Source: Arthrobacter subterraneus (GTDB lineage Bacteria; Actinomycetota; Actinomycetes; Actinomycetales; Micrococcaceae). Taken from it: DNA of 64,000 nucleotides. Below, in pieces: positions 1 through 64,000 of this stretch. Both the position numbers and the translations under genes were made by a program. The stretch is taken from contig NZ_FNDT01000004.1 of the NCBI RefSeq assembly GCF_900099735.1, positions 1-64,000 of the forward strand, given 5' to 3'. The notes beneath the pieces were generated by a model. That model was given only the letters and a program-made list of their open reading frames with translations, made no database searches and had not been told where the DNA came from. Each line of letters starts with the position of its first letter. Positions within the stretch are counted from its first letter, which is position 1.

Positions 1-160
<160 letters not shown>

Positions 161-306
161 AAAATACGAACACAACACAAGCCCCCCGGAAAAAGAAGAA
201 CCCATGCTGCACAAAATTCGAAACCAGCCAAAAAACCAGCCACCCCACACGGGAGCGGAATGACCAGCAAATCAACCAATCAAAAAACAATCGGTATCAA
301 CAAACA

Positions 307-336
307 TGGCACACTATTGAGTTCTCAAACAACAGA
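307..336 (-). promoter_or_regulatory. rRNA leader antitermination (boxA-like) element
   Basis: The minus strand reads TTGTTTGAGAACTCAATAG followed by TGTGCC, a motif that precedes 16S genes in many actinobacteria and is regarded as the rrn boxA-type antitermination/processing signal. It lies between the predicted promoter and the 16S gene, as expected. Confidence 0.75.
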
Positions 337-392
337 AGCAATTCACATACTTTGTAAATCTTTATTTACATTTCCGTGCTGCGTTGTTACTA

Positions 393-422
393 AATCTAAT
401 TCATTCGAATTGTTTCTGTCAA
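393..422 (-). promoter_or_regulatory. rrn operon promoter, -35 TTGACA / -10 TAGATT
   Basis: On the minus strand a perfect TTGACA (417-422) is followed after 18 bp by TAGATT (393-398), pointing at the 16S gene about 230 nt downstream. The consensus -35 and the position ahead of the conserved leader element support a strong sigma-A-type rRNA promoter. Predicted from sequence only. Confidence 0.75.
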
Positions 423-621
423 ATCGGCTTATTTGCCGGAATTCGACTTCGATAATTCGAATCCGCCCACCAGAAAATGCCTGGCATTGGACTTCTGCGC
501 TCAGCGCACGTCCGAACCATTTGGTTTTAGGAGGGGGTTTGTCACCACTCAGCGGCGGCGACTCAGAAAACATTACACGGCCTTCCGGCACTGTGCAAAT
601 CTGTTCCTGCCCAGCCGGCAG

Positions 622-1944
622 CTAGCCGATTTCGACGGTCGCGAGCGTCCGCTTCCCACGCCGAAGGAGCAGGAAACGCCCGTGCAGAAGCTGCTCCGAA
701 CCGACGATCGTGTCCGGGTCGGCCACCTTCTGGTTGTTCACATAGGCACCTCCTTCGGCGACCGTCCGGCGCGCTGCCGAATTGCTGGGAGAAAGCCCAC
801 TCGCCACCAGAAGATCGATGATGCCGAGGGCACCGGCGTCGACCTTCGCCGTCGGCAGTTCAGCGGTCGCGGCAAGGAGCGTGTTTTCATCCAGTTCAGC
901 GAGGTCGCCCTGGCCGAACAGCGCAGCCGAGGCAGCGATCACCTTTTCCGTGGCGTCAACGCCGTGAACCAGGGAAGTCACATCGAAGGCCAGCGCGCGC
1001 TGCGCCTCTCGCAGATGCGGCCGGCTCTCGACCGACTCCGCCAGCCGGTCGATGTCGACGCGGTTCCGGAAGGTGAAGACCTTGAGCCGGTCGACAACAT
1101 CCGCATCAGTGGTGTTCAACCAGAACTGGTACATGGCGTACGGGGTGGTCATGGCCGGATCCAGCCAGACAGCATTGCCCTCGCTCTTGCCGAACTTGGT
1201 GCCGTCCGCATTGGTGATCAGCGGAGTTCCGATGGCGTGGACACTCTTGCCCTCGACCTTGCGGATGAGTTCGGTGCCGCTGGTGAGGTTGCCCCACTGA
1301 TCCGAACCGCCGGTCTGCAGAACACACTGGTGGTCCCGGAAGAGCTGTAGGTAATCCATGCCCTGCAGCACCTGGTAGCTGAACTCGGCGTAGCTGATGC
1401 CTTCATCGGAGTTCAGCCGGGAGGCGACAACGTCCTTTTTCATCATGGTGCCGACACGGAAATGCTTTCCGACATCGCGCAGGAAATCGATGGCGCTCAT
1501 CGGTGCGGTCCAGTCGAGGTTGTTGACCATCCGGGCAGCGTTGTCGCCCTCGAAACTCAGGAACCGCTCCACCTGACCCTGCAGGTACCCGACCCACTCA
1601 GCGACGGTTTCCTTGGTGTTCATGGTGCGCTCCGCTGAAGGCCGAGGGTCGCCCACCAGCCCGGTGGACCCGCCCACGAGGCCGATCGGCCTGTGCCCGG
1701 CGAGCTGGAGGCGCCGCATTGTCAGCAACTGGACCAGGTTTCCCAGGTGAAGGCTCGGTGCAGTGGGGTCGAAGCCGCAGTAGTACGTGATCGGTGCACC
1801 GGCGAGCAGCTTCTCCAGTTCCGCCTCGTCCGTGGACACGTGAATCAATCCGCGCCACTTCAGCTCCTGCCAGAGGTTCTCGAAGGAGCTGTCGTTCTGC
1901 TGTTCGGTCACGGGCGAGTGCGCCGTATCGGTAGGTTGTTGCAC
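622..1944 (-). CDS. tyrS: Tyrosyl-tRNA synthetase
   Basis: Class I aminoacyl-tRNA synthetase that attaches tyrosine to tRNA-Tyr in the cytoplasm. The 440-residue protein has the HIGH-like signature HLGN at residues 66-69 and the KMSKS-like KFGKS at 250-254, followed by a C-terminal S4 RNA-binding domain (about 370-440). Length is normal for the bacterial TyrS family with an S4 tail. The start is GTG; no strong ribosome-binding site is visible, and the gene begins 12 nt after the helicase gene stop, so the two are probably co-transcribed. It is the gene just upstream of the rrn operon and reads towards it. Confidence 0.96.
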   Translation of the reverse strand: MQQPTDTAHSPVTEQQNDSSFENLWQELKWRGLIHVSTDEAELEKLLAGAPITYYCGFDPTAPSLHLGNLVQLLTMRRLQLAGHRPIGLVGGSTGLVGDPRPSAERTMNTKETVAEWVGYLQGQVERFLSFEGDNAARMVNNLDWTAPMSAIDFLRDVGKHFRVGTMMKKDVVASRLNSDEGISYAEFSYQVLQGMDYLQLFRDHQCVLQTGGSDQWGNLTSGTELIRKVEGKSVHAIGTPLITNADGTKFGKSEGNAVWLDPAMTTPYAMYQFWLNTTDADVVDRLKVFTFRNRVDIDRLAESVESRPHLREAQRALAFDVTSLVHGVDATEKVIAASAALFGQGDLAELDENTLLAATAELPTAKVDAGALGIIDLLVASGLSPSNSAARRTVAEGGAYVNNQKVADPDTIVGSEQLLHGRFLLLRRGKRTLATVEIG

Positions 1945-1956
1945 CGCTTCAAAATA

Positions 1957-4209
1957 TCAGTCCTCAATGCCCTCAGGAATTTCACCCGTCGAGATGAGGC
2001 GAAGGCGCTGTGTGGGGCGCGTCATGGCGACATACAGGTCACCGACACGCACAGCCTCCTGCTTCAGCATCTCGGCCGGCTCAAGGACGACCACGCCGTC
2101 AAACTCAAGGCCCTTCACCTCGCGCGGAGTGGTGACGACAATGTCCTGTCCGGGCCCGCCCGCACCCTGTCCGACCCGGCTGCCGTAGACCGAGGTGACG
2201 GCAGCCCGGACCTGGTCGATGATCCGGGCCGGTGCGATGACCGCGAGGAGACCGTCGGCGATAGCCTCCAGTTCCTCCGGCAGTGCCGCGAGGAGCGCCG
2301 GTTCCAGATCCGGCACCCGGTCGATCACCGGGTCCCAGCGTCCGTCCCGGACCGCCTTGGGAGCTGAGACCACGAGCCCGGCCGCGTTGGCCATCCGCAC
2401 GGCTGCCTCGGCAATCTGCGCCGGGGTCCGGTAGTTCACGGTCAGCTCCTCAAGCTGCCAGCGCTCCCCCACGAACGGCTCGAGCGCCTGCTGCCACGAG
2501 TGTGAACCGGCGATCGAGCTGGTCTGGGCGATGTCCCCGACGATGGTGAAGGACTTCAGGGGACACTTGCGCATCAGCAGCCGCCACTGCATCGGCGACA
2601 GTTCCTGTGCCTCATCCACCACCACGTGGCCGTACGCCCAGGTGCGGTCACCCGATGCACGCTCCGCCGCGGTGAGCCGGGTTTCCGTCACCACGTTGTG
2701 GTCCGCCAGGGCCTCGGCACTCAATACTCCGTCAACGCCCGCATCTTCAAGGGTGGCGCTCACGTTCTCCAGTGTGCGTTCAGCGTTCGCGATATCCCGG
2801 CGTCGTTCCTGTTCCTTTTCCGCCGCGTTCCGCCCGGCCGATGCATCAAGCTCACCCAGCAGTTCCGCTGCCTCGTCCAGCAAGGGGACGTCAGCCTCAG
2901 TCCAGGGTGCGTCCTCGGTACGGTGGAGAAGCTGCCGCTCGGCGTCGCTGAGGTGCGGTGCCGCCGCTTCAAGCTGCGCGGGCTTGGCGAACAGGTCCCG
3001 CAGGAGCTTTTCCGGAGTCATCGGCATCCAGGCGAGGTTCAGCGCGATCCGCACGTCCCGGGAGGTGCGGACGTCTTCGGTGAGGTAGGAGCGGTCGGCG
3101 GTGTTTCCGGCACCCGACGATTCTTCCAGCTGTTCGGTCAGCTGCTCCGTGAGTTCGCGCAGCATGATCTTCACGAAGGTTGTCCGTGCCTCGTTGTGCG
3201 GTTTGCCGGTAGCGCGGGCGCGGTCCCGGGCCCGGCGGACCTGCCGCGGCGTCAAGGTGAGAATGCTGCCTTCAACGTTGAGCTTCCGGTTCTCGGCCGG
3301 GATGCGCTGGCGGTTGGCGACGGCCTGCTTGACGACACCGGCCATGTCCAGGCGGCCCTTGAGTGCCGCGACCTCTTCCGAGGGCTCCTGGACGGTCTGG
3401 ATGCCCGGCATCAGGCTGCCGATGCTTGCCATCACAACACCCGTTTCGCCCAGGGAGGGCAACACCCGCTCGATGTACTTCATGAATGCGTTGGTTGGGC
3501 CGACCAGCAGAACACCCGCTGACTTCAAGCGGTCCCGGTGCGTGTAGAGCAGGTAGGCGGCGCGGTGGAGCGCGACGGCGGTCTTGCCTGTACCCGGACC
3601 GCCCTGAACGACGACGACGCCGGGCAACGGCGCTCGGATGATGCGGTCCTGCTCGGACTGGATGGTTCCCACGATGTCCGACATCTGGCCGGTTCGCCGG
3701 GAGTTGAGGGCTGCCAGCAGCGCCCCCTCGCCCTGGAGAGAGTCAGCATCCGTGAGCATGGAGGCGTCGAGCACATCGTCTTCAACGGCAACGACGTCCC
3801 GCCTCGACAGAATGAGGTGGCGCCGGCGCCGGACGCCCATCCGCTCGAAGGCGGTCGCCTGGTAGAAGGTGCCTGCCTCCGGTGCCCGCCAGTCGACCAT
3901 GAGCTGCTGCAGGTCCTCGGTGGAAAGACCGATCCGGCCGATGTAGCGCTCCTCTCCGCTGTCCAGGTCCAGGCGCCCGAACACCAGCCGGTCATCCACC
4001 GCGTTCAGCTGCGCGAGCCGGTCCTCATACATGGTCGCGAACGCGTCGCGTTCGGACCGGTTCTGGTGCGACCCGGATGAAGTGGTCCGGCGAACCTGAT
4101 CGAGCTGGCGCTGCTTTTCGGCGCGCAGTTCATCAAGCCGCTGGTACAGACCGGCCACGTAGCGGCGCTCGTGCTCCAGCTCGTTCCGGGCTACTGACAT
4201 TTCAGGCAT
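1957..4209 (-). CDS. helD: HelD-like UvrD/Rep-family helicase (RNA polymerase recycling factor)
   Basis: SF1 helicase-fold protein of about 750 residues with a coiled-coil-like N-terminus (residues about 5-45), Walker A GGPGTGKT at 203-210, a DEAQ-type motif II near residue 530 and the C-terminal UvrD-like motifs. The architecture matches HelD, which binds RNA polymerase and dislodges stalled complexes using ATP rather than unwinding DNA; that role is known for the family and inferred here. The start is placed at the ATG at 4209 because GAGAGGGA lies 7-9 nt before it; a TTG seven codons earlier has no such site. Followed closely by tyrS. Confidence 0.88.
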   Translation of the reverse strand: MPEMSVARNELEHERRYVAGLYQRLDELRAEKQRQLDQVRRTTSSGSHQNRSERDAFATMYEDRLAQLNAVDDRLVFGRLDLDSGEERYIGRIGLSTEDLQQLMVDWRAPEAGTFYQATAFERMGVRRRRHLILSRRDVVAVEDDVLDASMLTDADSLQGEGALLAALNSRRTGQMSDIVGTIQSEQDRIIRAPLPGVVVVQGGPGTGKTAVALHRAAYLLYTHRDRLKSAGVLLVGPTNAFMKYIERVLPSLGETGVVMASIGSLMPGIQTVQEPSEEVAALKGRLDMAGVVKQAVANRQRIPAENRKLNVEGSILTLTPRQVRRARDRARATGKPHNEARTTFVKIMLRELTEQLTEQLEESSGAGNTADRSYLTEDVRTSRDVRIALNLAWMPMTPEKLLRDLFAKPAQLEAAAPHLSDAERQLLHRTEDAPWTEADVPLLDEAAELLGELDASAGRNAAEKEQERRRDIANAERTLENVSATLEDAGVDGVLSAEALADHNVVTETRLTAAERASGDRTWAYGHVVVDEAQELSPMQWRLLMRKCPLKSFTIVGDIAQTSSIAGSHSWQQALEPFVGERWQLEELTVNYRTPAQIAEAAVRMANAAGLVVSAPKAVRDGRWDPVIDRVPDLEPALLAALPEELEAIADGLLAVIAPARIIDQVRAAVTSVYGSRVGQGAGGPGQDIVVTTPREVKGLEFDGVVVLEPAEMLKQEAVRVGDLYVAMTRPTQRLRLISTGEIPEGIED

Positions 4210-4242
4210 TGCGCGTTTCCCTCTCGCCAAGGCGGACCGTCA

Positions 4243-4271
4243 ATTCTATCCCGCTCAGTGCGAATTTCCAT
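4243..4271 (-). promoter_or_regulatory. Predicted helD-tyrS promoter
   Basis: Minus strand TGGAAA, a 16-bp spacer, then TAGAAT (4243-4248) sit about 30 nt upstream of the helD start and downstream of the apt stop. The -10 is near consensus, the -35 weak. This suggests helD is transcribed separately from apt. Confidence 0.5.
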
Positions 4272-4292
4272 GAGCCTGCGCCGCGAACACGG

Positions 4293-4820
4293 CTAGATAG
4301 TTGCCAGCGCGTGAACAGAAGCCGGCACGGCAGCCCTGCCGCCGAGGCCGGCCAGTTCCAGGACGACGCCGGCTCCCACCACTTCGGCGCCGGCCCGCTC
4401 AAGGAGGCGGACTGCTGCCGCGAGGGTTCCTCCGGTGGCGAGGACGTCGTCCAGCAGAAGCACGCGGGTACCGGGTGGGAACTCGTCCCGGTGGATCTCC
4501 ACCGCCGCAGTGCCGTACTCCAGGACGTAGCTTTCGCTGAGGACCTCCCGGGGAAGCTTGCCCGGCTTACGCACCGCCGTCATGCCCGTGCCGGAAGCGT
4601 AGGCTGCCGCCGCTGCAAGGATGAAGCCACGGGCTTCAATACCGGCTACGCGATCGAACCCACCCCTGAACGGCTCGATCAGTGCGGAAGTGACCGCCGC
4701 AAATGCGGTGGGGTCCGCGAACACCGGCGTGAGATCGCGGAAGGTCACCCCCGGTTTGGGGAAATCGGGCACGCTCGCGCAGGAGGACAGGATGAGGTCG
4801 CGGGTATTTGAGGGTGTCAT
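4293..4820 (-). CDS. apt: Adenine phosphoribosyltransferase
   Basis: Salvages adenine to AMP using PRPP in the cytoplasm. The 175-residue protein has the type I phosphoribosyltransferase PRPP loop LLLDDVLATGGT at about 121-132 and the adenine-specific early segment FPKPGVTFRDLTP. Length and order are typical of Apt. Its ATG overlaps the stop of the upstream glycosylase gene by 4 bp (ATGA), indicating translational coupling in a two-gene unit. In many actinobacteria apt lies near relA; here its partner is a DNA glycosylase instead. Confidence 0.94.
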   Translation of the reverse strand: MTPSNTRDLILSSCASVPDFPKPGVTFRDLTPVFADPTAFAAVTSALIEPFRGGFDRVAGIEARGFILAAAAAYASGTGMTAVRKPGKLPREVLSESYVLEYGTAAVEIHRDEFPPGTRVLLLDDVLATGGTLAAAVRLLERAGAEVVGAGVVLELAGLGGRAAVPASVHALATI

Positions 4821-5506
4821 GGCTTCCTGGTGTCTGAGGTCCTGGGGGTACCTGCGCTGCCCGGTGTGTCCCGGGCGAGCCGCGCGGTCCGCGGCCTGGC
4901 TGCCGGCCGGTACACCGAAACGCTGGCTTCCCCGGACAGCCAGTAACGCCAGGGATAGGCGGGTGACCCACCGGGACCGCTGACCCCGACGCGTGGTCCG
5001 GTCTGCAGGCGCAGCGGGTCCGCAGGGTGCTCGGGAAGTACGAGCTGGAGGCGGTCCGAGAATACGTCTGCGCCGTCCAGGTTCCGGTCGATTCCAAGCG
5101 CCTGGGCAAGACGGGCCGGTCCCCGTGCAAGGTCCCGGTCCGAGCGGGGATTACCGCGCCGGCGCCGCGCTGTCTCCAGTCCCCCAACAACCTCGCCGGC
5201 GCGCAGCAGCAGACCCGTTGCATGTCCGGGAACCCCGCAGACCACGTTGGCGCAGTAATGCATCCCGTACGTGAAGTACACGTAGAGGTGACCGGCCTCG
5301 CCGAACATCGTGGCATTGCGGGCGGTCTGCCCGCGGAAGGCGTGCGACCCTGGATCCTCCGATCCCATGTACGCCTCCACCTCCGTGATACGCACGGTGA
5401 CCGGCTCCGATCCGTCGTCGTGCGTGAGGTGTGCACCAAGCAGCAGCGGCGCAACCTCGACGGCCGGATGCGCAAGGCGGGTGCGTTGCAGGGCTGGATC
5501 CACCAA
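4817..5506 (-). CDS. DNA-3-methyladenine glycosylase (AAG/MPG family)
   Basis: Base-excision repair enzyme that removes alkylated purines. The 229-residue protein matches the AAG fold: TEVEAY with the catalytic glutamate at residue 44, then the DNA-intercalating YVYFTYGMHYC segment at 75-85 and conserved ARGPARL. An in-frame TGA lies only four codons upstream, so the start must be TTG 5506 or the adjacent GTG 5503. The C-terminus is a low-complexity Arg/Ala/Pro tail. Divergent from the ada-alkA gene and coupled to apt. Confidence 0.9.
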   Translation of the reverse strand: MVDPALQRTRLAHPAVEVAPLLLGAHLTHDDGSEPVTVRITEVEAYMGSEDPGSHAFRGQTARNATMFGEAGHLYVYFTYGMHYCANVVCGVPGHATGLLLRAGEVVGGLETARRRRGNPRSDRDLARGPARLAQALGIDRNLDGADVFSDRLQLVLPEHPADPLRLQTGPRVGVSGPGGSPAYPWRYWLSGEASVSVYRPAARPRTARLARDTPGSAGTPRTSDTRKP

Positions 5507-5595
5507 AAGACCGTATCAATACCGCCGTGCATGCTGCGCACGGCCATGTCCGATTTCCGCTAGCAGCGCACCTTCCGGCCTGCGAGGATGGAGCA

Positions 5596-7101
5596 ATGGA
5601 CTTCTGGCAGCGGTACCGCGCGATCGAATCGCGGGACATCCGCTTCGATGGGCAGTTCGTCACTGCGGTGGCCACCACGAAGATCTACTGCCGCCCATCG
5701 TGCCCCGCCCGTACACCGAAACCGTCCAATGTCACCTTCTATCCCACCTCGGCGGCGGCACATCAAGCGGGCTACCGCGCCTGCAAACGGTGCCTTCCCG
5801 AGGCGGTCCCCGGCACACCCGCCTGGAATCTGCGCTCTGACACCGCTGCGCGGGCAATGCGGCTGATCTCCGACGGCGAGATCGACCGCACCGGCGTTCC
5901 GGGACTTGCGCTTCGCCTGGGCTACTCAACCAGGCAGCTTGGCCGCATCCTCTCCTCGGAACTGGGAGCCGGGCCGCTTGCCCTGGCGCGCGCCTCCCGT
6001 GCACAGACGGCGCGGACCCTGCTGACGGCAACAGACATGCCGCTCTCCGATGTGGCGTTCGCCTCCGGGTTCGCGAGCATCCGGCAGTTCAACCAAACGG
6101 TGCAGGAGGTTTACAGCCTCTCCCCCTCGCAGCTGCGGCATCGGAGCCGCGCACTGTCGCATTCCCCGGCGGCCGCGGGTGCCCCCACCTCACTCGGCCT
6201 GACGCTGCCGCTGCGGGAACCGTACGACGACGGCATTTTTGCCTTCCTGTCCGCGCGCGCAGTCGACGGGGTCGAGCGGGCAGACGAAGGCGGGTATGCC
6301 CGGCTCGTTCGCCTTCCCGGCGGTGAAGGCTGGTTCAGGGCCGCGCGGGGACGCGGCGGACTGGACGTTTCGGTGAGGGTGGAGCACCTGAAGGATCTGC
6401 CCGTCCTGCTGTCCCGTATCCGCAGGCTGTTCGACCTTGACGCGGACCCGACAGCCATCGACGGCGCACTGTCGGCAGAACCGGCAATGTCTGCGCGGGT
6501 GCAGCGGCATCCGGGTATCCGGCTGCCCGGGGCGGTGGACCCGCAGGAGATCCTCATCCGCGCCATGGTGGGTCAGCAGATCACCGTCGCCGCTGCGACC
6601 GGTGTCCTGAAGACCCTCAGCGTGCTCGGGGCTGCCTCCATGCTCGGCTGTCCCGGCCACAGCCGGCTTTTCCCCACGGCCGCCGAGATTGCCGAGGGAG
6701 CAGGGCCGCTGCTGAAGGGGCCCGCGCGCCGTCGGGCGGCCCTGCTCGGCGCCGCTGCGGCACTCGCCGACGGAAGCGTATCCATCGGCGTCGGAGACAG
6801 CCCGGCTGAACTTGAGGGGAAACTCCTTCCGCTGCCAGGGGTAGGGCCGTGGACGGTACGCTACGCTGCGATGCGGGTCCTCGGTGCCACGGACGTTTCG
6901 CTCGACGGCGACGCCGCGGTCCGAACCGGCCTGTCGAAGCTGTCCGGCCGGCCAGTCGACGCCCGCTCGGCCGCCGCCTGGCTGGAACAGTTCAGTCCCT
7001 GGCGTTCCTACGCCACCATGCATCTCTGGCGCGTGGCCGCTGACAAACATCCCGGAAGCCAGTCCATCCCGCCGGGCACCGTACGAAAGGCACTGTCATG
7101 A
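5596..7101 (+). CDS. alkA: Ada-AlkA fusion: methylphosphotriester-sensing regulator / 3-methyladenine DNA glycosylase II
   Basis: Three modules in 501 residues. Residues 1-70 are an Ada N-terminal zinc domain with Cys32, Cys36, Cys63 and Cys66; residues about 75-175 an AraC-type helix-turn-helix; residues about 190-490 the AlkA N-domain and HhH-GPD glycosylase with LPGVGPWT and the downstream aspartate. In this family methyl transfer to a zinc cysteine turns the protein into an activator of alkylation-repair genes. The ATG at 5596 has GAGGATGGAG upstream; the open frame extends further back but without conserved sequence. Overlaps ogt by ATGA, so the two form an operon. Confidence 0.92.
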   Translation: MDFWQRYRAIESRDIRFDGQFVTAVATTKIYCRPSCPARTPKPSNVTFYPTSAAAHQAGYRACKRCLPEAVPGTPAWNLRSDTAARAMRLISDGEIDRTGVPGLALRLGYSTRQLGRILSSELGAGPLALARASRAQTARTLLTATDMPLSDVAFASGFASIRQFNQTVQEVYSLSPSQLRHRSRALSHSPAAAGAPTSLGLTLPLREPYDDGIFAFLSARAVDGVERADEGGYARLVRLPGGEGWFRAARGRGGLDVSVRVEHLKDLPVLLSRIRRLFDLDADPTAIDGALSAEPAMSARVQRHPGIRLPGAVDPQEILIRAMVGQQITVAAATGVLKTLSVLGAASMLGCPGHSRLFPTAAEIAEGAGPLLKGPARRRAALLGAAAALADGSVSIGVGDSPAELEGKLLPLPGVGPWTVRYAAMRVLGATDVSLDGDAAVRTGLSKLSGRPVDARSAAAWLEQFSPWRSYATMHLWRVAADKHPGSQSIPPGTVRKALS

Positions 7102-7631
7102 CCACCCGCACCGCAACAATGTCCACACCGGACGGGCCGTTCACCGTCGTCGAACGGGACGGTGTGGTCCTCGCCTCCGGCTGGACGGCGGACCTGGCGG
7201 AAGTGACCGGCCAGATTCATCCCTCGCTGAGGGCGGAGAGCGTGCAGCAGGTGGCCGGACTTGGCGCGATCACCGACGCCGTCTGCGCATATTACGACGG
7301 CGACCTCGCCGCGATTGAGTCGGTGCCCGTGCGTCAGCTCTCGGGTCCCTTCCGCAACCATGCCTGGGAGGTGCTGCGGACGGTGGCTCCCGGCAGGCCG
7401 GTCACCTACTTGGAGTACGCACGGCTGGCCGGCCATCCCGCGGCGGTCCGTGCGGCTGCCGGCGCGTGCGCCTTTAACGCTGCAGCGCTCTTTGTACCCT
7501 GCCACCGGGTGATCCGGACAGACGGCAGCCTGGGTGGTTTCCGTTGGGGTCTGGAGGTCAAAACCAACCTCCTGGCACGGGAAAAAGCGGCGGCCAGTCC
7601 GGACGGTCAGTCCGAGAGAGTAGCCCGGTAG
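7098..7631 (+). CDS. ogt: Methylated-DNA--[protein]-cysteine S-methyltransferase
   Basis: Suicide repair protein that transfers O6-alkyl groups from guanine to its own cysteine. The 177-residue sequence contains the active-site motif PCHRVI with Cys135 and the preceding conserved NPxx-like AFNAA helix region. Start ATG overlaps the alkA stop (ATGA), implying coupled translation and co-regulation with the Ada-type activator. Its last 25 bp overlap the 3' end of the convergent SRPBCC gene. Length is normal for the single-domain Ogt form. Confidence 0.93.
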   Translation: MTTRTATMSTPDGPFTVVERDGVVLASGWTADLAEVTGQIHPSLRAESVQQVAGLGAITDAVCAYYDGDLAAIESVPVRQLSGPFRNHAWEVLRTVAPGRPVTYLEYARLAGHPAAVRAAAGACAFNAAALFVPCHRVIRTDGSLGGFRWGLEVKTNLLAREKAAASPDGQSERVAR

Positions 7632-8464
7632 AAATCCTCGAGCGCATGAAGTTTGCGCATGCTCATGTGGGGTTGGTCCCCCTCCACCGATACCGCCACG
7701 GCATCCAGATGGGCGTGCCACTGGGCCAGCAGTGCCGGCGCGTCGGCCTGGTCATCCACGACGTGCCGGACGGTAAGCCGGGTCGCGCCCCCGTCTGCGG
7801 TCAGGTCGACTTCCGCCTGCTCCACCCTGGGCTGCTGTTCCGGATCGGCGGTGAGAGCGTCCCTGACCAGCGGGAGGGTGGAATTGAAGCGACGGTCGAA
7901 ATGGACCATGGTGACGCCGTCGGACGTTTCCAACCAACCCATGGTGTTGGAGATGCTGAACTCCGCGGCGTAGGCATCCCGGAGCGACGCCCAGTCGCCG
8001 GACGGCGCAGGCTCCCTGCCGGCAGCGACATCGGCAAGGGCGGCGAGGATCTGCTGCCAGCCCGCGGCACCCTCGGTCAGGAAATCGGCCGTCTCCGAAC
8101 GTGCGCGCAGCTGCAGGAGGGTGCCGCCGTCGCTGGACAGGACGCGCCATTCAAGGATTGATTCAAGACCGAGGGGATCCTCCCAGATGATCTGGAGGCT
8201 GGTGGGCGGGTTGAGTTGCAGGACGGTGCCTTCAACCGCTCCTCCCCCCATGTCAAGGGAGTATTCCTTTCCGAGCTCCCAGCCGCCGGCGAGTTCGCCC
8301 AACCAGAGGCGCACCTTGGCGGGATCGGTCAACAGGTCCCAGATATAGGCGCGGGGATAATCCAGCTGCCGGTCGAAGGCAAGGACATAGCCGTCGCTCA
8401 GCCGCTCAATGCGGCCAAGCGGCACCGCGGAATGAACTGCTGTGGAATCAACATCCGACGTCAT
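7607..8464 (-). CDS. SRPBCC (AHSA1-like) domain protein, two tandem domains
   Basis: A 285-residue soluble protein. The first half (about 20-135) has the AHSA1/START-like pattern YPRAYIWDLLTDPAKVRLWL, GELAGGWELG and the IIWEDP strand; the second half (about 165-280) repeats a related pattern around VHFDRRFNSTLPLV, suggesting duplication of the fold. The SRPBCC fold binds hydrophobic ligands; no specific ligand or reaction can be inferred. The ATG has AGAGG about 8 nt upstream. It converges on and overlaps ogt, so it is not part of that operon. Confidence 0.75.
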   Translation of the reverse strand: MTSDVDSTAVHSAVPLGRIERLSDGYVLAFDRQLDYPRAYIWDLLTDPAKVRLWLGELAGGWELGKEYSLDMGGGAVEGTVLQLNPPTSLQIIWEDPLGLESILEWRVLSSDGGTLLQLRARSETADFLTEGAAGWQQILAALADVAAGREPAPSGDWASLRDAYAAEFSISNTMGWLETSDGVTMVHFDRRFNSTLPLVRDALTADPEQQPRVEQAEVDLTADGGATRLTVRHVVDDQADAPALLAQWHAHLDAVAVSVEGDQPHMSMRKLHALEDFYRATLSD

Positions 8465-8571
8465 CGCGTGTGCCTCTGCCCTGGCTGGTGCCTCGGTTCT
8501 CCTGCTCCGTGACTCCCAACTTAGCGCAGGAGCGGACCCCTGATAAGGGCGCGGACGGATGAGTCACCCGG

Positions 8572-9345
8572 TCACGGGCGCGGTGCCACCGCCGCCGGCC
8601 ACGGCAGGAGCTCGGGCAGGGCCACCCCGTCGGCTGCCGCTGTCGCGTTCAGGCCGCCCAGCGGCTTGCGGCCTGCCAGCCACGCGGCGATGTCCTGCAG
8701 CAGCCCGGTGACCACGATGGTGCGCGCCGGGGTCCCCGGCCCATTGGAAAGCGTCCTCGGCTGTTCACCCAGCGGCTGGAGCTTGAGGGCGACGCCGTCC
8801 GGAACGCGGGCGGCGAGAAAACCGAAAAGGTAATGGCAGAAGGTGGTGTCCCAGTCGAGGGGGGTGCGTCCGAGGTCCAGGTCGGACGCATGGATGACCA
8901 GCTCCCGCCAGAGGGCGAGGGCGCCGTCGCGGACCGTTCCGTCACGGTACGCGATGCGCGCGTCCCACTCGCTGCCCGTGACTCCGGCGAAGACCGCCAC
9001 TGCCCCGGTGACGGCGTCAGTCAGTCCCTCGAGCTGCTCCGCGGCGGGACGCTGTGCCCGCCGTTCGATGTCCCGGTTGCGGCCGTCGAAACCATCGTCA
9101 TAGAACTCGATTTTTTCACCACGGGCGGCGTACTCGACCTGCCGTGTCATTGCCCGGGCCACACCCTCGACATGGGCGATCACGAAGGCGCGGTTCCAGC
9201 CCGGGAGGACCGACGGCGCCGCGTGGGTAGCCTCGTCGAGCGCTGCTGCCGCAGCCAACAGCTCCCGGCCGGCGTCGGCGAGCCGCTCCGGCAGGTTGTC
9301 GGGAAGGTTCTCGGGTGCTGCGGGCTGCGACGTGTTCACGGACAT
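8572..9345 (-). CDS. Mycothiol-dependent maleylpyruvate isomerase family protein
   Basis: A 257-residue DinB/MDMPI-fold protein. Visible family marks are LPGWNRAFVIAHVEG (metal-ligand histidine near residue 58), the RDIERRA segment, and LWRELVIHASDLDLG with the second histidine cluster around residue 150. Members use mycothiol, the actinobacterial thiol, for isomerisation or thiol transfer; most paralogues have unknown substrates, and the same is true here. Monocistronic in appearance, between the SRPBCC gene and the end of the arg operon. Confidence 0.8.
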   Translation of the reverse strand: MSVNTSQPAAPENLPDNLPERLADAGRELLAAAAALDEATHAAPSVLPGWNRAFVIAHVEGVARAMTRQVEYAARGEKIEFYDDGFDGRNRDIERRAQRPAAEQLEGLTDAVTGAVAVFAGVTGSEWDARIAYRDGTVRDGALALWRELVIHASDLDLGRTPLDWDTTFCHYLFGFLAARVPDGVALKLQPLGEQPRTLSNGPGTPARTIVVTGLLQDIAAWLAGRKPLGGLNATAAADGVALPELLPWPAAVAPRP

Positions 9346-9396
9346 CCTCGGGGTAGGTAGCGGTTGACTTGTCCCGAGGATACCCGTAACACGGCT

Positions 9397-10848
<1,452 letters not shown>

Positions 10849-12051
10849 TTAGCTTCCCGCGCGCTGATCGCGGCCGGAGGCCACCTTGGAGGACAGGCCG
10901 AAGATTTCGATGAACCCGCGCGCCATGGACTGGTCGAAGGTGTCACCGGTGTCGTAGGTGGCCAGGTTGAAGTCATACAGCCCGACGTCGGAGCGGCGGC
11001 CTGTGACGGTGGCGCGTCCGCCGTGGAGTTCCATGCGGACCTCCCCGGTGACGTACCGCTGGGTGTCGTCGATGAAGGTTTCCAGTGAACGCTTCAGCGG
11101 CGAGAACCACTGGCCGTCATACACCAGCTCGGTCCAGCGCTGGTCCACGGTCTTCTTGAACCGGGCCTGCTCGCGCTCCACGGTGACGTTCTCCAGCTCG
11201 CGGTGGGCGGTGATCAGCGCCATGGCACCCGGTGCCTCGTAGATTTCGCGGCTCTTGATGCCCACCAGGCGGTCCTCGACGATGTCGATGCGGCCCACAC
11301 CCTGTGCGCCGGCGCGGCGGTTCAGTTCCTCGATGGCCTGCAGCGGGGTGACGGCGTGCCCGTCGATGGCCACCGGGATGCCCTGCTTGAAGGTGATGAC
11401 AACTTCATCGGGTGCCGGGGAGAATTCAGGGGAATCGGTGTAGTCGTAGACGTCCTTGGTGGGGCCGTTCCAGATGTCCTCGAGGAACCCGGTCTCGACG
11501 GCGCGTCCCCACACGTTCTGGTCGATGGAGAACGGGTTCTTCTTGGTGGTCTCGATAGGCAGTCCCTTTTCCTCGGCGAAGGCAATGGCCTTGTCGCGGG
11601 TGAGGGCCAGGTCGCGGACCGGGGCGATGCACTTCAGGTCCGGGCCGAGGGTCTGGATGCCGACCTCGAACCGGACCTGGTCGTTGCCCTTGCCGGTGCA
11701 GCCGTGGGCCACGGTGGTGGCGTTGAACTCGCGGGCCGCGGCGACGAGGTGCTTGACGATGACGGGGCGGGAGATCGCCGAGACCAGGGGGTAGGCGTCC
11801 ATGTACAGCGCGTTGGCCCGCAGCGTGGGCATGCAGTATTCATTGGCGAACTCATCGCGGGCGTCAGCCACGTAGGCCTCGACGGCACCGCAGCCCAGTG
11901 CGCGCTGGCGGATGGTTTCGAGGGATTCACCGCCCTGTCCGACGTCGACGGCGACAGCCACCACTTCAGCTCCGGTTGCTTCGGCGATCCAGCCGATGGC
12001 CACCGACGTATCCAGTCCGCCTGAGTAGGCAAGGACAATGCGTTCAGTCAC
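10849..12051 (-). CDS. argG: Argininosuccinate synthase
   Basis: Joins citrulline and aspartate using ATP. The 400-residue protein has the PP-loop SGGLDTS at residues 10-16, followed by the mid-protein ATP/citrulline region [16 protein letters not shown]. The open frame extends 49 codons upstream, but the GTG at 12051 is preceded by AGAGGAG at a suitable distance and gives the usual N-terminus [12 protein letters not shown], so this start is preferred. A 55-nt A/T-richer gap separates it from argR, the largest gap within the downstream half of the operon. Confidence 0.96.
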
Positions 12052-12106
12052 TTCTGTAGCTCCTCTGTGTTGTGGGATGTTCGGTGGTTGTGTGGAAGTT
12101 GTTTTT

Positions 12107-14905
<2,799 letters not shown>

Positions 14906-14909
<4 letters not shown>

Positions 14910-15817
14910 GCCGCATCGTCCTCGTCCGGCACTACCTGCGTGCCTATTCCGGCTGTGGTGAAGATTTCGAGCAGCATCGAGTGCGGCAGCCGCCCGTCGA
15001 CAATGTGGGCACGCTCCACTCCCCCGTCCACGGCCTTGAGGCAGGCGGTCATCTTCGGGATCATCCCCGATTCGAGGGCGGGCAGGAGTCCGCGCAGCTC
15101 GGTGGCCGTCAGCGAGGAGATGAGGCTCGTGCGGTCGGGCCAGTTCGAGTAGAGGCCTTCGACGTCGGTCAGGATGACGAGCTTCGATGCTCCGAGCGCC
15201 TCGGCAAGCGAGGCGGCGGCGGTGTCGGCGTTGACGTTGAGGACCTGCCCGGTGCCGTTGCCGGCGTCATCGATCTCGGGGGCGACCGTGGAAATGACGG
15301 GGATGCGTCCGGCTTCGAGGATGTCAAGGATGGCGGCCGGGTTCACGCCGACCACCTCACCGACCAGGCCGAGGTCCACTTCCTCGCCGTCCACGACGGT
15401 GCCTGTCCGGATAGCCCGGAGCAGCGCGCCGTCTTCACCGGAAAGACCGACGGCGTACGGACCGTGTGAATTGATCAGGCCGACGAGTTCCCTGCCCACC
15501 TGCCCGGTGAGGACCATCCGCACCACGTCCATCGCCTCCGGGGTGGTGACCCGCAGCCCGCCCTTGAACTCGGATGTGATCCCGAGCCGGTCAAGCATGC
15601 TATTGATCTGCGGACCGCCGCCGTGGACCACAACGGGATGGATTCCGGCGTGGTGGAGGAAGACGATGTCCTCGGCGAAGGCGCGGCGGAGGTCATCATT
15701 GACCATGGCGTTGCCGCCGTACTTGATCACCATGGTGGTGCCGGCGAACTGCTGGATCCAGGGCAGCGCCTCGATCAGGGTTGCCGCCTTGTCCTGCGCG
15801 GCGTTGAGAGTGTTCAT
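14906..15817 (-). CDS. argB: Acetylglutamate kinase
   Basis: Phosphorylates N-acetylglutamate, usually the feedback-controlled step. The 303-residue form starting at ATG 15817 has GAAGGA just upstream; the open frame extends 28 codons further but lacks conservation. The amino-acid-kinase motifs VIKYGGNAM near residue 34 and VHGGGPQIN near 70 are present, as is the nucleotide site near the C-terminus. Ends in the ATGA overlap with argD. Arginine sensitivity cannot be read from this inspection. Confidence 0.95.
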
Positions 15818-15851
15818 GGTGTCCTTCGACGCGGTGTTCCGGGCAGGAGCG

Positions 15852-18100
<2,249 letters not shown>

Positions 18101-18180
18101 ATTTGCCGGGCGGGAATGAGTATCCTGCAGGTCCGGTTGGTTCGAGATACGAGCATACGCAACGAGAAGGAGCGCACACC

Positions 18181-19146
18181 ATGCCCATTGCCATCGCCGC
18201 TGAACAGGCCGGAGGGCCGGAGGTCCTGAAACCCGTCACCCTGGACCGCCCCACACCGACCGGCACGCAGTTGCTCGTGAAGGTGGCGGCCGTGGGGGTG
18301 AACTTCATCGAAACCTACCAGCGGTCCGGGATCTACCAGGTCGAGTACCCGTTCATTCCGGGCGGGGAAGCCGCGGGCGAGGTTATTGAAGTGGGGAGCA
18401 AAGCGGAGGGGTTCGCCGTGGGGGACCGCGTTGCCTTCGCCGAAGGAGCGCGCTCCTATGCCGAATACACCCTCGTGGAGGCGGAGAAGGCCCTGCCGGT
18501 GCCCGACGGCGTGGATCTGGAGACGGCCGCGGCGGTTCCCCTTCAGGGTATGACGGCGCACTACCTCGTCAACTCCACCTACCCTGTCCAGGCCGGCGAG
18601 ACGGTGCTCACGCACGCCGGCGCCGGGGGCACCGGGCTTCTGCTGACCCAACTGCTCAAGGCCAAGGGGGCCCGGGTCATCACCACCGTCTCCACGGATG
18701 AAAAGGAAGCGCTCGCGCGGGAGGCAGGAGCCGACGTCGTACTCCGCTATGAAGGCTTTCCGGAACGGGTGCGGGAACTGACCAACGGGGCCGGTGTGGA
18801 CGTGGTCTATGACGGCGTCGGCAAGGCGACCTTCGACGGCTCGCTGGAGTCCCTGAAGGTGCGCGGCATGCTGGTGCTGTTCGGGGCGGCATCCGGTCCG
18901 GTGCCCGATTTCAACCTGCAGCGGCTGAACAGCTCCGGCGCCCTGTACGTGACCCGCCCCAGCCTGGCGTTCTACCTGCGGTCTGCCGAGGAACGCCGCT
19001 GGCGTTCAGGCGAGGTGTTCGGGGCGGTGGCGGACGGTTCCCTGAAGGTGCGGATCGGCGCCCGCTACGCTCTCAGCGAGGCGGCCCAGGCTCATGAGGA
19101 CCTTCAGGCACGCAGGACCACCGGGAAGATCCTCCTCGTCCCCTGA
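18181..19146 (+). CDS. Zinc-independent quinone oxidoreductase (MDR superfamily)
   Basis: A 321-residue medium-chain dehydrogenase/reductase resembling NADPH:quinone oxidoreductase (Qor). Visible marks are GVNFIETYQRSGIY near residue 40, GGEAAGEVIEVG, and the nucleotide-binding HAGAGGTGLLLTQL near 144. It lacks the zinc cysteine cluster of alcohol dehydrogenases. The ATG at 18181 has AGAAGGAG upstream; the open frame extends back over the arg promoter but is not coding there. Divergent from argC and followed by a long palindrome. Confidence 0.9.
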   Translation: MPIAIAAEQAGGPEVLKPVTLDRPTPTGTQLLVKVAAVGVNFIETYQRSGIYQVEYPFIPGGEAAGEVIEVGSKAEGFAVGDRVAFAEGARSYAEYTLVEAEKALPVPDGVDLETAAAVPLQGMTAHYLVNSTYPVQAGETVLTHAGAGGTGLLLTQLLKAKGARVITTVSTDEKEALAREAGADVVLRYEGFPERVRELTNGAGVDVVYDGVGKATFDGSLESLKVRGMLVLFGAASGPVPDFNLQRLNSSGALYVTRPSLAFYLRSAEERRWRSGEVFGAVADGSLKVRIGARYALSEAAQAHEDLQARRTTGKILLVP

Positions 19147-19167
19147 GGCGCCTGGCCCTTCCGCCCG

Positions 19168-19233
19168 GCGTTGAGTTGTCAGGACACACCCCTTTTGAGG
19201 TTCCTTTAACGGCGTGTCCTGCCAACTCAACGC
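19168..19233. repeat. Long palindrome (20-bp arms, 26-nt loop) between convergent genes
   Basis: Arms 19168-19187 (GCGTTGAGTTGTCAGGACAC) and 19214-19233 pair with a single mismatch (T179 against C222). It fills the gap between the ends of the quinone oxidoreductase and pheT genes. It could act as a terminator for both, but no T-tract follows either arm, and the arms are far longer and less G/C-biased than needed. It may instead be a dispersed palindromic element. Confidence 0.7.
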
Positions 19234-19241
19234 GGGGTGGG

Positions 19242-21779
19242 TCAGCGCTGGACGGCTCCGTGGCGTTCGGCCGCCAGGTGCACGGCCTGGTCGCGGGCAG
19301 CGCTGGCCTCATCGGCTGTCAGGGTGCGGTCGGTGGCCCGGAATCGCAGCCCGAACGCGAGCGACTTCTTCCCCTCGCCGATCCCCTGCCCGGAGTAGAC
19401 GTCGAACAGGTGTACCTCTTCGAGCAGCTCGCCGGCGCCCTCGCGCAGGGTCGCGAGGACCGTGTCCGCGGGCAGTGCGGCGTCCACCACGAGGGCAACG
19501 TCCTGGGTGGTGGCCGGGAATGTTGACAGGTGCCGTGCCACGATCACATCGGGTGCGGCCTCGAACAGCAGGTCGGCGTTGATTTCCAGTGCGACGGTGC
19601 GCGGCGGGAGGTCCTGGGCCGCGAGGAGTTTAGGATGCAGTTCGCCCGCATAACCGAGCACCTCGCCGCTGCGCAGGCTGACGCGGGCCGTACGGCCGGG
19701 GTGGAACGCCCGGTGCTCACCCTGGTCAACCACGAGGTCCACACCGACCACGTCCGCCATGAGACGGATGGTGTCCAGCGCATCCGCCCAGTCCCAGGCG
19801 CGCGGGGTGTGGCCGGCGGCCGCCGGTGAGTCCTTGCCGAGGAACACCGCAGCGATGGTCAGCGGCTGCAGGGGCAGCCCGCCATACAGGTTCTCCAGCG
19901 TCTCCTCGTCAGGCAGCGCGCCGAGCGGCGGGATAGATTCGGTGCCGAGTCTCTCCTGCGGGAGGAAGACCAGCCCGGCCTCGAAGAGTGCCAGGTCCCG
20001 GAAACCACGGGAGGAGTTGCGCTTGGCCACCTCGATCAGGCCCGGGAGGATTGACCGCCGCAGGTAGCTGAACTCGGCGCTCAGCGGATTGGCCAGCTTC
20101 ACAGCTGGCCCGGTTCCTTCGGCCGCGCCGAACGTGTCATTGGCGTCCTGCGACACGAAGGGGTAGGACAGCACCTCGGTGAGGCCGGAGTCCGCGAGCG
20201 CGGCGAGAACACGGCGCCGCTGCTGCTGGGTGCGGGTCAGGCCACGGCCGGGAGGCGCCACCGGAAGGCGCGACGGAATCTGGTCGTAGCCGACCAGCCG
20301 CGCGATTTCCTCGGCGAGGTCGTCCTTGATGGTGAGGTCCTGACGCCAGCTTGGCGCTGTGACCCGCCAACCGCCGTCGTACTTCATCACCTCGGCACCA
20401 AGGTCCGTAAGTGCACCTTCAACCTGCTCGGGCTCGAAGTCAATGCCGATGCGCTCGGAGGCGTAGCCGGCGGGCAGCTCGATCAGGACCGGTTCCGGCG
20501 CCGCACCGACGTCGGTGGCCGAGGCATCGGCCGTGCCGCCGGCGAGCTTCACCAGCAGGTCAACCACCCGCTGCGCCGCGACGTCCGCCACATGCCAGTC
20601 AACGCCGCGCTCAAAGCGCTTGGACGCCTCGGAGGGCAGCTTGTGGCGGCGGCGGGCCCGTGCGATGGATACCTCGTCGAAGTGCGCCGATTCCACCAGG
20701 ACATCCGTGGTGGCATCCGAGACCTCGGTGGCGGCGCCGCCCATCACGCCCGCAATGCCTATGGCACCGGAGCCGTCGGTGATCAGGAGGTCTTCGGGAT
20801 GCAGCTTGCGCTTGCGGTCATCGAGAGTCACGATCAGCTCGCCGGGGTTCGCCCGGCGCACCACGATGTCTCCGGTCAGCTTGGCGACGTCATAGCAGTG
20901 CGTGGGCTGCCCGAGCTCAAGCATGACGTAGTTGGAGATGTCCACCGGCAGGGAGATCGAACGGATTCCGGCCAGCCGCAGCCGGGACACCATCCACTGC
21001 GGCGTCGGCCGCGTGGCATCCACGCCGCGCACCACGCGCGCCACGAAACGGTCGCAGCCGTCATTTCCGTAGATAGGCGCCTGATCCTCCAGTCGCACCG
21101 GGTAGCCTGCGCCGTCTGCGGAATCAACGACGACGGCGGCAGCCGGGTCGGTGAATGCGGAACCGGTGGCGTGGGCATACTCGCGCGCGATCCCGCGAAT
21201 GGAGAAGCAGTAGCTGCGGTCGGGAGTCACGTTGATCTCGGCGGCCTGATCATAGAGACCGAGCAGCTCCATGGCATCGGAACCCACCTCGGGATCCAGG
21301 CCCAGGGTGGACAGCACCAGGATCCCGTCGTGGTCGTCTCCGATACCGAGCTCACGGACGGAGGCGATCATGCCGGCGGAAACATGGCCATAGGTCTTGC
21401 GGGCCGCGATGCGGAAGTCTCCTGGAAGCACAGCTCCCGGAAGGGTGACCACCACCTTGTCCCCCTCGGCGAAGTTGTGCGCACCGCACACAATTCCCTG
21501 AACGCCCGAGGGGTCGATGCCGTCAGCGGTGAGGGTCTGCTCAGCGCCTTCGGGGACCACGCGGACCTGGCACCAGTTGATGGTCTTGCCGTTGCTCTGC
21601 GGTTCCTTCTCGATGGAGAGAACCTGGCCGACGACGATGGGCCCGGAGAGTGCGTCGGTGGGACGGTGGACGGCCTCTTCCTCCAGGCCCACCTTCACGA
21701 GTTCGGCCATGACGTCTTCGGCCGTCGATTCGGCAGGAACCTGGGCGTACTCACGCAGCCAGGACAGTGGAATTCGCAT
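19242..21779 (-). CDS. pheT: Phenylalanyl-tRNA synthetase beta subunit
   Basis: Large subunit of the alpha2-beta2 PheRS. The 845-residue protein starts MRIPLSWLREY, has an EMAP-like tRNA-binding domain (about 45-155), the B3/B4 editing domain (about 215-400, with RFERGVDWH near the end), B5 (about 415-490) and a C-terminal anticodon-binding FDX-ACB domain (about 750-845, with FPATTQDVALV). It begins 2 nt after the pheS stop, so the subunits are co-translated in stoichiometric order. Confidence 0.97.
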   Translation of the reverse strand: MRIPLSWLREYAQVPAESTAEDVMAELVKVGLEEEAVHRPTDALSGPIVVGQVLSIEKEPQSNGKTINWCQVRVVPEGAEQTLTADGIDPSGVQGIVCGAHNFAEGDKVVVTLPGAVLPGDFRIAARKTYGHVSAGMIASVRELGIGDDHDGILVLSTLGLDPEVGSDAMELLGLYDQAAEINVTPDRSYCFSIRGIAREYAHATGSAFTDPAAAVVVDSADGAGYPVRLEDQAPIYGNDGCDRFVARVVRGVDATRPTPQWMVSRLRLAGIRSISLPVDISNYVMLELGQPTHCYDVAKLTGDIVVRRANPGELIVTLDDRKRKLHPEDLLITDGSGAIGIAGVMGGAATEVSDATTDVLVESAHFDEVSIARARRRHKLPSEASKRFERGVDWHVADVAAQRVVDLLVKLAGGTADASATDVGAAPEPVLIELPAGYASERIGIDFEPEQVEGALTDLGAEVMKYDGGWRVTAPSWRQDLTIKDDLAEEIARLVGYDQIPSRLPVAPPGRGLTRTQQQRRRVLAALADSGLTEVLSYPFVSQDANDTFGAAEGTGPAVKLANPLSAEFSYLRRSILPGLIEVAKRNSSRGFRDLALFEAGLVFLPQERLGTESIPPLGALPDEETLENLYGGLPLQPLTIAAVFLGKDSPAAAGHTPRAWDWADALDTIRLMADVVGVDLVVDQGEHRAFHPGRTARVSLRSGEVLGYAGELHPKLLAAQDLPPRTVALEINADLLFEAAPDVIVARHLSTFPATTQDVALVVDAALPADTVLATLREGAGELLEEVHLFDVYSGQGIGEGKKSLAFGLRFRATDRTLTADEASAARDQAVHLAAERHGAVQR

Positions 21780-21781
21780 GG

Positions 21782-22963
<1,182 letters not shown>

Positions 22964-22991
22964 CTAAGGGACCGCGGGCCGGTATTACTCA

Positions 22992-22997
22992 TAGACT
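22992..22997 (+). promoter_or_regulatory. -10 box TAGACT for a leaderless transcript
   Basis: TAGACT ends exactly 6 nt before the ATG at 23004, and no Shine-Dalgarno is present, so transcription probably begins at the start codon. No good -35 is visible. Confidence 0.5.
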
Positions 22998-23003
22998 GGC
23001 GCC

Positions 23004-23537
23004 ATGAACAGCCGCGACCGACTGCGCTCCGCACTCAACTGGGTGAACGGGTCAACGCTGCTCGGGCTGGCACTCGCGAAGCTGGCGGGCTGTGAGATCC
23101 GGCCGGCGCCCCGCGGCCTTCTCTTTGCACACGGCTACTCCCCCGGTCTTCCGAAGGCTTCCGCGTTCACGGTGGGTAACGTTGTGCTGTTCCGTGCGGG
23201 GCATGCCGAGGTTGCCCGGCGACCCAGCCTGGTGGCGCACGAGGCACGGCACAGCGCCCAGTACGCCCTGTGTTTCGGCGTGCCGTTCTTCCCCGCCTAT
23301 TTCTTCTTCGCCGGGTTGTCCTGGCTCCTCACGGGCGACCCCGCTTCACGGAATCCCTTCGAGCGTGCCGCCGGGCTGCAGGCGGGCGGCTACACCGAAC
23401 GCCCGGTGCGGCCGGCGCTCCGCCGGGTGCTACGGCGCAGGGTCCTGCGACGCGTTAGTGTTCCGCGCCGCATTAGTGTTCCGCACCGGCCGGCACCCGG
23501 GCGTCAGCCCCGGCCACCGCGCTTGCCCGGGCAATGA
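23004..23537 (+). CDS. Conserved small protein with an HExxH-like motif, function unknown
   Basis: A 177-residue protein not assigned to a named family here. It has a central AHEARHSAQYA motif (HExxH, residues about 74-78, the zinc-peptidase pattern), followed by a hydrophobic FFPAYFFFAGLSWLL segment (about 88-103) and the block GDPASRNPFERAAG. The last 40 residues are Arg/Pro-rich low complexity and overlap the 3' end of pcp by 65 bp. The motif suggests a membrane-associated metalloprotein, but no activity can be claimed. The conserved part probably ends near residue 135; the tail may be extra. Confidence 0.7.
   Translation: MNSRDRLRSALNWVNGSTLLGLALAKLAGCEIRPAPRGLLFAHGYSPGLPKASAFTVGNVVLFRAGHAEVARRPSLVAHEARHSAQYALCFGVPFFPAYFFFAGLSWLLTGDPASRNPFERAAGLQAGGYTERPVRPALRRVLRRRVLRRVSVPRRISVPHRPAPGRQPRPPRLPGQ
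23455..23484. repeat. 12-bp direct repeat at overlapping gene ends
   Basis: TTAGTGTTCCGC occurs at 23455-23466 and again at 23473-23484, an 18-bp period. It spans the stop codon of pcp on the minus strand and the Arg/Pro-rich tail of the opposite gene, so a local duplication seems to have extended one or both ends. Confidence 0.75.
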
Positions 23538-24114
23538 TCACCAGCGCCGCGGCCATCTCCCCGACCGGCAGCCCGGGCGCCTGGTGGGCCTCAGCCTGCG
23601 GAGTCGAGAAGGGCACGTGGATGAACCCGCCGCGGGCCGCAGAGCCGGCGCGCGCCAACAGGTCCATCAGCCCGTAGAACACGTGATTGCACACGTAGGT
23701 CCCGGCGGTCTGGGAGACGGCAGCCGGCAGGCCCGCGTCGGCGAGCGCCTGGAGGCTCCGTTTGAGCGGAAGGGTGCTGAAGTACGCGGCGGGCCCGCCG
23801 GCGCGCACCGGTTCATCGACGGGCTGGTTCCCGGCGTTGTCCGGAATGCGGGCATCGTCAACGTTGATCGCGACCCGCTCCAGCGAGATCGCCGGGCGTC
23901 CGCCTGCCTGGCCGACGCAGAGCACCAGGGAAGGATTGTGGGCGCGGACCGCCTCGGCCAGGACCTGCAGGCTGTCGCCGAAGACGCAGGGCAGCTGGAC
24001 GGCTGCCGCCGGTTCCCCGTCAGCCGTCAGCCGGGCTGCGGCCAGCTGCGCCGCCTCCCACGATGGATTGACGGTTTCGCCGCCGAAAGGCTCGAACCCG
24101 GTGAGCAGAATCAT
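23473..24114 (-). CDS. pcp: Pyroglutamyl-peptidase I
   Basis: Cysteine peptidase (family C15) that removes N-terminal pyroglutamate from peptides. The 213-residue protein begins MILLTGFEPFGG, has the catalytic glutamate region SLERVAINVDDARIPDN near 77-93, the catalytic cysteine in AGTYVCNHVFYG near residue 143 and the histidine in GFIHVPF near 167. Length matches bacterial Pcp. Stands alone between two divergent/convergent neighbours. Confidence 0.94.
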   Translation of the reverse strand: MILLTGFEPFGGETVNPSWEAAQLAAARLTADGEPAAAVQLPCVFGDSLQVLAEAVRAHNPSLVLCVGQAGGRPAISLERVAINVDDARIPDNAGNQPVDEPVRAGGPAAYFSTLPLKRSLQALADAGLPAAVSQTAGTYVCNHVFYGLMDLLARAGSAARGGFIHVPFSTPQAEAHQAPGLPVGEMAAALVIIARASAVAGADARVPAGAEH

Positions 24115-24152
24115 TCCCCCAGATTAGCGGTGCGCCGTCACGGACAGTGAAT

Positions 24153-24168
24153 GGGAACACATGTTCTA
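24153..24168 (+). promoter_or_regulatory. SOS box (LexA site) before radical SAM gene
   Basis: GGGAACACATGTTCTA contains GAAC-ACAT-GTTC (24155-24166), the core of the actinobacterial LexA site TCGAAC-N4-GTTCGA. It overlaps the likely -10 region (TAATAA at 24167-24172) just ahead of the start at 24177, where LexA binding would block transcription. Confidence 0.75.
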
Positions 24169-24176
24169 ATAAATAC

Positions 24177-25229
24177 ATGCGGTGGGACGGACAAAAGATG
24201 ACGACGACGGCACGCACCCTGAGTGAACCGGAGCCGCTGGTACCCCTTGCCGGGCTGGTGCGGTCCGTCCAAACACCCGACTTCGCGGGGATCACATTCC
24301 ACGAGGTACTGGCCAAGTCGGCGCTCAACCGGGTTCCGAAAACCTCCGGGATGCCGTTCTCCTGGACGGTGAATCCGTACCGGGGATGCTCACACGCGTG
24401 CGTGTACTGCTTCGCCCGGAAGACGCACAGCTACCTGAACCTCGACACCGGGCTGGACTTCGATTCGCAGGTGGTCGTGAAGACCAACGTCGGTGACGTA
24501 CTCGGGCGTGAAGTGTCCAAGGCGTCCTGGGCCAGGGAACACGTGGCCATGGGCACCAACACCGACCCGTACCAGCGGGCCGAGGGCAGGTACCGGCTGA
24601 TGCCGGACATCATCCGCGCACTGGCTGACAGCGGAACACCGTTTTCCATCCTCACCAAGGGAACGCTTCTCAGCCGGGACATTCCGCTGCTCAAGCGGGC
24701 AGGCACGCAGGTCAGTGTCGGCATGGGCATCTCGCTTGCCGTCCTGGACCCGGATCTGGCACACGCGGTGGAACCCGGCACACCGACTCCCCGTGCACGC
24801 GTGGACCTCATTACGCGGTTGCGGAACGCCGGGTTGCCCTGCGGGGTGATGGCAATGCCCATCCTGCCGTGGCTGACTGACAGTGATGAAGCGCTGGATG
24901 CGCTTTTCGGTGCTCTCGCCGCCGCCGGGGCAACGGGCGTGTCCGCCGGAGCGCTGCACCTGCGGCCCGGTGCCCGTGAGTGGTACCTGGAGTGGCTCGC
25001 GAAGACGCACCCCACGCTCATTGGCCGCTACCGGCGTCTCTATCGCGGCGGCACGTACGCCTCGTCCGAGTACCGCGCGTGGCTGTCGGAGCGTGTGCGG
25101 GTGCACCGGCGTCGTCATGGGTTGTCCGCAGGCGCACGCTTCTTCAGGGAGGATGCGGGCGCTCCCGGAACCGCACGCCCGGATCAGCGGACCGTTCCGG
25201 AAGCGGTCACCGAGCCCACACTCTTTTAG
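24177..25229 (+). CDS. Radical SAM protein, Rv2578c/SplB-like
   Basis: A 350-residue radical SAM enzyme with the cluster motif CSHACVYC (Cys71, Cys75, Cys78) and the downstream VAMGTNTDPYQRAEG segment seen in the mycobacterial Rv2578c and distantly in spore photoproduct lyases. The reaction is unknown. The ATG at 24177 begins MRWDGQ, typical of the family, and lies 10 nt after a LexA box with no Shine-Dalgarno, so a DNA-damage-related role is inferred. Ends overlapping the convergent Nudix gene by 4 bp. Confidence 0.85.
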   Translation: MRWDGQKMTTTARTLSEPEPLVPLAGLVRSVQTPDFAGITFHEVLAKSALNRVPKTSGMPFSWTVNPYRGCSHACVYCFARKTHSYLNLDTGLDFDSQVVVKTNVGDVLGREVSKASWAREHVAMGTNTDPYQRAEGRYRLMPDIIRALADSGTPFSILTKGTLLSRDIPLLKRAGTQVSVGMGISLAVLDPDLAHAVEPGTPTPRARVDLITRLRNAGLPCGVMAMPILPWLTDSDEALDALFGALAAAGATGVSAGALHLRPGAREWYLEWLAKTHPTLIGRYRRLYRGGTYASSEYRAWLSERVRVHRRRHGLSAGARFFREDAGAPGTARPDQRTVPEAVTEPTLF

Positions 25230-25687
25230 TCCCTCGCCTCGGAGAGGTCCCCGACCGGGACGATCATCTCGAGCAGCGCATCCACGATCGGGCGGTCCGC
25301 GGGAATCCAGGGCAGCTCCGTCAGCTCGCCGGTGTCCTTGAGATCCACCCAGCGAAGTTCATCATGATCCTGCAGCGCGGCAGGCACGCCCGCGGTGATG
25401 ACGGCCAGCCAGACCCGCATGACGGCAGAATCATTGAGCGGCCAGCCCTCCGGGTCCGGCCCCTCAAGCTCAGCGCCTACCTGCACGTCCACGCCCAGTT
25501 CCTCGCGAACTTCACGCTGGAGCGCCTCGATGTCGTCCTCGTCGGGCTCCACCTTGCCGCCAGGAAACTCCCATTGCCCCGCGAACTGTTCGGGAGCGGT
25601 GCGCCGGGCAGCGAGCAGCCTGGCGGGTGCGGCGAGGGAATCCACAATGGCGGCGCCGACAATCTGTTTGCGCTGGGTATCGGTCAT
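25226..25687 (-). CDS. Nudix hydrolase, MutT-like
   Basis: A 153-residue (d)NTP pyrophosphohydrolase-type protein. The Nudix box runs from about residue 44 to 66, with GKVEPDE then REVREELG, preceded by QWEFPGG, the pattern of MutT/8-oxo-dGTP diphosphatases. The QWEFPGGK context favours sanitising oxidised nucleotides, but substrate cannot be fixed. It starts divergent from nothing nearby and follows the FG-GAP gene region; the 3' end overlaps the radical SAM stop. Confidence 0.88.
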   Translation of the reverse strand: MTDTQRKQIVGAAIVDSLAAPARLLAARRTAPEQFAGQWEFPGGKVEPDEDDIEALQREVREELGVDVQVGAELEGPDPEGWPLNDSAVMRVWLAVITAGVPAALQDHDELRWVDLKDTGELTELPWIPADRPIVDALLEMIVPVGDLSEARD

Positions 25688-25718
25688 CCCGCCAGTCTAG
25701 GTGCCGCGCAGCGCCTGG

Positions 25719-27386
25719 TCAGAAGATCGCATTGATGCCGTTCCAGCCGGTGCCGAGCGGTGAACGCGGGAGCCAGCCCGAGCGGCCGTTGCCGGGATAA
25801 AGCCACAGTGCGCCGCCGGTGTCCCGCGCGGCGATATCGGGGATCCGGTCGCCATTGAGGTCCCCCGCGCCGACGATAGCCGTCATGGAGTTCCAGCCGT
25901 GTCCGGCACGGACCCTCGGCAGCCAGCCGCCCGTACCGTTGCCCGGGTACACCCACAGGATTCCTGCGGCGTCCCGGGCAAGAACGTCGCTCGTGCGGTC
26001 ACCATTGAGGTCACCCGGAGCAACGATACGGCTGAACGCGTTCCAACCGCTCCCCACCCGGAGCCTCGGCAGCCAGCCGCCCGAACCGTTACCCCGGTAC
26101 AGCCACAGAACCCCTGCGGCATCCCGCGCGAGCAGGTCCACCCGCTCATCACCGTTGAAGTCCCCCGGAGCGACGATGCTGGTGAAACCGCTCCAGCCGT
26201 GACCGACGCGGAGTGGTGACAGCCAGCCGCCGGTTCCGTTGCCCCGGTACAGCCAGAGCACACCGGCGCCGTCCCGGGCAATCACGTCGGACGGACCGTC
26301 ACCGTTGAAGTCCCCGAGGGTCTCCAGGGCGTTGAAGATGCCCCAGCCGTTGCCGATCTGGACTCCCGGGTTCAATCCGCCGGCACCGTTGCCCGCATAC
26401 AGCCGCAGCGCGCCGGTCGAGCCGACGCGCGCCAGGATGTCGTTGCGCCAGTCACCGTTGAATTCGGCGGTTGAACCGCTCAGCGTCGATGCGGGGATCG
26501 GCAGCGGTGTGAAGGCGTACGGTTCGCACGTGCGGTCGTAGTCCCGCACGTCGTCATACCACTGCGAGATGTAGACCCGCCCGGCGGAGAAACTGGGCGG
26601 GAAACACCGGTCCAGCGCCTCGGTCGGATAATCCAGCCGCCCCGCGGTTGCCCAGACGGGAACACCGGTCAACCGCCAGGGACCAACGATCTCCTGCCAG
26701 CCGGCCGCGTAGGAGTAGAACCCGTAGGAGAAGCCTGCGTCCCGGAGTCCGCGCATCAGACCCTCAATGACGTACCGGTTGTCCAGGCGTTGGGCCACGG
26801 TGGCAGACGGCCAGGGCTGGGCCGGGCGGGGTTCGACGTCGATCCACACCACCGGCGGACGGAAGCCGATCCGGCTCATGCTCTGGATGGCGAAGCGGGC
26901 CTCGGAGTAGCCGACGTTGGAAAGCCTGCCTGCGTGCGTGGTGGAGGACCAGGGTCCCTGGCCGCCGTAGGTGGCGAGCTGCGCCGCCGTCGGATAGGTT
27001 CCCATCGCGTAGCCATGCGCCGGCTTGCCGTTGGTGCGCGCCCAGGCTGCCTGGTCAGCGAGGCAGGGATTCTCGGTGAAGGCAAGACCGCGGGTCAGCC
27101 CGATGATCACGAACCGGGATTCCGGCGGAGGTAGCGGCAGCCCGAAGCCGCCCTGCGCCGTCGGGCATTGCGGCCACGAGATGTCGTGGCCGAACAGGGG
27201 TGCCGCGTGGGCAGCGGGCAGGGTGCCGCCCAGCATCCCCAGGATGAGGCTCACCGACAGCAGGCAGACAGCGGCGGCCCGGCGGAGGAAGGACGGCGGC
27301 GCGGGGGACATCCAATCGTGCCGTACCCTCGATGGTTCCCGGAACAATCCGGAGATATTCAACGACTGTGGGGATGTCTCATGCAT
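25719..27386 (-). CDS. Secreted GH25-like (DUF1906-type) domain protein with five FG-GAP/VCBS repeats
   Basis: A 555-residue exported protein. A long N-region is followed by a hydrophobic signal core and a likely cleavage after AHA at about residue 60. Next comes a glycosidase-like TIM-barrel domain (about 62-290) with FGHDISWPQC, VVWIDVEPRP and FYSYAAGWQEIVG, resembling DUF1906/lysozyme-like proteins. The last 250 residues are five 50-residue repeats with DxNGDxxxD calcium-binding loops. The start at 27386 fits AGGAG upstream and a promoter at 27413; ATG 27311 is the alternative. Likely cell-wall or polysaccharide-directed; substrate unknown. Confidence 0.8.
   Translation of the reverse strand: MHETSPQSLNISGLFREPSRVRHDWMSPAPPSFLRRAAAVCLLSVSLILGMLGGTLPAAHAAPLFGHDISWPQCPTAQGGFGLPLPPPESRFVIIGLTRGLAFTENPCLADQAAWARTNGKPAHGYAMGTYPTAAQLATYGGQGPWSSTTHAGRLSNVGYSEARFAIQSMSRIGFRPPVVWIDVEPRPAQPWPSATVAQRLDNRYVIEGLMRGLRDAGFSYGFYSYAAGWQEIVGPWRLTGVPVWATAGRLDYPTEALDRCFPPSFSAGRVYISQWYDDVRDYDRTCEPYAFTPLPIPASTLSGSTAEFNGDWRNDILARVGSTGALRLYAGNGAGGLNPGVQIGNGWGIFNALETLGDFNGDGPSDVIARDGAGVLWLYRGNGTGGWLSPLRVGHGWSGFTSIVAPGDFNGDERVDLLARDAAGVLWLYRGNGSGGWLPRLRVGSGWNAFSRIVAPGDLNGDRTSDVLARDAAGILWVYPGNGTGGWLPRVRAGHGWNSMTAIVGAGDLNGDRIPDIAARDTGGALWLYPGNGRSGWLPRSPLGTGWNGINAIF
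25722..26471 (-). repeat. Five imperfect 150-bp coding repeats (FG-GAP)
   Basis: The 3' part of the secreted-protein gene consists of five consecutive units of exactly 50 codons. Each carries a DxNGD calcium-loop start, a GxLxLYxGNG strand and a closing GWxxxxxI. Units 2-4 are closest to each other; the first is most divergent. The constant period suggests recent tandem duplication of a beta-propeller blade. Confidence 0.9.
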
Positions 27387-27412
27387 GGCTCCGCGCTCCT
27401 CGTGCCGGTCCA

Positions 27413-27440
27413 ATCTTAGAGCCGATGAATGCCCTGCAAA
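27413..27440 (-). promoter_or_regulatory. Predicted promoter of the FG-GAP gene
   Basis: Minus strand TTTGCA (27435-27440), 16-bp spacer, TAAGAT (27413-27418). The implied start site lies about 20 nt before the ATG at 27386 and supports that start choice. Confidence 0.5.
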
Positions 27441-27528
27441 GGGTGCGGCTTGGGATCGTTTTGGCATCGATCCGGTCTCGGACCCGTAAACTGGTCAGAT
27501 ACCCAGGTCATCCAATCCCTGCTCAACG

Positions 27529-28803
27529 ATGCGCGGCCAAGATACCGGCGCCGGCCAGGCGCTTTCCGTCGTCGAAACGAGCCCCGTGCCAGCACTGCCT
27601 GCCCAGAAATCAACCGCCAACCTTGTCCTGGCCATCCTCGCGCTGGCCGTCGGAGGGTTCGGAATCGGCACCACGGAGTTCGCCATCATGGGCCTGCTGC
27701 CGTTCATGGTGGCTGATCTGGGCGTTGACATCCCCGCCGGCGGGCACGTCATCTCCGCCTACGCCCTCGGTGTGGTGGTCGGCGCCCCGCTGCTGTCAAC
27801 GCTCGGCGCACGGTTGCCGCACAAACGGGTCGCGCTGGCGCTGATGCTGCTGTTCACGCTGGGGAACCTCTCGTCCTACATCGCCACCGACTACGGCTGG
27901 CTCCTGCTTTCCCGCTTCATCTCCGGGCTTCCCCATGGCGCCTTTTTCGGGGTCGCAGCGGTGATCGCGGCTTCCCTGTCCGCGCCGACCAGACGTGCAC
28001 GTGCGGTGGCGATGGTGATGATGGGGTTGAGCGTGGCCAACGTGGTCGGCGTGCCGTTTGCCACCTGGCTCGGGCAGCAGTTCGGCTGGCGGACAATGTT
28101 TCTCCTCGTGGGCCTCATCGGAATCCTGACGCTTGGGATGATCACGCGCTTTGTGCCCCACCAGGACGTGCGTGACGGCGCGAGCATCACCGGCGAGCTC
28201 GGCGCCCTGAAGCGCGGGCAGGTCTGGATGACGCTGCTCATCGGCACTGTGGGTTTCGGCGGCTTCTTCGCGGTGTACACCTACATTGCGCCGACCATGA
28301 CAGAGGTAGCCGGTGTCTCCGAGAACCTGCTCCCGGTCGTCGTCGCGCTCTATGGGCTGGGCATGGTGGCAGGCAACATCGTGGGCGGGCGTCTGGCGGA
28401 TATCTCGGTACTGGGAACCATCTACTGGGTGATGGGCAGCATCTCGGTGTGTTTGCTGGTTTTCGCCTTCGCCGTGCAGTGGGCGCCCACGGCGCTGCTT
28501 TTCGTCTTCCTCGTCGGCGCGATCGGATCATCGTTGATTCCCTCACTGCAGGTACGCCTGATGGACGTCTCCCCCGATGCGCCGTCACTCGCGTCCTCCA
28601 TGAATCATGCGGCGCTCAACACGGCCAATGCGCTGGGCGCCTTCCTGGGCGGTGCCGTGATCGCCTTCGGCTGGGGTTACACGGCCCCTGCGCTGGTGGG
28701 TGCCGTCCTGGCGGCTTTCGGTCTCGGCGTGGCGCTGCTCAGCGGCCGGATGGACCGGAACCGGCCGTCCGTGGACCCGGTTCCGGTCCCCGCAGCCCGC
28801 TGA
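27529..28803 (+). CDS. MFS transporter, DHA1 family (AraJ/CmlA-like efflux)
   Basis: A 424-residue inner-membrane protein with twelve predicted helices, starting with the VGGFGIGTTEFAIMGLLP segment characteristic of AraJ/YdhP-type drug-proton antiporters. The cytoplasmic loop after helix 2 (GARLPHKR) and motif SGLPHGAFFGV in helix 4-5 are conserved in this subfamily. The substrate cannot be predicted. The start at ATG 27529 lacks a clear ribosome-binding site; a GTG about 20 codons later is possible. Divergent from the FG-GAP gene. Confidence 0.85.
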   Translation: MRGQDTGAGQALSVVETSPVPALPAQKSTANLVLAILALAVGGFGIGTTEFAIMGLLPFMVADLGVDIPAGGHVISAYALGVVVGAPLLSTLGARLPHKRVALALMLLFTLGNLSSYIATDYGWLLLSRFISGLPHGAFFGVAAVIAASLSAPTRRARAVAMVMMGLSVANVVGVPFATWLGQQFGWRTMFLLVGLIGILTLGMITRFVPHQDVRDGASITGELGALKRGQVWMTLLIGTVGFGGFFAVYTYIAPTMTEVAGVSENLLPVVVALYGLGMVAGNIVGGRLADISVLGTIYWVMGSISVCLLVFAFAVQWAPTALLFVFLVGAIGSSLIPSLQVRLMDVSPDAPSLASSMNHAALNTANALGAFLGGAVIAFGWGYTAPALVGAVLAAFGLGVALLSGRMDRNRPSVDPVPVPAAR

Positions 28804-28820
28804 CCCTCCGGCCAGCTGAG

Positions 28821-29732
28821 CTAGCGTCCTTCGAGGCGCTGGGCGCGGGCGGACGCGTACAGGCAGACCGTCGCTGCCGTTCCCACGTTCAGGCTCTCGG
28901 CGCTTCCGTAGATTGGCACCGAGACCCTGTAGTCGGCCGCCTGCAGCACGTCCTGGCCCAGCCCCTGCGCCTCGTTTCCGAAGAGCCACGCGGTGGGAGC
29001 TTCCAGGAATGGGCCGCCCGCATCGGGGCTGTCCGTGCTGCCGATTGACGGGGCGAGGCGCCGGGCGGCGCTGGCGTCCTGGAGTCGGTCCAGGTTCCAC
29101 GTTCCGTACCCGTCGGCAGCGAGCAGGGTGACCGCACGATCCGACAGCTCCCTGAGCAGCGTGCCGGGGTCGATGCCGACGACGACGGGCAGGTGAAAGA
29201 GGGAACCGACGGTGGAACGCACTGCCTTGGGATTGTAGATGTCCACGCTTCCACTGGTGAGGACCACGGCGTCGGCGCCTGCCGAGTCAGCAGCACGCAG
29301 GATGGTTCCCGCGTTTCCCGGATCCCGTACCTCCACGAGGACGGCGATCAGCCGGGGACGCCGCTGAAGAACCACCGTTAGCGGGGAATCAATGAACCGG
29401 CACACGGCCACAGCCCCCTGCGGCGTGACGGTCGAGCTCATCTCCGCGAGGACTTCCGGGGTCACCATGCGCGGCGGCACTACAGAACCGAACTCCGGAT
29501 AACGCTCCAGGGTTTCGGCCGTCAGGTACACCTCGTCGACGACGGCGGCCTCACCCGCCGTGCGCCGCGTCTGGTGGAGACGCAGAGCCTCCCTCACCGC
29601 CTGCGGGCCCTCGGCAAGAAATCGCTTCTGCCTTAAACGCGCCGAACGCCCCGCAAGCTTCGCTACTTCCCTCACCCGATCGGCTCGGGGATTTGTCAGT
29701 AGCGGCGCCTGGGGGCGTTCGGAAGCATTCAT
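28821..29732 (-). CDS. SpoU/TrmH-family RNA 2'-O-methyltransferase
   Basis: A 303-residue SPOUT methyltransferase. An N-terminal L30e-like substrate-binding domain (about 15-110) precedes the SPOUT knot, with conserved motif 1 EVRDPGNAGTILRAADSAG near residue 135, motif 2 AWLFGNEAQGL and motif 3 VPIYGSAESLNVGTAA. It methylates ribose in rRNA or tRNA; the target nucleotide is not predictable. It follows rplT by about 40 nt and shares the translation-gene transcript, the usual actinobacterial order. Confidence 0.92.
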   Translation of the reverse strand: MNASERPQAPLLTNPRADRVREVAKLAGRSARLRQKRFLAEGPQAVREALRLHQTRRTAGEAAVVDEVYLTAETLERYPEFGSVVPPRMVTPEVLAEMSSTVTPQGAVAVCRFIDSPLTVVLQRRPRLIAVLVEVRDPGNAGTILRAADSAGADAVVLTSGSVDIYNPKAVRSTVGSLFHLPVVVGIDPGTLLRELSDRAVTLLAADGYGTWNLDRLQDASAARRLAPSIGSTDSPDAGGPFLEAPTAWLFGNEAQGLGQDVLQAADYRVSVPIYGSAESLNVGTAATVCLYASARAQRLEGR

Positions 29733-29774
29733 GAATTAATCAACCGGTTCGCAGGAGCCGGCTGGGTGTGCAGG

Positions 29775-30158
29775 TTAGGCCCGCACCGGTGCCGAGGTGT
29801 CAGCCGGCAGCGAATCCTTGGCGATCTGCACCAGAGCCGCGAACGCGTTGGCGTCAGTCACGGCGAGGTCGGCCAGCATACGGCGGTCCACCTCAACGCC
29901 GGCGGCCTTCAGGCCTTGGATCAGGCGGTTGTAGGTCAGGCCGTTGGCGCGGGATGCAGCGTTGATGCGCTGGATCCAGAGACGGCGGAAATCGCCCTTG
30001 CGCTTGCGGCGGTCGCCGTAGCTGTAGACGAACGAGTGGAGCAGCTGCTCCTTTGCCTTGCGGTACAGGCGCGAACGCTGACCGCGGTAGCCTTTGGCGC
30101 GCTCAAGAATAACCCGACGCTTTTTGTGGGCATTGACCGCCCGCTTCACACGTGCCAC
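29775..30158 (-). CDS. rplT: 50S ribosomal protein L20
   Basis: A 127-residue 23S rRNA-binding assembly protein. The basic N-terminus [15 protein letters not shown] and the core [16 protein letters not shown] are diagnostic. The start is GTG with GAAGGAGT upstream. In other bacteria L20 represses its own operon by binding leader or intercistronic RNA; the structured spacers in this cluster make that plausible here. A short Ala/Pro tail ends the protein. Confidence 0.98.
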
Positions 30159-30248
30159 GTGCGTACTCCTTCGATTGATCGTCCGGGCGTTCCATCCCTG
30201 CGGCGTGAGTGCCGTATTCAGGGTGCCCGGAAGTGGTGGGTGTGCTTG

Positions 30249-30443
30249 TTAGACGCCGAGCATCTTCTTGATGACCTTGGTGTCAGCCTTGGACACGATC
30301 TGGTCACTGGCCAGACGGCGCGTCAGCGTGGAGGGCTTGTGCTCCAGGTAGTGGCGGCGGTTGGCCTGCTGGCGCTTGAGCTTGCCGCTGCCGGTCAGCT
30401 TGAAGCGCTTCTTGGCGCCACTGTGGGTCTTCATCTTCGGCAT
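30249..30443 (-). CDS. rpmI: 50S ribosomal protein L35
   Basis: A 64-residue basic ribosomal protein starting [18 protein letters not shown], diagnostic of L35. It sits between infC and rplT in the standard infC-rpmI-rplT order. Its Shine-Dalgarno AAAGGAG lies in the loop of a 7-bp hairpin directly before the ATG, which could limit translation. Confidence 0.98.
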
Positions 30444-30548
30444 GGAAACCGATCTCCTTTGGTTTCCGCCGGCACTTTGCCGGCGGCTCTTGCGGTATCC
30501 GCAGCGGACTGCGGTGCTTACGTGTTGCCTCGCTGCCTGGACGGCAGC
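30444..30548 (-). promoter_or_regulatory. Stacked hairpins in the infC-rpmI spacer; rpmI SD in a hairpin loop
   Basis: Four perfect stem-loops occur in about 105 nt: 30444-30467 (GGAAACC/GGTTTCC, loop holding AAAGGAG), 30466-30486 (8 bp, loop ACTTT), 30499-30514 (6 bp, 4-nt loop) and 30532-30548 (6 bp, 5-nt loop). The first two share two bases and could compete. The position, between infC and rpmI, is where L20 acts on RNA in enterobacteria; binding here is only inferred. Confidence 0.6.
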
Positions 30549-30554
30549 CGGCTC

Positions 30555-31670
30555 CTAGTTGGAACCCGAGGGCTTCGGACGGTTCGGCGAGCCCTTGGCT
30601 GGGGCTGCCTTTCCGGTTGGTTTGGGTGCAGCGGCGGGCCTTGGCTTCGGCGTTGCGGGCTTCGGAGTTGCCGTCGGCTTTGCAGGGGCAGCCGAGGCGG
30701 GCTTCGGTGCAGCTGCCGCGGGCTTGGGTGCAGCGGCTTCCTTGGGCGCGGCAGCCTTCGGCGCAGCGGCCTTGGGAGCAGCTTCTTCCTTGGGCGCCGC
30801 AGCCTTCGGCGCAGCGGCCTTGGGAGCAGCTTCTTCCTTCGGAGCAGCAGCCTTCGGAGCAGCTTCTTCCTTCGGAGCAGCAGCCTTGGGAGCAGCTTCT
30901 TCCTTCGGAGCAGCAGCCTTCGGAGCAGCTTCTTCCTTCGCAGCGGCAGGCGCCTCGGTAACCGGCGTTTCCACGGAGGGAGCCTCAGCCCCCGGCGCGG
31001 ATGCGCTGCCGGCTGAACGAACCTCCTCGGGCAACAGGTCCCCGATGCTCTGGGTCATCGGCGCGGAGGAAGAGGTGTCCACCTTGTCCTTCGGGGACTG
31101 GTTGGAGGCCTTCGACTCGGCACGCTGTGCAGCGCGGCGCGCCTCGGCCTTCGCCTCCGCCTTGTTCTTGACCGGTCCGATCACCATGACCATGTTTCGG
31201 CCGTCGATCCGCGGCGTCGATTCGACAACCCCGACCTCGGCCACATCTTCAGCGAAGCGCTGCAGGAGACGGATTCCCATCTCGGGGCGCTGCTGCTCGC
31301 GGCCGCGGAACTGGATCATCGCCTTGACCTTGTCTCCCGCTCCGAGGAAGCGGATGGCGTGGCCGCGCTTGGTCTCGTAGTCGTGGGTATCGATCTTCAG
31401 CCGGAAACGAATTTCCTTCAGCACGGTGTTGGTCTGGTTCTTGCGCGCCTCACGCGCCTTCACCGCCGCCTCGTACTTGTACTTACCAAAATCCATGAGC
31501 TTGGCTACCGGGGGCTTCGCCTGCGGTGCAACCTCAACAAGATCAAGGTCGGACTCAGCGGCGAGTCGGAGGGCGTCTTCAATGCGGACGATTCCAACCT
31601 GTTCACCCGCAGGCCCTACCAACCGCACCTCTGGGACGCGGATACGATCATTGATTCTTGGCTCGCTAAT
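30555..31670 (-). CDS. infC: Translation initiation factor IF-3 with AUU start and a long Ala/Pro/Lys-rich tail
   Basis: Prevents premature subunit joining and checks the start codon. Residues 1-170 are a normal IF-3 ([20 protein letters not shown], then [10 protein letters not shown] and the C-domain ending PVKNK). The remaining 200 residues are unusual: a charged linker, then 11-residue [11 protein letters not shown] repeats and a Pro/Ala/Lys tail. The start is taken as ATT at 31670 because AGGAG lies 6 nt before it and conserved sequence begins exactly there; AUU starts of infC allow IF-3 to limit its own translation. A TTG 14 codons upstream is an alternative. Confidence 0.95.
30723..30938 (-). 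repeat. Tandem 33-bp repeats in infC tail
   Basis: Codons 245-316 of infC encode five copies of [11 protein letters not shown], with two extra KAAAP half-units. The DNA copies are nearly identical (recurring CTTCCTTCGGAGCAGC on the plus strand), implying recent expansion by slippage or unequal exchange; copy number may vary between strains. Confidence 0.9.
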
Positions 31671-31734
31671 GTGCTGCTCCTGATGTCCGTCGAAAACTGT
31701 GACCACATACAAAGGAGAAGGCCCCCAACTGCAT
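31666..31734 (-). other. Short upstream ORF whose stop overlaps the infC AUU start
   Basis: On the minus strand an ATG at 31734 opens a 22-codon frame (MQLGAFSF...TSGAAH) ending in TAG at 31666-31668, overlapping the ATT start of infC. The same frame is open further upstream from an ATG at 31893. There is no strong ribosome-binding site for the 31734 start. It could couple translation into infC or be chance. Confidence 0.3.
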
Positions 31735-31951
31735 GCGCAATCGAAGGCCTCGGATATCAGTGCGTCCGCGGCAAACCCTCCAGGGGCTGCCCGAGCACCG
31801 ACCTGAACCCGGCTGCCTGTAGTTGCCTCGGGGGCAACGGCGGCAATCGCGGGTGGGAGAGGACTCCGCTTGCATATTGGTGATCTTTTTCATGCCGTTC
31901 CAGGCCACAAAAAATAACGACCCCCAATCGGTCTGTGACAAGCTTACCAGC

Positions 31952-32362
31952 ATGAGCACAGCAGACAGTAATTCCGATGCCACCCGCCACACCTTCGAGT
32001 CGGCGGAGGAGACTCGCGCAGCCTCCGGCGCCGCGTCGGATCACGTTCGAGACATCGCCGAGGTTCCGGCCGTGGAGGTCATTACGACGTCGGCAGTCCA
32101 CCTGATGAGCGCTGCAGCCGTCAAGTGCGGCCTCGCCGAAGGAACCGACGCCGAGACGTACAAGGACCTCGACGAGGCCCGGAAGCTGATCACAGCGCTG
32201 GCGGGATTCATCACTGCGGCCGCTCCGGAGATCGGCAGCCAGCACGCCGGCCCCCTGCGCGACGGGCTGCGGTCGCTGCAGCTCGCCTTCCGCGAGGCCT
32301 CGCTCATCCCGGATGCACCGGGCCAGGGGCCCGGCGAGAAGTTCACCGGACCGGTCAACTAG
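31952..32362 (+). CDS. DUF1844 domain protein
   Basis: A 136-residue soluble protein. After a variable acidic lead (about 1-40) it has the conserved DUF1844 block VEVITTSAVHLMSAAAVKCGL followed by DLDEARKLITALAGF and a C-terminal helix. The function of the family is unknown; it is regularly found beside infC in actinobacteria, as here (divergent). The start at ATG 31952 lacks a clear ribosome-binding site; longer in-frame versions run into the infC leader. Confidence 0.85.
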   Translation: MSTADSNSDATRHTFESAEETRAASGAASDHVRDIAEVPAVEVITTSAVHLMSAAAVKCGLAEGTDAETYKDLDEARKLITALAGFITAAAPEIGSQHAGPLRDGLRSLQLAFREASLIPDAPGQGPGEKFTGPVN

Positions 32363-32372
32363 CGGCCCAGCG

Positions 32373-33677
32373 TTACAGGGAGCGCCGTCGTCGTGCCTGC
32401 TGCGCTCCCAGGCCCAGCAGGCTCAGGGCGGCGGTAGCTGCTCCCACCGCAACGAAACCGCCCCACGGTCCCACCGAATCGATCATCAGGCCGGCCGCCG
32501 GCGCTCCGAGCGCCACGCCGGAGGTCAGCGCCGAGCCGTACCAGCCCATGGCCTCTCCCCTGCGTTCCTCCGCAACGAGGTGCGCAATCCTCTCCGAGGC
32601 GGCGGAGAGGACGGGGGCGCAGAGCAGACCCGGCGCGATGGACAGCAAGGCCAGCACGAAAGTGCTGTCGGCGAAGCCCATGGGGATGGTGAGCACGCTC
32701 ATCAGCAGGAGCAGAACCAGCGGCGAGATGGGCCGGTGCATCGCGCCGTAGACCAGGCCGCCCACCACGGAAGCCGAACACCAGGCGAGGAAGACCCACC
32801 CGAGCTCGAAGGCGCGGCCGTCGTCCTCGAGCACGGCGATGATCCCGACGTCGGTGCCAGCAAGAACCATTCCCGCGCCCGCAGCGACTACCAGCACCAC
32901 TGCCACCGGCAGGGTGAGCCACGCGAAGCTGTGCGCCACCCGCGCCCGGGCACGGGTAGCCCGTGCCGGCCGGGCTCCGGGCACCAGCTCGGCCGATGCC
33001 TCCCACACATGCGCCGGCGCGGCCGCAACCATCACCTCGACAGCTGCGGCATCATCCTGCGCCGCCGTCGGCGCAGCGGCAACGGCTCCCGGCTGGGCGC
33101 TTCGCGTAGGCGGGTTGAACCACATGAGGAACAGCCCGGCCACGGCGGTGGAAAGCCCGACGACGGTCAGGCCCAGCACGGTCGAGACCTGGGTGGCCAG
33201 TACGGCTCCCAGCGCCGGCCCGCCCATGAAGATCACTTCGGTTGCGACGGCGTCGAGGGTAAAAGCGGTACGCCGAGAGTCACCGCTGACGAGGACGCCG
33301 AGTGACTGGCGGACCACTGAAAACACGGGAAGGGTGAAGACCCCGCCGACGAGGGCAGCGAGGAGCAGCCATTCGTAGGTCAGGTGGGGTGCCACCGACC
33401 AGATCACGGCCTCTGCGATCACTGACGGGATCAGCGCGACCCTCAGCCCGGCCAGGTCCACGCGCCGGCCACGCCAGGGGGCGCCGACGGCGATTCCGAT
33501 GGTCATCACAGCCGCCACGGCTCCGGCCTCGGCGTAGCCCCGGTCAAGCGTCTGGACAACGTGCAGGGTCAGCAGCACCCCTGCGGCGGAGTGCGGGAAA
33601 CGCGCGATCATGCCCACCAGCAGAAGACGGCGGACAGGGACAATCCTCAGGAGTTCCCGGTAGACAGCAAAGTTCAA
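32373..33677 (-). CDS. MFS transporter
   Basis: A 434-residue membrane protein with about twelve predicted helices in two bundles. Between them lies a long loop rich in Ala, Pro and Arg (about 195-255). The N-terminus FAVYRELLRIVPVRRLLL and conserved GPALGAVLATQ place it among actinobacterial MFS permeases of unknown substrate. The start is TTG at 33677, forced by a TGA just upstream in frame. It ends 10 nt from the DUF1844 stop (convergent). Confidence 0.82.
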   Translation of the reverse strand: MNFAVYRELLRIVPVRRLLLVGMIARFPHSAAGVLLTLHVVQTLDRGYAEAGAVAAVMTIGIAVGAPWRGRRVDLAGLRVALIPSVIAEAVIWSVAPHLTYEWLLLAALVGGVFTLPVFSVVRQSLGVLVSGDSRRTAFTLDAVATEVIFMGGPALGAVLATQVSTVLGLTVVGLSTAVAGLFLMWFNPPTRSAQPGAVAAAPTAAQDDAAAVEVMVAAAPAHVWEASAELVPGARPARATRARARVAHSFAWLTLPVAVVLVVAAGAGMVLAGTDVGIIAVLEDDGRAFELGWVFLAWCSASVVGGLVYGAMHRPISPLVLLLLMSVLTIPMGFADSTFVLALLSIAPGLLCAPVLSAASERIAHLVAEERRGEAMGWYGSALTSGVALGAPAAGLMIDSVGPWGGFVAVGAATAALSLLGLGAQQARRRRSL

Positions 33678-33716
33678 CGTTCATCATCTTTCACGCGGGC
33701 TCGGCCGCGGAAAGGA

Positions 33717-34610
33717 TCAGCGGGTGAGCCGGATTTCGAGCGAGTCCACCCGCTCGACAAAGTCCTGCAGATTCTGGAGACGGTCCTGGAGTTCGCGAGT
33801 CAATGAGCGGACGTCTTCCTGCGCGAGGCCTGCCTCCAGCACGAGCGTCAGGCACAATTCCGGGCCGGGGCCACCGCCTCCGATTACTTTACCGGCAGCC
33901 GTGCGGCTTGGAACGCCGCTGCCGGGGGTCAGCTCCACCCTGCGGATACGGCCGTCTTCAGGGACTGCCCCGCCGACAAGCTGTGCCAGTTCCGGATCCG
34001 CGTACGACGGCGTCCACTCCTTTTGCTGTGCTAGCGCCCAGAGCGCCGGACGGCGGACCACGAAGGTCGCTTCCCCGCCGGGATCGACGACCATGAGTTC
34101 CGCGTTCTCTGCAGCTGCGGCCAGTGCCGCCCGGGCGGCAAACACCGCAACGGGCCGCGCATCGGAATGCCACCGCTCCAGCCCCGCGGTGGATGTGAAG
34201 ACGGGCAGGGCGCTGCGTCCGTCCGGGGCCTTGATGGTGACAAGGGCCATGTCGGCCTCCTTGTCCCCCTCGGCGTGCCTTTCCCCTTGGGAATGCGGGG
34301 AATGCGCCTGCGCGCCGGCCTGCTCCTCATCACCGAGTTGGGCGATGACGGGCACAAAGACCCGGACCCCGGCCAGCGCGCGCACGACCGCCGCTTCACC
34401 GTCGGCACCGTTGAGCAACGCCTCGAGCGCGGCCGCGTACGGCGCAGGCACCGCGCCGTCGTCCTTGTCGAACGTGTGCAGCGGATTGCCGTCGCCGGAG
34501 AGGTCCCTGCCCTGCCAGGGGCGGCCGGCGGAGTCGGCGACATTGCCCTGGAGCGGCGCCGTCCCGTTGAGCGCCGCCTCGATATGGGCGGGGAGCCTAC
34601 GCTCGGGCAT
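33717..34610 (-). CDS. SseB family protein
   Basis: A 297-residue protein with an SseB N-domain-like core (about 115-240), including LPVFTSTAGLERW and the RPVAVFAARAALAAA segment, and a C-terminal alpha/beta domain. SseB-type proteins are poorly understood; enhanced serine sensitivity was the founding phenotype. It starts one codon-length after the priA stop, so it belongs to the histidine transcript, a position often kept in Arthrobacter-type genomes although no histidine role is known. Confidence 0.78.
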   Translation of the reverse strand: MPERRLPAHIEAALNGTAPLQGNVADSAGRPWQGRDLSGDGNPLHTFDKDDGAVPAPYAAALEALLNGADGEAAVVRALAGVRVFVPVIAQLGDEEQAGAQAHSPHSQGERHAEGDKEADMALVTIKAPDGRSALPVFTSTAGLERWHSDARPVAVFAARAALAAAAENAELMVVDPGGEATFVVRRPALWALAQQKEWTPSYADPELAQLVGGAVPEDGRIRRVELTPGSGVPSRTAAGKVIGGGGPGPELCLTLVLEAGLAQEDVRSLTRELQDRLQNLQDFVERVDSLEIRLTR

Positions 34611-34612
34611 GC

Positions 34613-35365
34613 CTAGCGTTCCGGATGTCCTGCAACATCCAGCGCCTGGGGAAGCGTGAAGGCACCCGCGTAGAGCGCCTTGCCCACAATGGCGCCTTCC
34701 AGTCCGTCGGGAACGAGCTGGCGCAGGGCGGCGAGGTCCTCAAGGCTGGAGATGCCCCCTGACGCCACGACGGGACGCGCGGTCTTTTCCAGGACGTCCC
34801 GCAGGAGCTGCAGGTTCGGCCCGCGCAGGGTCCCGTCCTTCGTCACATCGGTGACGACGTACCGGGCACAGCCGGCCTCGTCCAGGCGTGCAAGAACCTC
34901 CCAGAGGTCGCCGCCCTCCTCGGTCCAGCCGCGGGCTGCCAGCGTGGTGCCACGGACGTCAAGGCCGACGGCGATGGCGTCCCCGTAGCGCGCAATGGCG
35001 CTGGCCGTCCACACCGGGTTCTCCAGCGCCGCGGTACCGAGGTTGACGCGCTCCGCACCGAGCTCAAGTGCGCGGTCCAGTGAGGCATCGTCGCGGATGC
35101 CGCCGGAGAGCTCCACCTTGATGTCGAGCTCCTTGACCACCCTGGCCAGCAGGTCGCTGTTGGATCCGCGTCCGAAGGCGGCGTCGAGGTCCACCAGATG
35201 GACCCATTCAGCGCCGTCATTCTGCCACTGCAGTGCTGCATCCAGCGGGTCGCCGTAGCTTGTCTCGCTCCCGGCAGCGCCCTGGACCAGCCGGACTGCC
35301 TGCCCGTCGGCGACGTCCACGGCAGGGAGCAGTTCAAGGATGGGCGATTCAGTGAAGGGGCTCAT
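34613..35365 (-). CDS. priA: Bifunctional HisA/TrpF phosphoribosyl isomerase (PriA)
   Basis: A (beta-alpha)8 barrel of 250 residues that in actinobacteria isomerises both the histidine intermediate ProFAR and phosphoribosyl anthranilate for tryptophan. Catalytic aspartates are in [10 protein letters not shown] (about residue 17) and [11 protein letters not shown] (about 175); phosphate-binding loops include LSGGIRDD and [11 protein letters not shown] has AAAGGAAG upstream. The dual role is inferred from lineage; no trpF is visible in the window. Confidence 0.93.
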
Positions 35366-35435
35366 GCACTTCCTTTGTTCAGGGTTTCGCGCCGCCGCAG
35401 GTGGACGGCTGGCAGTGTCAGCAGCGTGTTGGGGC

Positions 35436-36074
35436 TCAGCGAAGGCTGCTGATCCAGTTGCGGAGCAGTTGGGCTCCGGCGTCGCCGGACTTTTCGGGGT
35501 GGAACTGGGTGGCGGAGAGCGGGCCGTTTTCGACCGCGGCGATGAAGGGGCCGCCGTGCGTGGACCAGGTGACCAGCGGCGGACGCATGGCCGGCTGGGT
35601 CACGTCGAAGTTCCACTCCTGCACCCCGTATGAATGCACAAAGTAAAAACGCTCGTCGGCAATGCCTTCAAAAAGCACCGATCCCTCCGGCGGGTCAACC
35701 GTGTTCCAGCCCATGTGCGGCACCACGTCGGCTTTGAGCCTCTCGACCGTGCCGGGCCACTCACCCATGCCCTGAGTGCGGACGCCGTGTTCCACGCCCT
35801 CCTCGAACAGGACCTGGAGCCCGACACAGATCCCCAGGACCGGACGTCCACCGGCAACCCGGCGTCCGATCATACGGAGTGCATCCACGTCCTTCAGGCC
35901 CTGCATGACGGCGGCGAAGGCACCGACGCCGGGGACCACGAGGCCGTCAGCGTTGAGTACATCGTCGGCAGCGGCGCTCAGGGTGACTTCGGCGCCTACG
36001 TGCTCAAGCGCGCGCACCGCTGACCGGATGTTCCCCGATCCATAGTCGAGAACCGTGACCCGGGGGGCGTTCAC
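35436..36074 (-). CDS. hisH: Imidazole glycerol phosphate synthase, glutaminase subunit
   Basis: Class I glutamine amidotransferase supplying ammonia to HisF. The 212-residue protein has the nucleophile Cys83 in [11 protein letters not shown] and the His-Glu pair in QFHPEKSG near the C-terminus. GTG start overlaps the hisB stop (GTGA). The partner cyclase gene hisF is not within the window, so it must lie elsewhere on the chromosome. Confidence 0.95.
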
Positions 36075-36688
36075 AGTGCGCCCTTGGTCGATGGGATGCC
36101 GGTCACGCGAGGGTCCGGTTCCACCGCGGCGCGGAGGGCGCGTGCGAACGCCTTGAACTGCGCCTCGACAATGTGGTGGGGATCCCTGCCGCCCAGGACT
36201 TTCATGTGCAGGCAGATCTGGGCGTGAAGGGTGATGGCCTCAAAGACGTGCCGGGTGAGGGAACCCGTGAAGTGCCCGCCGATCAGGTGGTATTCCTGGC
36301 CTGCAGGCTCACCGGCGTGAACCAGGTACGGACGGCCCGAAATGTCGACGACGGCGTTCGCCAGAGCCTCATCAAGCGGCACTGTCGCTTCACCGAACCG
36401 GCGGATACCCGCTTTGTCGCCGAGGGCCTCCCGCAGCACCTCACCGAGCGTGATTGCGACATCTTCCACGGTGTGGTGGACATCGATGTGGGTGTCTCCG
36501 GTGGCCCGGACCGTGAGGTCGATCAGCGAGTGCTTGGCCAGCGCCGTCAACATGTGGTCATAGAAGGGTACGGACGTGCTGATCTCGGAGCGCCCGGTGC
36601 CGTCGAGGTCGAGTTCGACGAAAACTGACGATTCACTCGTGGTTCGCTCACGTCGCGCAGCGCGTCGGGCAGTGGCTTCCGCGGTCAT
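36071..36688 (-). CDS. hisB: Imidazoleglycerol-phosphate dehydratase
   Basis: Manganese-dependent dehydratase in histidine synthesis. The 205-residue protein has both repeats of the metal motif: [11 protein letters not shown] near residue 76 and [18 protein letters not shown] near the end. It is the monofunctional form, without the phosphatase domain of enterobacteria. The ATG at 36688 gives a typical Arg/Ala-rich lead; 19 upstream in-frame codons are not conserved. Overlaps hisH by 4 bp. Confidence 0.96.
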
Positions 36689-36757
36689 GGGGAGAGTCCT
36701 AACAGTTGTAACAGCGACAGGCGGGCGAAACGCCCGTACATGCATCCGGCGTCCAGT

Positions 36758-37867
36758 TTATGAGACGGAGGGCCGGATCAGAGATTCGAGGGTTTCGAGG
36801 AAGATCCTGGTTTCCTCTTCCGTTCCGGCGGTGACCCGTAGATGGCCTGGTATACCGACGTCCCGGATAAGCACTCCTGCGTCCAGCAGTCCCTGCCATA
36901 CGGCCCGCGGATCCTCGAGCCCGCCGAAGAGGACGAAGTTGGAATCCGACGGCGCTACGGGAAGCCCGAGGCCGGTGAGCGCGGACACGATGCGGTCCCT
37001 CTGCCTTTTGATCTCGTCAACGTTGGCGAGCAGTTTCGCTGAGTGGGTCAGCGCCGCTATTGCAGTGGCCTGGGTGATTGCTGAGAGGTGGTACGGAAGA
37101 CGAACGAGTCGGAGGGCGTCGGAAATCTCCGGCGCCGCGGCCAGGTATCCAACCCGGGCCCCGGCGAGGGCGAAAGCCTTGCTCATGGTGCGCGAGACGA
37201 TGAGCCGTTCCCGTCCCGGCAGCAGTTCCAGGGCACTCGGAGTGCCGGTGTGGGAGAACTCGGCGTAGGCCTCGTCGACGATGATGATCGCCCTGGCCGC
37301 TTCTCCTGCCTCGTACGCCGCGGCGACAACGTCCAGGGACAAGGCCGTGCCCGTTGGGTTGTTCGGGCTGCACAGGAACACGATGTTGGCACCTGTTTCC
37401 GCGACCTGCTCGGCCGTCGCTCCGGCATCGAGGTCGAAGTTGTCCGCTCTCGTGCCGGCCAGGTAGGAGGTCCCGGTGGACCCTGCAAGGAGGGGGTACA
37501 TCGAATAGGTGGGCGGGAATCCAAGGGCGGTGCGGCCGGGCCCGCCGAAGGCGAGGAGAATATGCTGCAGCACCTCGTTTGACCCGTTGGCGGCCCAGAT
37601 GTTGTCTGCGGTGAGACCGTGGCCGAGATAACCGGCGAGGTGCTCACGAAGCAGGGTGAACTCCCGGTCAGGGTAGCGGTTGAGCCCGGCCACTGCGTCC
37701 TGCACCGCTTCGACAATCGCCCTGCGCACGTCCCCGGGGACGCCGTGGGTGTTCTCATTGACATTCAGCAGGATGGGAACATCGATCTGGGGAGCTCCGT
37801 AGGGGCGCAGGCCCCTGAGGTTGTCCCTGATCGGCAGACGGCTGAGGCGTTCAAGCTGATCGGTCAC
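36758..37867 (-). CDS. hisC: Histidinol-phosphate aminotransferase
   Basis: PLP-dependent class II aminotransferase of 369 residues. Marks are LNVNENTHGVP near the N-terminus, the CSPNNPTGT block and the PLP lysine in SRTMSKAFALAGARVGY. Two adjacent GTGs can start it; the second (37867) is 6 nt after a TAAACT hexamer, consistent with a leaderless transcript. In many actinobacteria hisD precedes hisC in the operon; here the gene upstream is the LysM gene, and hisD is absent. Confidence 0.95.
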   Translation of the reverse strand: MTDQLERLSRLPIRDNLRGLRPYGAPQIDVPILLNVNENTHGVPGDVRRAIVEAVQDAVAGLNRYPDREFTLLREHLAGYLGHGLTADNIWAANGSNEVLQHILLAFGGPGRTALGFPPTYSMYPLLAGSTGTSYLAGTRADNFDLDAGATAEQVAETGANIVFLCSPNNPTGTALSLDVVAAAYEAGEAARAIIIVDEAYAEFSHTGTPSALELLPGRERLIVSRTMSKAFALAGARVGYLAAAPEISDALRLVRLPYHLSAITQATAIAALTHSAKLLANVDEIKRQRDRIVSALTGLGLPVAPSDSNFVLFGGLEDPRAVWQGLLDAGVLIRDVGIPGHLRVTAGTEEETRIFLETLESLIRPSVS

Positions 37868-37873
37868 CACCAG

Positions 37874-37912
37874 AGTTTAAGGCCGCGGGATCCACAATGC
37901 AGAATCGCATTG
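37874..37912 (-). promoter_or_regulatory. his operon promoter region with a 6-bp inverted repeat
   Basis: TAAACT (37874-37879, minus strand) ends 6 nt before the hisC GTG. Upstream at 37895-37912 is CAATGC-N6-GCATTG, a perfect inverted repeat overlapping where a -35 would lie. It could be an operator or a weak hairpin after the LysM gene. Confidence 0.45.
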
Positions 37913-37951
37913 CGCCCAGGGACACTGTGACACCGATTCTGTAGAGCCCTG

Positions 37952-38341
37952 TTATGGGTTGCCGACGGGGATATGAAGCGACTGCCCGGCCTGCACCGTT
38001 GAGGAGGCCAGCGCATTCAGTTCCACGATTTCCTCAACGACGGCGCGTGGGTCCCGTTCCGGGGCGTACTCGGCCGCGAGTGCCCACAGCGTTTCTCCTG
38101 ACGTCACGCTTACGCGCACCGTCTCCGTAACGGCAGTCCCGCTTGCCGCAGCCTGTGCCTGCGAGGAGAAGAACGCACTGACGATGAGCAGAGCGGCTGC
38201 GAGCAGGGCAAGGGGTGCCGCTACCAGCACGATCCAGCCCCGCCGCGTCAGATGCAGGCGAGGGGCCCGCCCGGCCGCACGGCTTCCCCGGATGTCCAGC
38301 TGGAATGAGGGTGCGGTTCCTGCGATATGGAGCGTCGACAT
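37952..38341 (-). CDS. LysM membrane protein beside lexA (YneA/Rv2719c-like, putative SOS division inhibitor)
   Basis: A 129-residue protein with a basic N-terminal cytoplasmic part, one transmembrane helix (about 35-57) and an extracytoplasmic LysM peptidoglycan-binding domain (about 75-127, with SGETLWALAAEY). Divergent from lexA with SOS boxes between, the same arrangement as B. subtilis yneA and mycobacterial Rv2719c, which block division during DNA damage. The function is inferred from architecture and position; sequence similarity in the N-terminal half is weak. Confidence 0.8.
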   Translation of the reverse strand: MSTLHIAGTAPSFQLDIRGSRAAGRAPRLHLTRRGWIVLVAAPLALLAAALLIVSAFFSSQAQAAASGTAVTETVRVSVTSGETLWALAAEYAPERDPRAVVEEIVELNALASSTVQAGQSLHIPVGNP

Positions 38342-38383
38342 GGCGTCACCTTTCTTGATGATGTGGATGTCCGACAGCTTTAT

Positions 38384-38399
38384 TCGAAGCTGTGTTCTA
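38384..38399 (-). promoter_or_regulatory. Candidate SOS box before the LysM gene
   Basis: TCGAAGCTGTGTTCTA matches TCGAAC-N4-GTTCGA at 10 of 12 defined positions (G for C in the left half, T for G in the right). It lies about 45 nt upstream of the LysM start, nearer to it than to lexA. Confidence 0.55.
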
Positions 38400-38450
38400 T
38401 TCCTCTGTGTTTATTCTTAGCACCTGTGAACTAATATTGTCGAGACTCGC

Positions 38451-38491
38451 TCGAACAAATGTTTGAAAAGGCGTTCGCTGTCCCCTAGCGT
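38451..38491 (+). promoter_or_regulatory. lexA promoter with SOS box
   Basis: SOS box TCGAACAAATGTTTGA (38451-38466) overlaps the -35 TTGAAA (38463-38468), followed after 17 bp by TAGCGT (38486-38491). LexA binding would block RNA polymerase and give autorepression. The transcript start would be about 38498, over 100 nt before the translation start. Confidence 0.8.
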
Positions 38492-38634
38492 TGCTGGTGA
38501 GGGTGACGGTCCGGCCGCTTCGAAAACCAGCTCATCACCCACCACTGACAAAACAGGTTGGAGGGCCGGCTGGCCCGGGTCCGGCCCAGGGAAAGGGATG
38601 CATACTGGTGGCAGATCTCAGTGCGGCAGGGGAC

Positions 38635-39357
38635 ATGGCAGAGGCGTCGGCTTCCGGTGGAAAGCGGGGGCGCGGGCGTCCGCGTGGCCGGGCTATTCCC
38701 AAGGGGATGACGCCCCGGCAGAAGAAAATCCTCGAAACCATCCAGCGCAGTGTGGCAGCGCACGGCTATCCGCCGTCCATGCGTGAGATCGGTGACACGG
38801 TGGGACTGGCCAGCCTGTCTAGCGTGACGCACCAGCTCGCCCAGCTGGAGCGGATGGGTTACATCCGCCGCGATCCCAAGCGTCCGCGGGCAATGGAGAT
38901 CCTGCTTCCCCTCACCTTCGGTGAGGAGGCGCCGCGGGCCCTACCGTCCTCCGAGGAGGAGCCTGCTCCGGTGTCAGCGGTCGATGCGGCGATGGTTCCG
39001 CTCGTGGGCCGCATTGCGGCGGGCGGTCCTATCCTGGCGGATCAGGTCGTGGAGGATGTCATGCCGCTTCCGCGCCAGCTTGTCGGCCATGGGGACCTCT
39101 TCATGCTGCGGGTATCCGGTGACTCGATGATCGACGCAGCTATCTGCGACGGTGACTGGGTGGTGGTCCGCCAGCAGAGCACGGCGGAAAACGGCGATGT
39201 TGTGGCTGCCCTGCTTGACGACGAGGCCACCGTGAAGACATTGCGGCAGCGGGACGGCCACACCTGGCTCCTGCCGCAGAACACCAGTTATGAACCCATC
39301 CTCGGCGACCATGCCACGATCATGGGCAAGGTTGTATCGGTGATGCGCGCCCTCTGA
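38635..39357 (+). CDS. lexA: LexA repressor
   Basis: Master repressor of the SOS response, self-cleaving when RecA forms filaments. In the 240-residue form the winged helix-turn-helix covers about 25-90 ([17 protein letters not shown]), the scissile bond is Ala129-Gly130 in IAAGGPI, and the catalytic pair is Ser164 (SGDSM) and Lys201 (ATVKT). ATG 38635 has AGGGG upstream; GTG 38611 is an alternative adding eight residues. Both share the conserved core. Confidence 0.95.
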
Positions 39358-39408
39358 GGTCGCTGCGGCGCCCGAGGGCAGCATCTGTCCCGGTTGCGGA
39401 AGCGTCGG

Positions 39409-41430
39409 TTACGCCGGCTGCGCGGCGGCCAGCCGTGACAGGATGCCCAGAGCGGTAGCCCGGTCGGTGGTCGGCCAGAACGGGGGCAGCGCTGCCCGGA
39501 GGAAACCGCCGTAGCCGGCGGTAGCCAGCCGCGAATCCAGGATGGCCACCATCCCCTTGTCGTCCTGGGCGCGGATGAGGCGCCCCGCTCCCTGCGCAAG
39601 CCGGACGGCGGCGTGGGTGGCCGAGACACTGATGAAGCCGTTTCCACCGGCCTTCGCCACAGCGCGGGTGCGCGCGGTCATCAGCGGGTCGTCGGGGCGC
39701 GGAAAGGGTATCCGGTCGATGGTCACGAGCCGGCAGGCGTTCCCCGGCACATCGACGCCCTGCCAGAGTGACATGGTGCCGAACAGGCAGGTGTCGGGCT
39801 CCTCCGCGAACTGTTTGACCAACGCGGACATGGAGGACTCGCCCTGGCAGAGGATTTCGACGTCGACCCTCTGCCGCAGGGCGTCAGCGGCCTCTTCAGC
39901 GGCGCGCCGCGAGGAGAACAGGCCCAGCGCTCCTCCGCGGGAGGCCTTGATGAGGGCCTCCAGCTCGTCCAGCTGTTCCTCCGACGTTCCCCTGCCGGGT
40001 TTCGGCAGGTCCTTGGCGACATACAGCACGCCTTGCCGCGGGTAGTCGAACGGGCTTCCGACGTCGACTCCTGTCCAGGACGGTGCGCCCTCCCCTGTCA
40101 GTCCGAGCGAACCCGCGACTGGTCCGAACTCCGACCCGATCGCCAGGGTTGCCGACGTAAGCACAACAGTATGGTCCTCGAACAGTCCGCGCCTGAGCCG
40201 TCCCGCCACCGACAGGGGCGCAATGCTGATCGTTGCCGGCGAGGATTCGTCTGCAGCCGAGTATCCGGAACCGGGGGTGAACGTGCTCGGCCGGCTGGAC
40301 CACAGCACTTCCCCGGCGCCACCGGCCGCGACCATCCGTTCAGCGAATTCGAGCAGCACCAGCAGGCGTGAGCGGGCCATCTGGCGGCCGCCGTCCACCG
40401 ACTGGGCGGAACCGTCCGAACTCGACTCGGACAGCGCCAGGCGGCAGGCTTCGCGCAACTGCACCAAGGCAAGCTCCTGCTGCTCGCTCAGTCCCGCTGC
40501 CATCAGGCCGGAGGGCTGGGCGTCGAAAGCGTGCTCAAAGGCGGTCTGGGCCGCCTGGAGTGTATCGGTGTTGGCGCCCAGATGACGTCTCGCTGCAGCT
40601 GCCGCGGCTCCGATCAACGCTCCGGACAGCTGTCCCGATACGGCGGAGGTAACGCGGTCGTGAAGTTCATGCGCCTCATCGATCACCACCACGTCGTGTT
40701 CGGGCAGCACCGCGAGCCCCTCGAAAGCGTTGATGGCCAGCAGCGCGTGATTGGTGATCACGATGTCCGCCTGGCCTGCCTTTTCACGTGCGCGTTCGCT
40801 GAAGCACTCGTCGGCCACGGGGCACCTCTGCGCACCGAGGCATTCCATGCTGGACACCGAGACCTGCCGCCAGGCCCTGTCACTGACCCCGGGCAGCAGC
40901 TCATCCCGGTCGCCGGTTTCTGTTTCCTCGGCCCACTCCCGCAGGCGGACGATCTCCCGTCCGAGCGGAGTGGACGGTCCCGCAGACGGATGCGGGGTTG
41001 CCGGCTCGCCGTCCAGCGCGAACAGGGCTCCGGAGTCATCCTCGTCCGGGAACCCGCCGCCTGTCTTGTGCCTGCAGACGTAATTCCCGCGGCCCTTGAG
41101 CAGCGCGACATTCACGGGCCGCGGCAGCGAACCCTTCAGGGTCTCGAGCAGCCGGGGCAGGTCGCGGTTGACGATCTGCGCCTGCAGCGCAAGCGTGGCG
41201 GTGGAGACAACGGAGGTCGTGTCGCTCTTCACCGCGTGGGTGATCAGGGGCAGCAGGTACGCCAGGGACTTTCCGGTGCCGGTTCCGGCCTGCACCAGCA
41301 GGTGGGTGCCGCTGTCGATCGCTTCCTCGACCTGGCGCACCATTTCATGCTGCCCGCTGCGCTGCTGACCACCCATCGCTTCCACGACGTCGTCGAGCAG
41401 TTGGAGGGGACTTACCTTCCCCTCAGCCAT
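39409..41430 (-). CDS. DinG/XPD-family ATP-dependent DNA helicase
   Basis: A 673-residue superfamily 2 iron-sulfur helicase. Walker A QAGTGTGKS lies near residue 50, DEAH in VVVIDEAHELHD near 250, and four cysteines between them (YVCRHK, ECLGAQRC, ECF) fit the XPD/DinG 4Fe-4S cluster. DinG-type enzymes unwind 5'-3' and remove R-loops or blocked forks. The ATG overlaps the hflX stop by 8 bp, so it is translated from the hflX transcript. No SOS box was found before hflX. Confidence 0.9.
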   Translation of the reverse strand: MAEGKVSPLQLLDDVVEAMGGQQRSGQHEMVRQVEEAIDSGTHLLVQAGTGTGKSLAYLLPLITHAVKSDTTSVVSTATLALQAQIVNRDLPRLLETLKGSLPRPVNVALLKGRGNYVCRHKTGGGFPDEDDSGALFALDGEPATPHPSAGPSTPLGREIVRLREWAEETETGDRDELLPGVSDRAWRQVSVSSMECLGAQRCPVADECFSERAREKAGQADIVITNHALLAINAFEGLAVLPEHDVVVIDEAHELHDRVTSAVSGQLSGALIGAAAAAARRHLGANTDTLQAAQTAFEHAFDAQPSGLMAAGLSEQQELALVQLREACRLALSESSSDGSAQSVDGGRQMARSRLLVLLEFAERMVAAGGAGEVLWSSRPSTFTPGSGYSAADESSPATISIAPLSVAGRLRRGLFEDHTVVLTSATLAIGSEFGPVAGSLGLTGEGAPSWTGVDVGSPFDYPRQGVLYVAKDLPKPGRGTSEEQLDELEALIKASRGGALGLFSSRRAAEEAADALRQRVDVEILCQGESSMSALVKQFAEEPDTCLFGTMSLWQGVDVPGNACRLVTIDRIPFPRPDDPLMTARTRAVAKAGGNGFISVSATHAAVRLAQGAGRLIRAQDDKGMVAILDSRLATAGYGGFLRAALPPFWPTTDRATALGILSRLAAAQPA

Positions 41431-42985
41431 GCCTGACGAACGGCTCCAGTTCCGCGGCCAGGCCTTCCCGGACCATTACCTCGACTTCGGTACCCTTTTC
41501 GACGTGTTCGAGCCGAAGGATCTCCGCGTCCGGCTGGTGCAGGCGCGATACGACGTCCCCGCGCTGGTAGGGCACCAACAGCGTCAGCCTGACGCTCGGC
41601 CGTGGAATGGCCTGGCTGATCAGTTCAAGCAGCTCCGGAATCCCCTGGCCGGTGCGGGCGGAGACGATTGCGTGGCGCGGTTCCTTCTGCCGGAGCCGTT
41701 CGAGGACAAAGGGATCTGCCGCATCCGCCTTGTTCAGGACGATGATCTCGGGCACCTTGCGCGCGTCCACCTCCGTCAGGACATCCCGTACGGCGGCGAT
41801 CTGTCCCTCAGGGTCAGGGTGCGAGGCATCCACGACGTGCAGGATCAGGTCAGCGTCCGCTACTTCCTCAAGGGTGGACCGGAACGCTTCAACCAGCTGG
41901 GTGGGCAGGGACCGGACAAACCCGACGGTATCCGCGAGGGTGAACTCCAGCCCGTCCGGCGTCTGGGCCCGACGGATGGTCGGATCCAGCGTGGCGAACA
42001 GTGCGTTCTCCACCAGGACCCCGGCATCCGTCAGCCGGTTCAGGAGGGACGACTTCCCGGCGTTCGTGTAGCCGGCGATCGCTACGGACGGGACCTCATG
42101 ACGACGGCGGTTGGCCCGCTTGGTTTCACGGGCGGGCTTCATTCCTGCGATCTCCCGGCGGAGCTTCGCCATCCGGGTGCGGATTTTCCGGCGGTCCAGT
42201 TCGATCTTGGTCTCGCCGGGGCCACGCGAACCCATGCCTGCACCGGCACCACCGACCTGGCCGCCGGCCTGGCGGGACATGGACTCGCCCCAGCCGCGCA
42301 GCCGCGGAAGCAGATATTCGAGCTGTGCCAGCTCGACCTGCGCCTTTCCTTCACGCGACTTGGCGTGCTGGGCGAAGATGTCGAGGATGAGAGCGGTTCG
42401 GTCAATGACCTTGACCTTGACGATGTCTTCAAGCCCGCGGCGCTGCGAGGGGGCAAGCTCGCTGTCGACGATGACCGTGTCCGCTCCCGTAGCCATCACG
42501 ATGTTCTTCAGTTCCTCGGCTTTGCCGGCCCCCAGGAAGGTGCCCGGATCCGGCTTCAGGCGGCGCTGAATGATGCCGTCCAGGACTTCGGATCCGGCTG
42601 TTTCTGCGAGGGCGGCGAGTTCACGCAGCGAATTCTCCGCGTCCGCCACGGTTCCTTCGCCCCAGATGCCGGCCAGCACCACGCGTTCAAGGCGCAGCTG
42701 TCGGTATTCGACCTCGCTGACGTCCTCAAGCTCCGTCGAGAGCCCGGCCACACGCCGCAGTGCGCGCCGCTCTTCACGGTCCTGCTGGTCGCCGTCGTAC
42801 TCCGATGGTTCCCCGTCGAGTTCCGACAAGGCCTGCGCTCGTTCGCGCTGCCCGTTGCCGAAACGGCGGGCGGCGCCGGCGGTTGTTGCGGGGTCTTTGG
42901 CAAGAATCCGGTCGATGACGGCCTGGATTTCATCGGGGCCCATTTCCGGCTCGGGCGTTGCCGACGCTCCGTGATGAGTGGTCAT
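41423..42985 (-). CDS. hflX: GTPase HflX
   Basis: Ribosome-associated GTPase that splits stalled 70S ribosomes after stress. The 520-residue protein has an acidic N-terminal extension (about 1-90), the HflX nucleotide-independent domain with DPGTFLGAGKAEEL and the glycine-rich GGAGAGMGSRGPGETK stretch, then the G domain with P-loop AGYTNAGKSSL and DTVGFV. ATG 42985 has AGGGAGAG just upstream; an ATG nine codons earlier has none. Confidence 0.95.
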   Translation of the reverse strand: MTTHHGASATPEPEMGPDEIQAVIDRILAKDPATTAGAARRFGNGQRERAQALSELDGEPSEYDGDQQDREERRALRRVAGLSTELEDVSEVEYRQLRLERVVLAGIWGEGTVADAENSLRELAALAETAGSEVLDGIIQRRLKPDPGTFLGAGKAEELKNIVMATGADTVIVDSELAPSQRRGLEDIVKVKVIDRTALILDIFAQHAKSREGKAQVELAQLEYLLPRLRGWGESMSRQAGGQVGGAGAGMGSRGPGETKIELDRRKIRTRMAKLRREIAGMKPARETKRANRRRHEVPSVAIAGYTNAGKSSLLNRLTDAGVLVENALFATLDPTIRRAQTPDGLEFTLADTVGFVRSLPTQLVEAFRSTLEEVADADLILHVVDASHPDPEGQIAAVRDVLTEVDARKVPEIIVLNKADAADPFVLERLRQKEPRHAIVSARTGQGIPELLELISQAIPRPSVRLTLLVPYQRGDVVSRLHQPDAEILRLEHVEKGTEVEVMVREGLAAELEPFVRHG

Positions 42986-43084
42986 ACTCTCCCTTGGTAT
43001 CTGTCTTTCCATGGTAGTCCGTCGGCCCGGCGGCGTGGGCGGGATTCTCTCAGCGCGAAGCGCGGACCACTAGGCTGGAACATT

Positions 43085-43693
43085 ATGGATTCGCAGCACT
43101 ACTTCAGCACCGCTCCCTCCGGGCCGGACCGGCGCCGCCCACTCCGGGTGTCACTGGCAGGCAGGGAACGGGACCTCGTGACCTCCGGCGGCATTTTCAG
43201 CCCGGACGGTGTGGACAAAGGCACCGCGATCCTGCTGTCGGAGGTGCCGCCGCCCGGCGGGTCCAACCTGCTCGATATCGGCTGCGGATGGGGCCCGCTC
43301 GCCCTCACCATGGCGCTCCAGGCGCCCGGGGCCGCCGTCGTCGCCATCGACGTCAATGAGCGTTCGCTGGAACTGACCCGGGAAAATGCCCGGCGGCTGG
43401 ATCTCGCCAACGTGACCGCAGTGCTGCCCGACGACGTCAGGAACGACATCCTGTTCGACACCATCTGGTCCAACCCCCCGATCCGCATCGGCAAGGAAGC
43501 CCTCCACGAGCTACTGCTGCGCTGGCTCCCCCGGCTTGCCCCGGGCGGGACAGCGTGGCTGGTGGTGCAGAAAAACCTGGGCGCCGATTCACTGCAGCGG
43601 TGGCTGGCAGCGGAACTTCCGGCCAATTACGACGTCGGCCGCGCTTCCACCGCAAAATCCTTCCGTATCCTGCGGGTGACCCGGCAGGGCTAG
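43085..43693 (+). CDS. Class I SAM methyltransferase, RsmC-like
   Basis: A 202-residue methyltransferase with the SAM-binding [15 protein letters not shown] near residue 60 and the SNPPIR motif near 124, the NPPF/Y-type signature of N2-guanine or N6-adenine methylation. It corresponds to the catalytic domain of RsmC/RlmG rRNA methyltransferases without their N-terminal duplicate. The exact RNA target is unknown. A TAGGCT hexamer 8 nt before the ATG hints at leaderless transcription. Its end overlaps dapF by 4 bp. Confidence 0.85.
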
Positions 43694-44631
43694 GCGAAGG
43701 TACCGCTGGCCACCAGGACGGCCGGACCGCTCAGATGGACGTGTTCGTCGCCCCCGGCGCCCAGCCGGAAGCGCACGCCGACAACACCGCCGGGCACGGT
43801 GACGCTCCAGACGTCAGGGGCGTCCTCCCCCGCCCAGAAGCGGGTGGCGACCGCCGCAGCGCAGGCGCCTGTCCCGCAGGAGAGGGTTTCTCCCACTCCA
43901 CGTTCGTGGACACGCATGCTCACCTGGCCCACGCCGTCGTGCATCAGCGGATCGTGCGGCACAACAAACTCCACGTTGGTTCCGTTCGGCGGCAGCGGGT
44001 CCACGGACGGCGCATCGAACAGGCGTGTTGCACGCAGTTCCGCGATCTCTGCCAGGGCCACGACCGTGTGCGGATTGCCCATGCTGACCGAAAGTCCGGG
44101 CCGCGCGACCTGCAGCCCGTCTGCCTCCACCAGCGAATCCGTGGCGCGCGCGGCCGCGGCGTCCGGATAGATGAACTCCCACGGCCCCATGTCCACCGAG
44201 TAGCCGTCCGCGGAGCGCTCGACAATCTTGACTCCGCCGCGGGTACCGACGGCAACGGTGGCTCCCTCGGCGAGGTCGATCAGTCCGTGGCTGACCAGGA
44301 AGTGCACAAACACGCGGACCCCGTTGCCGCACATTTCCGACACCGAACCGTCGCCGTTCCGGTAGTCCATGAACCACTCGGCGTCCGGCGCCTGCTGCAG
44401 AAGTGCCCTGCCCTCCGGGAGGAACGACGACGGCACCGCACGGATCAATCCGTCCGCGCCGATACCCCGGTGGCGGTCGCAGGCGGCCGCGACATCGGCT
44501 GCCGTCAGGTCCACCGTGCCGTCCCGGTCGGCGACCAGGATGAAGTCATTACCGGTGCCGTGCCCTTTGGTGAAGGACAGGCCGGACAGTCGCGTGCGGG
44601 CAGCCGCTGCCGCCTGGGTATGTGTGCTCAC
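43690..44631 (-). CDS. dapF: Diaminopimelate epimerase
   Basis: Converts LL- to meso-diaminopimelate for lysine and peptidoglycan. The 313-residue protein has the two catalytic cysteines in [10 protein letters not shown] (near residue 99) and [10 protein letters not shown] (near 260), and the N-terminal KGHGTGNDF. The start is GTG at 44631, 7 nt after TATCCT, so the transcript may be leaderless even though the gene lies only 5 nt after miaA. Confidence 0.95.
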
Positions 44632-44636
44632 CCTAT

Positions 44637-45569
44637 CTAGGATAGGGGTCCCTCTTTCTGCGCGGCTCTTACTGCTTTCCCGAGCAGTTCGGGGTCATGC
44701 CAGTGCAGCCAGCGGATCCGGTCGTCCGCCCGGAACCACGTCAGCTGCCTCCGTGCGAAGCGCCGGGTGGCGGCGATGGTGTCCTCGGCTGCCTCGGCCG
44801 GTGACCATTCGCCGTCGAGCACGCGCAGGAACTGGCTGTAGCCCAAGGCACGGGCAGCGGTGCGGCCCTCCCGCAACCCCTGCCCGTCAAGGACGCGGAC
44901 CTCGTCCTGCAGTCCACGCCCGATCATGGCGTGCACGCGTTCGGCCAGTCTGTCCCGAAGGATGTCGCGATCCACGCCCAGCCCGATCTGCACCGCAGGC
45001 TGGTGGTACACCCGCCGGGGCATGAAGGAACTGAAGGGCCGGCCGGTGATTTCATACACTTCAAGGGCCCGAATGACCCTACGTTCATCCCCCAGCCGCC
45101 CGGCGGATACGGGATCGACGGCGGCCAGCCGCTCACGCAGGGCGGCAATTCCGTGTGCAGCGTTCTCGTCTTCGAGCCGTGCGCGGACGGCGGTATCGGT
45201 GGGCGGGAACTCAAGCTCATCCAGCGCCGCCCGAAGGTACAGGCCCGATCCACCCACCAGGATGGGCACCCTGCCCCGCGCGCGGATTTCCGCCATCGCT
45301 TCCCGGCTCCGCTGCTGGTAGGCGGCGACACTGGCCTCCTCGCGGACGTCCAGGATGTCCAGAAGGTGGTGCGGCACACCGCAGCGTTCCTCGAGGGACA
45401 GCTTGGCCGTGCCGATATCCATGCCCCGGTAGAACTGCATGGCGTCGGCGTTGATCACCTCGCCGCCGAGGGCGTCGGCCAGTGCGATGCCCAGCTCCGA
45501 CTTCCCAGAACCTGTGGGCCCGACGACGGCGATCACCGGGAGCGATGCGGGCTGATCCGTTGGAGGCAC
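44637..45569 (-). CDS. miaA: tRNA dimethylallyltransferase
   Basis: Adds a dimethylallyl group to A37 of tRNAs reading UNN codons. The 310-residue protein starts [11 protein letters not shown], with P-loop [13 protein letters not shown] near residue 15 and conserved GGSGLYLRA and [10 protein letters not shown]. The start is the GTG one base after the miaB stop; 28 upstream in-frame codons lie inside miaB. Works on the same base as MiaB, which adds the methylthio group, so the pair forms a pathway. Confidence 0.95.
44639..44644 (-). promoter_or_regulatory. -10 box TATCCT before dapF (leaderless)
   Basis: TATCCT overlaps the miaA stop and ends 7 nt before the dapF GTG. It lies within the inverted repeat CTATC-TAG-GATAG at 44633-44645. 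Confidence 0.45.
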
Positions 45570-45570
45570 C

Positions 45571-47106
45571 CTAGTCGCGGCGTACCGGGAGCGCTGGCAT
45601 CCCGAGGGAGACGCCCTTGCCGGGGGCGCCGGCGCCAGGTACCGGTGCGCCACAGGATTCTGCCTGCGACCGGTCCCAGGCGTCGCCTGCGCGGGACCGC
45701 CGGAGGTGATACTCCCCCGCCGGTGGATCTGCGACCAGGTGGAAGGCCGCCGCCTCAGTGATGGTCACCGTGACCAGGTCTCCGGGCCGCGGTGCCTCGG
45801 CCCCTTCGGGGACCGAGAAGTGGACGAGCCTCTGATCCCGTGATCGTCCGCTCAGGCGGTGGGTTTCGTGGGCCTTGCGGCCCTGCTGCGCGGTGACGAG
45901 CACCTCCACCCGACGGCCTACCTGCGCGGCGTTTTCCTCTGCCGCGATGCGGTCCTGCAGGGCGGTGAGGCGCTCATACCGCTCCTGGACCACCGCCTTC
46001 GGAAGCTGGTCGGGAAGTTCCGCGGCAGGAGTCCCGGGCCGCTTGGAGTACTGGAAGGTGAAAGCGGTGGCGAACCGGGCCTGCTCAACAACGCGCAGCG
46101 TTTCCAGGAAATCCTCTTCGGTCTCCCCAGGGAAACCGACGATGATGTCCGTCGAGATGGATGCATGCGGCATCCGTGCGCGAACCCGGTCCAGGATGCC
46201 GAGGAACTTCTCCGACCGGTAGGAGCGGCGCATCGCCTTCAGGATGCGGTCGGATCCGGATTGCAGCGGCATGTGGAGCTGCGGGGCCACGTTCGGGGTC
46301 TCTGCCATGGCATCGATCACGTCATCGGTGAATGCCGCCGGGTGGGGACTGGTGAAGCGTACGCGCTCCAGTCCCTCGATAGTCCCGCATGATCGCAGGA
46401 GCTTCGCGAATGCGCCCCTATCGCCGAATTCCACGCCGTACGAGTTGACGTTCTGGCCGAGGAGCGTGACCTCGATGGCTCCGTCAGCCACGAGCGCTTC
46501 GATCTCGGCGAGGATGTCCCCGGGCCGCCGGTCCTTTTCCTTCCCGCGCAGGGAAGGCACGATGCAGAAGGTGCAGGTGTTGTTGCAGCCCACCGAGATA
46601 GAGACCCAGCCCGAGTACACCGCATCGCGCTTGGTGGGCAGGGTGGAGGGAAAGACGTCCAACGATTCGAGGATTTCGAGCTGCGCCTCATCGTTGTGGC
46701 GGGCGCGCTCCAGCAGGGCCGGTAGTGCCCCGATGTTGTGGGTCCCGAAGACGGCGTCCACCCACGGCGCCTTGCGGAGGATGGTTTCCCGGTCTTTCTG
46801 GGCGAGGCAGCCACCGACGGCGATCTGCATTCCCGGCCGTGACTGCTTCACCGGCGCAAGCTGCCCCAGATTCCCGTACAGCTTGTTGTCCGCGTTCTCG
46901 CGGACGGCACAGGTATTAAAGACAACGACGTCGGCCTGCCCGCCCACCGCAGTCACATATCCGGCGTCCTCCAGGAGCCCTGAGATGCGTTCGGAGTCGT
47001 GGACGTTCATCTGGCACCCGAAGGTGCGCACCTCATAGGTGCGTGGAACGGAGCCGTGCTCTGACGGCGCCGGTGAAGGGGTAGGTGATACAACTGTGGA
47101 ACTCAC
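45571..47106 (-). CDS. miaB: tRNA-2-methylthio-N6-dimethylallyladenosine synthase
   Basis: Radical SAM methylthiotransferase of 511 residues. The N-terminal UPF0004 domain holds cysteines in FGCQMN, NTCAVR and GGCLAQ; the radical SAM motif is [12 protein letters not shown] near residue 173; a TRAM domain (about 385-455) follows. The C-terminal 45 residues are a Gly/Ala/Pro-rich extension. GTG 47106 lies 6 nt after TACCCT, suggesting a leaderless message. Confidence 0.96.
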
Positions 47107-47112
47107 CCATTA

Positions 47113-47141
47113 AGGGTACGGCCCAGCGTGCCCAGCCCCAA
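47113..47141 (-). promoter_or_regulatory. miaB promoter, leaderless type
   Basis: Minus strand TTGGGG (47136-47141), 17-bp spacer, TACCCT (47113-47118), then 6 nt to the miaB GTG. Both spacings are ideal for a sigma-A leaderless promoter. Confidence 0.6.
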
Positions 47142-47186
47142 TCCGGGCGGCAGCACCGGTAGCGTGCACCGCGTGTACCACCCGGG

Positions 47187-47257
47187 CCCGTCCACTAGTC
47201 CAGCCCGTCCAGCTAGTCCAGCCCGTCCAGCTCTTCCAGCCCGTCCAGCTCCTCCCG
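47187..47257. repeat. 18-bp tandem repeats spanning the recX stop
   Basis: Four consecutive units of about 18 bp with consensus CCCGTCCAGCTAGTCCAG at 47187-47203, 47204-47221, 47222-47239 and 47240-47257 (last partial). They encode the RecX tail LEELDGLEELDGLD; two units contain TAG on the minus strand and the first such TAG ends the gene. Confidence 0.9.
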
Positions 47258-47899
47258 GACGATGGAGAAGGCAAGGGACGGCGAATAGCCCTTGCGGGCA
47301 AGCATGGCCACGAGCCGGCGTGTCTGCTTCTCGCGGGCTGCCCGGTCCGCCGGGTCGGCAAGCGGTCTCAACTTCCGCCGCACCAGATCGACGGCGGCGG
47401 AATGCTCGTCCTCGTCGGACCGCTGCGCCAGCGCGTCCTCGGCCAGCTCGCCGGTGATGCCTTTGTCCGCCAGCTCGCGCTTGATGGCCGATCGGGCCAG
47501 GGATCGGGTGGCGGCACGGCTGCGCACCCACATGCGGGCGAACTCCGCGTCATCAATCAGCTGGACCTCTTCGTAGCGGTCCAGGATTTCTTCCGCTACC
47601 TGATCGGAAATTCCGCGCTCACGCAGTTTCGTGAGGAGCTGGTGACGGCTGCGCGGAGCCATCGAGAGCTGACGCAGCACGATGGACCGCGCCGCTTCAT
47701 GCGGGTCCGGCTCCGCTACCGGATCAACGTCGGAGCCCTTCCCTGAACCCCCGCGGTCCTCTCCGGCTGGGCGCTTCCTGCTTGAACTCTTCCTGCCTGA
47801 GCTCTTCCTGCTTGAACCCATGCTGCCTGAACCTGTGCTGGCTGAACGCCGGGCGCCCCGCTCTGTTGCGGCGCCCGGCATCCCGGGGAAGTCATTCAT
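47213..47899 (-). CDS. recX: RecX regulatory protein
   Basis: Inhibits RecA filament extension. The 228-residue protein has a 65-residue Ser/Arg/Lys/Gly-rich N-terminal extension, then the three-helix RecX repeats (SRHQLLTKLRERGISDQVAEEILDRY split over about 82-108, and ARKGYSPSLAFSIV near 207). It ends in a duplicated ELDGL tail made by 18-bp repeats. It starts 6 nt after recA and is expected to share its SOS-induced transcript. Confidence 0.92.
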   Translation of the reverse strand: MNDFPGMPGAATERGARRSASTGSGSMGSSRKSSGRKSSSRKRPAGEDRGGSGKGSDVDPVAEPDPHEAARSIVLRQLSMAPRSRHQLLTKLRERGISDQVAEEILDRYEEVQLIDDAEFARMWVRSRAATRSLARSAIKRELADKGITGELAEDALAQRSDEDEHSAAVDLVRRKLRPLADPADRAAREKQTRRLVAMLARKGYSPSLAFSIVREELDGLEELDGLD

Positions 47900-47905
47900 G
47901 CGGCC

Positions 47906-48970
47906 TTAGCGGCCCTCGCCGCCGACTGCCTTCAGTTTGGGACCACCCGGCTCCGGGGCGGCCGGCTCAACCGCGCCGCCGACGCCGAGCTTTTGCCGGA
48001 TCTTTTGCTCCAGCTCATCTGCCAGGTCCGGATTGTCGATCAGGAACTTCCGCGCGTTCTCCTTGCCCTGACCCAGTTGGTCTCCGTCATAGGTGAACCA
48101 GGCGCCGGATTTCTTCACGAGACCGTTTTCCACGCCGACATCGATCAACCCGCCCTCGCGGGAGATTCCGAAGCCATAGAGGATGTCGAATTCCGCCTGC
48201 TTGAAGGGCGGGGCCATCTTGTTCTTGACGATTTTGGCCCGTGTCCGGTTACCCACCGGGTTGGTGCCTTCCTTGAGCGTTTCAATGCGACGCACATCGA
48301 TGCGCACGGAAGCGTAGAACTTCAGTGCCTTACCGCCCGTGGTGGTTTCCGGGCTGCCGAAGAACACGCCGATCTTCTCGCGGAGCTGGTTGATGAAGAT
48401 GGCGGTTGTCTTGGTCTGGCTCAGGCGTCCGGTGATCTTTCGCAGGGCCTGGCTCATCAGCCGCGCCTGCAGACCGACGTGGCTGTCGCCCATTTCGCCC
48501 TCGATCTCGGCGCGCGGAACCAGCGCCGCCACGGAGTCGATCACCACGATGTCGATGGAACCGGAGCCCACCAGCATGTCCATGATCTCCAGGGCCTGCT
48601 CGCCCGTGTCCGGCTGCGAGACCAGCAGTGCGTCGGTATCCACCCCGAGCTTCTTGGCGTATTCCGGATCCAGCGCATGCTCAGCGTCGATGAACGCAGC
48701 GATGCCGCCGTTGCGCTGGGCGTTGGCGACCGCGTGCAGAGCCACCGTTGTTTTACCCGACGATTCCGGGCCATAGATTTCCACGACCCTGCCGCGCGGC
48801 AGTCCGCCGATCCCAAGGGCGGCGTCGAGCGCGATGGAACTGGTGGAAATGGTTTCGATGGGGGCGCGGACCTCATCACCCAGACGCATGACGGAGCCCT
48901 TGCCGTACTGCTTGTCTATCTGGGCCAGGGCGGCCTCGAGAGCCTTTTCGCGATCGGCTGGTACGGCCAT
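47906..48970 (-). CDS. recA: Recombinase RecA
   Basis: DNA strand-exchange ATPase and LexA co-protease. The 354-residue protein has Walker [10 protein letters not shown] near residue 67, Walker [10 protein letters not shown], and the signature [11 protein letters not shown] near 215; no intein interrupts it, unlike M. tuberculosis RecA. The start has GAGGTGA upstream. A LexA box lies about 180 nt upstream, so it should be induced by DNA damage. Confidence 0.98.
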
Positions 48971-49132
48971 AATTCACCTCGGTTTACTCATGGCCACTTA
49001 AGGCCCGTTGACTGTTCTTCCCGACCGTAACGTTCCCCTCCGACACTTTGCCCGGCAGGACGAACCATGTGGATATTGCGCCGGGTTTCGGGGAGCTGTG
49101 GAGGACGTGTGGAGAGAAGGATTTCTGGCTCC

Positions 49133-49162
49133 AGCATAACCCCGGTCCGAACACATATTCGA
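49133..49162 (-). promoter_or_regulatory. recA promoter region with SOS box
   Basis: On the minus strand TCGAATATGTGTTCGG (49147-49162) matches TCGAAC-N4-GTTCGA at 10 of 12 defined positions; TATGCT (49133-49138) just downstream is the likely -10. The leader to the recA ATG is about 160 nt. Confidence 0.75.
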
Positions 49163-49189
49163 TTGATTCCGTGGCGTGTTTCGCTTCGG

Positions 49190-49408
49190 TCACCGTGGTT
49201 TTACATCGCGCCCGAGGCGCCGGTATTCCGGTACGTCCTGCATGGTGCAGACCGCTTGCCAGACTGCCCTGGGATCGATTCCTGCCCGTAGCGCCTCCAT
49301 GGGTGTCCGGTCGCCCAGACCTGACAGATGCAGGGTATCCGCCAGTGTGCGCGAGTAGGCGGGACCGAATTCATCGTCCATCAATCGCCAGAAGTCACTT
49401 GTGCGCAA
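49190..49408 (-). CDS. DUF3046 protein
   Basis: A 72-residue protein with the conserved start MRTSDFWRLMDDEFG, ADTLHLSGLGDRT and VWQAVCTMQDVPE. It matches DUF3046, a small family found directly upstream of recA in actinobacteria (Rv2738c in M. tuberculosis). Function unknown. The start is TTG at 49408, with GGGAGGA upstream; the longer open frame is not conserved. Confidence 0.85.
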   Translation of the reverse strand: MRTSDFWRLMDDEFGPAYSRTLADTLHLSGLGDRTPMEALRAGIDPRAVWQAVCTMQDVPEYRRLGRDVKPR

Positions 49409-49437
49409 TGCTGCGTCCTCCCTCTTGTCGATAACCC

Positions 49438-49443
49438 TAGAAT
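49438..49443 (+). promoter_or_regulatory. -10 box TAGAAT of the MarR gene (leaderless)
   Basis: TAGAAT ends 7 nt before the ATG at 49451 and overlaps an earlier in-frame ATG at 49442, which therefore is unlikely to be the start. Confidence 0.55.
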
Positions 49444-49450
49444 GAATCGC

Positions 49451-49924
49451 ATGACTGTAGACCGCCAGGAACCTGATGCCTCCGTTGATGCTGCCGTCCA
49501 GGCGTTGGAGCAGCAGCTCAGTATGCTGTGGCGGCGTGCACGGTCCAACTCCTACAAGGTTGCGCGGCGCGTCCATCCCGACATGGAGCCTGCAGCCTAC
49601 GGGCTGCTGGTCATCCTACAGCGGGAGGGTTCCATGCGCCTGACCGATCTGGCAGCCAGCATCGGGGTCGGCAAACCCTCTGTCAGCCGGCAGATCGCCA
49701 TGTTGGAACAGCTCGGCCTGGTCCAGAAGACAGCCGATCCGCTGGACGGCCGCGCGCAGGCGATCAGCCTGACCGAGGACGGCCTGAGGCAGCTTTCCAC
49801 TGCGCAGGCCGCCCGCAAGGAAGCATTCCACCAGCTGATGGAAGACTGGAGCCTCTCGGATCTCCGGACGCTCGGGAACCTGATTTCCCAGCTGAACCAG
49901 ACCTACACCAAGGACAACTGGTAG
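49451..49924 (+). CDS. MarR-family transcriptional regulator
   Basis: A 157-residue winged helix-turn-helix regulator. The DNA-binding core is MRLTDLAASIGVGKPSVSRQ followed by LVQKTADPLDGRAQ (the wing, with the conserved DxR), flanked by dimerisation helices. Ligand and targets are unknown. It stands alone between the divergent DUF3046 gene and a terminator, so it probably acts on distant genes or itself. Confidence 0.88.
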   Translation: MTVDRQEPDASVDAAVQALEQQLSMLWRRARSNSYKVARRVHPDMEPAAYGLLVILQREGSMRLTDLAASIGVGKPSVSRQIAMLEQLGLVQKTADPLDGRAQAISLTEDGLRQLSTAQAARKEAFHQLMEDWSLSDLRTLGNLISQLNQTYTKDNW

Positions 49925-49931
49925 GACACAC

Positions 49932-49965
49932 AAGAGGAGGCCCGCCGGATGGCGAACCTCCTCTT
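49932..49965. terminator. Hairpin terminator between MarR and clgR
   Basis: AAGAGGAGG (49932-49940) pairs perfectly with CCTCCTCTT (49957-49965), with a 16-nt loop that can form a further GCC/GGC pair. A short T run follows on the plus strand. It lies between convergent genes and could stop both. Confidence 0.7.
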
Positions 49966-49991
49966 TACGCACACCGGGGTGCGGTGGAACA

Positions 49992-50339
49992 TCAGTTCTT
50001 GGTAGCTGCGAGTCCCCTGCTGAAACCGCCGGTGAAATCCTCCGGCAGTTCGCCGCCGAACTGCTGGGCGAATTCCTGCGGGACGGTGTCGGGAACAGCG
50101 ACTCCCTCTGCTTCTGCAAGGCGGTCACTGACCTCCCGCAGCATCAGGGACAACGGCACATCCAGTGCGGAGCAGATTGAGGACAGCAGTTCCGAAGACG
50201 CTTCCTTCTGCCCCCGCTCCACCTCGCTGAGGTAGCCGAGGGAGACCCGGGCGCTGTGCGACACTTCCCTGAGTGTACGGCCCTGGCGCTGGCGGACGTC
50301 CCGCAGGACGTCTCCGATCTCGTGGCGTAAAACGACCAT
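49992..50339 (-). CDS. clgR: ClgR-type helix-turn-helix regulator
   Basis: A 115-residue XRE-family activator. The core [17 protein letters not shown] and [20 protein letters not shown] (about 4-55) is nearly identical in pattern to ClgR, which activates clp protease and recX/stress genes in actinobacteria. ATG 50339 has GAAGGAG upstream. Typically ClgR is itself a Clp substrate; the C-terminal LAATKN would be compatible with that but is not proof. Confidence 0.9.
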
Positions 50340-50524
50340 CTTGCGCTCCTTCGGCTTACGTTGCGGATCTTCTGCCAACCCCACATCCCGCCAACGGATA
50401 ACACCGTTCACGGACACGGGTTGCTTTACCATGTGGATCGCCTAACTCCCTTGTGCTGGCCTGAGCAGCTGTCTGTTTTTAAGCCTAGCCCGTCTTGCGT
50501 CGACGTGCTGGACACTATTGATAA

Positions 50525-51043
50525 CTATTGCGGATCTCTGTTTGTTCCCACCGGCCGGCGCTGGAGCACTTCCGTGAGGAGCTTCACTGCCGCATCGCAG
50601 GAGGCTTCCCGGATCTGTGCGCGGGTTCCCGCGAACCGGTATTCCCGAACGAGGCAGTCATCAGTTCCGGAAACAGCAACGACGACGGTGCCCACATCCT
50701 TCCCCTCGTGCGGTTCCGGACCTGCCACGCCGGTGGTCGCTATACCGATGTCGGCATTGCAGGACTTCCTCGCACCGCGCGCCATCTGCTCGGCTACCTG
50801 CACATCGACGGCACCGACACTGCGCAGCAGTTCAGGATCCACACCGAGAAGCGACACCTTCAGATCCCGGTGGTAGGAAACCACGCCTCCGCGCAGCACG
50901 GCTGAGGCACCCGGAACGTCAGCGAGCGACGCCGCAACCAATCCTGCCGTCAGGGACTCACCCGTGGCCACGGTAAGGCGGCGTTCGCTTGCCAGAGCCA
51001 CGGCGTGTTGGAGTGCGGCGGCGCGGATCTCGGCCGGCGTCAC
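50525..51043 (-). CDS. pncC: CinA C-terminal-domain protein (nicotinamide-nucleotide amidase)
   Basis: A 172-residue stand-alone CinA C-domain. TVATGESLTAGLVAASLADVPG split around residue 24-45 holds the serine of the active site; GIATTGVAGPEP and GTVVVAV are also conserved. Enzymes of this type deamidate NMN to nicotinate mononucleotide. The MoCF domain of longer CinA proteins is absent. GTG start, 22 nt after pgsA. Confidence 0.88.
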   Translation of the reverse strand: MTPAEIRAAALQHAVALASERRLTVATGESLTAGLVAASLADVPGASAVLRGGVVSYHRDLKVSLLGVDPELLRSVGAVDVQVAEQMARGARKSCNADIGIATTGVAGPEPHEGKDVGTVVVAVSGTDDCLVREYRFAGTRAQIREASCDAAVKLLTEVLQRRPVGTNRDPQ

Positions 51044-51065
51044 AGGATGGGAGCCCCGGTACCGG

Positions 51066-51656
51066 TCATCGGGCGGAGTTCCGGGCCGAACGGCGGAGGC
51101 GCACGGCCTGCACCACGTAGTCGATGCCGGTGACGACGGTGATAGCCAGGGCTGCCATCATCACCACAAGTGCGGGCCACTGCGCCCAGGATCCCAGCGC
51201 GGGCACCAGCAGGTAGAGGAAGATCGCGAGGGTCTGGACAACGGTCTTCAGCTTCCCGCCACGGGAGGCCGGCATCACTCCGTAGCGGATGACGGCAAAT
51301 CTCAGCAGCGTGATGCCGAGCTCACGCACCAGGATCACGATGGTGATCCACCACTGCAGTTCACCGAGCGCGGACAGCAGAATCAGAGCCGACCCGATCA
51401 GCAGTTTGTCGGCAATGGGATCGGCGATTTTTCCGAAATTGGTGATCAGTCCGCGGCTGCGGGCAATGTCGCCGTCGAGCTTGTCGGTGTAGATGGCCAC
51501 CGCGAAAGTGACCACCGCAAGCCAGCGGAAAACCCCGCCGTTGCCGGCGTCGGCGAGGAGGAACCAGACGAAGAACGGCACCAGCACAATCCGCACGACC
51601 GTCAGGACGTTCGCTACGTTCAGGACGGGCACCGCTCCGGCATCAGGATTGCTCAC
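51066..51656 (-). CDS. pgsA: CDP-diacylglycerol--glycerol-3-phosphate 3-phosphatidyltransferase
   Basis: Membrane enzyme making phosphatidylglycerol phosphate. The 196-residue protein has the CDP-alcohol phosphotransferase signature DGDIARSRG...GKIADPIADK (about 65-86) and several transmembrane helices. Actinobacteria have several paralogues (PgsA, PIS, Cls-like); the ftsK-pgsA-cinA context favours PgsA. Starts 9 nt after ftsK. Confidence 0.88.
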   Translation of the reverse strand: MSNPDAGAVPVLNVANVLTVVRIVLVPFFVWFLLADAGNGGVFRWLAVVTFAVAIYTDKLDGDIARSRGLITNFGKIADPIADKLLIGSALILLSALGELQWWITIVILVRELGITLLRFAVIRYGVMPASRGGKLKTVVQTLAIFLYLLVPALGSWAQWPALVVMMAALAITVVTGIDYVVQAVRLRRSARNSAR

Positions 51657-51665
51657 GGGTCAAGG

Positions 51666-54515
51666 CTACCTGCCTGTCAATGACCAGGCGTCTTCGGAGC
51701 CGTCGTCGTCGTCCTCATCACCGTAGTCCACCGCCTGCCGGCGGGCATCAAGATCGTCGGCAACCAGATCCGTGACCCCGCCGGGCGGGTAGTCCGACGG
51801 CTCGGGCGCCGGCGCTGCGGCCGGAGCCGCGGGTTCATCGCCGCGCATCGCCGCGAGCACGGGGGCGAGGTCATCGGGCTTCACCAGCACATCCCGAGCC
51901 TTGGAACCCTCCGAGGGGCCAACCACTCCCCGCGATTCCAGCAGGTCCATCAGGCGCCCTGCCTTGGCGAAGCCCACGCGGAGCTTGCGCTGAAGCATCG
52001 AGGTGGAGCCGAACTGAGTGGTGACCACCAGTTCAGTGGCCTGAAGCAGCACCTCGAGATCGTCTCCGATGTCATCGTCGATCTGCTTCTTCGGCGCTTC
52101 CACCGCAACGTCATCCCGGTAGACGGCCTTCAGCTGCTCCTTGACGTGTTCAACCACCCGGTGAATCTCGGATTCCGTCACCCAGGCACCCTGGACGCGC
52201 ATGGGCTTCGAAGCACCCATGGGCAGGAAGAGCGCGTCTCCCTGTCCGATCAGCTTCTCGGCTCCCGGCTGGTCCAGCACCACCCGCGAGTCGGTGACCG
52301 AGGAGGTGGCGAAGGCCATCCGGGAGGGCACGTTGGCCTTGATCAGGCCCGTCACGACGTCCACTGACGGACGCTGTGTGGCCAGCACGAGGTGGATGCC
52401 CGCGGCCCTTGCCAGCTGGGTGATCCGGACGATCGAATCCTCGACATCGCGCGGAGCAACCATCATGAGGTCCGCGAGCTCGTCCACGATGACAAGCAGG
52501 TACGGGTACGGCCGCACCACGCGCTTGGAGTCCGGCGGCGGGACCACCTTGCCGTTGCGCACAGCCTTGTTGAAGTCGTCGATGTGCTTGTAGCCGTAGT
52601 TGGCGAGGTCGTCGTAGCGGGTATCCATTTCACGGACCACCCACTGGAGCGCTTCGGCCGCCTTCTTTGGGCTGGTGATGATCGGCGTGATCAGGTGCGG
52701 CACACCCTCGTAGGCGGTGAGCTCAACGCGCTTCGGATCAACCATGATCATCCGCACCTCATCGGGAGTGGACCGCATGAGGATGGAGGTGATCATCGAG
52801 TTGACGAAGGATGACTTGCCCGCGCCGGTGGCACCGGCCACGAGCAGGTGGGGCATCTTGGCAAGGTTTGCGACAACGAACCCGCCCTCGACGTCCTTGC
52901 CCACGCCCATGACCATGGGGTGGTCGGTCTTGCGTGCGTTGCCGGAGCGCAGTACGTCACCGAGCGACACTGTCTCGCGGTCGGTATTCGGGATCTCAAT
53001 GCCGATCGCGGACTTACCCGGGATCGGTGAAAGGATCCGCACGTCCGAGCTGGCGACGGCGTAGGAGATGTTCTTGGAGAGGGCGGTGACCCGCTCGACC
53101 TTGGTGCCGGAGGCAAGCTCGATCTCGTACCGGGTGACCGTCGGACCCCGCGAGAAGCCGGTCACCTTGGCATCAACGTTGAACTGTTCCAGGGTGTGCG
53201 TGAGCGCCGCGACCACGGCGTCATTCGCCTCGGAACGCTCCTTGGGGGGCGTGCCGGCGGGAAGGTAGTCGGAAGGAGGCAGTGTGTAGGTGACGTCCCC
53301 AGCAAGGGACAGCTGCTCGGTCCGCTGGGGAATCGGCGTCGCAGGAGCCTGCGGCTGGACCGGATTGGAGGGTACGTGGACAGGAGCCCCTTCCGGCGCA
53401 TTTGCCACCGGCAGCACAGCCATGGCTTCCGTGGCGGGTTCGCCCTCTCCGAGCCCCTGGTTTCGCTTGATTTTTTCGGTGGCGAGTTCCTGCTGGGTCG
53501 GCCGGCGGACGCCGGGCGGGACGGTCGGGGACGGGGGCGCCGGATCGCCGTCGTCGTCGAGAACGGCGCGTTCAAACGCCTCATCACCGACATAGCCGTC
53601 CAGGTCTTCATCCTGGCGGGGCTTCTTCTTCCCTCCGAACAGGCGCGACTTCTTCTTCGGCCTGGCAGATGCGCGCGCACGGTCGGAGAGATAGCTCTGA
53701 TCGTGCTCGTCCTCGTCCGTGGCGTCGCCGTTAGGGTCCTGGCCCATCAGGTGCTCATAGAACTTGCGCAGCCGGGACGGAATGTGGCGGAACGGGGTGG
53801 CGGTGACAATGAGGATGCTGACAAAGATCAGGAAGGCCAGCACGACGCCGACCGGCCACGCGGAGAGGACGGCTGCAGCCGGGCCCGCAATCAGGTACCC
53901 CACTACGCCGCCTGCCTGCCACAGCGCGTCGAGACCCGCCGAGAGCTCAGGCTGCCCGCCCACCAGGTGGGCGATGCCGGAACCGGCGAAGGTCAGGACG
54001 GTCAGGCCGATCCCGATCCGGTTGTTGGCACGTGGATCCTCCGGGTAGCGGAACAGGCGGACTGCCCCGATCAGAAGGATGAAGGGCAGCAGGAGCGCCA
54101 TCCAGCCCACCGATCCCCCGGCGACTGCATGGACGCCGTCAGCCACGGGGCCGGTCAGCGCCCACCACTCGACGGTGGCTACGGCCGCCGCGCACAGGAA
54201 AAGGAAAAACCCTGTGCCGTCCCTGCGGAGACTCTTTTCCGGCTGGACGTCATGCCCGAACTTGCGGACGGCCCCGGCCACCAGGTGGGCGATCCCCATC
54301 CAGAAGCCGCGGATGGCGCGCAGCGGCAGGGGAAGTTTGTCTTCCACAGCGGGCAGTTGCTCGGTCTTGCTCGCGCCGCGCGCGGTTGAACCGCGCCCGG
54401 CGGTGGTGGTGCTGCGGGTGCGCGACTGTCCGGAACTCCGCGGCTGGGAGGCGCGCGCTTGCGAGGTTCGCGGCTGTTGACCCCGCGAAGAGGGAGGGGT
54501 GGTACGAGTCGCCAT
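51666..54515 (-). CDS. ftsK: DNA translocase FtsK
   Basis: Septum-located DNA pump that clears chromosomes and activates XerCD. The 949-residue protein has a disordered basic lead, four N-terminal transmembrane helices (about 85-245), a charged/Pro-rich linker (about 265-420), the RecA-like motor with VAGATGAGKSSFVNSM near residue 570 and the C-terminal gamma winged helix (about 820-885) that reads KOPS. TAGCGT lies 7 nt before the ATG. Confidence 0.96.
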   Translation of the reverse strand: MATRTTPPSSRGQQPRTSQARASQPRSSGQSRTRSTTTAGRGSTARGASKTEQLPAVEDKLPLPLRAIRGFWMGIAHLVAGAVRKFGHDVQPEKSLRRDGTGFFLFLCAAAVATVEWWALTGPVADGVHAVAGGSVGWMALLLPFILLIGAVRLFRYPEDPRANNRIGIGLTVLTFAGSGIAHLVGGQPELSAGLDALWQAGGVVGYLIAGPAAAVLSAWPVGVVLAFLIFVSILIVTATPFRHIPSRLRKFYEHLMGQDPNGDATDEDEHDQSYLSDRARASARPKKKSRLFGGKKKPRQDEDLDGYVGDEAFERAVLDDDGDPAPPSPTVPPGVRRPTQQELATEKIKRNQGLGEGEPATEAMAVLPVANAPEGAPVHVPSNPVQPQAPATPIPQRTEQLSLAGDVTYTLPPSDYLPAGTPPKERSEANDAVVAALTHTLEQFNVDAKVTGFSRGPTVTRYEIELASGTKVERVTALSKNISYAVASSDVRILSPIPGKSAIGIEIPNTDRETVSLGDVLRSGNARKTDHPMVMGVGKDVEGGFVVANLAKMPHLLVAGATGAGKSSFVNSMITSILMRSTPDEVRMIMVDPKRVELTAYEGVPHLITPIITSPKKAAEALQWVVREMDTRYDDLANYGYKHIDDFNKAVRNGKVVPPPDSKRVVRPYPYLLVIVDELADLMMVAPRDVEDSIVRITQLARAAGIHLVLATQRPSVDVVTGLIKANVPSRMAFATSSVTDSRVVLDQPGAEKLIGQGDALFLPMGASKPMRVQGAWVTESEIHRVVEHVKEQLKAVYRDDVAVEAPKKQIDDDIGDDLEVLLQATELVVTTQFGSTSMLQRKLRVGFAKAGRLMDLLESRGVVGPSEGSKARDVLVKPDDLAPVLAAMRGDEPAAPAAAPAPEPSDYPPGGVTDLVADDLDARRQAVDYGDEDDDDGSEDAWSLTGR

Positions 54516-54522
54516 GCCTGCT

Positions 54523-54528
54523 ACGCTA
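54523..54528 (-). promoter_or_regulatory. -10 box TAGCGT before ftsK (leaderless)
   Basis: TAGCGT on the minus strand ends 7 nt before the ftsK ATG; no Shine-Dalgarno or clear -35 is visible. Confidence 0.45.
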
Positions 54529-54566
54529 CCGGACGGTACCCCCCGATCCGGGGATTAGCACGCCCG

Positions 54567-56258
54567 TCAGGCTTCCAGGACCACCGGGATGATCATGGGA
54601 CGACGCCGGTAGCGGCGGTTGACCCAGGTCCCTACCACGCGCCGGACCACCTGCTGCAGCTGATGGTTTGTGTGATCCTTGTTGCTCATGACGGCTTCGG
54701 CCAGGGCGGTGCTGATTTTCGGTTTGATGTCGTCGAAGATCGAATCGTCCTCGGCGAAACCGCGGGCGTGAATATCCGGCCCCGAAACGATCGTGCCCGT
54801 GCTGCGGTTCACCACGGTGATGATGGAGATGAAGCCCTCCTCGCCGAGGATGCGGCGGTCCTTCAGATCGGCATCGGTGATCTCACCGATGCTGGAGCCG
54901 TCCACGTACACATACCCGCACTCCACCGCCCCGACAATTCTCGCGACGCCGTCCGACAGGTCAACCACGGAACCGTCGTCCGTCTGCAGGACGTTCTCGC
55001 TGGGAATCCCGGTCTGGATGGCAAGCTTGCCGTTGGCGATGAGGTGCCGTGTCTCCCCGTGGACGGGCATGACGTTCCGGGGCCTGAGGATGTTGTAGCA
55101 GTAGAGCAATTCACCGGCAGCCGCATGACCGGAAACATGCACCCGGGCGTTGCCCTTGTGGATGACGTCAGCGCCCAGTTTGAGGAGTCCGTTGATAACC
55201 CGGAAGACGGCGTTCTCGTTTCCCGGAATCAGGGAAGACGCAAGGATGACGGTGTCTCCCTTGCCCACCGTGATCGGGTGATCGCCATTCGCCATCCGGG
55301 ACAGCGCAGCCATCGGCTCGCCCTGTGATCCGGTGGACATCAGCACTACCCGGTCATCCGGCAGGTTGTCCACGTTCTTGACGTCCACCAGGATTCCGTC
55401 CGGCACCCGCAGGTATCCCAGTTTCGCCGCTATGGACATGTTGCGCACCATGGAGCGCCCGGCGAAGCAGACAAATCGCCCGTGCGCCTCGGCAGCGTCG
55501 AGAACCTGCTGGACGCGATGGATATGGGAGGAGAAGGACGCAACGATCACCCGTTTCCTCACCTGACCGAAAAGCCGGTCCAGTTCGGGACCGATCTCGC
55601 GTTCGGCCGTGGTGAAGCCGGGGACGTCGGCATTGGTGGAATCGACCATGAACAGGTCGACTCCCTCTTCCCCCAGCCGGGAAAAGGCGCGCAGGTCGGT
55701 GATTCTGCCGTCGAGCGGCAACTGGTCCATCTTGAAGTCGCCCGTGTGGAGGACGGTTCCGGCCGCTGTCCGGATGAACACGGCAAGCGCATCGGGAATG
55801 GAGTGGTTGACGGCCACGAACTCGCACTCGAAGGGGCCGAACTGCTCGATCTGGCCTTCGGCTACCGTCAGGGTAAACGGCCGGATCCGGTGTTCCTGGA
55901 GTTTCGCCTCGATCAGCGCAAGGGTCAGCTGCGAGCCGATCAGCGGTATGTCATTCTTCAGCCGCAGCAGGTACGGGACTGCTCCGATATGGTCTTCATG
56001 CCCGTGGGTGAGCACCAGTCCCACCACGTCATCCAGCCGGTCCTCGATGTAGGAGAAATCAGGCAGGATCAGGTCGACACCGGGCTGCGTCTCCTCGGGA
56101 AACAGAACTCCGCAGTCCACGATCAGCAGCTTGCCGCCGATCTCGAAAACGGCCATATTGCGGCCGATTTCACCGAGGCCGCCGAGCGGAACAATCCTGA
56201 GCGTTCCTTCGGCGAGCGGCGGCGGCGGAATGAGTGCGGTCCCTGCGAGTTCTGTCAT
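54567..56258 (-). CDS. rnj: Ribonuclease J
   Basis: Metallo-beta-lactamase-fold 5'-3' exo/endoribonuclease for mRNA and rRNA processing. The 563-residue protein has the zinc motif LTHGHEDHIGA near residue 83, the beta-CASP domain (about 220-375) and a C-terminal domain; it starts with a Pro-rich MTELAGTALIPPPP lead. The ATG has GAAGGG upstream and follows dapA by 18 nt, the common actinobacterial dapA-rnj pairing. Confidence 0.96.
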   Translation of the reverse strand: MTELAGTALIPPPPLAEGTLRIVPLGGLGEIGRNMAVFEIGGKLLIVDCGVLFPEETQPGVDLILPDFSYIEDRLDDVVGLVLTHGHEDHIGAVPYLLRLKNDIPLIGSQLTLALIEAKLQEHRIRPFTLTVAEGQIEQFGPFECEFVAVNHSIPDALAVFIRTAAGTVLHTGDFKMDQLPLDGRITDLRAFSRLGEEGVDLFMVDSTNADVPGFTTAEREIGPELDRLFGQVRKRVIVASFSSHIHRVQQVLDAAEAHGRFVCFAGRSMVRNMSIAAKLGYLRVPDGILVDVKNVDNLPDDRVVLMSTGSQGEPMAALSRMANGDHPITVGKGDTVILASSLIPGNENAVFRVINGLLKLGADVIHKGNARVHVSGHAAAGELLYCYNILRPRNVMPVHGETRHLIANGKLAIQTGIPSENVLQTDDGSVVDLSDGVARIVGAVECGYVYVDGSSIGEITDADLKDRRILGEEGFISIITVVNRSTGTIVSGPDIHARGFAEDDSIFDDIKPKISTALAEAVMSNKDHTNHQLQQVVRRVVGTWVNRRYRRRPMIIPVVLEA

Positions 56259-56276
56259 GCGTTGGCCCTTCGAAAA

Positions 56277-57200
56277 CTAGCGGGTTGTGCCAGCGGAAAA
56301 GTCCCAGCCCGCTTCGGCGAGGTCGGTCAGCACCGGTTCCATTTCGACGGCGGTGGGTTCGACAAGCGGCAGCCGCACCACCGAGTTGGACAGTATGCCC
56401 TGCATCCGCAGGATCTGCTTTGCTGACACGGCGCCCGGAATGTGCGTCATGACGGCACGCACAACGGGATCAAGTTCAAAGTGGATCTTCCGCGCCGTGG
56501 CAAAGTCCCCTCCCGCCGCCGCATCGACGAGGGCGCGGAACTGTGCCGTGGCCACATGCGCGCTGACGCTGACCACTCCGACGGCTCCGGCTGCCATCCA
56601 CGGCAGCGTCAGCCCGTCGTCGCCCGCGTAGACGTCCAGCGCTGTGTTGGCGAGCACCCTGGTGATGGCGGCGTAGTCCGCCTTTGCATCCTTGAGCGCG
56701 AGGATCTTCGGATTGTCGGCCAGGCGGATCATGGTCTCCGTGCTGATCGGGATGCCTGCCCGGCCGGGAATGTCATAGATCATGATGGGCAGGTCCGAGG
56801 CTTCGGCTACCGCATCAAAGTGCGCGAGAACACCTGCCTGCGTGGGCTTGTTGTAGTAGGGGGTCACCACGAGCTGTGCGTCGGCGCCCGCCTGCTGGGC
56901 GCGCCGGGCCATCTCCACGGAGTGCGATGTGTGGTTGGTGCCGGTCCCGGCAATCACCTTTGCCCGTCCGCCGACTGCCTCCTTGACCACGCGGAAGAGG
57001 TCTTCCTTTTCCTGGTCCTCGAGGGTGGAGGTTTCACCGGTGGTTCCGGAAATCACGAGGCCGTCGCAGCCGTCCTCCACCAGGCGGACCGCAAGCGATG
57101 CGGCAGCGTCAAGATCCACTGCACCGTCAGGAGTGAAGGGGGTCACCATGGCGGTGACGAGGGTGCCGAAGGGAAGCAAGCGAATGTGGGAGTCAGCCAT
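56277..57200 (-). CDS. dapA: 4-hydroxy-tetrahydrodipicolinate synthase
   Basis: Condenses pyruvate with aspartate semialdehyde, entry to lysine and DAP. A 307-residue (beta-alpha)8 barrel with SGTTGETSTL near residue 51, YDIPGRAGIPI with the tyrosine near 143 and the Schiff-base lysine in ILALKDAKAD near 171. Length normal. First gene of the dapA-rnj unit; dapB lies 1.7 kb away in a different unit. Confidence 0.96.
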   Translation of the reverse strand: MADSHIRLLPFGTLVTAMVTPFTPDGAVDLDAAASLAVRLVEDGCDGLVISGTTGETSTLEDQEKEDLFRVVKEAVGGRAKVIAGTGTNHTSHSVEMARRAQQAGADAQLVVTPYYNKPTQAGVLAHFDAVAEASDLPIMIYDIPGRAGIPISTETMIRLADNPKILALKDAKADYAAITRVLANTALDVYAGDDGLTLPWMAAGAVGVVSVSAHVATAQFRALVDAAAGGDFATARKIHFELDPVVRAVMTHIPGAVSAKQILRMQGILSNSVVRLPLVEPTAVEMEPVLTDLAEAGWDFSAGTTR

Positions 57201-57243
57201 GGGTCAAACTTACCCGCTGCGGCGGGCGTGAGAACATTCCATC

Positions 57244-58425
57244 ATGGCCATCACACAAACCGCCGGCCGGCTCAGCGGTATCGACGCGGCCAGGGGCATC
57301 GCCCTTTTCGGGATGATGTCGACCCATGTTTTTCCGCTCTATGTGGACGGCACCGCTGAGGCCTCATGGATAGGATCCGTCTTCTCGGGACGGTCATCCG
57401 CGTTGTTTGCGCTGGTTGCGGGAATCGGCCTGGCCCTGTTGAGCGGCGGGGCCAGGATGCACGACACCGCGGGCCTCTCCCGTGACAGGCGCGGAATAGC
57501 TGCCCGCGCCGTCGTCATTGCAATGGTCGGCCTGATGCTCGGTGGCCTTGAAACGAACATCGCGGTGATCCTCTTCCATTACGGAATCCTGTTCCTGATG
57601 GCGCTGCCGTTTCTCGGGATGCCAGTCCGGCGGCTCGCCTGGTGGGCTGCCGGGTGGACCCTGCTCTCTCCGGTGGCTGCCTTCCTCCTGCGGCCCTGGC
57701 TGGAATCCGCCGTCAGTCCCGCGGATCTCGGCGGGAATCCTGCCCTGGAGCACTTCGCGCAGCCACTCACCCTGCTCACCGACATCCTCGTGACCGGCTA
57801 CTACCCCGCTCTGCAGTGGCTGAGCTACCTGCTTCTGGGCATCCTCGTCGGCCGCCTGAACCTGCGCTCGACGGCGGTGCAGGCCGGCGTGCTTCTGGCC
57901 GGCGTCGGTGCCGCGGGACTGGCGAAGTTCGTCAGCGCGTTCCTGCTGGGACCGCTCGGCGGCCTGGCGGTCCTGCTGGGCACAGAACAGGGCCGGCGCT
58001 ATGACCTCGAGGCAATGCTCCAGGTCAGCCTCACGGGAATCGACCAGACCGGCACCTGGTGGTGGCTGGCAGTCAGCGCGCCGCACTCCGGGACACCGCC
58101 GGATCTGGTGCATACCGCGGGGACCGCGGCCGCCGTCGTCGGGCTGTGCCTGCTTGTGGGCAGCCGGCTGCCGTGGCTGCTGCTTCCGCTCTCCGCGCCC
58201 GGTGCGATGACGCTGACTCTTTACTCATTGCACATCTGGATCATGAGCGTGGTCGATCAGCAGGCGGTCCCGCCGGAACCGGCGCCGGTCTACTGGGCGC
58301 AGGCCGTTGTCTTTGTTGCGGTCGCACTGCTGCTGCGGAAACTGCACGCCCGCGGTCCGCTGGAATATGTGGCGGCCGGGGCGAGCGACGTGGCACGGGC
58401 CGAAGGTTCCGTCCGGAAGGGCTAG
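57244..58425 (+). CDS. Membrane protein with HGSNAT/DUF1624-type acyltransferase domain
   Basis: A 393-residue membrane protein with about 10 helices. The N-terminus RLSGIDAARGIALFGMMSTHVFP has the conserved Asp-Arg and helix histidine of the heparan-alpha-glucosaminide N-acetyltransferase-like/DUF418 group, which moves acyl groups across membranes. Substrate unknown. No ribosome-binding site stands out before the ATG. Convergent with the small membrane protein gene, 9 nt apart. Confidence 0.78.
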   Translation: MAITQTAGRLSGIDAARGIALFGMMSTHVFPLYVDGTAEASWIGSVFSGRSSALFALVAGIGLALLSGGARMHDTAGLSRDRRGIAARAVVIAMVGLMLGGLETNIAVILFHYGILFLMALPFLGMPVRRLAWWAAGWTLLSPVAAFLLRPWLESAVSPADLGGNPALEHFAQPLTLLTDILVTGYYPALQWLSYLLLGILVGRLNLRSTAVQAGVLLAGVGAAGLAKFVSAFLLGPLGGLAVLLGTEQGRRYDLEAMLQVSLTGIDQTGTWWWLAVSAPHSGTPPDLVHTAGTAAAVVGLCLLVGSRLPWLLLPLSAPGAMTLTLYSLHIWIMSVVDQQAVPPEPAPVYWAQAVVFVAVALLLRKLHARGPLEYVAAGASDVARAEGSVRKG

Positions 58426-58434
58426 TCAGACCCG

Positions 58435-58902
58435 TTAGCCGCGAAACAGTTTTGCGGCGTGCCGCATGGAGCGGCGTGCGCGGGTGCGGTCTCCGGCTGC
58501 GTCATAGGCACAGGACAGCCGGAACCAGGAACGCCAGTCCTCGGGGCGCGCTTCCACGTCCGCCTGGTAGGCCGGGAACTGCGCATCTGCGGCCTCCCGG
58601 ACAAGCCGGCCGGCGGGTGTCCGCGGCAGGTCATCGACGGGCAGCCCGCCCTCGTCATGCAGGACGGAGGCCATCCGTTCGGTCTGGGCACCGAAGAACA
58701 GTTCGCGGACCAGCGCCCAGGCTCCGATCAGCGGTAGCAGAAGGTATGCCGCACCGAGCGCCTTGGCCACCGGCTCCGGGTCGGTCAGCAGGATCACACT
58801 GCGCTGCAGGGCGACAACGAGCCAGAAGACCAGCAGGACAGTGACAAAGGCCACGCCGATCTTGACGCGATGTTTCCTCAGGAACTGCACCGTGTCCGTC
58901 AC
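58435..58902 (-). CDS. Small membrane protein with TPR-like tail, unknown function
   Basis: A 155-residue protein. Residues about 14-34 and 48-68 form two transmembrane helices; the C-terminal half (about 105-155) has a helix-turn-helix solenoid look (WRSWFRLSCAYDAAGDRTRARR), like a single tetratricopeptide repeat. I do not recognise a family. Its GTG overlaps the dapB stop (GTGA), so it is translated together with dapB. Confidence 0.72.
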   Translation of the reverse strand: MTDTVQFLRKHRVKIGVAFVTVLLVFWLVVALQRSVILLTDPEPVAKALGAAYLLLPLIGAWALVRELFFGAQTERMASVLHDEGGLPVDDLPRTPAGRLVREAADAQFPAYQADVEARPEDWRSWFRLSCAYDAAGDRTRARRSMRHAAKLFRG

Positions 58903-59657
58903 GCCTGCAGGTCCAGGTAACCGTCGAGGCCGACGGTGAGTCCGGGGTGCCCTGCCACCTCACGGACACCGAGCAGCACGCCGGGCATGAAGGACTCCCG
59001 GTGGAACGAGTCGTGGCGGATGGTCAGCTGCTCCCCGGCCCCGCCGAACAGGACTTCCTGGTGCGCCACGAGGCCGCGCAGCCGGACAGAGTGGACGCGC
59101 ACCCCGTCGATGTCGCAGCCCCTGGCGCCGTCGCGTGCGGTACGGGTGGCATCAGGGCTGGCGGGCACACCGGCGTCCCTGCGTGCCTCGGCGATGAGCG
59201 CCGCTGTCCGCTCGGCGGTGCCGGACGGTGCATCCACCTTGTCCGGGTGATGCAGTTCGATGAGCTCGACCGACTCGAAGTACCTGGCCGCGCGCGCCGC
59301 GAACGCTGTAGCCAGGACAGAGCCGAGCGCGAAGTTCGGCGCGATCAGGACGCCCACGCCCGGGTGCTGGTCCAGCAGGTTCCCGAGCCTGCCAAGCCGT
59401 TCGGCGTCCCAGCCGGTGGTTCCGACCACCGCGTGGATGCCGTGCTCGACGGCGAAGGCCACGTTCTGCTCGGTGCTGTCCGGAACCGTGAGGTCGACAA
59501 CCACCTGAGCTCCGGAGGCGACGAGGTCCTGAAGGGAGTCCGCCCTGCCCAGCGCAGCAACAAGCTGCAGGTCCTCGGCGGCCTCGATGGCGCGAACGGC
59601 CTCGGAACCCATCCGGCCGGACGCGCCGAGGACGGCAACGGGAATAGCGTGTGTCAT
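58899..59657 (-). CDS. dapB: 4-hydroxy-tetrahydrodipicolinate reductase
   Basis: NAD(P)H-dependent second step of the DAP branch. The 252-residue protein has the Rossmann motif LGASGRMGSEA near residue 10 and the substrate motif ELHHPDKVDAPSGTA near 135, matching DapB. ATG 59657 is chosen because conserved sequence starts there; the open frame runs about 150 codons further upstream through a terminator and moaE, which is not coding in that frame. Confidence 0.96.
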   Translation of the reverse strand: MTHAIPVAVLGASGRMGSEAVRAIEAAEDLQLVAALGRADSLQDLVASGAQVVVDLTVPDSTEQNVAFAVEHGIHAVVGTTGWDAERLGRLGNLLDQHPGVGVLIAPNFALGSVLATAFAARAARYFESVELIELHHPDKVDAPSGTAERTAALIAEARRDAGVPASPDATRTARDGARGCDIDGVRVHSVRLRGLVAHQEVLFGGAGEQLTIRHDSFHRESFMPGVLLGVREVAGHPGLTVGLDGYLDLQA

Positions 59658-59665
59658 GATTTCAA

Positions 59666-59722
59666 GCCTACCGGCCGAGGGACCCGCGCCGAGCGCCAGC
59701 GAGGGGTGGGAGGCCGGTAGGC
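59666..59722. terminator. 11-bp stem-loop between moaE and dapB
   Basis: GCCTACCGGCC (59666-59676) pairs perfectly with GGCCGGTAGGC (59712-59722) across a 35-nt loop. It lies after the moaE stop and right before dapB, and probably ends the molybdopterin transcript. No T-tract follows. Confidence 0.6.
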
Positions 59723-59730
59723 GCATGATG

Positions 59731-60162
59731 TCAGCCGTCGACGCCGACCCACTCCACGGTGCCGTCAGCGAAGAACTGCTCTTTCCAGATCGGTGCGCGC
59801 GCCTTGACCGTGTCGACAAGTTCTGAGCAGGCCGCAAACGCTTCGCCCCGGTGTCCGGACGCGACCGCCGCAACCAGGGCTGGATCCCCGATCTCCAGCG
59901 GGCCGGTGCGGTGGGCAACCCAGATGCGGACGCCGTCGTACTTCTCCGCGATCTCCGTAGCGATCTCCGCGATGATGCTGCTGGCCGAGGGGTGCGCGCT
60001 GTAGCCCAGGCGGTCGACCTGCCGGCCGCCGTCGTGGTTGCGCACCACTCCGCCGAAGCCCACCACGGCGCCGCAGTCGGCGTTGCCGACGACGTCAAGG
60101 GCATGGGACAGGTCAAGGGGCTCGTCGGAGATTCCGGCGTGCAGGACGGTGCTAGTGCTCAT
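59731..60162 (-). CDS. moaE: Molybdopterin synthase catalytic subunit
   Basis: Large subunit of molybdopterin synthase, taking sulfur from MoaD. The 143-residue protein shows GAVVGFGGVVRNHDGG, RIWVAHRTGPLEIGDPA and the lysine-rich RAPIWKEQFF near the C-terminus. ATG 60162 has GAGGGAAG upstream; the gene overlaps mog by 11 bp. Works with MoaD encoded on the other strand 3.5 kb away. Confidence 0.94.
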   Translation of the reverse strand: MSTSTVLHAGISDEPLDLSHALDVVGNADCGAVVGFGGVVRNHDGGRQVDRLGYSAHPSASSIIAEIATEIAEKYDGVRIWVAHRTGPLEIGDPALVAAVASGHRGEAFAACSELVDTVKARAPIWKEQFFADGTVEWVGVDG

Positions 60163-60634
60163 GGCTTCCCTCAAGTTGCGCGCAGATGTGGTCGAGGATG
60201 GGGTCCAGGACGGCAAGGCCGTCCTCGACCGCTCCCGGTGAACCCGGAAGGTTGATGATAAATGTCCGGCCGGAGACGCCGGCATGACCCCGGCTCAGGG
60301 CTGCCATGGGTGTCTTCTCGGCGCCTGCCCTGCGCAGCGCTTCCATGATGCCCGGCAGGGAGCGGGTGAGAAAGGGTTCGGTGAGGTCGGGTGTGACATC
60401 ATCCTCGCTGAGCCCGGTGCCGCCGCTCGTGATGAGGACCGCCGGCTTTCCCTTCAGGCACTGCTCGAGCGCGTCCTGCACCGCCGGTCCGTCCGGGACC
60501 ACCTCGGCGCGCTGCACGGCGTAGCCCTTTCCGACCAGCCAGCGTTGGATGAGCGGCGCGCACTCGTCCTGGTAGACGCCCGCCGCTGCCCGGGTTGAGG
60601 CGATGATCAGGGCCGCCGTCCGTGGCGTTGTCAC
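60152..60634 (-). CDS. mog: Molybdopterin adenylyltransferase (MogA/MoaB family)
   Basis: Adenylates molybdopterin before metal insertion. The 160-residue MoCF-fold protein has [16 protein letters not shown] near residue 68 and the N-terminal [11 protein letters not shown]. MogA and MoaB cannot be separated by inspection; the context with moaC and moaE favours a cofactor-synthesis role. Start overlaps the moaC stop. Confidence 0.92.
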
Positions 60635-61110
60635 GCTACCCAGTCTCCGCTCTTGCCGCCGGATTTCTCCAGCACCCTGATGTCTGTGACGACGGCGTGC
60701 TTGTCCACGGCCTTGATCATGTCGTACAGCGTGAGGGCTGCGACGGAGGCGGCGGTCAGGGCCTCCATCTCGACGCCGGTCACCGCTGTGGTCTTCACTG
60801 TCGCCGTCACCGTGACCGCGTCACCGGAGGCGACAAAATCGACCGTCACCTTGCTCAACGGCAGCGGATGGCAGAGCGGAATCAGCGAGGAGGTCTGCTT
60901 CGCCGCCATGATTCCCGCAACACGTGCAACGGCCAGAGCGTCACCCTTGGGGAGATCACCCTCGGCAATGAGTGCAAGCACGTCGGGCCTGGTCCGCAGC
61001 ACGCTCTGGGCGGTCGCGGACCGGGCGGTGACCGCTTTCTCCGACACATCCACCATGTGGGCGGAGCCGTCGTCGCGGACGTGGGTGAGTTTGGCCGTGG
61101 AATCGGTCAT
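60631..61110 (-). CDS. moaC: Cyclic pyranopterin monophosphate synthase accessory protein
   Basis: Second step of molybdopterin synthesis, making cPMP from the MoaA product. The 159-residue protein has [13 protein letters not shown] near residue 76 and the signature [20 protein letters not shown] near 113. Length typical. Overlaps both mog and moeA by 4 bp, so the four genes form one tightly coupled operon. Confidence 0.96.
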
Positions 61111-62420
61111 GTGAGCGCCTCTCGGTTGGGGTTGCTGGGATGGAGGGGCTGGACTCCCCCGCGCAGTTCGCTGAGCAGCCAGACGGCTACCGGTGTTCCC
61201 GCTTCGACAGCACCGGTACCGACCGGCAGGTGGACGAGCGCGTTGGACCCGGCAAGGGCATGCAGCAGGTGGGAACCTGGTCCGCCGAGCAGCTCGACGT
61301 CCCCCGTTCCCTCTCCCTGCCCGGCCCGGTCCGTGTAAAGGCCACGGCGGACCTGATGCTTGTTCTCGGGCGACTGGACATCCTCGGTGAGCCGCGCCGG
61401 CAGGCAGACGCGATTGCCGGGGATCCCCGTGACCGTACCCAGTGCCGGGCGGAGGAACATCTCGAAGGACACCAGTGCGCTGACGGGGTTGCCGGGAAAT
61501 CCGAGGAACGGCACGCCGTTGATGGTGCCGATAGCCTGCGGTCCGCCGGGCTGCATCGCTACGGACAGGAATTCCACGCTGCTGTCCGCCAGTGCCTGCT
61601 TCACCACCTCATAGGCGCCCTGGCTGATCCCGCCGGTACTGAGGATGAGGTTCACGGCGCCATCCAGCCCCTGGAGGGCGGCGCGCAGTTCCTCCGGGTT
61701 GTCGGCCACCACGCTGTGCCGCTGCACCTCGGCGCCCGCCTCCTCCAGAGCCGTGGTCAGCAGCGTTGTGTTCGCATCGAAGATGCGTCCCGGGGCCAGG
61801 GTGCTGCCGGGTTCCTGGACTTCATCTCCCGTGCTGAGCAGCAGCACCCGGAAACGCGGACGCACCGGTACCGTTGCCAGCCCGCAGGCTGCCAGCAGGC
61901 CGAGCTGTGCCGGACCGAGCAGCGTGCCCGCCTCCAGCGCGATGCTTCCCGCCGCCACGTCGCTGCCCGCGGAACGGATGAAGAGGCCTTCCTCGACCAC
62001 CGGAAGCTCCACGGTGAGCTGCGTCCCGTCGCGGTACTGTGCGGCGGTGGGAAACTGCGAGGGCACCGCCCTCTCAATGGGCACGACGGCGGCGGCCCCC
62101 TCCGGGATCATCGCTCCGGTCATGATCGGGGCGGCGTGGCCCGGCTCGAGGGCCGCGGGCGCAGCCCCCGCCGGCACGGGCCGCGCAATGGCGAGCCGCA
62201 GGGGTTCAGCACCTCCGAGGTCATCGCGGTGGACCGCATAGCCGTCCATCTGGGAGTTGTCGAACGGCGGCAGGCTGACCGGAGCCATCAGGTCTTCGGC
62301 AAGCACACGCCCCCGGGCGGCTGCCAGCGGCAGCGTTTCGGCCGGCCGGTCTGCGAACGCGCTGCTGTACCGCAGCAGGCCGAGCACGGCCTGCTGGTGT
62401 TCCTCGACTGTTCGTGTCAT
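61107..62420 (-). CDS. moeA: Molybdopterin molybdenumtransferase
   Basis: Inserts molybdate into adenylated molybdopterin. The 437-residue protein has the N-terminal MoeA domain with NSQMDGYAV, the MoCF domain with [23 protein letters not shown] and [14 protein letters not shown], then a beta-barrel C-domain. ATG 62420 is placed where homology starts; 40 upstream codons are not conserved. First gene of the moeA-moaC-mog-moaE unit, divergent from moaA. Confidence 0.95.
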
Positions 62421-62554
62421 TGTGCCCCGTTGTATCAACCCGCGCCGACAGTGTGTTCTGCGGCATCGAATGCTGCAGTTACCAAGACTAGCCGCGCTGA
62501 CCGCCGGAACCACCCGCCCGCCGGGCCCGGATAGAGGCACCGGCGCAAAGGGCG

Positions 62555-62560
62555 TAACCT
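62555..62560 (+). promoter_or_regulatory. -10 box TAACCT before moaA (leaderless)
   Basis: TAACCT ends 6 nt before the moaA ATG; there is no Shine-Dalgarno. I saw no Moco-riboswitch-like structure in the 146-nt gap. Confidence 0.5.
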
Positions 62561-62566
62561 CGGACT

Positions 62567-63643
62567 ATGGCAATCCGACTTGGCAGCCCTTACTTCCGCA
62601 CGGGCGCGGACGCACAGCAGAGCGGACTGCTCGATTCCTACGGCCGCCGCGCTACCGACATGCGGCTTTCGCTCACGGACAAATGCAACCTCCGCTGTAC
62701 CTATTGCATGCCGGCGGAAGGCCTCCAGTGGCTGCAGAAGGACCAGGTGCTCTCCCGCGAGGAGATCGTGCGCCTCGTCGGTATCGGAGTGGACCTGTTG
62801 GGCATCCGCGAGCTGCGGCTGACGGGCGGCGAGCCGCTCGTCCGGGCAGACCTGGTGGACATCATCGCCGATATCCGCGCACGGCACCCGGAGCTTCCGG
62901 TCTCGCTGACCACCAACGGGCTGGGCCTGGACAAGAAGGCACAGCGGCTCAAGGACGCCGGCCTGACCCGCATCAATGTGTCCATGGACTCGCTCCATCC
63001 CGACACCTTCGCCCAGCTGACCCGCCGTCCGTTCCTGGACCGGGTTCTCCGCGGTATTGAAGCGGCAGCCGCCGTCGGGCTCGGGCTGGTGAAAATCAAC
63101 GCTGTGCTGATGCGCGGCATCAATGACCATGAGGCGCCGGACCTGCTCGAATGGGCGGTGAGCCGTGGGTTTGAGCTGCGATTCATTGAACAGATGCCGC
63201 TGGACGCTGACCATGGGTGGACCCGTGACGGCATGATCACCGCGGCCGAAATCCGCGACCGGCTGAGCGAACGCTTCCTGCTCACCCCTGATCCGCGCAA
63301 CCGCGATGGTGCCCCGGCTGAGCGGTGGGAGGTGCGCAGGCCGGAAGCGCCCGACGTCGTTCTCGGCACGGTGGGCATCATCGCCTCGGTGACCGAGCCC
63401 TTCTGCTCCGACTGCCGGCGGACCCGCGTCACCGCGGAAGGCAAGATCATGAGCTGCCTTTTCTCACGGGAGGAAACCGATTTGAGGGACCTGCTCCGCT
63501 CCGGAGCCGACGACGACGCCATTGCCCAGCGCTGGCAGGAAGCGATGTGGGCCAAGCCCAAGGCGCACGGCATGGGCCATACGGGCCTGGGAGCACCGGA
63601 TTTTGTGCAGCCGGACCGTTCCATGAGCGCGATCGGCGGCTGA
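62567..63643 (+). CDS. moaA: GTP 3',8-cyclase
   Basis: Radical SAM enzyme for the first step of molybdopterin synthesis. The 358-residue protein has the N-terminal cluster motif DKCNLRCTYCMP near residues 38-49, the C-terminal second cluster PFCSDCRRTR...MSC, and the C-terminal GG needed for activity. Together with moaD it forms a short operon divergent from moeA. Confidence 0.97.
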   Translation: MAIRLGSPYFRTGADAQQSGLLDSYGRRATDMRLSLTDKCNLRCTYCMPAEGLQWLQKDQVLSREEIVRLVGIGVDLLGIRELRLTGGEPLVRADLVDIIADIRARHPELPVSLTTNGLGLDKKAQRLKDAGLTRINVSMDSLHPDTFAQLTRRPFLDRVLRGIEAAAAVGLGLVKINAVLMRGINDHEAPDLLEWAVSRGFELRFIEQMPLDADHGWTRDGMITAAEIRDRLSERFLLTPDPRNRDGAPAERWEVRRPEAPDVVLGTVGIIASVTEPFCSDCRRTRVTAEGKIMSCLFSREETDLRDLLRSGADDDAIAQRWQEAMWAKPKAHGMGHTGLGAPDFVQPDRSMSAIGG

Positions 63644-63644
63644 G

Positions 63645-63896
63645 GTGCTGGTTCGATACTTCGGCGCGGCCCAGGCGGCCGCGGGCGTCGCCGAGGAACG
63701 CCTGGACCTGGACAGCGCACCCCTGGAGGAGGTTCTGCAGGAGATCCGCAGCCTCCACCCGGACGGCGACCCCTCCATGGCCCGGGTGCTGGACCGCAGC
63801 AGTTTTCTGCTCAACGAGGTTGCCCTGCGTAGCCGGACCGAGCCGATCCGGCGCGGGGACGTGCTGGATGTCCTGCCGCCGTTCGCCGGAGGCTAG
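63645..63896 (+). CDS. moaD: Molybdopterin synthase sulfur carrier subunit
   Basis: Ubiquitin-like 83-residue protein whose C-terminal GG is thiocarboxylated to donate sulfur to MoaE. It starts at a GTG one base after the moaA stop and ends PPFAGG, as expected. Its last bases form one arm of a hairpin. Partner MoaE is encoded on the opposite strand. Confidence 0.93.
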   Translation: MLVRYFGAAQAAAGVAEERLDLDSAPLEEVLQEIRSLHPDGDPSMARVLDRSSFLLNEVALRSRTEPIRRGDVLDVLPPFAGG

Positions 63897-63908
63897 GGCG
63901 GCAGGACA
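63869..63908. terminator. 12-bp stem-loop at the moaD end
   Basis: TGTCCTGCCGCC (63869-63880) pairs with GGCGGCAGGACA (63897-63908) across a 16-nt loop. It covers the moaD stop and lies just past the stop of the convergent peptidase gene, so it may end both transcripts. There is no T-tract. Confidence 0.6.
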
Positions 63909-63919
63909 CCTGCGCGGGC

Positions 63920-64000
63920 CTACAGACCCAGCTCAGCCTCACTGTCAAACGGCCCGACGACGGTAATTGTCCGCGGCGCGTCCGCCAGCTGCCGCGCCAG
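63920..64000 (-). CDS. C-terminal end of a probable M16 (insulinase-family) peptidase, partial
   Basis: The window ends inside a minus-strand frame whose last 26 residues read LARQLADAPRTITVVGP, then FDSEAELGL and a stop. The ending TVVGPF is typical of the M16 zinc-peptidase family found near dap genes in actinobacteria. Only the tail is visible, so the assignment is tentative. Confidence 0.5.
   Translation of the reverse strand: MARQLADAPRTITVVGPFDSEAELGL

Follow-up and report, generated by a model that had tools for sequence, protein, structure and literature searches.

A LexA box, a radical SAM core and a putative sliding-clamp-binding tail in an Rv2578c-family gene of Arthrobacter subterraneus

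The radical SAM gene and its LexA box

The window, by which we mean the whole 64,000-nucleotide stretch of Arthrobacter subterraneus DNA that was analysed, carries a gene for a radical SAM protein of 350 residues preceded by a LexA (SOS) box (Table 1). The protein scores 516.5 bits against the Rv2578c-family model NF038135 (cut-off 430), with residues 1–316 aligned to positions 1–316 of the 317-position profile, confirming the family to which the initial annotation had assigned it from the letters alone. The closest named relative that we found is a protein of Arthrobacter sp. Soil782 (84% identity). Because the MRW N-terminus aligns with profile position 1, the alignment supports the ATG at 24177 as the start; position 24153, given earlier as the beginning of the feature, marks where the 16-mer box, not the gene, begins. 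The palindromic core of the box, the 12-mer GAACACATGTTC (24155–24166), does lie in front of the gene as claimed and ends 10 nt 5' of the ATG.

Table 1. Coordinates of the features at the radical SAM locus and of the compared genes and sites in the window
Feature	Position	Strand	Evidence or remark
−35-like hexamer CGGACA	24141..24146	+	18 nt before the −10-like hexamer; 4/6 bases match TTGACA
LexA (SOS) box GGGAACACATGTTCTA, 16-mer	24153..24168	+	same place in orthologues
−10-like hexamer TCTAAT	24165..24170	+	overlaps right half of LexA box
Rv2578c-family radical SAM protein gene, 350 aa, ATG start	24177..25229	+	NF038135, PF04055
Codons of CSHACVYC (C71, C75, C78), CX3CX2C [4Fe-4S]/SAM motif	24387..24410	+	Cys invariant in 63/63
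Codons of GTNTDPYQ (126–133)	24552..24575	+	T127 at the position of the catalytic Cys of spore photoproduct lyase (SPL; SC[TY][TS]D)
C-terminal tail, residues 321–350, low-confidence gap-rich linker ending in motif	25137..25226	+	pLDDT, alignment A2
Codons of EPTLF (346–350), degenerate putative beta-clamp-binding motif	25212..25226	+	A2 columns, tail classes, published consensus
Convergent Nudix hydrolase gene; probably not part of the system	25226..25687	−	PF00293, 64 bits
Two LexA-box-like sites before lexA	38384..38466	+	comparison
ORF containing lexA	38491..39357	+	TIGR00498
recA	47906..48970	−	TIGR02012
LexA-box-like site before recA	49147..49162	+	CCGAACACATATTCGA, 176 nt before recA

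The initial annotation had also reported matching boxes at lexA and recA. Both genes are present in the window and both are preceded by such sites (for lexA, TCGAACAAATGTTTGA at 38451–38466 and TCGAAGCTGTGTTCTA at 38384–38399), but these match nearly rather than fully, with one or more half-site mismatches in each. Two more perfect GAAC-N4-GTTC sites lie at 49985–50000 and 9815–9830, the latter also fitting a tighter pattern, GAACNNRTGTTCKA. Across the window the 12-mer pattern occurs three times where 0.86 would be expected, and 5 of 100 shuffles have at least as many; the 16-mer has three mismatches to the mycobacterial consensus. Taken alone, the single site is weak evidence, little above chance, and proves little. 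Genome-wide, we counted 93 GAAC-N4-GTTC sites versus 43 for the reversed pattern, and eight distinct sites of the tighter pattern versus none for its reversal. Three of these eight fall within ORFs with matches to clpX, homoserine dehydrogenase and DUF5719, so the pattern by itself is no proof of an operator, and we gave up predicting a regulon from the box alone. Elsewhere in the same genome, a tight LexA box lies about 700–800 nt upstream of a gene for an ImuB-like protein (L379, C17:124500-129000), a layout expected for an imuA-imuB cassette; the ORF between the box and the ImuB-like gene had no Pfam match.

The site rises above chance because it is conserved in orthologues. Within the same phylum we collected 179 genomic loci with an NF038135 match (79 returned by searches and 100 hand-picked from match lists, together a part of all matches from these searches), and removed the window copy (L020) and eight distant relatives scoring below 180 bits, leaving 170 orthologues. 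Start codons were set by the MRW-type N-terminus in 145 of the 179, by the nearest start codon in 33 and by implication in one, which leaves some box positions uncertain. Absence of the box in orthologues was among the outcomes that the initial annotation had named as refuting its claim, and the claim came through: GAAC-N4-GTTC with at most one mismatch was found within 120 nt upstream in 159/170 (shuffle mean 7.65), and the perfect form in 99/170 (shuffle mean 0.32). Local controls at the same stringency gave 2/170 inside the gene, 9/169 downstream and 10/170 between −240 and −120, with no perfect site in any of the three. The position is also constant, the box starting at −22/−23 in 101 of the 159 box-bearing orthologues, and a named sample of 80 loci, which overlaps that of 170, has the box in 70 (43 perfect). 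Among the 11 orthologues that lack it (L033, L038, L042, L043, L057, L065, L091, L102, L161, L167 and L172), L038, L042, L043, L057 and L065 show, by eye, a site at that place with two mismatches (for example GAAGATGTATTC), and L033 and L161 show GTTC-N4-GTTC.

We then aligned 173 upstream regions, the window's own included, all picked because a box with no more than one mismatch lay between −26 and −19; this choice forces conservation on the half-site columns, but not on the −35 columns or those at box+13 to +15. TTGA[CA] starts, in exactly this form, 13–14 nt before the box in 59/173 regions, A at box+13 and T at box+15 each reach 91%, and the right half-site merges into a −10-like T-C-[GT]-A-A-T, with the ATG some 22 nt after the box start. 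The window promoter has the same layout but a weak −35. A sigma-70 consensus promoter scan found no site here; the scan requires A at −10 position 2, which TCTAAT lacks. Since the box is in register with the −35 and −10 elements, LexA would occupy the spacer and the −10, and the transcription start predicted from this layout lies at or next to the ATG, so that the mRNA is probably leaderless. From its conservation in orthologues, we regard the site as almost certainly a LexA operator in the promoter of the window gene.

SOS regulation of such genes is not new. M. tuberculosis Rv2578c and P. aeruginosa PA0069 belong to LexA regulons, and splB/COG1533 genes have already been published as SOS-controlled in alpha- and beta-Proteobacteria and Bacteroidetes; our literature search for PA0069 together with LexA found nothing. 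In S. venezuelae, LexA ChIP-seq gave a peak at the radical SAM gene vnz_31145, which mitomycin C (MMC) induced 19.97-fold (PMC9380542), and SplB-like proteins have been tied to ImuB-C by gene neighbourhood (PMC3765255). With the Rv2578c family, perhaps including vnz_31145, the window gene shares the full-length match and the LexA box upstream; its core shows no difference, whereas its tail reads EPTLF where most relatives have Q. Given the published SOS control, the regulatory claim amounts to a further member of a known regulon. The initial annotation was thus right in what it observed and right in its regulatory reading, which is mostly known, leaving it partly supported as a whole; its description of the product as an enzyme without an assigned substrate was borne out.

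The neighbour that it called MutT-like is a Nudix gene, but scores 52.6 bits against the MutT equivalog model, under the cut-off of 97.9. A similar convergent Nudix gene lies downstream in 33/154 loci with about 1.5 kb of flank, all 33 coming from the family-level search or from named Arthrobacter or Sinomonas; the link is therefore lineage-bound, the Nudix gene is no general partner of the radical SAM gene, and we rejected Nudix coupling as a general explanation. An all-against-all comparison of flanking ORFs for a conserved neighbour was confounded by spurious GC-rich frames that joined clusters. A short protein encoded at 23004–23537 matches eCIS_core weakly (24 bits), and a similar stretch lies upstream in 22/154 loci.

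The C-terminal tail and its distribution

The most informative feature of the family, missed by the initial annotation, is its C-terminal motif, and this is what is new. In the predicted model of the window protein, the last three ten-residue blocks have pLDDT values of 53, 48 and 51, and the columns just before the motif are rich in gaps in the alignment A2 (63 sequences); the tail (residues 321–350) may thus be flexible, low pLDDT being only a sign of flexibility. The last five columns of A2 hold Q in 50 sequences, then L 34/P 16/A 6, T 35/S 10/A 8, L in all 63, and F 36/L 21/I 2, giving the majority motif Q-[LPA]-[TSA]-L-[FL]. In PMC13254535, the clamp-binding consensus is Q-phi-x-[L/M]-[F/L] or Q-phi-x-[L/M]-x-[F/L], with RecB (QVEMEF) as an example, and PMC9690074 describes C-terminal QL(S/D)LF as a clamp motif. 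The family shares with such bacterial beta-clamp-binding proteins a short Q-based terminal motif behind a low-confidence linker.

We therefore classified the tails of 245 unique proteins, which comprise both samples minus identical and incomplete proteins (one protein without a complete end was excluded from the 170, leaving 169 tails). Q-x-x-[LIM]-[hydrophobic] stands at the end, or at most five residues from it, in 171/245, and the hexapeptide form adds seven. By class, 90 are canonical Q[LM]x[LM]-type pentapeptides, 81 other Q..[LIM] forms and 7 hexapeptides (178/245 Q-based together), followed by 16 of an E..L form, 37 with another ..LF-type end and 14 with none of these, several of the last reading QMSLDL, QLSLDL, QLALPGF or QLTFM. 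The strict published consensus is matched by 87/245 tails versus a mean of 1.3 and a maximum of 5 for shuffled tails, and a related pattern gave 113 matches exactly five residues from the end versus 8 beyond 15. Among 45 ordinary actinobacterial proteins of a Tsukamurella plasmid, the Q form occurred in none and a form allowing E in one. A positive control failed: two Y-family polymerases and an ImuB-like protein encoded in the genome that the window comes from were without the motif by the pattern used.

In the family-level sample (the loci of the family-level search plus L018), the last two residues are L in 65/68 and F in 66/68, Q is present in 38/68, and no position from −6 to −25 has one residue in more than 26/68; the strict consensus is matched by 7/69, a relaxed form by 41/69 and an [LM]F end by 68/69. 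The window's own EPTLF fails the strict consensus, with E for Q and P for the aliphatic residue. Loss of Q weakens clamp affinity and is not an absolute bar (PMC13254535). On these sequence comparisons, the family quite probably ends in a sliding-clamp-binding motif that would tether it to the clamp. Our literature search for a clamp tether in such radical SAM proteins found no report, and we know of no radical SAM enzyme among the described clamp clients.

The same type of motif recurs in the sister family of PA0069, which shares a related core; against its model NF033668 the window protein scores 208.9 bits, under the cut-off of 360, and ten plasmid-borne PA0069 proteins all score above it. 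These ten end in QLSLL, QLSLF, QLDLF (with four residues behind it), QGELF, QLRLL, QLRLF, QLTMF, QLSLL, QLRLF and QYSLF, with Q in 10/10, and the three actinobacterial PA0069 proteins (L173–L175) in QPSLF or QPSLL with one residue behind, so that a clamp-type motif stands at or near the end in 13/13 proteins read. LexA boxes of the host's own kind precede 7/10 of the plasmid-borne PA0069 genes read. GTTC-N7-GTTC, the alpha-proteobacterial LexA motif, lies upstream of 6/8 alpha-proteobacterial PA0069 genes, which hold 7/8 of its occurrences in 38,104 bases, and for the Aeromonas gene a CTG-N10-CAG site stands 12 nt upstream of a start codon; with the patterns used, no LexA box was found for L347 (Legionella), L349 and L355, and the start codon is uncertain for L345 and L351.

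Eight distant radical SAM relatives on plasmids had the motif in 0/8 by eye. Of the actinobacterial relatives scoring below 180 bits, L177 ends in QASLF and L179 in QEKLF, L171 and L176 are without it, and the tail of L178 was not read; with L177 and L179 carrying the motif, its origin may predate the two families or its spread extend beyond them. From 80 loci fetched from viral contigs, ten tails were read, nine of them complete: one has a clear motif (L265, an enzyme relative with 34% identity that ends in QLDLFDLAS), L266 reads QLNFL and seven have none. Phage records gave eight matches, all below 30% identity and none spanning 80% of the query, and PADLOC gave no match at E ≤ 0.01; a defence role was set aside on these grounds. 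Some plasmid neighbourhoods are worth recording. A distant relative on a Staphylococcus saprophyticus plasmid (L358) lies in an alkylation-repair-like cluster, between a 2OG-Fe(II) oxygenase gene and DNA glycosylase and Ada-domain genes, and on a Runella plasmid (L359) a UvrD-helicase-domain gene stands directly 3' of the radical SAM gene. The 148-kb record of Tsukamurella plasmid 21 (L353/L365) holds an Rv2578c gene together with hisS, aspS, alaS and ruvX, which suggests that it may be a piece of chromosome.

A hydrophobic C-terminus on an SOS-induced enzyme could also serve as a degron or dock some other protein, for instance in Clp-type turnover after SOS. The constancy of the last two residues and the frequent loss of Q in the family-level sample fit such a role, but the motif is not always terminal, other residues following it in QMSLDLG..., QLSLDLD..., QLALDLTG, QQGTLFDPSATAT and QPSLFD; its penta- and hexapeptide variants fit both consensus forms given in PMC13254535, and it recurs in the PA0069 family. 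We consider this explanation unlikely, although it fares best among the alternatives, and favor clamp binding as the role of the motif.

The radical SAM core and its comparison with SPL

C71, C75 and C78 are the only invariant cysteines in A2. In 30 of 33 orthologues longer than 450 residues, among them L033, L056, L104 and L253, an intein of about 143–349 residues lies between Y77 and C78, ending HN before CFAR (L157 was judged by the intein start only); L063, L066 and L069 are long with no intein at that site. As the intein splits the [4Fe-4S] motif, splicing would have to precede formation of the active site in these proteins.

The nearest solved fold is that of SPL. Foldseek with the predicted model returned SPL first (E 1.4e-6, TM-score 0.53–0.56), and VIA-align gave it a Z of 16.2 over 264 aligned residues at an rmsd of 3.8, the next family being lipoyl synthase at Z 13.9; the VIA-align list held nothing better than SPL, which excludes nothing. 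The profile-profile probability with SPL is 95.6, and a family-profile search of the PDB aligned a stretch EPGT...RL...AG...P common to both, a relationship reached through the family profile, since a PDB sequence search with the window protein alone returned designed-protein noise only. In AlphaFold3 models, a Streptomyces member differs from SPL by more than 4 Å RMSD (PMC12924846).

MiaB, SkfB and NifB, which modify RNA, peptide and metal cluster, are also among the fold matches. The substrate could accordingly be RNA, a peptide or a free nucleotide, with LexA control because the product is needed after damage, and the Nudix neighbour would suit a role in the nucleotide pool. However, that gene accompanies the radical SAM gene in a minority of loci, as given above, and the clamp motif and SOS control together would point to DNA as the site of action. 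We judge this alternative improbable, and less likely than a degron; action on DNA is the reading we carry forward.

The initial annotation had called the protein SplB-like, a label that holds for the fold and the CX3CX2C motif and not for the catalytic cysteine (C141 in Bacillus, C140 in solved mutants). At this position, C is found in 5/5 SPL proteins, whereas T or S is found in 63/63 Rv2578c-type sequences, including Thr in the window protein; in the PA0069 family it is T in 5/10 and A in 3/10, and two sequences outside the pattern read GTATD by eye. The register between SPL and Rv2578c rests on the shared TD(P), and hhalign shifted it by a few residues, so that the comparison falls short of structural proof for the exchange of Cys for Thr. 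The window protein also has no match to TIGR04070, the SPL equivalog model, at E ≤ 0.001, whereas Bacillus SplB does match, and the C-terminal motif is present in 0/5 SPL proteins, whose last residues read IEYFT, VLYFT or ILYWT. Many hosts of these genes form no endospores. A true SPL-like enzyme that reverses a photoproduct alone on UV-damaged DNA, as several records annotate and as the nearest fold and profile, CX3CX2C and the shared EPGT...RL...AG...P would suggest, is for these reasons the least likely of the alternatives.

A proposed role at the sliding clamp

We propose that the product of the window gene is a radical SAM enzyme, induced in the SOS response, which may act on damaged DNA where the beta sliding clamp is loaded, a reading that the sequence comparisons make rather probable. 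LexA bound to the operator between the −35 and −10 elements would block the promoter of a seemingly leaderless mRNA, an arrangement supported by its conservation, and removal of LexA upon DNA damage would switch the gene on. The presumably flexible tail of about 30 residues would terminate in a clamp-binding peptide through which the enzyme docks on DnaN; the sequences suggest this for the family and, by extension, for the window copy. Translesion polymerases and mismatch-repair proteins dock on DnaN likewise. The core would make a 5'-deoxyadenosyl radical, by which a lesion could be opened or reversed, or an adduct trimmed, at stalled or gapped replication sites. With Thr in place of the catalytic Cys of SPL, the chemistry cannot simply copy that of SPL, and a different lesion or radical quench is expected.

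More broadly, in the Actinomycetota, Alpha- and Gammaproteobacteria read, the Rv2578c and PA0069 families could form a widespread class of SOS-induced, clamp-riding radical SAM enzymes that would carry out direct repair or adduct trimming at stalled forks or gaps, alongside translesion polymerases, on a lesion other than the spore photoproduct; we see the chances for and against this extension as evenly balanced. If the clamp reading holds, the 'SplB' label would be corrected, since the key Cys of SPL is missing. The family is listed in the SOS regulons of several phyla without an assigned substrate, and the clamp motif gives it a likely place, at sites of replication and repair. If this is true, radical SAM chemistry would take its place among the clamp clients beside polymerases, mismatch-repair proteins and RecB, and clamp-loaded damaged DNA would be where to look for its lesion.
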